DNA of 53,674 nucleotides, taken from assembly GCA_003550305.1 (NCBI GenBank), contig QKYT01000418.1, positions 28,986 through 82,659 on the forward strand, given 5' to 3'. Numbering within the stretch: position 1 is the first letter of the stretch; the number at the start of each line of letters is the position of its first letter. The notes beneath the pieces are model-generated. The model did no database searches, was not told the origin of the DNA, and saw only the letters and a list, made by a program, of their open reading frames with translations. This document shows positions 1 through 53,674 of this stretch, in pieces. Source of the DNA: Glomus cerebriforme. Lineage: Eukaryota; Glomeromycota; Glomeromycetes; Glomerales; Glomeraceae. The translations under genes and the position numbers were made by a program.

Positions 1-308
1 ATCTAATACATTTAAATTGAAATTAATAAAAATATAAGAATTTTATTGTTTTTATGTAATACTTTATTTAATTTTATAAATTTTATTTATTTTTTTTGTC
101 TTTGCTATAAAATAACCTCTACATGTAATATAGAATATATGAATTTAATTTTAGATTAAATTTTGAATTTGGGCAGAATAGGAATATTTCAGAATTTCAG
201 AAAATAATATCATTGGACTAAACAGTTTTTGGATGGTTTAGGTTTAGGATTTAATTGAAAGGTTTAGGTTTAGCCCGAATCATTATTATGAGTGATAATA
301 AGATGTCA
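1..308. other. 3' flank of the micro-exon gene, no gene seen
   Basis: AT-rich sequence downstream of the stop codon at 309-311, read on the minus strand. It would hold the 3' UTR of the peptide gene. No ORF, RNA gene or repeat is evident. Confidence 0.5.
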
Positions 309-1813
309 TTAGTAAACCTTTGAATCACAACCTATTTATTATTTAAAACAAATAAATCAATAATCAAATTTTCAAAAAAAAATAAATAATTATAATAATG
401 ATGAATGATACTTACAGGCTATTAGCGAAAAAAAAACAATCATCAATAAATAATATGTTAATATTTTCAAAAAGATAAATATTTAGTTGTTATAATAATG
501 ACAAATGATACTTACTTTTACCTATTTATTTAAAATAAAACAAAAAATGAAAATTAATAATTTTTTTTCAAACATAATATATAAATTAATAAGGGCAAAT
601 ACCCAATAAGAGCAAATGTATATCTTGTAGGAGTGCGACATCATTATTTATTGCCTCCAATTTGTCATTCCTGTGTCACACCCTCCGACTTTCATTTTTA
701 CTATTTATTCTAGGGACAGAATTTTTTCGAGATGTGAAATTCTATTTGTCACATGTTAAGCATAATTCCCTTAATTTTGGCCGAAATTTTTAATTCTGGC
801 CAGAATTTCTATTTTGGGCACTTGGATAACGTTATACAAACCAAAAGGCAATTTTGTTTCTCTAATTTAGGTTATACGCGACTTCCAAAAAAGGAAATTT
901 TCTTAATTTCGGCCGGAAATACCGAATTAGGAAAATTTCCAGCAATGTATAAATGTCTACTAGATCTAGATTTACCCTATTAATAATAATTATAAATGAT
1001 ACTTACTGCCTATTTATTAACATATAAAGAAATGAAATTAACAGTTAATATTTCCCCAAAAAAAACATAAAATAAAATATCAATTATACTTACAGGCTAT
1101 TATTTATTATTTAAACAAAAAAAAAATCAATAATCAATAAATGGTATATTAATATTTTCAAAACGATAAATATTTTAATAAAAATGACTTACTAATGATC
1201 CACACTATTTATTATTAAATGAATAAAAAATGAAAATTAACAATCAACATTTTTTTTTCCAAAAAATAATGGTTATAATAATGATAAATGATACGTACCA
1301 CCTATTTATTATTAAAATAAAATAAGAAAAAAAGAAAATTAATAATATTTTCCAAAAATAATAATGATGAGTATTAATTATAATAATACTTACAAACACC
1401 TATTTATTATTTAAATAAATAAATAAAAAACGAAAATTAATGGTCAACAATATATTCAAAAATAATAATGTAAATATTAATTAACAAATGATACTTACAG
1501 CCTATTTATTATTTAAAATAAATAATAAATAAATAAATAAAAAGAAAATTGAATAGTTAATATTTTTTTCAAAGAACAATAAATTAATAATAATAGTAAT
1601 GATAGTTACATCCTCCTATTTATTAAAATAAAACAAACCGAAAATTAACAGTTAATATTTTTTTTTCCAAAACAATAATAAATATTGATTTATTGTAAGA
1701 TATTTACTAGGATGGACAGCGTCAGATTCAAGTGATGTAGCGGGTTCAAGTGGCGCTGCTAAAGTGACGGCAACAAAAATAGTTAATAATAGAAGGAAAA
1801 TATTGAATTTCAT
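309..1813 (-). CDS. Secreted cysteine-rich peptide encoded by nine micro-exons
   Basis: Unrecognised family; the gene model is my own reading. Exon 1 (1813-1708) encodes a signal peptide (MKFNIFLLLL start, hydrophobic to about residue 19, ALA-type cleavage) and an acidic, Pro-containing spacer. It ends in phase 1 at a GTAAAT donor. Micro-exons follow at 1615-1610 (6 nt), 1501-1499 (3), 1399-1394 (6), 1301-1299 (3), 1204-1193 (12), 1096-1094 (3), 1009-1007 (3), 521-516 (6) and 418-416 (3), then a terminal exon 331-309 ending in TAA. Each micro-exon lies between an AATAG acceptor and a GTAAGT-like donor. All micro-exons are multiples of 3, so phase 1 is kept throughout. The spliced product is 57 aa, with a C-terminal CC-x-C-x5-C-x3-CC pattern (Cys 38, 39, 41, 47, 51, 52). 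Introns are 84-108 nt, except intron 8 (485 nt), which holds a MITE. An effector or signalling peptide is likely. The joined reading frame, six cysteines and stop argue against chance; no transcript has been seen. Confidence 0.75.
332..1707 (-). repeat. Tandem intron units (about 95 bp) of the micro-exon gene
   Basis: Read on the minus strand, each unit starts with GTAAGTATCATT or a close variant and ends with TTTAAATAATAAATAG. The 3-12 nt between consecutive units are the micro-exons. About ten related units are present, which implies growth by tandem duplication of an intron together with its small exon. Confidence 0.75.
586..983 (-). mobile_element. MITE inserted in intron 8 of the micro-exon gene
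   Basis: An approximately 400-bp insertion bounded by weak inverted ends (TTAATAAGGGCAAAT and its partner near 983). Its interior (TATTTATTCTAGGGACAGAA, TTCTGGCCAGAATT) is shared with the copies at 6572-6917 and 52021-52215. It explains why this intron is about 390 nt longer than its siblings. The short ORF inside it (753-983) is not considered a gene. Confidence 0.6.
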
Positions 1814-1910
1814 TTTTATTTTTTGGTTAATTGTTGCTGGTCTTTGTTGTTAATTTTATTAAATATTTGATTTTAACTTTTTCAAATTGTGTAGAGTCAA
1901 GAATATACTA

Positions 1911-1918
1911 TATTTATA
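1911..1918 (-). promoter_or_regulatory. Possible TATA box of the micro-exon gene
   Basis: TATAAATA on the minus strand, about 100 bp upstream of the ATG at 1813. The position suits a core promoter with a roughly 70-nt 5' UTR. In sequence this AT-rich the match is weak evidence. Confidence 0.35.
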
Positions 1919-2859
1919 AGAAAATTGAAATGGAATTTTTGACTATATACGAAAGGATCGTATGAATTCTTTATTCTATTCGGGATTTCGTACTAAACCC
2001 ATGATATTTAACTATTTTAATTACCGTATCCTTAACAGTAATTAATTCTTTCAATTCTTTCATAATGATTAATATTGATAAGAAAATTTTCTCTGAGGCA
2101 TAAGATTGTCTCCGAATGATCCCAAATTCGACTCATTCATTCATTTGGAGTTTCATTCGAACTGACAATCCTTGAATGTCATAATTTGGAATTAAAAAGG
2201 AAATTGATAAAAAAGGATAATAAGCCGTTATTATTTTATTATTATTATAACAATTTAGGCATTGAAAATGAAATCTATGGATATGTTTAATAATATAATT
2301 TTTATGCGCTCTAAGAACATTTGATCAGATAACGGATTACACTTCCGTGACGTAAGACGATCCATGCCTCATTTATTAGGGAAGCTGGTAATTTCGCTAA
2401 TAAGTCAGAATATGCTTGATTAAATAATGCCATTGTATATTTATACATTGTGCAAAAAAAAATTGGAATTCCATGAAATTCCAAAAACTATTATATTATT
2501 AACATAAAAAATCAAGGGACGCAAATGTGCCAATGATTTTATTATATTAATCTAACTGATTCTAGCAATACAAAATATTTTTTATATTTTTTACATTGTC
2601 AAAATCTACAGATAGTAAATTACTTATTATCTAGCAATAATACTCATTATGGCTATAATTACAATTGCGGTTGTGAAATAGAACCACTACTTTCTTCATA
2701 CGGTGGTGGTGGGGATTGATTTCTTCTTGCGATATTTTGCTCGCGAAGCCGATCGTATTTAGATACTAGAGAAAAGTAAAAATCTTTGATTAGTTACCTA
2801 CGGTCTATATATATATTTTTTCCGAACATGAAAAGAACGATGAGAGAGTTTAATCATAT
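1919..2859. other. Intergenic, no clear gene
   Basis: I see no convincing ORF or RNA gene. On the minus strand at about 2770-2665 there is a short open stretch rich in Pro and Ser (SPPPPYEESS) after a CTAG acceptor. It could be a tail exon of the neighbouring SANT-like gene, but I could not connect it in frame. Confidence 0.4.
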
Positions 2860-3235
2860 TTACCAGGCCTTTTCCAAAAATTCCTCATAATACTTCAGAC
2901 CGTTCTTGGTCTTTTTTCCCTTATCTTTACCATCGATATAATCTTTCATACGCTAATCGGAATAAAAATAAATTAATTTGATAACAGGTAATATATGGAG
3001 TATATTTTCTAAAGAAAGGTACGAGAGAGTTTCTACTTACTTTATGATCACGTTTAAGACTTTCAAACTTTTCCATACAATGTGCACCAGAATAACTTGT
3101 CCCAAACTGTAGGTTAATTTTCGTGGAGACCTGCTTCCAAAAATTTCTCTTTCCATTCCCAACAAGATCATAATATTTTTCGTTATAATCTTTACGGCTG
3201 TCAATTAAAACACGAAGTTGTTCGTCAGTCCACAT
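2860..3235 (-). CDS. Small SANT/Myb-like DNA-binding domain protein
   Basis: Two exons: 3235-3041, which begins MWTDEQLRVLI and ends with a GTAAGT donor, and 2952-2860 after a TTAG acceptor, reading on to a TAA stop. The predicted protein is 95 aa. The W-x3-QL-x-LID start, the central FWKQV and the CMEKFESLKRDHK segment resemble the trihelix/SANT-like domain common in fungal and transposon-derived DNA-binding proteins, where the three helices contact DNA. The tail (KDKGKKTKNGLKYYEEFLEK) is lysine-rich and aromatic, as in AM fungal members. It is probably a nuclear DNA-binding protein or one derived from a transposon. An alternative C terminus from a further exon is possible. Confidence 0.55.
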
Positions 3236-3429
3236 AGCTAAAAACTTTCTTATTTTTTTCTAGTTTGAAAAGAAGATCTGTCCAAGACCAAAGCTATTAT
3301 ATATCACATATTTTGCAAGTATGTAAGAAGAAAGATTGGTAGACCAAATCATTTCATATCGAATGTCTCTAATATGCAAAAACCGTTAAACAATGTTAAC
3401 GATCAGCCGAAATCACGTGAAGCAAGACC

Positions 3430-4590
3430 CTATTTAATATTTTGTTAAAAAAAAAACAAATCTTTGAGGGTACTATTTATCTTCAAAAAAGTTGTGAAGA
3501 ATACCAAAACCTAAAAATAAAAAGTTTTGCTAAGAAAAACAAAAAAAAAATATTTTTTTTGAAGCTAATCTTTAAAATCCATAATACCAATGCCCAGAAA
3601 TCTATAAAGAAAAAAATTGAAATGTTAGTTTAACGTTTCATTGAAAAAATAATAAAAAAATATTTTTGAAGGTATTTATTTACCTTCAAAGTTCTTTATC
3701 TCACATCAGAAGAAATCTATAAAGAAAGAAAAATGAACATTAGTTATTAATAATTTATTAAATACAATAAAAGAAAGTTTTAAAGCTTATTTTTAAAACT
3801 CATATATTTATATCATGGAACCTAAAAAAGAATATCAAAATTCTGAATTACTCAATTTCAGAATCTACAAAACAAAAAATAAACAAAATATTAGAAACAA
3901 TTGTTAAAAAAAAACTTTAAAAATGAATATAAATTTACCTTGGGAACCCACTCCTACAAAAAAAAATGGAATGTTAGTTATTAACATTCTGTTAAAAAAA
4001 AACAATAATAAAATTTGGAAGTATACCTTCGAAGTACTGTTCAGAAGAAAAAAGAAAGAAATATTAGTAAAATGGTTTATTAAAAAAACAAAGTAGATAA
4101 CTCTAACAAACCTTCAATTTGAAGTTCAAGAAGTTGAATCTGAAGCTGAAATCCTACAAAAAAAGAAAAAAAATATTACGTTAATAACATTCTTTAATAA
4201 AAAAATTATAACTTTCCCAATATAAACCTTTGAAGTTCAAGTCAAATCTAAAGCTGAAACCCTATAAAAAAGAAAGAAATATTATATTAGTAATGTTTTT
4301 TAACAAAAAAAATCTATATTTATTTTCCCAATACAAATCTTTAAAGTTCAGGTTGAATCCCAAAGCTAAAGTTCTAATCTTTAAAATTCAAATCAAATCT
4401 GAATCTATAAGAAAAAAAGAATATTACATTAGTAATATTTCTTTTAATACCTCTTATCCCGAAGCTAAAGTTCTAATCTTTGAAATCCAAGTTAAATCTG
4501 AATCTACAAAAAAAAAAGAATGTTACATTAGTAATATTTCTTTTAATATTCCTTTTTCTTCACTATGAACCTATTTCAAAGGTTGCCCAA
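3430..4590 (-). repeat. Tandem array with splice-like units
   Basis: On the minus strand, units of roughly 90-130 bp repeat an inverted motif (AGAATGTTAATAACTAACATT), a pyrimidine tract ending TTTTTGTAG, an exon-like block rich in GATTCAGATTTGAACTTCAAAG and a GTTTA or GTAAA start. The same layout occurs at 7010-7500, 15240-16335 and 18700-19235. The two plus-strand ORFs here (3442-3633, 4230-4568) are by-products of the repetition. Confidence 0.6.
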
Positions 4591-5477
4591 TCAGCGGCAC
4601 AAAGCTGCTAAAAATTTTTTATATTCTTTTATCAAATTTAACTATAAAAAAAATTTTTATTAAATTAAAAATTATCATTTTCATGAGGAAATTCATAGGA
4701 ATTATCTATTAAAAGTATTATTGGATTAAATATAAGGCATGTTGATTATATACTAATTAAGATCTTTTGCTCTGAATTCAACAACGATTCCCAGAAATGT
4801 TCCCTACCTAGTTGGTAATAAATAAATAGGAAAGGACTTATTAAATAACCAAAAAAGTAAAATAATATATTTTTTAATAAAAATACTTTTGAAAATATAA
4901 TAAATTAAATAAAAAAATAAACCTTAATTTATTATAAATATTGAATTATCATCAACTGGAATTTCTGGTTCTTTAATATTATCGCAAAGCAAAGAAAATC
5001 AATGTGTCAATATTTAACAATAGTAATATACTATATCTGAAGTTTTCATGAATTTTATGGTTTGATTTAATATAAAGGTAATATTGCTTAGATTTATTAG
5101 TTTTGCTAAATTTTGCACAAAGTAGATAAAAAAATTATTAACCAGGGTCTTGCCTTTTACTGTATATGTTTAGTGATACATTTCAAATTCTATTGATGAT
5201 TTAGAAATAATAGAATATACACTTTTCATAATCTGACACTTGCTACATCATACAAAAATATATAAGCCATGTAAAAATGTGCCTTTAATTTATTATTTGT
5301 AAAAAAAAAATACATATTGCAATTCATATAGCATAATAAAATATTATGATTTTGTCTTATTTGTAAAGAATATATTGAGAAATTCTGAATAAGATTCATG
5401 ATCAGAGAGATAGGTTAAAGTTCTAAATCACCTTCCTCCTAAATGTCGTAATATTAAAAAATGATAATCTGATAATA
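4591..5477. other. Intergenic, AT-rich, no gene seen
   Basis: No extended ORF, RNA gene or strong repeat was recognised between the tandem array and the gene at 5478-6136. Confidence 0.5.
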
Positions 5478-6136
5478 TTAATACATAAATGTACTGTATG
5501 ATTCCTTGGACATAACATTATAAGATCTAATTTTTTTCCCAACTATTTTCATTTTTCTAAGATCAAATTCCCTAATTTTTTCCTTTTTATTAATACTGAT
5601 AACATCATCAAGAATATTATTTCTTTGCAGGTCTTGAAGCATTTGATTTGTGTAGTTTGATAGGGTCAGAAATTTGACTGGATCTAAAAGCTTCACTATG
5701 ATATTCACTGTTTTCACAAGTGGTAGTTTGGATTCTTTTTGTGAAAGAGTTTTCATTACTTCTTTTCCTGGCATATCCAATTTTCTTCCTGGCATTCTTT
5801 TGAGAATTACTTCTAGTTCCTCGTTCTCCTCTTCGTTCAATATTATATTGTTCAGTTTCTTAAAAAAAATTTTATAAGTTTGACTTTACTGTACATAAAA
5901 ATGTAGTAGAATGAATACAAATCAATAAATTTACCAGTTGGTCTTCTGTAAGATCCATTTTTATGTTTCTGATCTATAAACATTAATTCGTCATGTTCTA
6001 CGAATGGTTTTCCAGCCTTAACCCACTTGTCATATTCTGTCCAATTTACGGAAGACTTGATATTTTTACTTACTCTTTCTAGTTGTTCTTCTGTAAACTG
6101 AGGAAATAAAGACCGAGGAATTTGAGATTCTGACAT
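5478..6136 (-). CDS. Hypothetical protein, two exons, frame after the intron uncertain
   Basis: The family is not recognised. Exon 1 starts at 6136 (MSESQIPRSLFPQFTEEQLE) and is a soluble, charged segment ending near RRPTG at a GTAAAT donor (about 5936). A 70-80 nt AT-rich intron ends TTTTTTTTAAG near 5856. The downstream sequence that looks most protein-like (acidic NEEENEELEVILKRMPGRKL, then a Lys-rich amphipathic stretch, stop at 5478) is not in the frame this splice gives. The spliced frame runs into an Arg/Ser-rich stretch and stops at about 5600. Either another splice is used, or the gene carries a frameshift. The antisense ORF at 5674-5877 is treated as a shadow. Confidence 0.4.
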
Positions 6137-6571
6137 ATTTACGAGATTTTCTTATCTATAGCTTTAGTTTATATGAGTAATGAGTAATGGGTAATGTACT
6201 GATATTACTGATTTTTTTATGAAACTTTGATGAAAAAAAATTACATAGTCCTATTCTTTTATCATACTATGCATTAACCTCATATGATCAGCTAGGTCAC
6301 ACAAATATCAGTTTAATGCACATGTATTGTATGATAACCAATGTATATATGTATGACAAGACCAATATATAGTGATATACAGTAGTTATTTCATTTTTTT
6401 CATACAATATATTTATAGCAATCGGCAAATAAATGTACGTATGTATGGAAATGTAAATAATAATTTGATTGATTGATTAATAATCTATTAAGACTAATAA
6501 CTGCAGCATTTAATAACATAATTTTTAATAATTTAGTGGCCTTTTTATATAGGCAATTTCTATTTGTACAT
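6137..6571. other. Intergenic, no gene seen
   Basis: An AT-rich spacer upstream of the hypothetical gene. The short minus-strand ORF at 6400-6594 runs into the MITE and has no recognisable feature. Confidence 0.4.
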
Positions 6572-6917
6572 GAGGTGTCTAAACATAGGGTCATAATTCT
6601 GGCCAGAATTAAATGATCTGCAATAAAATTGCCTTTTTGAAATTTTCATATAACCAAAATTTGATTTTTGAAAAAAATAAAATTGCTTTTTTTGAATCGT
6701 ATAATGTAGTACAATATTCCAAAAAAAGGATACTCCGGCCGACATTATGAAATCTGGCCAAAATTAGATATGTGATGAATATGATGTGATGAATATGATT
6801 TCACACCTTGAAAAAATTCTGTTCCTAGAATAAATAGAAAAATGAAAACAGAAAGTGTGATACAGAATGATAAATTATTATATAGTAAAAATCACGTGAC
6901 TCATGTCTAGACACCCC
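6572..6917. mobile_element. MULE-like MITE, 346 bp
   Basis: The ends are imperfect inverted repeats: left GAGGTGTCTAAACATAGGG, right (reverse complement) GGGGTGTCTAGACATGAGT. The interior carries TTCTGGCCAGAATT and a TCACACCTTGAAAAAATTCT block shared with the copies at 586-983 and 52021-52215. No clear target duplication remains, so this is an older copy. It has no coding capacity. Confidence 0.6.
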
Positions 6918-6999
6918 GTGTAAACTTAGAAATTTTCTTTTATATATAGTTTCTAAAAAGTTACTTTAGAAGTATGTAGGAAAAATAAAGTAGTTCATT

Positions 7000-7500
7000 A
7001 TTATTATAAAGAAAGATACTAATTCCTTTCTTTTATTTTTAGTGAATGCGAAGTTTTAAATTGCAGTTTTTAAAAATGGAAAAAGAAGTTACCAGTTTTT
7101 TATTTATTTCTTTAAATAAATAAAGATTTGAATTTTGACTTATTGAAAGTATAAAAAAAGAAAAAAGATTTTATTTTATCTTATTTAAGAAAAGACACTA
7201 ACAACTTTCTTTGCTTTTTATTTTTTAAGTGAACACAAATTTTGGATTTTTGGACTTATTGGAGGTAAAGGGAGAAAAATAAAATTTTTTTAACTTTTAT
7301 TTTAAAGAAAGATATTAACTTCATTCAATCTAAAAAATGAAAAAAAAGAAAGATTTGGATCTCTGAGCTTATTGGAGGTAAAAGAAAGGAAACATATTTT
7401 TTTTTATTTTAAAAAAAAATTACTAACTTCTTTTCTTTCTTTCTTTCATTCTTTTTTTTTAGATGAACACGGATTTAGTTTTCTAAGGGACCTTTAAGAT
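7000..7500 (+). repeat. Degenerate tandem array with splice-like units
   Basis: About four units of roughly 120 bp with a pyrimidine tract ending TTTTTTAG, an exon-like block around GTGAACACAAATTTTGGA, and TTATTGGAGGTAAAG. The plan matches the arrays at 15240-16335 and 18700-19235, but the units are more diverged. Confidence 0.5.
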
Positions 7501-8558
7501 TGTTTAAAGAAATGCTACTTTGATCAATTTATAACTATATTATTATTAGACGTAAATATATGTAACAGGTAAAGGTTTAAATGATTCAGTTTAATTATTT
7601 ATTTTATCTGTTACAATTTATATAAAATCAATTTATATATATTTTAGTAATTTACTAATTTTAACATTGCAACAACTATAGCATATTACAAGCTTATATA
7701 TCATCAAGTATTTTACTGAAACCATGAAAGATGTTTCAGATTTGAAAGTAGGCAAAAGTAGTATTCAGATAGAAAAGAATGAAAATGTCAGAAGGTATAG
7801 ATTTAAAAGATAACTAATATATAATAATTATNTAATAATTTATTAATTGTCATGATCAATATGAAAAATTCAATAAAACCTTTTTATTTATTATTTTTTT
7901 TTTTTGCGTATTTTTATAATAAATTTTATTTGTTTTTTAAAAAATTACACAAATAACCTGAATTAGGTTAGGCTAATTAATGATCACATTTTAGACGTAT
8001 ATATTTCCAATTTTATTGCATAATACTAATCTATATAAATAACTGAATTTTGATGAATTTTCAGTTTTAATTGTTTATGTCAGAAAAAAGGTATTTTTAG
8101 TAATTTTTATTTTTTACCGAATTAAGTATGGGAATATAAAAAATTAATTAATCTGATTTAAATAATTTTTTTTTGCAGATTGGCGTAATATTAGATCAAA
8201 AAAAATAATTTTATAAATACTAAAATAGCAAGAAGCAATAACTTGAAGGTACGTTTTTAATTGATTAACTACAATTAGTCATTTTTCTTCAACAAGATAC
8301 CAAAACAATTAATAATCCCAAATTTTTTATTTCTTTTTTTATCTAGATAGATTATTGATTATAAGTAAATATGGTAAATGGTTAAAATAAATAATTAACT
8401 GATAAAGGTAACTGATAATCTTTTATGTATATGTGATGTTTAATCAAATCAAATAACTTGCAAATCATGCTCACATATTTAATATAACACATAAAATACA
8501 TTTTTTCATATATTTTATTTCTTTCAAAAATTGATCTTTATTCATTACAAGTTTTATA
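7501..8558. other. Intergenic, no gene seen
   Basis: A very AT-rich stretch with one N at 7832. No ORF or repeat family is recognisable. It is probably the decayed upstream part of the relic that starts at 8559. Confidence 0.4.
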
Positions 8559-9658
8559 ATGTCATCTATTATTGACCTTTCAGATATAGAAAAATACCCA
8601 GCAGAAGATTTTATTGAGCTAATAAGTAAATATAATATAGATGAAATTATTCTCTTCTATTAAGATCTAATAAAAAAAATCAAAAATAGGATGAAAATAA
8701 TAATGATGAGATAGAAAGTGAAAAAATATATGTCTTTTTTACTTCTAAGTTACAAGTTTCAAAAGTTATACATACAACTGTTCCCGTAGAATATCCAGAT
8801 ACTTTTCCATAAGGAGTTGTAATAGTGTATAATATAACTAGTTAGAAAAATTATACAGATACATTTTTGAATATAAGTATATATTAACTCTTAATTTATT
8901 GACAAATACTGATCTTAACTAATGTATATCTCTTTTTTATTATAATTAGATTTAGTATTCAACTAATGGTTCAGGTAATATTACATATATTCAAGAATAT
9001 CCTTTTTTTGGCAGAATATCAGTTAAAAAAATGATAGAAAATGCCAAGGCATTAAATATTGCTAATTTACTAATCCAGAACTAATTAACTAAAAGCATTG
9101 TAATGTTGATTTTGATTCTGAATTCTTTTAAAACTATAACCAACAAAATATTAATACTAAAGAAGCTAAAACATATATGTAAGTTTTACCAATTATTTTT
9201 AATTATTAATATATAGTATTTGACTTATATTTTTAATTAATAAATATTTTATTAGTTTATATTTAGCAGTGAAAGAAAATGTCTTTTAAAAGGAATAATA
9301 ATATATCTTGTGATAGAGGTCCTCGTATTGGAAAAATTACTAATTATTAAACAAATATAGTATCATATTTTATTAGTTATAACAAATATCAACAAAATGA
9401 AAAATGGCATTGATTTATTAGGGTTAAATCAGAGGAAATTAATGTCTTATTATTACAAAATCTATTTATAGGTAATACAAATGCAAGTATTTATTTATTT
9501 TTTTTTTATTTTTTATTTTTTTATCTTATTATTTAAAATTTGGTTAATTAATTATTTTAGATACAAGAAATAGCAAAATGTAGTATAATTGTTTCTAAAA
9601 GTTGTAAGTGTAAAACATGTGGTAAAGTATAAAATTTTATTTGTATATATATTAATTC
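8559..9658 (+). pseudogene. Transposon-derived protein relic, part A
   Basis: Starting at the ATG at 8559 the reading frame gives MSSIIDLSDIEKYPAEDF and continues to about 8890, broken only by TAA/TAG codons at positions where Gln is plausible (for example FP-stop-GVVIVYN). Further pieces appear at 8950-9180, at 9280-9480 (broken by TAA and one TGA) and at 9560-9630, where a CKCKTCGK cysteine motif is seen. The family resembles a dispersed AM fungal repeat, perhaps MULE-like; I am not sure. The relic is cut off by the DDE transposon at 9659 and seems to resume after 14400. Confidence 0.5.
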
Positions 9659-10011
9659 GTGATCCGCGTAACAATCGGAGAAATTTACTAAGTAAAATCG
9701 GGGAATTTTTATGTAGATCATTTACTAATTAAGTGAAATTGCATTTTTTTACGCATTATTAAAAAATTGTTTGACGTATGGTTACATGACTTTTATATTA
9801 GTTATTTGTGACATCATAACTGTTACTTTTCGCAGTATTCGTTATTTTTTTTTCAGACTTTTTTTCGCGCCTCTACGTTGAAAGGAAGTCGGATTCTAAG
9901 CTAAACCGAGTATTCAATTTCAATAATGTAAAATTTCAATTTTATATTTTTTTCAAATTTTTTTGATATATTTATTATAAAAATCATTTTTATTCATTAT
10001 TTCATGTTATT

Positions 10012-13000
10012 TCACATTTTATTAACGACCATTTCTGCCATTTTTTGACGATGCTGTNCAGAATAACGAGAAATCCAGCCCTGAATAGTTTGCAGTCCTG
10101 GAATCTCGTCTTTATCCAGTTCCCCTTCCTCAACTTTTCTTTTTAGACTTTCTAACATGGTAGTAGCAGTGTATCTTTTACTTTTATCAACATCACCTTC
10201 TAAAAAGTATTCCTCTAAAAATTTCCATACTCTTTTAGAAATGCGCTTTCCACCTCCTCTCTTACCATATTTTTGTTTGCTTTTTAGCGCCCACCCAGAC
10301 CCCAGAGGAAAATCTTGTAAGGAATTCCTATTGAAGAGGTGAGTTACTTGAATTACTATTGTACATTTTCAAACAAATTTATTTACCATATAATATTTGT
10401 TTCTTCTTTTTCTTCTGAAGCATTTTTGAATAAAATAAAAAATAGGATTAGTGACGTTTTTTGAAATTTTTTATAATTTTTTTTCCTTTACCTTGTATTA
10501 TTTCTATATTGTTGGCTAAGGCAAGTTCTAGTTCTTTAATCAANTCGTCTTTTTTAGCAGTTTTGTCAACATTTATTTTTCGTTTTGTCAGTTCTAATAA
10601 TAGTTGATCTCTTGTTAATCTCCTAGGATCAATACCTAAATTGAAAATATTGAGAATAAAACGGTAATTAGATATGGATAAGGAATAGGATAATAGGGTA
10701 AAGGCGGATGATAATGAATATAACAGAATAAGGAATAGGATCATAGGGTAAAGGCGGATGATNNNNNNNNNNNNNNNNNNNNNNNNNNNNNNNNNNNNNN
10801 NNNNNNNNNNNNNNNNNNNNNNNNNNNNNNNNNNNNNNNNNNNNNNNNNNNNNNNNNNNNNNNNNNNNNNNNNNNNNNNNNNNNNNNNNNNNNNNNNNNN
10901 NNNNNNNNNNNNNNNNNNNNNNNNNNNNNNNNTAAGGAATAGGATCATAGGGTAAAGGCGGATGATAATGAAGGAAATAAAATAAGGAATAGGATGATAG
11001 GGTAAAGGTGGATGATGGTGAAGGTAGTAGGATAAATATTTTGTTACCTGATGTATTTGGCGTAGCAATAATCCATTGATTCTTTGGGACTGTATGAGCT
11101 GATACTGTAGGTTTTGGAAGTTCAATATTTTTTTTTTTGCAAATTAGTTATCTGTGCTGGCGAAAACTTTTTCCACTCTCCAATATTAGGAACTTCTCGA
11201 CCAAGAATATAACCTTCCATTGATCCTTCTCCTGGCCAAGTCCATTCAAATAAATTAGAATTACCAGGAAGTGTATTTTTTGCTTTCTTACGATCTAAGC
11301 AATAAAGTAGATCAATATTAGATACTGTATTTATTTATATTTTATTCCTTGATTTTAGATTTACCTTTTGTTCGATCTGGCTCTAAATGTGCAACAGATG
11401 TCCCTTGAATATCTCTAATTGCAGTTTCAATATCAGCTCCTTCCGTTATATCCAATCCAAGACGTACATGGCGTTTAATTGCATGAGTGATCTATTGAAA
11501 ATTTGAAATTATAATTAGATGCTTATAACAAATACTGTAATGTAGGTAAAATATTTTTTTTATACTTGGGCATGGTGGCTATCAATTGTTGTTTTCGCCT
11601 CCCCTGCTTCTAAGAATATCCATTTCTTTATATTTATTTGATACCATTCTAACCAATGTCTTAATATCATCATCAAATCTGCGTTGTGATAATGTGGACC
11701 ATTATCCGAAATTATTGTAACCCACTTTGGTTTATTTTCTAATGATTCAATCACAGCATGGAGTGAGGAAGCTGTGAACCAGGAGTCTTGACGTGCATCC
11801 ATTGACCAATGATCGTATGCATGAATTTCAAGTTTTTGAGATTCTAGCTTTTTGGTATACATGAGAATTGAATGTANCGTCCAGCCTTTTTTTCCAAAGA
11901 ATTCTGCTTTTGTTTCTCTAGAGCTTTTTGGAAGTACTTTCATCTTGTAATCAATGACTAATACGGCTCCATTTTCATCTAATTCAAGTAAATTGGCATT
12001 GAATTGGGCGTTCAAATAAACTTTACGGGCTTGATGAGCAAGGAAATATAATAGGTGATTCTGATATTCGTCAAGATCTTCATGCAAGTCTACAGAAAGC
12101 TGACCTTTGAGACATTTAAAAAAGGTAAATAATTTTGCACATTCTTGGGACGCATATGTATGTTGTTCTTCGCAAACACCAAATGCCCATAGTAAACAAT
12201 AACTAATACATGAATTATGCTTTGTTACCCCTTTATCATTGATGATTAGATTTTTTTCATAATCTCGCTTTAAAAATCGTTGTAATTTTTCCAAATTATC
12301 AAGAAATTGTTTCTAGAAATAATAAATAGTAGTTTGATATCAAAAAATGTATATAAAAATAACTTTATTAGTTATGTTTTACCTTTTTTGAAATGTCTAT
12401 AATTTTATTTTCAATAAGTTTTCTTATATCATCAAATATCTCATACCCATAACGACTACATGTTGAACAAAGACCACCTAGATCTTCTCTATATACATAT
12501 TCATTTCCTTGTAATTTAGTCATAAAAGTTGTTCGACGAATTCCATCAGGAAATTCAGCATGGAATTTCTCCCAAAGTGTTTNTTTTGTATCACGAAGGT
12601 ATTTAACTGGTGCGCCAGTTTTATTATCTGTTTTGTACGAACTCATAATTACATGTGCTTTGTCATTAATAAAATTTTCAAATTCTTGTAGTTTTTTAAT
12701 AGATAGTTTTTCACGTGTAAAAGAAGGTTTTTTCATTGAAGAATTGCCAGGTCCATATAAATGACAGTGTTTACGTGCTCTTGATATCAAATCATTTGAA
12801 ACCTGATATAAAATAAATTTAGTGATAATTACGAAAATCCAATACTAATTATTATTGTTAGTAATTACCGATAATTGTTTTTGCAAATCATCATACTTGA
12901 AATCATCTGCTATTATAGATAGTATCCGTTGCTTTCCATCAACTCCTTTTTTATTAATTATCAAACTTTTTTGAAAACAATCCCAAAACTTTTCAGATGA

Positions 13001-14216
13001 TTCATAAAAATCCAATGGATGATCTAACAAAAATCCAAGTTCATATAATTGCTTCAATGCATTCTGTTCGATAATAGGATGTGGTGATCTAGTCCAAAAT
13101 TCGTACTAAAATACAATAAATCATTTTAATTAGAAATTTTTTTATTTGGCTTTAGCCTTTCTTCGAAATAAAATAATTTTTTTTATTTTTTTTAACCTTT
13201 GATTCCTGTTTTAAAAATGTAATATTATGACATCCTATACTGCGAAGCATTATTCTCCATGCATTTAATTCACGTTCACTTAATTGATAATTTGTAGGAT
13301 ATGACTGTTTTAGATTGCTATGTAATTCAATTATTGTTCCCTGCTCCTGCCACTTTCTTAAAAAATTGCGCCAATCCACATGAATGCTAGTTCGTCGTTT
13401 AAGATGATATGAAAAAACTTTTTCTATAATATCATCATTCCATTCATTTAATGAGCAAGTAGGTGCATCATGGATTAATTTTTGTGTCAAATTATTTTCA
13501 ATTCCATACAATATTCTCCCAGTAAGTTTCATCAACTCAACCAATTTAGCAGTTCGTTTTTGTTCGCTAAAAATTTTTTCCCATACTAAATCAGGTGTAC
13601 TTTCATAATATATTTTTTCAATTTGTTTTTTTAGCATAATAGTTACTTTACATAACTCTTCTTCAAATTCTTGAATAAATAAACAACGTTGTTTTTCTAA
13701 TTCAAATGCAAAACTTGACTTAAACCCAACTCCAGCATATCCCCATTCATTATTCTTAGACTTTGCAATTTCAGACACAAAAACATGTACTAACTCAAGG
13801 TCAACAAGATATGGACGAAATAGAACTCCTTCCAGTAGTTTTTCATAAATAGCTGGTTTCTCAAATCCCATTATTTGGGGGCCAGAAAATCTGGTTTTAT
13901 TGCGAAACATTTTCTGATAGACAGTAGATATCGCGTTCGTACTAGAATTACTTGGTTCCTCAGTAAAAAATTNCCCACAGTCACAAAGATATCCTGGACA
14001 TTCAGAATGTTCTTTATTACCTTTTACAACTGTTATAATAAAATTATACCCTTTTAAAAAGGTCATTGTCTTCATATGCAAACGAATTGGAACCAGAAAT
14101 TCCGTTTTCTTATTACAAGGTATCCACCAATAATATGAAAAGGGTCCAAAATGCAATTCTGCATCAATAACACCCACTGAAATTAAGGAAACATCATAGT
14201 CTTTATGTTTACTCAT
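10012..14216 (-). CDS. Multi-exon DDE transposase with SAP-like domain
   Basis: Nine exons join consistently: 14216-13197, 13105-12869, 12802-12383, 12312-11566, 11491-11365, 11294-11048, 10635-10492, 10414-10387 and 10327-10012, about 1,095 codons. The start ATG directly follows an in-frame TAA. Exon 4 holds an RNase H-like DDE core with candidate acidic residues in VLVIDYKMKV, IISDNGPHYH and FLEAGEAKT. Exon 3 has a CSTCSRYGYE cysteine motif. Exon 7 encodes a SAP-like helix pair (RLTRDQLLLELTKRK). The last exon has GKRISKRVWKFLEEYF and a WISRYS segment. The product should bind the element's ends and move it. Defects: one extra A in the 11-A run at 11128-11138 shifts the frame in exon 6 (sequencing error or real), plus single Ns. 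The superfamily is not one I can name; DDE families have many divergent lineages in AM fungi. Confidence 0.8.
10673..11030. repeat. Minisatellite in a transposase intron, with assembly gap
   Basis: Units of about 50 bp around AAGGAATAGGATCATAGGGT and AAAGGCGGATGATAATGAA repeat on both sides of a run of Ns (10763-10932). The array lies inside the intron between exons 6 and 7 of the transposase. The gap is most likely a collapsed tandem array, so true length is unknown. The ORFs drawn through the Ns are meaningless. Confidence 0.75.
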
Positions 14217-14399
14217 TTAGAGTAGTGGTTAATTAGTACAGTTGGGTATGGCGGAAGAGATTCTTTCGTTTTTTTATTTCATATATAAAATGATATATAT
14301 AATTGTCCCTGATCGACATTAATTAAAATTACCAATTTTCTCCGATTGTTACGCAGATCACAAATTAATTTTATTTTAAATAATTAATTTTCTTTTAAT

Positions 14400-14940
14400 T
14401 TTATAATTTAAGATATGTCTTATTCAGATTATTCGTGATAAAATAATTCAAAAGTCATCCTATATGTTTCATGAAATTTGTTCCTGATAATATTGTTAAT
14501 TGTTCTTTTGTGATTTTGGTCTGTATTAAAATTTATAACCATCTGTCACCAACATCAGAAAGAACTCCAGCAAATATTAAAAGTAACTTATAAATATTAA
14601 TTAAAGCAATTCATGATGATAGTATTATTATTTTAAGATCTTTACTTTCAGGTAGTAAATATCTATAATTTTTATAATTGTTATTATNAATTAATTAATT
14701 TAATTCCAATATTATTAAAATATAGACAATTTAATTAAAGCATATTTTAATAAAGAAATCTTATCTGAAGTTCATATATTACTTAACAATATAGACAAAT
14801 TAAAATATTTGATAAAAAAAGCATATAAAACTTTACATCCATTTGGACAAGATATTATGGGTATTTATCATAATATATCAATTGCAGATTCTAATTTGGT
14901 TAACTATGTTAATGTTTTAAATAAATAAAAGAAGAAATCA
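14400..14940 (+). pseudogene. Transposon-derived protein relic, part B
   Basis: Reading-frame fragments separated by stops and AT-rich introns: FVILVCIKIYNHLSPTSERT near 14505, then from about 14725 ILSEVHILLNNIDKLKYL and LHPFGQDIMGIYH. These look like the continuation of the relic at 8559-9658, which the 4.7-kb DDE element split. The non-autonomous hAT-type element follows at 15022. No intact gene remains. Confidence 0.45.
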
Positions 14941-15021
14941 ATAAATTTGAAATTAATATATATAATACTAATCATCATTTAAATAAGTTTAAAATTTTTT
15001 TTGATTAATATTGCATACTAT

Positions 15022-16540
15022 TAGAGATATGTTCTGGTAAAATCTGTTCAATCTATCATCCATTTTTGAATAGATTAGATAATCCAGATTAAGGAATGAA
15101 CAGATTTTAGATAATCTGAATGGATCTGTTAGATAACACTGGATTAATCAGATATTATACAAATGACTGGATTGACCAGATTGATCAGATAATCTGGTTA
15201 AATCTGATATTTTTTTTTATTTTTTTTTGTTTTTGGTATTTTTTTTTATTAACGTTCTTTTTTATTCTTTTTTATAGGAATGAATTCTTTGGCTTAGCTC
15301 CTAAAGGTAATTGAAGGGGGTGGTTATTAAACTTTAATACAAGAATGTTGCTAACATTCTTTTTTTTTCTTTTTTATAGAAACGAACACTTTGGCTTGAC
15401 TTCTAGAGGTAATTAAAGGGGGTAATTATTAAACTTTAATACAAAAATGTTGCTAACATTTTTTTTCTTTTTTATAGGAATGAACACTTCGGTTTGACTC
15501 CTGAAGATAATTGAAGGGGATGGTTATTAAACTTTAATACAAGAATATTGCTAACATTCTTTTTTTTCTTTTTTATAGGAACAAACATTTTGGCTTGACT
15601 TCTGGAGGTAATTGAGAGGGGGTATTAAACTTTAATACAAGAATGTTGCTAATGTTCTTTTTTTTCTTTTTTATAGGAATGAACTCTTTGGTTCAGCTTC
15701 TGAAGGTAATTGAAGGGGAGTGATTATTAAACTTTAATATAAGAACATTGCTAACATTCTTTTTTTTTCTTTTTTATAGGAACAAACACTTTGGCTCGAC
15801 TCCTAAAAATAATTGAAGGGAGTGGTTATTAAACTTTAATACAAGAACATTGCTAACATTCTTTTTTTTTTTTTTTTTAGGAACGAACACTTCGGCTCGA
15901 CTCCTAGAGGTAATTAAAGGGAGTGATTATTAAACTTTAATATAAGAACGTTGCTAACGTTCTTTTTTTCTTTTTTATAGGAACGAACACTTCAACTCAG
16001 CTCCTGAAAGTAAATAGAGTAAAAGGGAGTGGAGAGGAAAGTGTTTCTTTTTTATTTTATTATACAAGAACGTTTATTAATGTTCATTTTTTTTCTTTTT
16101 TGTAAGAATTTTCGGCTCAGCTCCTGAAGATAAATAGGGTAAATGGGCAGAGAGGGGTGTTTTTTTTTATTTTATTATACAAGAATGTTTATTAACGTTC
16201 ATTTTTCTTTTCTTTTTTGTAGGAATGAACTTTTCAGCTCAGCTCCTGGAGGTAATTGAAGGGGTGGTTATTAAACTTTAATATAAGAACATTACTAACG
16301 TTCTTTTTTTTCTTTTTGTAAGAGTGATTCTTTACTCACCTTCAATTACAGTATGTAAAGTTTTATAAAAAATCTGGTAGATCTGGTGAATCCGATGATA
16401 TAAATAGATCATCAGATTGACCAGATATCTGTTAAACCATCTGGTCAATCTGGTAGTACAAATAGATCAATCCAAATCTGATCAATTTTTGGATGGATGA
16501 CTGGATATCCGAATTGACCAGATTTCAGAGTATACCTCTA
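15022..16540. mobile_element. Non-autonomous hAT-type element, 1.5 kb, 8-bp target duplication
   Basis: The ends are TAGAGATATGTTCTGG and, read inward from 16540, TAGAGGTATACTCTG, both followed by AAATCTGKTCAAT. The direct repeat CATACTAT flanks the element exactly (15014-15021 and 16541-16548). An 8-bp duplication with ends beginning TAGAG is diagnostic of the hAT superfamily. Subterminal regions are full of CCAGATTGATCAGAT-type motifs in both orientations, likely transposase sites. There is no transposase; the centre is a tandem array (15240-16335). The ORF 15120-15314 is not supported. Confidence 0.85.
15240..16335 (+). repeat. Ten-copy tandem array of exon/intron-like units
   Basis: Units of about 105 bp each contain, in order, an inverted repeat (AAGAACGTTGCTAACGTTCT), a pyrimidine tract, TTTTATAG, a 29-nt block (GAACGAACACTTCGGCTC, then CTCCTAGAG) and GTAATT. 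At least six copies keep GT after the block, three have AT instead, and the last units are more diverged. The layout mimics intron 3' end, exon, intron 5' end. 29 nt is not a multiple of 3, so the blocks do not share one frame. Confidence 0.75.
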
Positions 16541-16619
16541 CATACTATTATAAAAATTATATATTAACTTTTTTTAAAAAAAGTATTGTCATTATACTAT
16601 TATGCTAAGTTTTTACAAA

Positions 16620-17958
16620 TATTTTTACAGTTGAAGGATATCACAGAATCAAGAGATATATTGCTATATATTCCCAAAAAAAATTTCTAATAGAATCAAT
16701 TTAATAATGCAAATTCTAGTATTAATTATCCAAAATTTGAAAAATAATTGATGTATTACTATCATGCATGATCTGAAAAAGAACCAAAATGTATACTTTA
16801 TGAATTTGATAATTTTCAGTTAGCAAAATATCCTTTTGATTATAATATTTATAATAACTAATTTAATAATAATATTTGGCATTATTGGTATTATGTAAGT
16901 GTTTCAACAAATAAATTAAATATTGTAATATGTAGGATTTTTGATATTTGTGTAAATGCAGCTTCTGTAAAAAGGTTGTAAAGTTGTATAGTTTTTTTGC
17001 AAACAAAGAGGCATAATAAATTAATAGTATATTTATAATTTATTTTGTATTTTATTTTTATTTTTTATTAATTTATTAATTTTATTTTAATATTCTAATT
17101 TTTTATATACATAGTCATTTAAAATATAGATGCTGTTCAAATTATTTTGGGATATCATAAATATAATTTGGAATATACAAATTCATTTAGTTTATATGTA
17201 ATTTATTAAGTAAAGTGCTAAAATAATTTGGGATTTTACTATATATCCAAATTGATTTTGGTATTTAAGTAGCATCTATAGTTTAAAGCTTTTCAAATGA
17301 GCAAATTAAGAACTAATATTACATATAATCATCATCTTAATAATAATTTAATATTAACTAAAATTATAGTAAATGAAAATGATATTAATACTAATTATAA
17401 TTTCAGTAATTTAAATGAGTTAAAAAATAATAATAATAATAGTTTAGTTATTAATTTAAAAAAAGAAACTGAATTGAAAGATTTGGATGATAAAGGTAAT
17501 GAATCAGATGATGAATTAGAAAGTGAATTTAATCTTTAAGATTGGGTAAAAATATTAGAAAGTGAGAAAAATTCTGAATTTGATGAAGAATTTGATGAAA
17601 ATAGTAATATATTAAATGATATTACTCATCTTACTAATGATTTAAATGCTAAATGGGAGTTATTAATACTTTTTAAAGTTAATGCAAGTATAGATTTACC
17701 ATTTTAATTGAGAATATTTACGTATTGCAAGTTACTTTAATTAGGAGATTATGTAAAATTAAAGTTATAAATAAAGATGCATATCACATTACAATTTACA
17801 TATTATTAAGGGGCAAAAACTATATAAAGAACCTTTGTTCACAGGTGGTAAAAGGTTTGGGAGAATTGGGAAAAAAGAAAGTTAATATTTTACAAATTTC
17901 TTGCATTTTAAAGTTACTAATAAAATTTTATGAGTTTTTATCTGATTTTTATGAATAA
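16620..17958 (+). pseudogene. hAT transposase relic, C-terminal dimerisation region
   Basis: Frame fragments include YYHA, EPKCILYEFDNFQLAKYPF (16780-16840), NIWHYWYYV at 16873, and ICVNAASVKRL-stop-SCIVFL near 16947, which matches the hAT C-terminal dimerisation motif (NAASVERLWS type). After an inserted MITE the frame continues as MSKLRTNITYNHHLNNNL at 17297, then an acidic tail rich in Asn/Asp/Glu and, beyond a TAA at 17537, further pieces to about 17958. The dimerisation domain normally holds hAT transposase oligomers together. TAA/TAG breaks at likely Gln positions recur. It may descend from the autonomous relative of the nearby hAT-type elements. Confidence 0.6.
17127..17278. mobile_element. 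Tc1/mariner-like MITE, 152 bp
   Basis: Ends TAGATGCTGTTCAAATTATT and, read inward from the right, TAGATGCTACTTAAATACC are inverted repeats, and TA flanks both sides. The size, TA target and absence of coding sequence fit a Tc1/mariner-type MITE. It interrupts the hAT relic between the dimerisation motif and its tail. Confidence 0.6.
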
Positions 17959-18406
17959 AGATTCATTTAAAAAAGAAAAAAATTCTGCATGTTATTTTTT
18001 AATTTATATAAATAATTTTATTATATTTTAATTATATATTATTATATTAAACTTATAAAAATTTTATAAATCTTAAAAACTTTTAAATCACATGATATAT
18101 ATAAATATCCAAATAAATGTCTGGAATATTAAAAATGTTGGACATGGATAGGATCACATGGACTATTCAGACCTGAACATTTAATGTTCATATTTACATC
18201 CAATGACAATACTGGCAATAAGTATTAGAATTGGATTACAAAAATTATTAATCAATCAGAAATTTAGTATATATTACTAACTTTGCTTGTTTACAGAATT
18301 TGAATACTTTGAGAAGGGTACTCAATCTTTTCTGGATCAGTTATTAATATGAGTTCTTCTCATACAAATCTCTGCTTTGGTGAAAACTTATTACCTTCAA
18401 AATAAT
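17959..18406. other. Repeat-flanking AT-rich sequence, no gene seen
   Basis: Contains only short decayed fragments between the hAT relic and the next hAT-type element. No ORF or RNA gene is recognisable. Confidence 0.35.
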
Positions 18407-19444
18407 TAGTGTCATGATCTGGATGAATCTGTGATCCATAATGTTATAATCCGGATGAATCCGTGATCCATTAATTCAATCCGTAATTAATTTTTGATCT
18501 GGATAATTGGCAGATCCATCCAGATTGCATTCAGATTTATCTGGATTCATCTATACAATCCAGAAGTTTTAGCCACACTATTATATGATATTACTAATGA
18601 AAAATATTATGATACATTTCGTATAATGTTCTTTTTGCTTTATAACTTTGTTTTGTAATTACTAATTTTTATATATTCACAGACTGACAATACATCCCTT
18701 GGAAATAATTTTAAAAAGGAAGGGATTTTTTTTTAACTTTTTAATTTAAGAATGTTACTAATGTTCTTCTTTTTCTCTTTTTTGTAGAAACAGACTTTTC
18801 GGTATTGATTTAAAGGTAATTTCAAGGGGTAGAAGGGTTTTTGTTAACTTTTTAATATAAGAATGTTTATTAACATTCTTCTCTTTCTCTTTATTATAGG
18901 AACAGATCTTTTAGCATCAATGGTATGTCTCTTAGAGGTAATTTTGAAGGGTGGAGGGGAAATTTTTTTAACTTTTAATTATAAGAATGTTATTTACATT
19001 CTTCTTTTTCTCTTTTTTGTAGAAACGGACTTTTCAGCACTAACTTGAAGGTAATTTTAAGGGGTGGAAGGGTTTTTGGTAACTTTTTAATATAAGAACG
19101 TTTATTAACATTCTTCTTTTTCTCTTTATTGTAGGAACGGATCTTTTAGGACCAATGACACGTCTCTTGAAGGTAATTTTGAAGGGTGGAGGGGGAAATT
19201 TTTTTAACTTTAAATATAAGAACGTTTATTAACGTTCTTCGATAAAAAGATTAACTTTTGTAATAGTCATCTGGATTATTTATTCGGATTCATCCATTTT
19301 TTTATTCAGATTCATCCAGATTATCTGCTTTTTTTTATTCAGATTCATCTATCATCCAGCTAAATTCTAACGAATGATCCATTTACTTTTGGATTGAATT
19401 ATTCATCAGATTAACAGATTAATCAGATCCAGATTGTAACACTA
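18407..19444. mobile_element. Second non-autonomous hAT-type element, about 1 kb
   Basis: The ends TAGTGTCATGATCTGGAT and, read inward, TAGTGTTACAATCTGGAT are inverted repeats of hAT form (T-A-G-N-G). The 8 bp outside are AAAATAAT and GAGATAAT, matching at six of eight positions, so the insertion is older than the one at 15022. Subterminal GGATGAATC/GATTCATCC motifs fill both sides. No transposase is encoded; the centre carries the array at 18700-19235. Confidence 0.7.
18700..19235 (+). repeat. Tandem array with alternating 28- and 38-nt exon-like blocks
   Basis: Units combine an inverted repeat (AAGAATGTTTATTAACATTCTT), a pyrimidine tract ending TTTTTTGTAG or TTATTGTAG, a block starting AAACGGACTTTTCAG (28 nt) or GAACGGATCTTTTAG (38 nt), and GTAATTTTAAGGGG. 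The two block lengths alternate, so the higher-order unit is about 230 bp. The minor ORF at 18863-19048 is part of the array. Confidence 0.7.
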
Positions 19445-19569
19445 GAGATAATATAAGATAGGCTCATTTTTAGATATTACGATTTTTCAAATTTTATGAA
19501 TAGAAGATGAGAATGTGGAATCAGTACTGCTTCCATTCCACCCTCTCATTCTGCATTAGCAAGAAGATA

Positions 19570-20111
19570 CACTGGTTAAAAATTGATCTATCTTACAGAT
19601 ATCTTACAGATATCTTATAAATATCGGGTACCCAAAATGCAGAAAATCTGCTATACATCGGGTATCTAATATGTATACTATAGAATTAAAAAATACAATT
19701 TATTAATTATCTCACTATCCAGTAATCATAAAAAGATGAAATATAGCTCATTCGATTCGTCTCACTGAGACGTATCGAATGGTACTAATTTCGCATTTCT
19801 AGGTATGATAGATATTGAGATATTGCATTTTTTGTTTATTTTTTTACGATTTATCGAATATCTCAGCATCTATCATATCTAAAAATGCGAAATTAGTACT
19901 ATTCGATACGTCTCAGTGAGGCGAATCGAATGAGCTATATTTCATCTTTTTATGATCACTGGATAGCGAGATAATTAATAAATTGTATTTTTTAATTCTA
20001 TAGTATACATATTGGGTACCCGATGTATAGCAGATTTTCTGCATTTTGGGTACCCAATATTTATAAGATATCTTACAGATATCTGTAAGATAGATCAGTT
20101 TTTGACCAGTG
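19570..20111. mobile_element. Foldback element with about 250-bp inverted arms
   Basis: The left arm begins CACTGGTTAAAAATTGATC. The right arm, read inward from 20111, begins CACTGGTCAAAAACTGATC. The arms run through shared blocks (GGGTACC, CTCATTCGATTCG, ACTAATTTCGCATTT) to a short spacer near 19820-19860 and are nearly identical. ATA flanks both ends (19567-19569, 20112-20114), a possible 3-bp target duplication. A transcript would form one long hairpin. The 71-codon ORF (19913-20128) is a by-product. Confidence 0.85.
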
Positions 20112-20229
20112 ATAGTGGACAGAATCATCTTTTTTTAATGTTATTTCATCCTTATCAATAGGTTTCTTTGATGATATTAATAGCTTAGATTCAACCTCTT
20201 CCAATAAAATGACTTCTAAAAGTGCTAAT

Positions 20230-20964
20230 TTTTATTTTAAAAAACCTGGTTTTCTAATAAAGCATATAGGATATTTGTTTAGGTGATTAACAATTTTTGG
20301 CAAATATTTAACCCATGCTTTTATTAACCTTAAATCAAAAGATATAGATTCAACAGCATACTGAATTTTATAAAGTATATCTCCTTCTATCTTATTAAAA
20401 TATTCTACTATTGTAAGTCCTTTGTGACTATAGGATTCTATTATACAAATTATGACATTGTGCTCTTGCATTAGTCAGAAGGTCTTGCTTATCCATTTTT
20501 GCCTATTATCTGTTTGATGTAATTTAGAATAGGTAAAAGGATTATTAGGATCATCATAAATTTTTTTAAATGCTCTAGCAACTTCTAAACTATTCTTTAA
20601 TATAAGTAGAACAGAAGTTTTATATCTAGAAGCGCAATCTATTATATTAAGTACTACTATTTCTATCATGATCATGGGTAAGAAATAATATATTAGCTTA
20701 GTGTACTTTATTAGGATGTGAAATTTGGCCATAACTAACTCTAAAGATATGCTTAAAACTTAAAAGGTTATTTATAAATTTGATACAATTTCTGATTTTC
20801 TAAAAAATTCTTGCATTTACTTAAGTGAAATTGATGCCCTTTTTTTTACATGCATCTTTTAAGAATTTAGGATTAAAATAATATCTATATATATTACGCA
20901 ATATGATATTTTTTTCAATTTTTTGAACCTTATCAAGATCTATTACAATTTGTGATTGGCTCAT
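20230..20964 (-). pseudogene. Retroviral-type integrase relic (Polinton-like or LTR)
   Basis: From the ATG at 20964 the minus strand reads MSQSQIVIDLDKVQKIEKN, then broken pieces: ISHPNKVH before a stop and ANILFLTHDHD, NIIDCASRYKTSVLLILKN, SLEVARAFKKIYDDPNNPF, LHQTDN, MQEHNVIICIIESYSHKG with VEYFN, and IKAWVKYLPKIVNHLN. The IID, TDN and VE positions match the D,D,E catalytic residues of the rve integrase core, which joins element DNA to the genome. The wording around them resembles Polinton/Maverick integrases, but an LTR origin is possible. Stops and frameshifts make it inactive. It diverges from the coiled-coil relic at 20985 with about 20 bp between the starts. Confidence 0.6.
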
Positions 20965-20984
20965 TTTAATTCTCTTTTATAATA

Positions 20985-21500
20985 ATGAAAAAAATGGCAT
21001 TCCATAAATCTCATTTAAGACAAAAGAAAATACCTAAAGAATATAAAGCTGAGTTAGAGAAGGAGAACTATTATTTTTAAGATATATTATATTCAGAAGT
21101 AGAAAATAATCATCAAAACAAAAAACAGATTAGAGAACTAGAGTGAGAATATATCCAATATGAGTAAGAAGTTTAGGATCTCAATAAAGAAATAGAACAT
21201 CTTGAGAATGCTTTAAAAGAGAAGATTGCAGAGTTAAGATCTGAAATCTTTAGCCTAAAAAGTCAGTTATATCAAGTTAAGAAAAATATGTAAAATAAGA
21301 AAAAATATATTTTTAGCTTAGAAGAGCAGTTAGTAGAATCTGAGAAACAGGTAAAAAAAAATTGTGATGTTGAATCAAAACTATCTCATCATGAAAAATT
21401 TTTTTAGAATATATTAACTTGAAAATGGATAATATAATTACAAATCTAACAATTTTAGAACTAGTAAATGCTATAGATCATTTTATGGATAATAAATAAT
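20985..21500 (+). pseudogene. Coiled-coil protein relic
   Basis: From ATG at 20985 the frame gives a highly charged heptad-rich protein (EYKAELEKENYYF, LNKEIEHLENALKEKIAEL, IFSLEEQLVESEKQV). It is broken by TAA/TAG and one TGA. Substituting Gln or Arg at these codons restores a regular coiled coil. Function unknown. The divergent pairing with the integrase relic suggests it belonged to the same mobile element. Confidence 0.5.
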
Positions 21501-21699
21501 AGATAAAAAAATTTTAATAAATCAAATAAATAGGATAACAAGACAAATTCATGCAAATTACAATAATTTATAGCAGGATTTAAAAGAAGTAAGGTGAGTT
21601 TATAGATAATTGCAATAAGATTTAATTAATGAGTAAAGAAGATATTATAATGCAAAAGCTGAGCAGAATAATAAAATAATATAAAAAGAACTCACTCTC

Positions 21700-21985
21700 A
21701 TAGTTTTATCATTTCTTTTCATCTTCTATCATTCCTTTTATCTTCTATCACTTCTTTTTGTTTTTCATTACTTCTCTTCATTTTCCATCACTTTTTTCAT
21801 TTCTCATCACTCCTTTTTGTTTCCTATCACTTCTTTTCATCTCTCATCACTCTTTTTCATCTTCCTATCAATTCTTTTCATCTTTTATTGCTCCTTTTCA
21901 TCTCTTATCACTTCTTTTCAACTTCTATCACTTCCTATTACTCCTTTTTACTCCCTTTTATCTACTATTACTTTCTATTACTCTA
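21700..21985 (+). repeat. Pyrimidine-rich minisatellite
   Basis: Imperfect units near CATCTTCTATCACTTCTTTT repeat about a dozen times, all pyrimidine-rich on the plus strand. The three overlapping ORFs here (21758-22115) are products of this low-complexity sequence and are not supported as genes. Confidence 0.75.
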
Positions 21986-22544
21986 TTGTTATTTTATTTT
22001 TTTATTAACATCTTTCTTCTTGATCATTATAATTTACTTATCTTTTTTATTTATTATTATTATTTCTTTTATTTGTATTACTTCATTAAAAATAAATAAA
22101 ATTATAAATAGATAACTTTTAAATTTTAAAAAATTTCAAGAATTATTTTGAATAAATATACTTGCAAAAAAAAATTTTTTTTTAAAATTTTTTGCGATAA
22201 AATTTAAGTTTAAAAATTAGCTAAGTTTAAAAAAATCAACTTATATATTATGTAACATATTTGAAAAAAAAAATTCAGGTGATGTTTAACAATTCTTAAT
22301 AATAAATATATAATTTTTTCTAATATCAATATTAGTCAGGTTATCTATTAGTTTAAAAAAAATCATCTTACAGTTGTTTGAGAGTAATAGCAAATGATCT
22401 TTAGTATTTTAACTTAAGAATCTGATTTAGTTAGAGATTACTATAAAATATAGATGAATATACTAGCTAGGCTAACATATCTAAGCATAAAAAAAAAATA
22501 CAATTTATATGTAACTTGTTTTCCAAAAACAAGTTAAAATTAAA
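21986..22544. other. AT-rich spacer, no gene seen
   Basis: Extremely AT-rich sequence with no recognisable ORF between the minisatellite and the next relic. Confidence 0.35.
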
Positions 22545-22919
22545 ATGATTGGATTAAAATAAACTTTTGAATAATGATTTGATTAAAACCTTAGAATAGA
22601 TAAAATTAAAAAAAATGATATGCTTTTAGGTGAAGATATTTATAACTAGTTAGCTATTAAGACAAAATTAAAAGCAACTTTTCATCAGGATATTATTATA
22701 AAAAATATTGATAAAATTGTAAATAGTAGGATTTAGATATTATAGCAATCAATGCCAAATCAATCACTAGTGTCTTCTTTCAGTTAGAAAAACATTACTA
22801 ATGCTGATTTATAAGCCATAGCTAAATCCTTTCAAAAGACTATCTATATCTTGAATAATTAAAACTTTAGATAATAGTAAAAAATCAGCTAGTAAAAAAG
22901 TAGAAGATTTTATTGTTAG
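22545..22919 (+). pseudogene. Unidentified protein relic with many TAA/TAG codons
   Basis: One frame of 125 codons reads as a plausible protein (LLGEDIY, LAIKTKLKATFHQDIIIKN, SMPNQSLVSSF, IAKSFQKTIYIL). It contains 15 TAA/TAG and only one TGA, mostly where Gln would be natural. The family is not recognised. It lies in transposon debris and cannot be translated under the standard code. Confidence 0.45.
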
Positions 22920-23542
22920 ACATTTTTTAAAAGTATTATTGATTAATACATTTTTGGTATATATTAATATCTCTAACCATTTCTAATAAAAAATATGTAT
23001 TTAAAAAAATAAATGTATTTTTTAATTATACTAAAAAAGTTTAAATTACCAACTATTCTTTACAAATAGTAAATATTATAAAAGATTTTAAATTAAATAA
23101 GATTTTAGTTTAAGCAAAATATTAGACAGAATTACTAAACATCTTGAACCTTAATAATATTATAGAACTGAATTTAGAATTATTATTAGAAAATTTAAAG
23201 ATTAAGAGATATATTAGTAATTTAATTATTAAAGAAAATATAAAGAAGAATTTTTATATCACTAATTATATTGAATAATTATTATTTATTAGTTTTTATT
23301 AATTCATCTATATTTATTTTTATTTTAATAACTTATTTCTATAATTTTTATGTGTAAATTTGATAGATATATTAATAAATAGGATTTGCTAAAAATTATC
23401 AGTAATGATCATTACTAATATATATATATATATATATAGTCAAAAATTATAATTTTGATCAGAGTTAAAAAACATGTGTCATAAAAATATTAATTTAAAT
23501 TTTTGATTTCCATTAGCAATTTTCTAATAAATATACCTAATA

Positions 23543-26118
23543 CAGTCAGTCCTTGATATAATGAAGTAAACATTCAGACTGATCAGTACTTCATAATAAA
23601 AAAATTTGGTAATATCATAATGAATAATTTATTATAATATAATGAATTTTATTAATTTTTCTTTTAATTAGTTAATTCATGATCTCTTAGTGTCACAATA
23701 AAAGAATTCATCATATTAAATAATATATTAATTTTAATAGATCACGGAACAGCTTTTAAAATTTTAGTTGCTTGTATAAATTTAACAAATTAAATAAATT
23801 GTTATTTACTTTATGTTATACATTTTAGATATAAAATTTTTTTTTAAATTATAAATTTACATATTTCAAAAAAAAATTACTGAAATTTATTATATTATAT
23901 ATGTTATATATAAATGTGTTACAGAAAATTAAGCTATATACATCATTAAAATTATTAATTATTAATACCTTTATTCATTTACTATTAATAAAAGTATCAA
24001 GATTAGTTTATTTTAAAGAAATAAAATACTGTTTCAAAGCTTTTTTCTTTAACTTTTTAATAAATTTTAATTCTTCTTCTTTCATATTAAAGTCATCTTC
24101 CTATTATTTCAAATACAAAATTACTTTATCATAAGATTCAATAGCTTTATTATGAGTAATAGATGGTAAAGGATCTGAAGCTTCTTCTATTTCTTTTTCT
24201 TGATTATTAGAAAAAACTGCTTTTAAGATTTTTTTATTAGATATTATTTCAGTATTATCATATTAAACAAATTCTTCAGTACTAAAAGGATTCTTAAAAT
24301 TAAGCTTATTAATTAATTAATGAATATCTTCTAATTCTTTAATATATGTTGAATAAATTTGTATATCATTATTTATATCAATTTCATTTTCGTCATCTTT
24401 AGGTAAAATATTCACCTTTAATCAGCAATTTTTAATTGTATCTTATATAACATTATCCTATGTATGTGCAATATATTTGATGCATTTTTAAATATCAATC
24501 TCAACAGGTTTAATGGCATATTCATTGTAATTATCAAAAGTCTTGATTCGATTTATATGTAAAAACAATTTTCTGTATTGCGCCTAAAATAAAATATTAT
24601 TTAAACATTAGATATATAATCTTTCAATTTTTTAAAATGTAAAGTTTTTTTATAATTATATAAAGATATTAAATTAATTGTAAATAAATTCTATTTTATG
24701 ATAAATAAATAAAGAATTTTAAAGATAAATAATAGCTTGCTCACCTTAAAACTATTAATAATTTCTTGATCATATGGTTGTAAATGTGCAGTAGTGTTTG
24801 GAGGAAGGAATTCAATAGTAATATTTGTAAGTTGTATAGTTTCATATAGAGCATGAGTTGGAGTATTATCAACAAGTAAAAGAATATTTCAATTTTGCCT
24901 TCTCATTTGGATGTCAAGCTTTTTAAGATATTGATTCCAAATAGACACCTGCATTCAACTTTTGGAATTCCAGTAATAATCAACATTTTTAAGAACTGAA
25001 CCCAAGGATTTTCATATTTGTGAATAAATAATGGGCATATTTTTTCACTTCTGGTTGTATTGCAGGTTAACAAAACAGTTATACAATTTTTTGACTGTTT
25101 TGTTCCAGCAACTGGACCATTAGATATTGTGTGACTTGGTCGCATTTTTCAAAAAAGGCCCATTTCATCACAATTAAAAACTTCTTTAGGGTCATAATTT
25201 TTCAACACTTGATGGATTTTTTCACCATTGTTTCAAGATCTTGAAGTGGAGCACTTGCACCTTCTCCATGCATGTTATATTGTTTAAGATTGTGGCATTT
25301 TTTTAAAATTGTCAATCCATCCATGTGACCCCTTAAACTTATCTTTTTTACACAAAAAAGCAAACTCTAAAGCTTTATATGAAAGAATATCATCACTGAT
25401 AATAACACCAGTTTGAAGTGCATTTTCTATCCAAAGAGTCAAAGCTTCTTTAATAATAGGAAAAGGTATTTTTTTTCATGTTGCAAACCAGCTTGATATG
25501 AATCAAAATCCATAGCAAGCCAATGGTCTTTTGCCTTTAAAATATCACTGATCATTCCTTCACTCACATCATATTCATTAGCTAAGTCTTTTTGCTTTAA
25601 AGAAGGTATTGATATTTTTTTTAAACAAACTTCTTTCTTTTGCGCAGCAGTAAGAGACTTTCGTTTTTTTAAGGGTTTCATCTTGATTTTTAGGGACTTC
25701 TTTAACTTGTTTTTTAGGGTTTACTTTTGGCATTTCATATAAGGAAATATAAAAAAACAAAGAACTTCACGTTCATTATTAATTTTATTATAAACTCTAC
25801 AGTATAATATGCTACATTGCCATATTTGTAGAAAAATTTCATGTAAAATTGATGTTGGTTTATCTTTTATAGTAAAAGGTTGTATTGAATAATCTTCGTT
25901 ATATTCAAAAAAAATTCGTTATAAAAAAAATCCGTTATAAAAAGGGGCATTTAAATATGAGAGTTTATAAATTATTCTTCGTTAAACGTTATACCGCATT
26001 TAGTTAATAAATTCGGTATAACAAGTTTTATTTTATATATAAAAATCTGTACTACACTAAAGATCCGTTGTATTGTAAAATCCGTTATATCAAAATTCGC
26101 TCTATTGAGGGCTGACTG
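23543..26118 (-). mobile_element. Decayed pogo/Tigger transposon, 2.6 kb
   Basis: The ends CAGTCAGTCCTTGATATAAT at 23543 and, read inward from 26118, CAGTCAGCCCTCAATAGAG are inverted repeats flanked by TA on both sides (23541-23542, 26119-26120). TA duplication and CAGT-type ends fit the pogo branch of Tc1/mariner. The interior holds a broken pogo transposase on the minus strand. Confidence 0.8.
23990..25681 (-). pseudogene. Pogo/Tigger transposase pseudogene (CENP-B-like HTH, DDE_1)
   Basis: The start at 25681 (MKPLKKRKSLTAAQKKEV) opens a CENP-B N-terminal helix-turn-helix (SIPSLKQKDLANEYDVSE, MISDILKAK). A Tc5-type DNA-binding segment follows (IIKEALTLWIENALQTG, GWIDNFKK). The catalytic core retains VFNCDEMG and LLVDNTPTH with LQPYDQEIIN, the three acidic positions of this family. 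A C-terminal AQYRKLFLHINRIKTF block and an acidic/coiled tail reach about 23990. Several frameshifts and stops (often TAA/TAG for Gln) inactivate it. An alternative upstream ORF at 25578-25760 is out of frame. Confidence 0.75.
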
Positions 26119-26769
26119 TACTCCTAATACTGTAACTTTTAAATATGTACATATAACTGTAAAATTTTGTATAAACTTATAAAAAAGGAAAAAATTAGTA
26201 GAATAAAAATTTTCAAATCATTTAATAAGATCTTTTAAAACATGATATTTCGTTTTCTCCAAAGTGTTAAGGAATGGATTGTTTTGTGCAAGATTTTCAA
26301 GCATAAGATCGTAAAATTCTCGAAACTTAATTTTATTAGAAAACTTTTTTGCTAATATTAACTTTGAAATTAAACAAAATATTGAACAACCATTATACGT
26401 ATTATACGAAATAACTAATCGATTAAGAACGAGTTACATATAAAACTTTTTGCTTTCTTATTACTTTATATATATCAGAATTTCATAATAAAATTTGTAT
26501 CCGAATAATGACGATAAGTATTTTCACGACCGAATATTTATCGAAAATAGAAGTGACGCTTAATAAACAATGTCATAAACAATGTCATACATATTCTAAT
26601 GATTCCATACATCAATTTAAAAATAATTTAAAATTATATCTTAAAAAAACTTATTTAAAAACTTATTTTCTTAAATTTCTTATAATCCAATTCAAAAGAA
26701 AAGATAGGATTCCATAAATATTTCAACCAAAAAAAAAGATTATTTAAAAGCAATATACCGATGTATACA
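26119..26769. other. Intergenic, no gene seen
   Basis: AT-rich. One 69-codon ORF (26508-26717, +) is low-complexity and has no recognisable domain. It may hold the 3' end of the HMG gene transcript. Confidence 0.4.
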
Positions 26770-27144
26770 CTACAAAAAAGCATTTTCATCAATGTATAAC
26801 TTAAACATTTCGTTAACAATGATTTCCTCTTGATTCTCTTGATTTTGATTTTGATTTACTTGAGCGCAATGATTATCGAAGATTATTGGTAAGTCTCCCA
26901 AACTTGGATTAGTTCTAAGAAGAGATATCAATTGCTTTATTTTCTGAGGATTCGAGAGATATTCATTCATTAATTTTTCATAGTGCGAATATAGGATAAA
27001 GGAATTTTTTATACCATTAGGTAAAAAATTCCAAAATCTGCCTGCTTTTATGGCTTTTTCCTGTGGGGATAAGGTAGGAAACTCTTCATCCAAAATTTTT
27101 TTGTAAAATTTACAAAAAATGATGTAGCAATTACTTGAAGCCAT
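26770..27144 (-). CDS. HMG-box protein (MATA-HMG-like)
   Basis: Intronless, 124 aa. Residues 5-65 read as a divergent HMG box: NCYIIFCKFYKKILDEEF, then LSPQEKAIKAGRFWNFL and IKNSFILYSHYEKLMNEYL. Aromatic Phe/Tyr/Trp residues occupy the usual helix 1-3 core positions. HMG boxes bind and bend DNA, so a nuclear regulatory role is expected. The tail is short and Gln/Asn-rich. The start at 27144 is preceded by a TATA-like element about 35 bp upstream. AM fungi carry large expanded sets of such genes; this one pairs with the gene at 30497. A role in mating cannot be inferred from sequence alone. Confidence 0.75.
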   Translation of the reverse strand: MASSNCYIIFCKFYKKILDEEFPTLSPQEKAIKAGRFWNFLPNGIKNSFILYSHYEKLMNEYLSNPQKIKQLISLLRTNPSLGDLPIIFDNHCAQVNQNQNQENQEEIIVNEMFKLYIDENAFL

Positions 27145-27177
27145 TTTTTTTGGTGACCAGTAAAGAACGTGTATTCG

Positions 27178-27186
27178 TTTTTATAG
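27178..27186 (-). promoter_or_regulatory. TATA box of the HMG gene
   Basis: TATAAAAAC on the minus strand, some 35-40 bp upstream of the ATG at 27144. It is one of the cleaner TATA matches in the window. Its position makes the overlapping ORF at 27131-27367 unlikely to be coding. Confidence 0.45.
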
Positions 27187-27971
27187 ACATTTCGTGGAGA
27201 AATCTATAGTTTTTTTCACCGAGTTTATAAGTAAAAAAAATATATAAATAAAGAAATCGACGCGTTCTATTCGGAAATGAAAATTCTTTAAAGAAGGAAA
27301 AATTTGTCATAAGTACGAATTCAGCATTATAATCATTCAAAACGCGCTGGGGTTTATTGCATCTCATTATAAGATAATATTTATATTAATAAAAGTTTTT
27401 ATAAATATAAATATCTTTACTTTCAATTCAAAAAGTATAGTCTTCCATCATATTTTGTGAGCCAGTGCATTCATTCATCATTCATAATTTAAATTAACAA
27501 AGATCGATGGACAAGTTACTTATTTATTTATCCAGAATTATTAAAATTAATTAGTACAATTATACAGCAATTAACAATTACTTACACATACCATTTTTAT
27601 ATTACAAAAATATAATCGGAACGAATCATTAAAATATTTAAATGTTTTAAACGAAAAAGTCAACTAAACAAACTAAACAATGAAACTGTGATGATCCGTT
27701 ACGATAAAGGAACCAAATCTCTGGATTCATTTTTTTTTCTTTTTATTTAGAAATATAATCTTTCAAACAATTGTTTTCTTAAAAAAAGTAATTTTGACCA
27801 CAAAACGTTTATGATTACGTAACTCGTGACGGTCTAATTCCGATCGAAATTATAAAACGGGTTGTTTTACCGAATAAATTCTTTGGTATGACGAAAAGTA
27901 AAAGCTATTATTAGAAAAAGTAATAAAAATAATAAAAATAAAATTGGTTAGGATGGTGTAACAGCAATAAA
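27187..27971. other. Upstream region of the HMG gene, no other gene seen
   Basis: No RNA gene or repeat was recognised. The 78-codon minus-strand ORF (27131-27367) overlaps the likely promoter and is rejected. Confidence 0.4.
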
Positions 27972-28370
27972 TTAAATCCTGGTGTTCTTTTTTCTTGACC
28001 AGCTTATTGTATAATATGTTATGCGTGTTATGCAGGTCAAAAAAGTAAGTTGTACAGGGTCGGAAAGGTAATATTTGAGGCGTAATAATGAAAGCGCCAA
28101 CTTTTCACTTTTCATGTGTAAGTCTGTTGCGTCTATATTAATAAATCCCAGAAGGTTTCCTTGGTATAATGCACAGTAGATAGTAATATATTTGTTAATA
28201 AATGTATATAAAAAAAAAGAATAATTAAAATAATTAAACTGGAGAATATCAATTCCCGCTTTATTATATACAAATTTATTCGGCAACTTTATTTTCTTAA
28301 CAATGCCATTAAACAATGAATAAAGCCCGATTTCTTCCAAATTGATCAATTGATCACAGATCAACTGCAT
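27972..28370 (-). CDS. Doubtful hypothetical protein, 132 aa
   Basis: An uninterrupted frame of 132 codons starting MQLICDQLINLEEIGLYSLF. The first 33 residues and the last 60 or so (GNLLGFINIDATDLHMKSEK and on) look protein-like. The middle is AT-rich and resembles an intron (GTATATAAT to ACCAAG), but removing it breaks the frame. I considered a small OB-fold protein and could not support it. Its length is notable for sequence this AT-rich, but the family is not recognised. Confidence 0.35.
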   Translation of the reverse strand: MQLICDQLINLEEIGLYSLFNGIVKKIKLPNKFVYNKAGIDILQFNYFNYSFFLYTFINKYITIYCALYQGNLLGFINIDATDLHMKSEKLALSLLRLKYYLSDPVQLTFLTCITRITYYTISWSRKKNTRI

Positions 28371-28739
28371 ATTTTATTTATAATTGGTCATGAATCTTAA
28401 GCATAATTTACATATGAAGTTCGTGTAACCTAAATTCAACTTCCATTAACTAACGTAAAGGTTTTTTTGTCTTTAGGAGACTCTGAGTGTCGGAGTTTTA
28501 CAAATTTTTTATATGTAACACCCAGCCACCGACATGATCGCCATTCATCGTTCTATATAAATTTAGGGTACTGGATTTTAAATACCGACCCTTTTAATAT
28601 ATAATCTTCTAATTCATGAAGGACGCAAGAAATCACAATTAAATAAGAACAAACATAATATAATATATATATATATATTATTTATATTTATTAAATATAA
28701 TATAAAAAATACAATCAATAATAAATTATCTTACATATT

Positions 28740-30464
28740 AGCGGCCAAAATAATCCCGATCGAGTTTTAACGCGTTCTCTTTTAAACGCAGTATATTCGA
28801 AATTCCGACTACGCAAACCTTTCATAAATTCTGATGTCATATTACAGGCGATTATAATTTTTCTTTATATATTCACGTGCTTAAACTATCCGGGATTTGC
28901 GGGCGGAGTTTTGAAAAAAAAATATTTTTTTGCGCGGCCGATTCATAAAGATAATAATAAATATAATGAGGATATTCAATGCATCTAATTGATTATATAT
29001 GTAATAAGAAAATGGTTTAGGCGAAAAAGAAAATTATGTAAATTAAATATTCCTAAATCAAGAAATCAATCTTTCATGCAAATCAAATTCTAAATCAAGA
29101 CATCAATTTAAAAATCTTTGATGTTAGATATTTATTCTTATGTTTAAAGTAAGATCAAATATTTCACAATGAAGATTAAGAAGGTATATTACATTTTTCT
29201 TTTCTTTTGCGTTTATAGGACCGAATAGGTTTTAACAATGTACCGTTTTATAAAATTTTTAGGGGTAGATAATATAATTCAATAATTACAAAAGAGAAAA
29301 ATATGAAATTTTCCTAGTGTATTTTAAATGTGATTGGAACTTAAAAATTATATATATGAAGACAAAATTTGTCTTAACTTACGGCCGAAATAATCCGATT
29401 CAGTTTAACGTATTCTCTTTTATACGCAGTATATATATTTGAAATTCTGACTACAATCAATTATGATGTCATATCATAATTTTTCTTTAACTATATTGAA
29501 GAATTAAATTTATTTTTTTTCATTCAATACATCTAATTTATTTTATGTGTAATATAACAAAAAAATGCTTTAAATGTAAATTAAATGATCTAGTCAATTG
29601 AAAAAAAAATCTTTAATCTTTCAAAATTCCTAAATCAAGATATCAATTCGTATGCATTGCATTTAAAGAAAGATCTAATTTTAATCTAATATTTCACAAT
29701 GAAGGATCTATTTTTGGAACTTCTTTTGCATCTATAGGAACTATATATCCGAATAGGATTTAACAATGTACCGTTTTATAAAAAGATAATATAATTCAAT
29801 AATCACGAAAGAGAAAAAATATATAATTTTCCTAGTGTATTTTAAATGTGATTGGAACTTAAAAATTATATATAAAAAGACAAAATTTGTCTACGGCCGA
29901 AATAATCCGAACGTATTTTCTTTTATACGCAGTATATATATTTGAAATTCTGACTACAATCAATTCTGATGTCACATCATAATTTTTCTTTATATATTTT
30001 ATGTACTTGAACTATCTTGAAGAATTACTGAAATTTATTTTTTTTTCATTCAATACATCTAATTTATTTTTATGTGTAATATAAGAAAATGTTTTAGATG
30101 TAAATCAAATATTCGTATGCATTGCGTTTAAAAAAAGATCTAATACTAATCTATAATATTTCACAATGAAAAATCTATTTTTTTTCTTTTGCATTTATAG
30201 GAACTATATACTCGAATAGGTTTAACAATATACTGTTTGATTTGCAATTTGTCAGATATTTAGTAAAAATTTTTCATACAAAGGAAAGATGACATAATTT
30301 AATAATCGCGAAAGAGAAAAAAAAGAGAAAAAAAATAAAAATATATAATTTTTCTTGTGTTTTTTTTTGAAAGAGTTGCATTTAAATTACGTGAATCTAA
30401 ATGTAATTGGAATTTTCTTTCCGAAAAAAAAATTATATATATAAGAGACTAAAATTTGTCTTAT
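28740..30464 (+). repeat. Three tandem copies of the HMG-gene upstream region
   Basis: Copies begin near 28740, 29381 and 29893, each with CGGCCRAAATAATCCGA, then TTTTATACGCAGTATATAT and TTGAAATTCTGACTAC. Each ends with an ATTGGAACTTAAAAATTATA-like stretch, a TATATATA box and ACAAAATTTGTCT. Lengths are about 640, 510 and 570 bp. The third copy runs directly into the HMG gene at 30497, so its promoter appears to have been triplicated. No ORFs lie inside the copies. Confidence 0.75.
30431..30440 (+). promoter_or_regulatory. Probable TATA box of the second HMG gene
   Basis: The TATATATAAG run lies about 60 bp upstream of the ATG at 30497. The same box sits at the equivalent place in the two upstream copies (near 29350 and 29870). 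Confidence 0.4.
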
Positions 30465-30496
30465 TCAAATAATTATCCAAAATCAATTAATTAATA

Positions 30497-30907
30497 ATGG
30501 GAAAATCAAAAAAAAAGCAACCCAACTCTAAAAAAAATAGTAAACCGCAATATGAAAAAAGAACGAAAAATCCGTGGCTTCTTTTCGTAAAAGATTTTGG
30601 TAAGGAGGATAATGAAAAAAGGCGTACGAAATTGTTAAAGAATGCTAAGCCTAAATGGGATTCAATGGAACCCAGCGATAAACGAAAATATTTCCAGGAA
30701 GCGGAATATTTAAAATATCGAAAACAAATAGAAGATACTCAACAATACGATTTAAACGTTAAGTTCCCACCAAAGGTATCACGCGGTGACGATCCATTCA
30801 TCATTGAAAATAATGATACTATGTCTGCCAAATTTTTGATAGATGAATTAAACCAAATTGTTACGAAAAATTATGATGAATTCATTAATGATATTAATGA
30901 GGATTAA
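30497..30907 (+). CDS. HMG-box protein (MATA-HMG-like), second gene
   Basis: Intronless, 136 aa. A basic, Lys-rich N terminus (MGKSKKKQPNSKKNSK) is followed by a divergent HMG box at about residues 24-80: KNPWLLFVKDFGKEDNEKRR, then LLKNAKPKWDSMEPSDKRKY and FQEAEYLKYRKQIED. The C terminus is acidic. The basic head suits nuclear targeting and DNA contact. It starts 33 bp after the third copy of a repeated promoter region and ends only 64 bp from the end of allantoinase on the other strand. Its precise targets are unknown. Confidence 0.7.
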   Translation: MGKSKKKQPNSKKNSKPQYEKRTKNPWLLFVKDFGKEDNEKRRTKLLKNAKPKWDSMEPSDKRKYFQEAEYLKYRKQIEDTQQYDLNVKFPPKVSRGDDPFIIENNDTMSAKFLIDELNQIVTKNYDEFINDINED

Positions 30908-30971
30908 TTTATTTATTATAAGTGCATTTTAAAATATTAAGTAAAAATAATATTAAAATTCTGAAATTAAT

Positions 30972-32667
30972 TTAAACCAATAGTTCACCATAAGGAATTT
31001 CAATAAGTCCACCGTTACTTTTATCGTATACAATATTCCCTCTAACTATAGATTTATTTACAACCCCAAAAATATGCTTACCAAGATAAGGAGTTACTTT
31101 GTTCTTAAAATGAATAAGATCGTTTATGACCTATATGTTTTTTTTAAATATTTAAATTAATTTTATGATTTTTATGATTTTTATTATTTTGTGATTTTAT
31201 GATTTTTATGATTTTTATTATTTTATGATTTTTATGATTTTATGATTTTTATGATTTTTATGATTTTATTATTTTATGATTTTTATGATTTTATGATTTT
31301 ATAAATAAAATATATGTTTTACCTCAAATTTTTCTTCGGGATCCCAAATTACAAAATCGGCATCAAATCCTACTTTAATTTCGCCTTTTCTATCATGTAA
31401 TCCAACTTGTTTAGAAGTATTCTTTGATAACCAAGTTGATAATTGTTTAAAACTGAATTTATACAATAATTTCAGTTATAATCACTTTTTAAAAGTTTTA
31501 AACAATTTTATCATTAATTACCTAACACCTCTGCTTTTAGCTTCAGTCCATAGTATAGGTAATCCAAATTGTAACGTTGAAACACCACCCCAAGCTTTCA
31601 TGAAATCTCTTTCTTCCTCTCTATCATTAAATTTCTTTAGATCTGCCGTGCAAGGTGAATGATCTGACACAACATAATCAATAGTTCCATCCAATAAAGC
31701 CTTTTTTTTCATCAAAAAAAAAAATCATTTTTTTTTGTTGTTCTTTCCTCTTCCCCTAAAAAAGAAGTAAAAACCTTTTACATACCTGCCAAAGTTTTTC
31801 CCGATTGCTTTCTTCACGAATAGGAGGACAACATTTAAATTCGGTTTTACCATTAGGTATTTTTTCGGCCGACAAACATAAGTAATGAAAACAAGTTTCC
31901 ACCGTCAAATTAATTCCATCAGATTTAGCTTGTTGAATTAATGGTATAGCATCTGAAGCAGATAAATGTACAATATGGGATCTAACCCTATTTTTATATT
32001 GTTTAGTAAGATTTATTATTAACGATATAGCATTTAATTCAAGTGATTGTGGTCTACTCAATAAAAATTTTTCGTAATTATTAGGAGGTATTTGTTCATA
32101 ATACTCTTTTAATTCTGTTTCAAGAATATTAGTATTATTTCCTTCCATTTCCGCATGAAACATTAAAAATGAATCTTGTCCCTACGTTAAAAAAAAAAAT
32201 TATATAAAATTTGTAAAATTTTTTTTTTTAATTTAATTTAATAATAATTTATTACCTGTAAATTTTCAAAAGCATTTCGAACATCTTTTTCATTTACACA
32301 AGGAAATTCATCAACTCCGCTCTCGATCAAAAAACATTTGAATCCTTTTACACCCGCTTTTATTAATGGAACCAAATCATCCTGAAAAAAAAAAAATGTT
32401 AAAAGATAATCCCAAAAATAAAATTATTTAATTTAACATGAACCTGATTTCCTGGAATTACTCCACCAAAAAATCCGACATCTACCCAACATTTCCCTTT
32501 TGCAGCATTAATTTTTTCTTGTAAATTATTAACGTTAGTAGTAGGAGGGATTGAATTTAATGGCATGTCAATTACGGTTGTTACACCACCTAATATATTT
32601 GTTAGAAAAAAAGATTTACATAATTCATCAAATTATCCTGAGTTGAGAATTTCCTTTTTTTTAAAAA

Positions 32668-32698
<31 letters not shown>

Positions 32699-33020
32699 TT
32701 TGTTTGTTTGTAAAAAGTTTTACTGATAATTTACCAGCTGCAGCAGCTTTTGTCCCGGTTTCAAATCCTTCCCAATGAGTTCTACCAGGTTCATTTAAAT
32801 GTACATGAGCATCAATTAAACCAGGCATAACAATATTCTCTCCAACATCCAAAAATTGTTGGTTCTGATCATTATAATCATTAATAGATGATTTATAAGG
32901 ATGAATTTTAATGATTTTTCCCGTATTCTTATCAATTTCAATTGTACCAGGTGTAGGTTCAATTGAATCTGGTAAAATAATTCGAGTACTACTAATAATC
33001 AATAAATTATTATTTTCCAT
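30972..33020 (-). CDS. DAL1: Allantoinase
   Basis: Hydrolyses allantoin to allantoate in purine degradation, releasing nitrogen for growth. Seven exons join cleanly: 33020-32735, 32589-32444, 32381-32256, 32181-31786, 31700-31522, 31452-31323 and 31130-30972, giving 473 aa, the usual size. The amidohydrolase metal ligands are present: H72 and H74 (DAHVHLNE), the carboxylated Lys about K159 (GVKGFKCF), H195 (MFHAEM), H258 (RSHIVHLS) and D331 (VVSDHSPC). The end (HKVTPYLG-like [16 protein letters not shown], then VRGNIVYD) closes the barrel. All introns are short and AT-rich. Intron 4 has a poor acceptor (AAAAAAAAG) and intron 2 a weak GTTCAT donor. Intron 6 holds a tandem repeat. A complete, functional enzyme is expected. 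The symbol follows the yeast orthologue. Confidence 0.93.
31145..31305. repeat. ATGATTTTT minisatellite in allantoinase intron 6
   Basis: Units of TTTTATGATTTTTATGATT repeat imperfectly across the intron. This is a simple tandem repeat likely to vary in length between isolates. On the coding strand it is purine-rich (AAAATCATAAAAATCAT). Confidence 0.85.
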
Positions 33021-35579
33021 TTAATAAGAAAGGAGGTTGATAAAATGAAATGAAAGAGGGGTAAAAAGGTTTAAAGTTAAATGGGGATGAATTGTGCCGT
33101 TTATATTGTATAACTTTCTGTATTAATTCATATTTAGATATATTTGATACTATATTTGGAAATTTCTTTATGATTTGATTAACGAAAGAATTGAATTATT
33201 TATAGTAAATTTATATAAATCCCTTCTGGATAGTGTTACGAACAATCAACCTACCCGGTCATGAATCCGCGGATTTATTTGGAAGTTAATTACATACCAA
33301 ATGTATTCATTATATCTTTGAATCTTGGTCAGTTTTAATATTGAAAGATTTGGAACCCAACAATTACACTTGGGATTACGTATGTACGCAGCAACGATTT
33401 CATAAATTTCTTAAGTTATTGTCGGACGATTTTCCGACTACATTTTCCCGATAAACAGACGATAAAAATTTTCACAAAATTAAAGGCTAATGCCGAGAAC
33501 GTTATATTATAGCTTCATGGTTTGTGTGATCGATCGGATTATGTAACGTATGAATTCCTTTTTATACTCAATCACACTTTATTTTCAATTTTAGAAATGT
33601 TTGTTCTAGTAACGATTCTATAATCCATATAATTTTGATCATCGAATTCGTACGTACTTTGGTGTTACTTTTCTTAATTTCCGTATGACAAGATTCATGT
33701 AATACAGTATTATGTAACAATTATAAGCGAAATAACTGCGGCGAATAAAATGAATCTAATAATAGAGATTTTACCATCCAAAGTTCAAGTTTTATACCGC
33801 CCAATATTTTTAGTAAATAATTTTTTCCACTCATTCGTTCAATGCTTTATAACAAATGAATTAATCATCTGAAAAATAAATAAATAAAATAAATAAAAAA
33901 TTTACAAGATGGCATTTAGAATTTTGAGAACAAGGATGAACGTAAAATAATAATAATAATAACAATAATAAAATTTTTTTTTTCAAACTCCCAATCGGTT
34001 GACCCAATCCGTGTGAAGAAAAAATGCACAATGATTGATTAAATGTGTCTATGATTGAAAAGATTTTTTTTACCAAATTCTTATAAGCCACAGTTAATAA
34101 GATTTCCAAAAAAGATTCATTTTATACTTCTGGATATGGTAATTAGAACAAAAGTTTATTCTAAGAACTCTTTCGACTCGGATGGCGTATTATTTACGTA
34201 TTTACAAAATATTATGAAAAATGATGAAAAATGAGCGATGCAAGCCACTGTAATTTTTGAGAGACGATCTCATCTTTATATGGTAATTAAAATCATTTTA
34301 GTTTCGATTTCTTATTAAGTTCTAATTTCACGTATTTTACTTATCCTACTTGCCTTTTACAGTTTGAACATACACAACGAAAAAAAAATGCTTATTTTTA
34401 AATCATTAAAAAAAAAATTTTTTTTTTATTTTCCCAAAAAATTAAAAATTTTATGTTACACATAAGCGAAAATTCTATTGTAGCATCATTATAGATACTA
34501 TCCGTGAATTAGTTGAAATTTCTAAAATATGTACACCCGAATAAATTCTTTGTTATACGAATTAAATCTTTTTATATTGAATTTTTATAACATTGTATTA
34601 TTACAAAAATTTAATTGCATTGTTGTTTGTCTTTTATGTCATCATACGAAAAAAAAAATTAAAAAATAGCAAATGAACAAGATTGATCCTGATAAAAATA
34701 ACATACCTTGTAAATTAATTGAAATCGTTTCTCAATTTACTCTTAGTTTTGAAACGATTCGATATTAGCTGATGATCATTTTCCAGTTAAAGATGTGAAT
34801 GTCTAATTCGCTAACCCGATATATCAGAGTAATAATACAAAAAATATTATTCTATTTTTACCCTTATTCTTTACTTGTCCCAATTTCATGAAAATTAATT
34901 TGTTAAGGGATCGATCGTTCTTTTTTTTTTTTTTGATTAATTTAATATACTGAAACATTCTTAAATTAATCTACCATGTAAAATATTATATATATATACA
35001 TTATAACTGATACTATTAAATATGATTGGTTGATAAAAATAAATTTGGAACGAAATGTATTATTTTTTTTGTCTTAAAAAAGGTCCAATAGTCACGTTTT
35101 TAAATAAATGAAATGACGAGTTTGGTAAAACCCGAACAAAAAAAAAACAATGATCACATTTGAGGCGTCAAAACTAGTATTATTACAGGTTTTTGTACTT
35201 CAGTCCAGAACATGATTAAAGTTCAAAGTTATATAACGAGAATCCATTTTGTGTTATTGTATATATGGTCTTATATTCTAAAATTTTAATAAATACGCCA
35301 GGAATTTTGAGACTTTGGGAATAACTCAAGAAAAAAAAAAGAGGAAAAAAAAAAAATAATATAAAGAGGACAATACATACAGTACTACTATATATTTTTT
35401 CCTTATATATAAATAATATATATATATATACATTTCTTTTTATATATATATTAATTCTTGATCTAATTAGATAAAAATTCTAGAAAACTAGAAATATAAA
35501 AGAACAATAAATAAACCGTCAACAAATTTTTTTCACCAAAAAAAAAAAAAATACAACAAAAAAAAAAATTAAATTAACA
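33021..35579. other. Intergenic between allantoinase and F-box gene, no gene seen
   Basis: About 2.5 kb between two divergent genes. It should contain both promoters, but I cannot define elements with confidence. The 82-codon ORF at 33861-34109 (-) is low-complexity, and the 75-codon ORF at 35519-35746 (-) is antisense to the F-box gene. TA microsatellites lie near 35410-35450. Confidence 0.5.
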
Positions 35580-36443
35580 ATGATTTCTATTCCTCCTTCA
35601 TCTTTACAAGTCTTTCCGGACGAAATTTTACTCATAATCTTTTCAGAAGCAGATATTCCAACATTATTATCACTTAGTAATGTTTGTAAAAAATTTAATA
35701 GATTGGCAAATATTTGCTTGGTTGATAAATTTAAAGAACAAAACATTGGTTTGATTTTAAATTTTGGACAAGAACATAAATTACGTTCAAATGTTACGAT
35801 GGAATTTCATCACGTAAATGAAGAAAATGGAAATTGTGTTTTTCAACCAAAAGAAGTTGAAAATATTCAATTAAAATTCTTTCAATCACCAATGGTAAAA
35901 TGTCCAAAATTATATAAAATATCTTTAAATAAAACCACGCAAATGACGAGTCCAAAAGATGGAAATTTATTACAAAAATCAATTGGATTTTCGATAAAAT
36001 CTCATGAAGGAATTTGTCAAAAAAATCATTATGTTTTTCGTACAGGACATGGAAATTCTCATTTAAAAGTTCCTTTCGAATTCATTTATTCAATCATTGA
36101 TATTCCACCTCCAAATGAAACAAAATCAAGAGGTGGAGAACGTTGGATAACTCCTTTATCATTTGAATGTCCTTTAAGCTTCTTTTATCCAAATGACGCT
36201 GCCGTTCATAGAATTTTAAAATCCATGATAAATTATAAACCTGTTATCAAGAAACAACAACCGATTAAGAATCCCGTCATTTCAAATTCAAATGCAAGTC
36301 AAAATCAACGCATTTCTTTCACTCAAGAATCACGAGTTCAAGATCCAAGAACTTCACAAATTGAAATAATACACGAAAAGAAGAAATTATTTATGGTACC
36401 ATTAATATCTTCAAGAAGATTTAATCGTGGTGCAAGATGTTAA
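35580..36443 (+). CDS. F-box domain protein
   Basis: Single exon, 287 aa. An N-terminal F-box at about residues 9-50 (LQVFPDEILLIIFSEADIPT, then LLSLSNVCKKFNRLAN) should bind Skp1 and place the protein in an SCF ubiquitin ligase, with the rest recruiting a substrate. The C-terminal part lacks recognisable leucine-rich or WD repeats. It has a conserved-looking RGGERWITPLSFECPLSFFY segment and ends in a basic tail. F-box genes are greatly expanded in AM fungi. The start follows an A-rich leader and agrees with the F-box beginning within ten residues. Partners are unknown. Confidence 0.75.
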   Translation: MISIPPSSLQVFPDEILLIIFSEADIPTLLSLSNVCKKFNRLANICLVDKFKEQNIGLILNFGQEHKLRSNVTMEFHHVNEENGNCVFQPKEVENIQLKFFQSPMVKCPKLYKISLNKTTQMTSPKDGNLLQKSIGFSIKSHEGICQKNHYVFRTGHGNSHLKVPFEFIYSIIDIPPPNETKSRGGERWITPLSFECPLSFFYPNDAAVHRILKSMINYKPVIKKQQPIKNPVISNSNASQNQRISFTQESRVQDPRTSQIEIIHEKKKLFMVPLISSRRFNRGARC

Positions 36444-37782
36444 TATGTTTTTATTTTATTTTTTATTTAAAACTTTTTAAACATTTTAAAAATAGATTTT
36501 ATCAAAAAGTCATTTATATAGACTATAGAGCATACACATTATTCAAAACAGTTATATTTTTTTTTTTCTTAAAATTCCTGGCGAGTTGTAAAAAAAAAAG
36601 AATTAACTATAAATATGTAAATATATTAATTTATTTAGTCATTTCAATATTTATTAATATAAAAAAAATATTATAAATTAATATATATATATATATATAT
36701 ATAATTAATATAAAATAAATAAATAAATAAGAGATTTTTTTATAAATCCTATTTTTTTTTAAAAAAAAAAATACCGAAAAAAAATCAGACCACAATGAGC
36801 CAATGACACAATCCGAAGACAAAACTTCATTGTAAAAGTAATTTCCAAAAAGAAAAAGTGTATAGTTAACCTAATTCGTTAATATTTGATGTGGGGACGT
36901 TACAATTCTCATTGAGATGAATTAATATAATAGTTATGTACCAGTCTAAACCTAATATGGATTCCTTTTCGGATTTACGAATCCTGCAAGGTTGGCGTAA
37001 TAAAAATGAAAACAGAAACTCGTATACAATTTAGGAATAATAATCACAACAATGTGATGAAATTCAGAAGGAAAAAAAAAAGAAAGAAAAAAGAAGAAAT
37101 ATGTAACCTCGGATCTTTTCAATAAGATTTGCCTCCTTTTTTTTCATTTTTTCTTTATTTAATTAATAATTGCATACATTAACATAAAATTAGCATAATA
37201 ATGTACAGTAATATAACATGTACTATTTATTGGAAAAACAAAGAATATGTTGTGATATTATGTAATAAAAGTGTTTCACACAAAAATACGACAGATGCAA
37301 ATAATTTATTAATCCAATCTAATGATAATTTATAATGATTAAATAAGTAAACTCAATTCTGCGGCATATTCTTTCATAAGCGTAACATAATTAGCATATG
37401 AACTATCATGCGAGTATTATAGTATTATAACATTCATTTAATATTTACTATTATAATAGTCTTTTAAATTAAAGTTGCCGCTATTTATGATATTTTAACT
37501 TTAAAATAAAACTGGCAAGAATATTTAAAAATTTGGTAAGTACGAATATAAACAGTGATTAAAAAGGTTACATTTGATTCGAGAATATAATTATTGAAAT
37601 AATTGCTACAAGATTTTATTAAAATCTATTCAATATCTATTCTGTCTTGATGTCATATCAAATGCATTCGAAGATTTCCGTTTTATTATAAACTCAAAAT
37701 CTATGCACTGTACTGTATTAACCATGCAGAATAAGTATTATTAAATTATTGGTTCACGTTTCAATAAATTTGGAATCAGAAG
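36444..37782. other. Intergenic, no gene seen
   Basis: Contains the F-box 3' flank, a TA microsatellite (36680-36705) and AT-rich sequence. ORFs at 36437-36676 (+) and 36631-36822 (-) are low-complexity and rejected. Confidence 0.45.
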
Positions 37783-37908
37783 GGTGGATATGCGAAAGTT
37801 AAGGATGCTCCTGCTGAAATTATAAATATAATGTTACCGGGTAAATTTAATGTAGGATTTACTAAATTAAGACTTATTCCTAAAGATGAAACACGAGAAT
37901 TACACAAG
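37783..37908 (+). pseudogene. Orphan exon-like fragment, 126 nt
   Basis: Between an ATCAGAAG acceptor-like site and a CACAAG/GTAACA donor-like site there are 42 open codons: GGYAKVKDAPAEIINIMLPG, then FTKLRLIPKDETRELHK. It reads as genuine protein but no flanking exons are visible. The family is not recognised. It is probably a stranded exon of a lost or rearranged gene. Confidence 0.4.
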
Positions 37909-37915
37909 GTAACAC

Positions 37916-38225
37916 TTGATAAGCTAAGAACCATTATAGAGGATTCTATTTAATTTCTTTTTTTTAGATATTTGATGAGTTAAGAACCAAATTTTTTTGA
38001 GTATCATTTCCTTTTTTAATTACTTGATGAGTTAAGAACAAAATTTTAGTTTAAAAGTGGAAACCCTTTTTATTCCTTTTTTAATTCTTGATGAGTTAAG
38101 AACCAAATTTTTTGAGTATCATTTCCTTTTTTAATTACTTGATGAGTTAAGAACCAATTTTTTTAAAAGTGGAAAAATTTTTTATTCCTTTTTTAATTAT
38201 TTGATGAGTTAAGAACCAACTTTTT
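37916..38225 (+). repeat. Tandem repeat (about 60 bp) upstream of the HMG-like gene
   Basis: Five units around TTGATGAGTTAAGAACCAAA alternate between GAGTATCATTTCC and AAAAGTGGAAA variants and share CTTTTTTAATT. The first motif (TTGATAAGCTAAGAACCATT) directly follows the orphan exon, so the array seems to have grown from the sequence after its donor site. Confidence 0.8.
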
Positions 38226-38347
38226 TAGAAAATGGAAACAATTATTGAAAGTATGAAAATTTTGTATAAAATATCGGAAAGTTGTGGCAAGTGTCGAAAT
38301 TTATAACTTTAGATCAATAATAAAAGCAAAAGTTACCGTTTTCCGAA

Positions 38348-38656
38348 ATGAGCGTGAATACTAAATCAATTCAAATTGTATTTTCTTCTGATAAAGTGAT
38401 TATCGTTCCAATTACATCAATTTCCAAGGATAAGGTTTATCAACTGATCAAAGATTATGACTCTGATCCAAATAAATCTGATTATCTTACTGGACCCTTT
38501 TTAATCTTTTATTTAATCGCAAAAGATATTTTACAACAACAATCGGAAATTTATCTCGTTAATGATCTCGGTGCTGCGGCTAGAAAGGCTTTTGGAGAAG
38601 CACCTAATGATTATAAGGATGCTTTAGAACTCTTAGCACGAGAATTGAACTTATAG
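38348..38656 (+). CDS. Small HMG-box-like protein, paralogue 1
   Basis: Intronless, 102 aa. After about 35 residues of beta-like sequence comes a helical region, LTGPFLIFYLIAKDILQQQ then LGAAARKAFGEAPNDYKDAL and ELLARE. It aligns with the degenerate HMG boxes of AM fungi (Phe/Tyr-rich helix 1, then an A-x-x-A-F/W helix 2). It shares overall order and several identities with the gene at 39935. A TATA-like TATAAAATA lies some 80 bp upstream. DNA-binding function is inferred and weak, since several usual core residues are absent. Confidence 0.55.
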   Translation: MSVNTKSIQIVFSSDKVIIVPITSISKDKVYQLIKDYDSDPNKSDYLTGPFLIFYLIAKDILQQQSEIYLVNDLGAAARKAFGEAPNDYKDALELLARELNL

Positions 38657-39934
38657 AACTTGGTGATCGTTGACGCGTTATTTCACTTTGGACTCAACAA
38701 TATTTATTGATTATATTCTTTAAAAATTACTTTAAAATATGAACTTTTTAAGAATACCAATTTAATTATGGTTAAAATTTATTTATAGAAATAATTTAAA
38801 ACAAAAAATAAAGATAAATCACTAACTTAATAATAAATAATCATCACTTTAAGATAATTTTATATGTACTTAAGATTTTTTATATTAATATGAATATTCT
38901 AAGATATTTTTAGATTGTTTTGTGTGATTGTTACCTCGATCAGCATGTAATAATGATAGAAAGTACAAATCAGGATTTTAATCTTGGTATCTGACTGATG
39001 TGGATTACAATATATTATACAAACAAATTCGAGTGATTATTTGATTAATGAATTTATGAATTTTTCCGATATTGGTAAATTTCAATTGTTAAGGAGATAT
39101 TAATTATGAATTTATTTATTCTAAGAGGAATTCGTTATTTTATAAAACAATAACGAAAAAAAATTGATCTATTATTTCAACAGATTTGAATGAGATACAT
39201 AAAGAATAATATCTAAGAAAAAATCCTTGTCTTAATTGTTTGTTAATAATAAGCCTAAATTGGAAATGAAAATTGGGTTAAAAAATTTTTTTAACATTGT
39301 TATTATTAATATTAATGACGCGTGAAAACTTTTTTTTTTGTTGAGGAATAAATGATACATTGAATTATATTATATTATTTTTAGATAAAGAGAATAATAT
39401 TTTAAAAAAATTCCTTTGTGTCTGTCTTAATTGTTTGTTAATAATTAACCCAAACCGGAAGTGAATCGGGAATCTATCAAATGTGTTAAGCCACTATTAA
39501 ATATTATGACACGTTGAAAACTTTGGTGCGTAGGGAGTAAAGGAGGGATGCTAATATATTATACCCTTAATAATAATTCGCTCTATCTAACTTATCTAAT
39601 TGGGAAAATGCTTTTGTAATGTTCAATGCTCAAATGTTCAAGAACAATGTAATGATATTAAAAATAAATGATTTGCTGATGTCAGTCGTGAATAATCTTA
39701 CCCATCTTATTTATGTAAATTGAATAATTAAATATATATATAAAAATTTAGAATTAATTAATAATTACATTCATCTAGGTTTCTTTGTTATTATTGAGAA
39801 AAATGTAATATAATAGAAGATATTTTAGATTTTAATTTCTCGTGTGAGTAATATAACTAATGTGCTGTTTAGAAACTCTTCATGTTTGGTCTTCAAATTA
39901 TTTTACTCGAATAAATCGTGAATCAAATCAAAAT
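38657..39934. other. Intergenic between the two HMG-like paralogues, no gene seen
   Basis: AT-rich. Two stretches (about 39180-39330 and 39380-39520) share TGTCTTAATTGTTTGTTAAT and TTAATATTA-type sequence, a diverged direct repeat. No ORF is supported. Confidence 0.45.
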
Positions 39935-40297
39935 ATGTCACTTCCACAACAAGAAAACACTTTAACTCAAACAATAGCAAAGTTCAAAAATTTTACAATC
40001 ACAGTACACATACCTACAATTCCTGAAGCACATACTCTTCTTCTTCAATATATAAAAGAGTTCAAACGTGATCGATTTATTAGTTTCCCTGAATTTTTAT
40101 TTTATCTCGTATTGAAAGATTTAATTAATAATTCTAATACTTTAGAATTGTCACAAGTTATTGAAGAATTACCTCAGGTTGCTAGGAATTCTTGGGGATG
40201 TGCTAAAGCTGGATTTACAGATGCTTATGAATTGTTGTCTGAAGATAAGGTTATTCAGAAATGTTTAGAAGATTTAATCAGTTTAGAAGAATGCTAA
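39935..40297 (+). CDS. Small HMG-box-like protein, paralogue 2
   Basis: About 120 aa if the ATG at 39935 (MSLPQQENTL) is used. An in-frame ATG at 39860 would add 25 residues that do not look conserved. The layout parallels the gene at 38348: a beta-like start, then FISFPEFLFYLVLKDLINN and LPQVARNSWGCAKAGFTDAY with ELLSEDK. The V-A-R-N-S-W helix matches the Trp position of HMG boxes better than its neighbour does. Together they look like a tandem duplication followed by fast divergence. Confidence 0.55.
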   Translation: MSLPQQENTLTQTIAKFKNFTITVHIPTIPEAHTLLLQYIKEFKRDRFISFPEFLFYLVLKDLINNSNTLELSQVIEELPQVARNSWGCAKAGFTDAYELLSEDKVIQKCLEDLISLEEC

Positions 40298-41865
40298 CTT
40301 TGCAAATAGAAAAAATTTCGTTGCTTCAATATATTTAGATATTATATTGATTTATATTAATATATTTTGAATGTAGATTACTTTCGTGTAACTTTATATA
40401 ATTTTCATGGTTAATTTTTATGTTGGCTGTCTAACGTAACTATGATTATATAGATAGATATTTTTATTACAATCTAATAATAATAATTTCCATAAATCCA
40501 TGATTTAGTACATTATTTGTTTCAACTTTCAAGATCAAAACAATTTTGTATTTTAATAATAGTAATATTATATCTTATCATTAATGATAATTTTGAAAAT
40601 ACTTGTTAATATATTTGTCATTAAAGTTTTTTTAAAATTGATGTTTCTGTCTTTATTTCATATTTCTTTGGTACAGTTTTTATATATTTTTTTATCAGCA
40701 GAAAAATATAACTTAAAATAATTCTAAATAGAACTTTTTTTATTATTTTTATTATTTTTCTCCTTCTTTTTCTTCTTCTCCTCTCTGTTTAAATTACATT
40801 TGACTTTTTCATCAAAATGAAATTAATTAGTTTATTTTATAGTTTTCATTTTTTTGTAATAAAAAATACATAAAATAGTTTTTTCTTGAATACTAATGAT
40901 TATCTAATTAATTCTAATCTGTAAACTGATTATAAAACCAGTTCATATATAGTTCTAAAAATGAAACTGAGTTCTTCTTGAACTGAGTTTAAAACTTTTA
41001 ATTTAAGTTCCTAAACTTAAAACCTTTAACATCTCTATTTTTGTTTCTAATAAAATTATTTTAAACTTTTAAAAACTTAATGTATTAGAAATACTTCATA
41101 TTATAGAGTTAACTATAAACATTTTTAGTTTAAAACAAATGAAAGAAGTACTAAAAGATAGTATTCTTTGAAATAATAATAAAGTTCTAATAAAATCCAA
41201 AAATTAATAAGTAACCTAAAAGTACTAAAATAATCAAGAAAATATTTTTTAAAGGTACTTTGCATCTATAAATTCATTTCTTTAGTTAAAAGATAAGGTT
41301 TAATAATGAAAAATAAAAAACAATTAAAGGTTTTACTTTTGTATTTTTTATAAAAAAAATGGGCTAAAAGATTAGCAGAAAGAATATTTCCAATTTTTTA
41401 TGTATATTATAAATTTATATTATTTTAAACTAAAATATAATGAATTGACTCCTATTAAAATGCTAATTCATAACTATTTTAATATTATATACAATAGAAA
41501 TTTTTTCTGAAAAAATTAGTGGATCTTTCATTAATAATAAATATCTAATTTTACTACCTCTTATTTTTATTATTTAAATATATAGTTTCATCTTCTGTAT
41601 TAAATATAGTTAAATACTTAAATTTATAGTAAATAAATATTATTAATTATACTTTCCCACGAAATAGATTTTTTGAATTATGACTGACATAACACAATAA
41701 TGTAATTTGATATAATTTATATGTTTTATTAGTAAAAATTATGACTGATATAATTGATTTTATCCACGATAAAATATTTTAACAATTTTTTTAATTTTGC
41801 TAAAAAGTATATAATATTAATTATTTAATAATTATTTAGTACTTTTATATTAAATAACTATTATA
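40298..41865. other. Intergenic, no gene seen
   Basis: A long AT-rich stretch with no supported ORF or RNA gene. Repeated short blocks of AAACTTTTAA-type sequence occur but no clear family. Confidence 0.4.
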
Positions 41866-42285
41866 TTTGTAATAAGCAATATAATTAGTAAAATTATTAA
41901 GTAAAATTTAACAATTTTACTAATTACATTCTTATTGCAAATATATATAAGATATGATAGTATTACAGTTATGAGATATATAATATCAAATAATTTATTA
42001 GTAATAATTATATAGTAATAATATAGTAACTAGTTTTATCGGGTATTTACTATTTGATAATTTATGTTAGTATAACCAGTTATTATACATAATAAAAGTT
42101 TAATAAAGGCTAAGTCTGATAAAACAGTTACTCAGCACTATGTGATCTCATAACTGCAGCACTATCGTGCCTTATATGTATTTACATAAGAATATGATCA
42201 GTAAAATTTGCTGAGCGCAGCTCAGCAAATTTCACCAATTATATTGCTTATTGCAAATACAACAGTTACTCAGCATAAAGTGTTG
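41866..42285. repeat. Pair of related hairpin MITEs
   Basis: Copy 1 (about 41866-41945) folds GTAATAAGCAATATAATTAG against a complementary arm. Copy 2 (about 42180-42262) carries the same outer motif and a perfect 13-bp inner stem, AAATTTGCTGAGC, loop GCA. Next to it AGTTACTCAGCA folds against TGTTGAGTAACT. They are likely relics of one hairpin-type MITE family; no target duplication is clear. Confidence 0.6.
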
Positions 42286-43009
42286 AGTAACTATTAAGTA
42301 CTGGTATAAATTATTTAAAATTACTAATAAATAATATTATTATAATATTATCATAAAAATTATGACTTATATTTAAAATTTTTATTAATAAAATATTTCT
42401 TTGATAATAAATTTTAATGTTATAAAAAAAATTTTTTTTTTAAATTATTGTAATTAATTAATTAATTAATTTTAATATATAACTAAATTATTAAAATTAA
42501 TTGGAATATAATTATTATTAGACTCCAGTAATTTTAAGTAAATTACTGGATTGCATAATTCAATAAAAATTAACATAATTGTATTTAAAAAGATCATCAA
42601 ATTAGATTTTATATGAATATAATTATTTATTAATATACTTACTTTGCAAATTATTTTTATATTAATACAAAAAAAAATACATATACTATATATCATTTTT
42701 GATTCATCATATCTAATTACTAGAGAAACAGATCATATTATAATACAAGTGTAATAATAAAATGTAATAGTAAAATTAAAAGTAAAAATATAATATAAGA
42801 AAGTTTAACAAAATGTAATAATAAAAAATGTAACAAAAAAATATAATAGTAAAACATTAAGAAGGTATAAAATTTTTCTAAACAAAAAAAATAAATATAT
42901 TAACAAAACAAATTAAATAATTAATAACACATTTTTTTTTAAAAAAAAATTATTTCCTTTATTTTTTAGGATTCAATAAACTGTTTATGTCATCACAATT
43001 AAAAAAGGG
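42286..43009. other. AT-rich spacer, no gene seen
   Basis: Only low-complexity ORFs (42472-42696, -) are present. Tandem-like TGTAATAATAAAA blocks occur near 42750-42860. Confidence 0.4.
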
Positions 43010-43426
43010 CATCAATAAGTTTTGAAAGTGTTGCTTTATATAATTTTAGGTGTCATTTGATACCAAGCAGTCATTTAATGATAATATGCCTATTATTTAA
43101 TGCCATAAACTGTGTTAACTAATACATAGTATTATTATACTCATATAATTACATGAGTTTGTTTATGTTGTTTGATACTGAATATAGTTTAATACAATAT
43201 GCTATGTAATTTAATGTCATCAACTAATATAAATAAATGCAAAGTATTATTCTACTAGAATATAGTATAGAAATATGTTAGTTTTTATTTCCATTTTTTA
43301 ACATTGTACATGTTTTTCAATACAAAATATAGTTTAACACATCATATTGCATTGCTTAATGCTATTAACCAATATATATAAAATACTAATATTGTTTAAC
43401 ATATCATATTATATTGTTTTATGCCA

Positions 43427-46400
43427 TTAACTATACATATAAAATACTAAATATTTATATAGTAAAGTATTTAAAACATAAATACATTGATAAAATATAT
43501 ATTTATTTTTATATTCTACATATTGAACTATTTGTATTAGTTCAATTATTGATTCTGTAGGTATGAAACAATATTTGTTTATAAATTTTAATAACGGGCA
43601 ATTGTATTTGTACAAATGACGCTTATTCTTGTAATAAAAATTATACCATTTAACTAATGTGAGATCGAAAGATAAATAATTTTTAATTATAATGTTTACC
43701 AATATGAGCACCTAAAAAAAAATAAATAATTAATATATTTAATTTAGGTACTAAACATAATATTTATCAAATGATGATTATCTTTCATAATATGTTTTTT
43801 CATTAGTATTATAATTTTCAGCTTCTTTAATATTCATGTTAATTGATACATTGCTAAATTTTGGTTCATTATAATACTTACTATTGGACAAGGCTATTTT
43901 TTTCATTATAATCATCAAAAAATCTATCAAAGTTTTCTAATTTAAATTTTTCTGATAATTCATTTAGCAATATGATTTTTTAAAAGTTATTTTTTTTACT
44001 TCATTATATTAGATGTTTTAAAATTGATCTGTGCTAAACCTAGTATAAAATAATATAAAATAGATATAATGTAAAACTGAAGCAAAAAAAGCATTACTAA
44101 CTATATTAATTATTTGTTCTATAGCTTCATACTTATTATTTGTTCTATAAGAGTTTTTAATATAGTCTTTATACAAAAACTCCTGTTGTAAAACTGTTAA
44201 TTGCATCAAGCTCTTCAATTGAACTAACAATGTGATATATCTAATTGTGTAGTTTGGGTATTTTAAATTCAGATCAGAAATAGTATTTAAATAATTTCAT
44301 GAATATTGTTACTCAATCTGTTATTAATTCCTGTAATAAAAAACATGTATTAATATAAGCTGAGATAAATAATTAATTTTAAATGTATGTTTAAAAAAAT
44401 ACTTAAATTCCATAAATTCTGATTCTAAAAAATATTCCTTTTAGCTAAACAAATACATTTTATTTCAACAATAATAGACATTAACTAATACTTCATCTTG
44501 TTTTTTTGCATTTTTTTCTGTTCTTATTTTATTGTATTTTATTATCAACCCTTTAATCATGAAAAGAAGTACTTTCATCATATTCTGATATTCATTGGCT
44601 ATAAAATACTTAATGTTTTTTAAGTCATATTTAAATATCTTAAGACTAAGGAATATAGAAATTACAGCCAGATATCTATCAAGTTCATCAATTGCCACTT
44701 AGTTATACAGATTTTTCAGCATTTCTCTTGTGTAAGTCACCTGATAATTGAATAATCCTAGATCAAGGTGATGCATTCTATCCAGATATATTATTAAATA
44801 TATATCTAGTTAACTAAAAAGCATTAATTTAACATGTGATATTAATTTTTATTACTTCATTAGTCTAATTAGTTATTTACAGATATTTTTCAAAAAATAT
44901 TATTCATATTGTACATTGAATATTGATGCGCTTGATCTTGTTGCATAATATTTTTCATTAATTTGAAAGTTCTTAATTCAATTTGATCATCATTCAAATT
45001 TAGATTATTTAAGTCTTCATTATCAATTAAACATTTATGACAAGGATGTTTACTATTAACCAATAGGTATATTAATGTTTGTGTAGCATTTTCTGAAAGA
45101 TCATTCAACAAAATAAATATATATAAAAAATACCATAAAACTCCATTGTTAGTTTGTAAATCAAATCCATTATTCTTATATAGTAATAAGAAATGCATTA
45201 TTACATCAAATACGTAGTGAAATAGAGATCTTTTAGCTATTAAAAAGCTCTTTAACCTTTTTTTTAAAATTGTTTTAGCTTTTGATTATCAAAAGATAGC
45301 CAAGAAGAACTTTAGCATCTGGACTATTTCTTCTTTAAGAAAATATATTTCTCAAAATTAAATAAACTGGATGCTCATTTGTTTTGCTTAACTAATCGCA
45401 GATTGTTACATCCAAATATAAAATTATTAATAAAATGTTCGCTTTATCAGAAAGTGTATTTTGCATTCTTTCTCACCATTTACCCTTATATATATTGCTC
45501 ACTATAAATTCTTTAGCCTTCATAGTTTAATAATATAAACTTAAAGATACAATGGTTAAAAATATCATTATTGCTCAATAGTTCTTTTATGATGTTAAAA
45601 ATCTGTCAATAATAGAAATGATATGTTTCCTTATTATATTGCATTATAGGTACTTTTTTGAAAGAGATATGTGATTCAGTTAGTTGATCTAATGACTTTC
45701 GGCCTTGTTTCACTGATATAGGTAAAATTACATCTTCACGAGCAATACTTTTCAAAAATTGAAACAATTTATTATTACACGCATCTAACAAATTCCATTT
45801 AGCAATCAAATCCATGAATTTTCCAAATTCTTCAGATGAAAAGCTTGACTTATTACTTGTATTTTCATTTTAGTAATATCAATATATCTAACAACTGGTG
45901 GATAATTCATATTAAGTAATATATGTTCAACATCTTTCTATAAAAAATCACGTAAAAAGTAAAGACATGTGTTATAAAAGTCTATTTTACTACAGTTAGA
46001 GCTCCATTTAGTCACACCCTATATAATTACATCATATAAAATTCCTCTATATAATCATACCTTTGAAAAAACCATATAGTCACAACTCCTATACGTCCTA
46101 TATAGACATATTTTTGGATTTTTTTACTATGTAACTAACTTGGTGATTATAAAGAGGTTTCACTATATTTAAAATAAAATATTAATTTATACTAACTTCA
46201 TTTATCTTTTGTTCATCATCTATTTTTTGTTCATCATTAATTTTTCATTCATCATTTATTTTACTCATATCCATCATTTCTCTTTTTATATTTATCTCAA
46301 TATCTGTTTTTTTTCTTGTATTTATTATTTTTTCATTTGTTATATCTATTATTTCTTCACCCATTTCTTCTAAATTAAATTGATACCTAACTGGCTCATT

Positions 46401-46560
46401 TAGAACAATTGAATTATTTTCCTCAATTTCTCACAGATATCTTTCTGTACTAGTTTCTCGCATGTATTTTTTTATATTGGTATCATAAATTTTTATATGA
46501 TTTTTAAGTGATGCATAACAAGAAAAGGTTTTTGGATAACTAGGATACTGGAATTTCATT
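43427..46560 (-). pseudogene. Plavaka-like transposase pseudogene
   Basis: In order on the minus strand: a C2H2-like N terminus from 46560 (MKFQYPSYPKTFSCYASLKN), an acidic linker, MDLIAKWNLLDACNNKLFQF and ISVKQGRKSLDQLTESH (45815-45606), NNGFDLQTNNGVLWYF and KHPCHKCLIDNEDLNN (45198-44890), IKYFIANEYQNMMKVLLFM (44698-44465), LYKDYIKNSYRTNNKYEAIE (44230-44018), and LVKWYNFYYKNKRHLYKYNC with a YCFIPTESIIELIQIVQYVE end (43711-43427). This succession matches fungal Plavaka-type (CACTA-related) transposases. Many stops and frameshifts make it inactive, and a pogo-type MITE sits inside. Confidence 0.65.
45993..46165. mobile_element. Pogo-type MITE, 173 bp
   Basis: Left end CAGTTAGAGCTCCATTTAGT and, read inward from the right, TAGTGAAACCTCTTTATAAT are imperfect inverted repeats with TA on both sides. 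The right end is the familiar Tigger-like terminus. It is nested in the Plavaka relic. Confidence 0.55.
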
Positions 46561-47034
46561 ATTGATGAGTTTACTCTTGATATTTTCTGTTATTAATTTA
46601 ACTAATATATGTATTATTCAATTGTTTAATTAGTTTCTCAAAATATGTATATTATCAAACTAGACAAAATATTAATCAATTAGTTTACTAACTAAATTGT
46701 ATTGTATATTTTATTAATTTTCTTCATTTATATACTGACAGAATCAAATGATTACTATCTATATTAAATTTTGATTATACAATGTCACGAAAGTAATGTG
46801 TGAAATTTGATTTCAAAAAAAAAAATGCTCAAGAAAATTTTAGAAAATGATAAATCATTTTCTAAAAAATTGGAAGAGTTAGTAAATAAAAAAGATGTTT
46901 CATATAATAAGTTGTGAAATGATACTTTATATTTAGAATAAAGTAAGTGTTTTACTTGCAAATTCATTAAATTCATTAAAACTTTATTTATTAATATTGT
47001 TTACTTCATAAATCATAATTACTTGAAAAGAATC

Positions 47035-47545
47035 ATGTCAAAAAAGAATATTACATCTGTCGTGTCAAAAAAAGCTTGTGAGCAGCATTTGAAATTAACC
47101 GAATTATTCCTTTTGATGAAAATTTTACAAGGGAACAGATAAAGAGTTAGAAAATGAGTAGTGTCATTAAACAAGTTCATGATGATCTGTATAATCCCAT
47201 TAATCCTAACAATAAAAATTCTGATACATATTTATCATCAATTATTGAGAAAGTTTTTGTTGCTAATAAAGAGCAAACAAAAAAGAATGCAATTTGGTAT
47301 TAAGCAATCTTAGAAATTATTTTTGACAAAAACTTTCTATTATCAAAATTAGAAACTGAAAATAGTACACAAAACTTCTTAAGGTATTGTTTTTTGTTTT
47401 TATAGATTATTATCATTTTTAGCATTTTTATTTATTTTTATCAACTGTATTTTAATTATTATAGAGTAATAATGAAACTAGCAAAGCTGAACGATCTGAA
47501 AATGAATATTCTGAAAATAATAGTGATGTTGATTTGACATAGTAT
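47035..47545 (+). pseudogene. Second protein relic of the Plavaka-type element
   Basis: Fragments in shifting frames: SVVSKKACEQHLKL, FDENFTREQIKS, MSSVIKQVHDDLYNPINPNN, SIIEKVFVANKEQTKKNAIW, LEIIFDKNFLLSKLETE and, after an intron-like gap, ETSKAERSENEYSENNSD. The family is not recognised. Its position suggests an accessory gene of the element. Confidence 0.4.
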
Positions 47546-47910
47546 ATTAGGAAGTTCTCTTTTGTATAATCTAAAGTATCACTTGTCTTTTAATGTAATT
47601 ATAAAATTGAACTTATCTTTAATTTCAAGTATAGCAATGAAGATATATTTAAAGAAATACTTTGAATTATACAAGTTTAATATAATAATAATTCATTTGG
47701 ATAAACAGCAAAATAGAACATTATAATAGTATAGCAATATATTTTTTATATGTGTTGCTTAATACTATAATATGTATTGTTTAATATTAAATACAAGTTT
47801 GTTGATTAGTGTCTGTTGTATGTCAATTATTATAGGATTTTGTTATTCTGTGTTAAACAACACTAATGTTGTTTAATATGATGTTTGACACTCTTAAAAA
47901 TTTACTGATG

Positions 47911-48837
47911 GGTATCACGTTTATTCTATTACAAGTAAAAGATAAAAATAATATTTCCTTAAATCAAATATGCCTATACTCCTGTAGTCTTAGAAAAGAG
48001 TGAAAACACTCGACAAAATTACCTTAGACCTACCGGTGAAACAGGATAAGAGATAGGATGCTATTACCAAACTAATTGATACAATTCCATATGTATTCAG
48101 TCTGAGAGGTCTTGTTCTGTCCATAAAGAATGGAATTATGTATACAAAATTTAAGGGTTATTTTTACCTCGCAGTAAAAACTACCACTCTTGTTAATAGA
48201 AAATTATATATTTTTTTTAACACTATTTTTTTTATTCTACTAATACTTTTTCTATTCAACACTATACTATCCATTTATCTATTTACCAAGAGCTTCATTA
48301 GGCCTCGCTACCTTTCCTTATCTTCCATTATTCAAGAACAAAATACTACCCCATCTCTAACCTTAATATCTGAACTATTAGTAATGACCCTCAGATTAGT
48401 TTACATGTATCTTTCCTTAATTATATTGGATCTTTAAACTAGCATGATACATTAAGTGAGGTTAAAGAAATTAGCTGCTAGTACCAATCTTCAAAAAGAG
48501 AAATTAACAACTAAGTCTTTCAATAATCCAAAAGTATAGATCTTTCAATAACTCTATATTGGTCTTATCAATTTAATTTTATTGGTAATACCTCCTTCAT
48601 TAGTTTATATGAATCTTTCCTTTAAGTACTAGTTCATTTTAGGGTCTTCAAACTAGCACAAAATATCGAGTAAGGTTATAAAAGTTAGCTACTAATATCA
48701 ACTTTCAGAATCAGAAGACTAATGATAAAGTCTTTTAGTAAACCAAATTTTTCAAAAGAATAAAGTTAAATAAAATACAATATGACTTTTAAATTTGATT
48801 ATAGGTATATGTTAAACTTCTTAAAAATCTGAAATTA
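47911..48837. other. Low-information region with one hydrophobic ORF
   Basis: The ORF at 48138-48437 (+) would give 99 aa with a hydrophobic centre (FFNTIFFILLILFLFNTILS), but the composition follows directly from T-richness. Two segments (about 48400-48550 and 48600-48730) are diverged copies of each other (TTAGTTTACATGTATCTTTC and TTAGTTTATATGAATCTTTC). I do not call a gene. Confidence 0.35.
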
Positions 48838-49170
48838 CTCATGATGACCAGATTATAAAAGTAGCAAGAATGAGAAAAGGATTATGTGTAGACTGCAATT
48901 ACAAAAAAAATTTAAATGAAGAAAGAGATATCATAAGTTAGGCTAAAAAAATTACACTTCTGGGCTAAAAAAGAGGAAAAATATACTAAACAAGTAAGAT
49001 AAAAGGCAGAAGAGGTATTGAAAAGGAGTAAAAAATAATGAAAAAGAATAAAAATATGATGGACTTCACAATTTTACAAGCTGCTGAGAAAAAGGAACTG
49101 AAAGTAGAACTAAAGCAGTAACAAGAAGAACATGAACTGCGTAACATGTAAAGAAAAAATCAAAGAATAT
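48838..49170 (+). pseudogene. Coiled-coil relic
   Basis: Charged fragments such as FWAKKEEKYTKQVR and KAEEVLKRSKK are separated by TAA/TAG codons. Reading those as Gln gives a continuous Lys/Glu-rich coiled coil. It is similar in character to the relic at 20985. Not a functional gene. Confidence 0.4.
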
Positions 49171-49249
49171 AAATATATTTAACTGTAATTAATAAAATTA
49201 ATAAATTACATTATATAACTGAAAAGTAATATATATAAAATGTATAACT

Positions 49250-49470
49250 GAAATATTTTGCAGATTTATCTAAAATTTTCTTTAGAAATTTTCACAGATT
49301 TATTTAACATCTTCTTTAAAAATTTTTACAGATTTTATCTTGATTTTTTACAGATTTTTTAACTCTTAAAAATCTGTGCAAATTTTTTTCTTTTAGTACA
49401 CATTGATCAGATTTGCAAAACTATGCAAATTTTTATACTGCAGAACTGTGCAGTTCTGCATCTTAAAAAT
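49250..49470 (+). repeat. CAGATTT-type tandem repeat with a short palindrome
   Basis: ACAGATTTATTTAACATC-like units of about 40 bp repeat four times, with TTTTTACAGATTTT as the core. Near 49440 the sequence CAGAACTGTGCAGTTCTG is a perfect palindrome. Confidence 0.55.
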
Positions 49471-50339
49471 TTTGCTGATATCTTTTATAATATCAAAAAA
49501 ATGAAGAACCGTATCAGTTTATATTAGATGTAATGAATATGAAGATATTTTTCAGATTACATTTGATTACCAATATCAAGTTGCTCCCAAATATTCTCTT
49601 AAAAGATTAAATATAATGCATTTTAACAATATTAAGATTTAAAATTATTACATTTAATAAAGAGTAAATGACAATTTATGATACTTTTTACTATAATAAA
49701 CTGTGCATAATTGTACATAATTCCAGATTTTTGGCACATAATTTATGCATAATTGTAAAATATATATCTACTTAAAAATGCTTTTATTGTATACATAATT
49801 GATGATTTGTTGTATAATAAAATCATCATCACTGCTTTAAAGTACAACTGTAACAATAGGATCGTTATCAAATAGTCTAACTGTCATTATCTTTTTGCCA
49901 TTCAAAAATATTAAATATATTTGTAATATTTTATTTTTTACTTTTTAATATATAGTATTTATTGTATTATTATTTTTTAAAAACATTTTTCACATTTTTT
50001 TTAGTTTTCTATTATTTTTAATAAAAAAAAATACTTAAAATTTATAATTAAATATATATATTATACAGTATTTAAATATATCAAAAAGTTTGTTTATAAT
50101 GTATAAAATATAAAAAAAAAATAAAAAAAAATACTTATATTTCACCTATTTTGAGATCCAAAAGACTGTCCCTAAAAAATAAAGGAAAGAAATTTTTATG
50201 TTGATAGTCACAGTTAAGATGGTCAGTCTGATTATTTGACATTTTGGTATAACCTGTCACACAGTTTCAGACATGCATAGTAATAATTACATATATAGAG
50301 AATCAAAATTTTGTGAATTTCATTATTCACAAAATAAAG
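49471..50339. other. AT-rich spacer, no gene seen
   Basis: No supported ORF. The region probably includes the decayed 5' part of the nuclease-type relic that follows. Confidence 0.35.
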
Positions 50340-51484
50340 ATGTTTGGTCTCATTACAAAGTTTTCTCATCCTACATTACGTACTTTCCAACTAAGAGTCT
50401 TTTTCCAATTTTTACAGAAAAGAGCCAAACAAGTTGGGCCTAAACTCCCTGTTTCTGCTTCTTATTTTAAGGTAGAACATCTAGATTTACTGAGAGTGAA
50501 CTTCAAACCAGCTTCAGCCAAGACCGATGTAATACCTGTAATACTTAAGGATATTGAAAGTATGAACTACTTTGTGTTAACAATCCTCTTAACAAACTTA
50601 ATGTTTACAATTTAAATATTATCTTAGATACTGACTTTCCAGAGCAGTATATTGTTCCTTGCATCAATAAACAAGTTCTTAGTAATTTAAATTTTGATGT
50701 TTTAAAATTTGGATGCATTTCGGATCCTTATGTTCAAACGTTTATTACCAAATTGCATGAAGCCAAGAAGAATACTGATTTAAAAGGGCCAGGCAGAGAC
50801 GAAGCTTTTACTGTCACACTTTTAGATGACCTACTTCGTATCGTTAAGTTTAATGCTTTCCCCTTAATGATTAGGTGAATGATTGTTGGTAGGTTGCATT
50901 CTAATTGACTCTTAAATCATTCTAAAGTTTGTATTCTTAAAATTCAGAAATAAACTGAATTATGAATTATATATCGGACAAGATCCTCTTGTGATAGCAA
51001 AACCTGAATTCATAATTAGATTGCCAGGCAAAGCTATGGTTGCAGTAGAAGTCAGTATATCATTGTTTGTCTGAGATAAATTCTTTCTTTCTTTCATCAC
51101 TCAAATAACTTTTTTAAGTAGAATAAGCACCTGAAAATTGTCAGGCCAATCACTAGATATGGGGAATCACAACTCGCTATAGAAATTCTAGCCAGCGGAA
51201 GTGAGAATTTACGTGATTCTTTTGATGTAGATGACTATAAAGAACAGACCATATTCTCCATGCGTGTCATTTCAACATTTGTCACATTTTATAAAACTGT
51301 AATTTCTTCTAAATATTGGGAAGAGCTTGAAGATGGCCTTCCAAAAGAACAGTCAGTTGAAATTCACAAATAGCCAGCTGGAGATTATCCATCAACTGGT
51401 ATTGACCTTTTTGAGCCAGATGGAAGGAGAGCGGTGCTATCCTCATTAATCAAAATCCATCAATTTCTTTTGCAATCAAACTAG
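50340..51484 (+). pseudogene. Crinkler-type PD-(D/E)XK nuclease relic
   Basis: From 50340 (MFGLITKFSHPTLRTFQLRV) the frame runs to a frameshift near 50580 and resumes with LDTDFPEQYIVPCINKQVL, then GRDEAFTVTLLDDLLRIVKF. After an intron (about 50877-50950) comes QDPLVIAKPEFIIRLPGK, AMVAVE. A second intron precedes NKHLKIV, so the E-x-K of a PD-(D/E)XK core spans the junction. It ends YGESQLAIEILASGSENLRD and a stop at 51482-51484. A TAG at 51371-51373 also breaks it, likely from TGG or CAG. AM fungi have many Crinkler-like proteins with such nuclease domains, some proposed effectors or repeat-derived. This copy is dead. Confidence 0.6.
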
Positions 51485-52020
51485 TTATTAATATTTACTG
51501 CATTTGCTATGTCATAAATCATATGATGTTATAATAACTGTGATATTATCATATTTTCATATATAAATATGAATAAAGTTAATAAAGTTTTATACAGGAT
51601 ATGTAATTTTTAAATACAGTATATATGAATAAGAAGATGTAGTATATAAAAAATCAGAAAGATAAAACCTGACATTTTTCTGATACTTTCACAGTAAGAT
51701 TTTTGTCATGTGATTTGATGAATATCTATTTGCTAGTCTAATTCTCATTTGATTATTTTATCATAATAAATTAAATTTTAACCTTCAGCGTCAAATGAGT
51801 ATACATATAAACTGTACTATACAATCAATTGAACTGTACTATATGAATGATGATTATACGATTTTTTTTGTACAGTATCTAAGGGTAAGTAAATATTATA
51901 AAATCAGTTACACAAGCAAGATCCTATTAAGATTTTAGTTTTTTCATCATATATATGTTGTGTCTCAGATTACATCTTGCGTGAGATTAACAATAGATCA
52001 CGTGAAATTACCATATATAG
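51485..52020. other. AT-rich spacer, no gene seen
   Basis: No ORF or repeat family recognised apart from the flank of the MITE at 52021. Confidence 0.4.
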
Positions 52021-52215
52021 GGTACGTCTAAAGTAGAGCAGAATCACGTGATTTTGTAAAATTTTTGGCCAGAATTATGCAAATAACAGGTGATAAATAG
52101 GATTTCACTTATCGAAAAAATTTTAAGTCCCTAGAATACTTAGAAAAAATGAAAAATGAAGATGTGATGCAAATTTACTATGATCATGTGATTCTACTCT
52201 ACTTTAGACGCCTCT
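52021..52215. mobile_element. MULE-like MITE, 195 bp, 9-bp target duplication
   Basis: Ends GGTACGTCTAAAGTAGAGCA and, read inward, AGAGGCGTCTAAAGTAGAGT are inverted repeats. The direct repeat CATATATAG flanks both sides (52012-52020, 52216-52224). A 9-bp duplication suits the Mutator-like superfamily. The interior (TTTGGCCAGAATTATG, CCCTAGAATAC) ties it to the copies at 586-983 and 6572-6917. This is the best-preserved and youngest copy. Confidence 0.8.
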
Positions 52216-52224
52216 CATATATAG

Positions 52225-53516
52225 TAATATTACTATGTAGATTATTATGTGTGAGTACATAAATCATCATACCCAATTGGTCAGTATTAATCTGAGGCAA
52301 GAATCAATCTGAGACATAACATATATATAAAAAAACAGCCAATCTCAAAAACTAAGATCATTCATGCTAGCTCAATTGTTTTTATCAAAATTGGACTACT
52401 TTAACTTTGCAAGGGCTACTTTCTTGCTAATTTATAGAAACATACTGAAAAGACCATTTTATGCTTTTATTGCATGAATTTTGATTTTTAACAAGTACTT
52501 TATTCTATAAATTTTAGTTCAATTATAACTATTCTACAAAAATTTATCTTTTTGATTTGGCTTTACTGTTGAAAGAAGTTTCTTTTTTAAGATAATCCAA
52601 AAGTAAAGGTATCAAAAAATTTTTTTTCTTGTATTTTATACTATCTTTAAATGCCTAAAGTAACCACTGTAACTCATTTACTAAAAACATTTTTAAAAAT
52701 TTTTCTTTAATATTATCCATTTTTGCTCAAATTTAAAGCTATATTAATACAAGATTAGAATCCTTTAGAATGTTAGATTTTTTAATCAATGTATGTTTAT
52801 TTTTAGTTTTGGAAGTTTTGGATAAATTTTGAGTATCATTTCAATAGTTTTCAGATTTTTTCTAAGATTTGAGATGTCTTTCTCAGAAATAAGATCATTG
52901 AATCTTCACCAAAACTTTTGTCTGCTCTTCATATAGATAGAAATAATTTGTTCATAAAGAAAATTTTTAACATTATCTTTTAACTCCTTTTTTTCAGATT
53001 CATATATAGAGAGCATCTGATAGGAAATATTAAGAAGTATATCAAAAAATTTTAACAATAATGAGTTATATATTAAACTATTATTATATAAAAAAGAATA
53101 TTAAAAAAACTCTTTGCCTGGAATTTGTTATCTGTAATTAGATATCTTTTTCATAGATAACTTATTTCAAGTTTAGAATCTTGAGGTGAGTACAAATGAT
53201 ATTAAATTTAGAATGTGATCTTATTATTATATCATTTTTTGTTAATTTATATATTACTTATCCAATGATGTAAGAAAACTTTGATGCTTTAACTGGTTCT
53301 AAAACAATAATTTTTTTAGGTTTTAGATAAGAATTAGCTGAAAAATGTGTTTGTATATTATTTGGTGATATTTTCTTACTAAAAGTAAGTTTAATTATAT
53401 TTTATAAAAGCAAGCATATAATAAGCCTTTAAGTTAGTGAAGTATGCAAATTAGTTATAGAGAGAAATTCTTGATATCAAGTCTCTAAACATTAATAATT
53501 ATTAATATAAATTTCT
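52225..53516. other. Repeat debris, no gene recognised
   Basis: The minus strand has short open fragments (for example near 52600: LKKETSFNSKAKSKRQIF) broken by TAA/TAG, which looks like another hypermutated relic. I cannot name it. Confidence 0.35.
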
Positions 53517-53674
53517 AGGGTTCCGATCGGTAACAGTAATTACCGAACTGAACTGATCAGTTTCAGTATCAGATCGGTATCAGTTTTGCGATTTACCAAA
53601 CTGAATCCTTCAGTAAATATACTGATCAGTTTCAGTAATTTTGGTATCGGTATCGGTTTTGTGATTTATCGAAC
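53517..53674. mobile_element. Left end of a hAT-type element, cut by the window edge
   Basis: TAGGGTTCCGATCGGTAACA has the hAT form T-A-G-N-G. It is followed by many CGGTATCGGT and ACTGATCAGTTTCAGTA subterminal motifs. The rest lies outside the window, so neither the other end nor a target duplication can be tested. Confidence 0.5.

Follow-up and report, generated by a model that had tools for sequence, protein, structure and literature searches.

A predicted micro-exon gene for a cysteine-rich, secreted-type peptide in Glomus cerebriforme, present in two copies

A small region of the Glomus cerebriforme genome most probably harbors a protein-coding gene built with micro-exons, which is one of two dispersed copies. 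The gene lies in what we term the window, that is, the whole stretch of DNA analyzed here (53,674 nucleotides of contig QKYT01000418.1, positions 28,986 to 82,659). On the minus strand of the window, from 1813 to 309, a signal-peptide-like exon is followed by nine micro-exons of 6, 3, 6, 3, 12, 3, 3, 6 and 3 nt in that order, all in a single phase, and by a last exon of 23 nt. The original prediction, made from the sequence alone, had proposed just such an arrangement (a signal-peptide-like exon, nine exons of 3-12 nt of which five have only 3 nt, and a terminal exon), and each of these elements was found in its place. The accompanying reading of the locus as a micro-exon gene is supported by the presence on contig C250 of a copy with the same exons, phase and six cysteines, and by fast change within the micro-exons that is entirely nonsynonymous.

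Gene structure and the predicted peptide

The ATG at 1813, which lies within AAAAATAAAAATGAAATTC, opens a frame of 35 codons, and the donor of exon 1, GTAAAT, stands one base past this frame. The N-terminus has, as judged by eye, the look of a signal peptide, and it resembles the N-terminus of another Cys-rich gene of this genome (on contig C1073). The micro-exons that follow are bordered by ..AATAG upstream and by GTAAGT downstream (with the donor variants GTAACT and GTACGT), each of the nine internal exons opens at codon position 2; at several of the exon junctions, cysteine codons are split after T. In both copies, 9/9 internal exons have a length of 3-12 nt and are multiples of three. The introns measure 84-108 nt with the exception of intron 8, which carries an insert (Table 1); fragments resembling this insert occur at 6784-6876 and 52072-52154 of the window, and on C250.

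When the exons are conceptually joined, they give a 57-residue peptide with the cysteine frame CC-x-C-x5-C-x3-CC and a stop, the C-terminal end of which reads RGCCVCVWIITCSKTCCDSKVY in the window copy; this is the frame first predicted, reproduced here by the join and kept in the C250 copy. With six cysteines among its 57 residues, the product fits the size and cysteine limits set for AM-fungal small cysteine-rich secreted (SCR) proteins (<200 aa, at least 2 Cys and at least 3% Cys; PMC5293756). Neither a Pfam match nor a solved-structure match was found for the joined peptides, and a comparison of the mature peptide with solved chains gave no sequence match at E values up to 10. Conotoxins have the cysteine order CC-C-C-CC, together with a conserved signal/pro part and a hypervariable mature part; that the window peptide has the same cysteine order is regarded as a lead only.

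Table 1. Features of the predicted micro-exon gene and its surroundings (positions in the window; "copy" refers to the gene on C250)
Feature	Position	Strand	Basis or remark
Exon 1, signal-peptide-like stretch and pro-region, 106 nt	1708..1813	-	ends after codon position 1; copy differs at 3/106
Intron 1, 92 nt, first of ten mutually similar introns	1616..1707	-	join, intron comparison
Micro-exon 2, GAGGAT	1610..1615	-	join and blind scan
Micro-exon 3, GCT	1499..1501	-	join and blind scan
Micro-exon 4, GTGTTT (copy GTTTTT)	1394..1399	-	join, copy alignment, blind scan
Micro-exon 5, GTG	1299..1301	-	join and blind scan
Micro-exon 6, TGTGGATCATTA (copy TGGGGGGCGTTA)	1193..1204	-	join, copy alignment, blind scan
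Micro-exon 7, CCT	1094..1096	-	join and blind scan
Micro-exon 8, GCA (copy GCC)	1007..1009	-	join, copy alignment, blind scan
Insert of ~400 nt in intron 8, MITE-like	585..986	-	absent from copy; imperfect inverted ends; TTATTAAT repeat on both sides
Micro-exon 9, GTAAAA (copy TTGAAA)	516..521	-	join, copy alignment, blind scan
Micro-exon 10, CCT (copy TCT)	416..418	-	join, copy alignment, blind scan
Terminal exon 11 with stop codon	309..331	-	join; copy has two terminal-exon versions
Segment common to window and contig C250, about 3.1 kb	286..3389		colinear similarity
Co-duplicated Myb/SANT-like gene, first coding exon, 195 nt	3041..3235	-	divergence control

Scans for micro-exons and the search for relatives

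The AATAG and GTAAGT-like exon borders of the original prediction were recovered by a blind scan for AATAG followed by 0-40 nt and GTANST, in which length and frame were left free: on the minus strand of window positions 1-2100, the scan returned exactly the nine micro-exons, all of them multiples of 3. In a background composed of the window after 3500 and six 10-kb loci, with both strands included (220,348 strand-bases), the same pattern was matched 22 times and at most twice per 1.6 kb; eight of these 22 matches had 15 nt or less, and two of the eight were multiples of 3. Order-3 simulations of the region (n=2,000) reached a maximum of 4 matches of 15 nt or less, as against the 9 real ones. 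At the locus of the copy (6.5 kb), the blind scan again picked out the nine micro-exons and added two pieces, one of 3 nt situated 40 nt past exon 11 and one of 32 nt, unrelated and much further downstream.

Across the whole assembly (112.5 Mb in 1,117 contigs) the strict pattern AATAAATAG-N3..24-GTAAGT is not enriched, with 40 matches vs 47 in the reversed control, and since the real count is below that of the control, a single match to the strict motif is uninformative. Eleven of the 40 matches lie in the two genes (5 in the window gene and 6 in the copy), and nowhere else in the genome do two of them fall within 2 kb, so that no further cluster is revealed by this pattern, which is blind to micro-exon genes using other splice-site letters. 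Of 64 loci collected, 25 include or overlap one or other of the two genes; the remaining 39 were scanned, and clusters of at least 4 micro-exons were absent from all of them. Loci around motif matches came from C235, C688, C291, C424, C138, C363, C890 and C964. When the window and nine loci were scanned with a looser pattern, the two genes were returned together with four groups of 3-4 pieces that are mostly longer and mutually unlike.

A search of the genome with the exon-1 protein led to three places, namely the window gene, the C250 copy and C1073. Exon 1 of the C250 copy is 97% identical to that of the window gene, and all 11 exons recur in the copy in an unchanged phase, as do the six cysteines in their frame; the join of the copy reads ...HPRGCCFCVGGVTCLEICCPDAN. 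Beyond the common 3.1-kb segment, only scattered repeat-like matches were found (80 kb and 50 kb compared), and for this reason the copies look like dispersed duplicates. The alternative that they represent haplotigs or a duplicate assembly is unsupported, as the colinear similarity is confined to ~3.1 kb. A Myb/SANT-like gene (window 2700-3235, a PF13837 match) was duplicated along with the micro-exon gene, and its predicted ends differ between the two copies.

The gene on C1073 was rejected as a micro-exon relative, being a single-frame Cys-rich gene of weak similarity (E 0.016) without micro-exons. At C1073:19364-19648 it specifies a single-frame protein of 95 aa, apparently with two internal Cys repeats, the N-terminus of which is 62% alike over 26 residues, a hint that the signal exon may be shared or have been shuffled; a search with this protein gave one further weak place, on C667 (E 0.16, one internal stop). 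With a 1.1-kb DNA query, the sole place outside the two copies was on C809, and on reading this was low-complexity sequence.

The window as a whole has a GC content of 24% and holds an F-box gene. Two HMG-box-like frames, at 26770-27180 and 30491-30907, are below the Pfam cut-off; HMG expansions are found in AM fungi. On the minus strand at 31756-33020 are amidohydrolase-like frames, one of them below the Pfam cut-off, which resemble an intron-split allantoinase. The low GC content, the F-box gene, the Myb/SANT-like gene and the HMG-box-like frames accord with an AM fungus. In the genome at large, the chitin synthase profile has 23 matches, five of them near the full profile; this is weak evidence on the host, as the profile also matches 4/14 bacterial control genomes. 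The assembly's only universal LSU primer site is located at C1033:108490, and the match to the LSU rRNA family there extends over just 77 nt. The FLR4 primer has no match in the assembly, which, given that single LSU site, counts neither for nor against an AM fungus.

Divergence of the two copies and competing explanations

Since the exons were proposed ahead of the discovery of the copy, the copy serves as an independent test of them; the comparison is one of two sequences from one genome, and its strength rests on the contrast with the introns. Between the copies, 17 of 928 intron sites and 9 of 45 micro-exon sites are substituted (Fisher P = 7.4e-7), which places the introns 1.8% apart and the micro-exons 20% apart. 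Elsewhere we observe 5 substitutions in the 286 nt upstream, 3 in the 106 nt of exon 1 (two of the three synonymous) and 4/195 in the exon of the Myb/SANT-like neighbor, while the last exon aligns poorly, with 3/17 sites different and 3 gaps. The splice sites are substituted at 1/60 positions in the donor hexamers and at 1/90 in the last 9 intron bases. Every one of the nine micro-exon substitutions (9/9) is amino-acid changing, and all six cysteines are kept; one further change, a synonymous one, affects a cysteine codon with which the last exon begins.

To allow for clustered changes, nine intron windows of the micro-exon sizes were resampled in 200,000 draws. Nine substitutions were reached in 0/200,000 draws, and five changed windows of the nine in 76/200,000, or in 1,877/200,000 when indel columns were counted as changes. 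There are 11 indels in the introns and none in the micro-exons, for which the expected number is itself no more than about 0.5. Across codons 36-52, 1 synonymous change in 10.3 sites (dS 0.097) stands against a dN of 0.22, a ratio of only ~2.3 drawn from few sites, and the probability that ten random changes would keep all Cys without a stop is 0.011, which is suggestive only. As exons predicted in error should change at the intron rate, we consider the micro-exons to be probably real; the contrast in rate is the mark of putatively translated, diversifying exons.

Of the competing explanations, the one that survives best accepts a real micro-exon gene and supposes that the window copy is decaying, such that only the other copy works. 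The ~400-nt insert in intron 8 of the window copy would fit such a course, as would the difference in 3' ends and the extra cassette of the other copy. However, the insert is intronic, and the window copy retains an intact frame, its stop, its six cysteines and every splice site; we consider its decay to be improbable. It is less probable still that the locus is a ~95-bp tandem repeat with splice-like ends arising by chance, in which case the real product would be a short unspliced frame and nothing downstream would be translated. The introns are indeed mutual repeats, and unspliced frames of 53 and 56 residues do run from the same ATG in the two copies; the tails of these frames, however, end differently in the copies and are without the cysteine array, and whereas neutral repeats should give equal exon and intron columns, the changes concentrate in the predicted exons, alter amino acids and spare the cysteines. 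Last, we hold it very unlikely that the introns are removed in a sequential or nested manner, of which recursive splicing and stwintrons are known modes, with the 3-12 nt pieces as splicing intermediates that the final mRNA would lack: the window gene has a donor-like exon 9 (GTAAAA), as in a zero-length exon, but the copy has TTGAAA at this position, and lost pieces would be without reason to keep cysteines and frame or to show a raised nonsynonymous rate.

Growth of the array, known parallels and meaning

Returning to the micro-exon gene as the preferred reading, the ten introns of the copy are 60-91% alike, and follow a common plan with a GTAAGTATCATT..TCATTATTAT start in most, a T-/A-rich middle and an (AATA)ATAAATAG-like end. 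A 24-nt 5' intron motif is found exactly in 6 places genome-wide, all six in these two genes; with up to 1 mismatch there are 11 places, 10 of them in the two genes, and the 41 places with 2-3 mismatches are all outside. Up to 3 mismatches, the motif thus numbers 52 in all vs 16 in the reversed control, and the 42 outside the genes exceed this control, many of these weaker matches beginning with a donor-like GTAAGT. Introner-type introns are near-identical introns scattered through a genome; dispersed introner elements are unsupported here, the exact motif being confined to the two genes, with the 42 weaker matches elsewhere. Because the introns are mutually similar and the exact motif occurs only in the two genes, intron-exon units were probably duplicated locally and in tandem to build up the array, which is a better fit than a genome-wide spread of introns.

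In the copy, the 3' cassette is duplicated (C250:162911-162800), so that a further small exon, TAT at 162911-162909, and another terminal exon, from 162830, are present. Introns 10 and 10b of the copy differ at 2/75 aligned sites, besides gaps, and the duplication of the cassette is apparently a recent addition to the copy, in which the exon parts already differ. A join of exons 9, 10 and 11a ends in ..LEICCPDAN, and one of 9, 10b and 12 in ..LEICCDPKVLLMTSYYHS; the cysteine frame is kept in both, and the use of both 10 and 10b would make one loop longer by a residue. We infer that the two cassettes may be used as alternatives.

It is reasonable to postulate that a minus-strand transcript would be spliced via ten short introns one after another, probably by intron definition, since there is hardly room on a 3-nt exon for two splicing complexes at the same time; that serial 3-nt exons are hard to splice was counted against the micro-exon gene. 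The internal exons, as phase-uniform multiples of three, could be joined or skipped with the frame intact. The product would be a 57-residue prepropeptide from which the signal peptide is removed, perhaps with a further cleavage near HPR, leaving a mature peptide of ~20 residues with six cysteines, presumably in three disulfides, and with inter-cysteine loops that are probably under diversifying selection. By computation over 512 combinations, exon skipping in the window copy could give 480 distinct in-frame peptides without a premature stop; only 6/512 combinations keep all six cysteines, and so small a number suggests full inclusion to be the main product. A more far-reaching reading, to which we give tentative and rather limited credence, is that of a generator of peptide diversity, in which frame-neutral exons of 3-12 nt, bearing the cysteines and the loop residues, would be varied through exon-internal change, unit duplication and combinatorial exon choice. 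The likeliest role would be that of a secreted effector-like or recognition peptide engaged in an arms race with a host, a microbe or a competitor.

Schistosome micro-exon genes (MEGs), aphid bicycle genes and AM-fungal SP7-type effectors had been put forward as parallels; the first two are alike in architecture, and SP7, with its hydrophilic repeats and NLS, is not. In the portions of the published accounts used here, schistosome MEGs have secreted products and many tiny exons, mostly multiples of three, and lie on several chromosomes, with exons mostly of 15 bp (range given as 6-81 in the text and 3-81 in the abstract) and introns of 0.1-5 kb, and dN/dS work on meg genes is mentioned (PMC10526429). 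The present gene shares with them a secreted-type product (here predicted), tiny exons in threes and dispersed genes, but with its cysteine frame, exons of 3-12 nt and introns of ~90 nt, as against exons of 15 bp and introns of 0.1-5 kb, it falls outside the MEG class as there described. Aphid bicycle genes are reported to have many micro-exons (on average ~17 exons), internal exons that almost all begin at codon position 2, and fast-evolving products that are putative plant effectors (PMC9168663). The internal exons of the window gene start at the same codon position (9/9), in a gene of 11 exons with ~20 mature residues, compared with ~17 exons in the insects. The aphid bicycle proteins are larger. 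Neither the MEG nor the bicycle description, in the portions used, includes introns as short as these or 3-nt exons in series.

Among AM-fungal proteins, the SCR proteins are alike in size and cysteine content, and gene architecture is untreated in the main texts of the two accounts, where exon and intron have 0 occurrences (PMC5293756, PMC4746824). The AGL surface proteins are described, in the portion of the source used, as having 1-2 introns close to the signal sequence, with a higher conservation than that of the region coding for the mature protein (PMC8786786). The window gene likewise has an intron beside the putative signal-sequence cleavage site and introns more conserved than the mature coding sequence; the AGL genes differ in having one or two introns only, and in belonging to another protein class with a GPI-anchor signal. 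SP7-like effectors have a signal peptide, a conserved intron before the first repeat and dispersed paralogues (PMC11333574), but consist of hydrophilic imperfect repeats, often with an NLS, with no cysteine frame described in the part of that source used, whereas the 57 residues here are without visible repeats. No fungal or AM-fungal micro-exon gene appeared among the listed titles and abstract openings of the open-licence literature searched. If the present reading is true, this would be, within that scope, the first such micro-exon gene in a fungus, and its run of 3-nt exons would be unusually long; an independent origin of micro-exon secreted genes in schistosomes, aphids and fungi would be suggested.

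Five 3-nt exons in one small gene constitute a hard test of spliceosomal exon definition, and the two copies allow the growth and diversification of a micro-exon array to be studied. The faster evolution of the micro-exons than of the surrounding introns suggests, at the level of the two sequences compared, an arms race run through the micro-exons. Standard annotation and read mapping will probably miss genes of this kind, and the secretomes of such fungi may as a result lack their fastest-evolving peptides.
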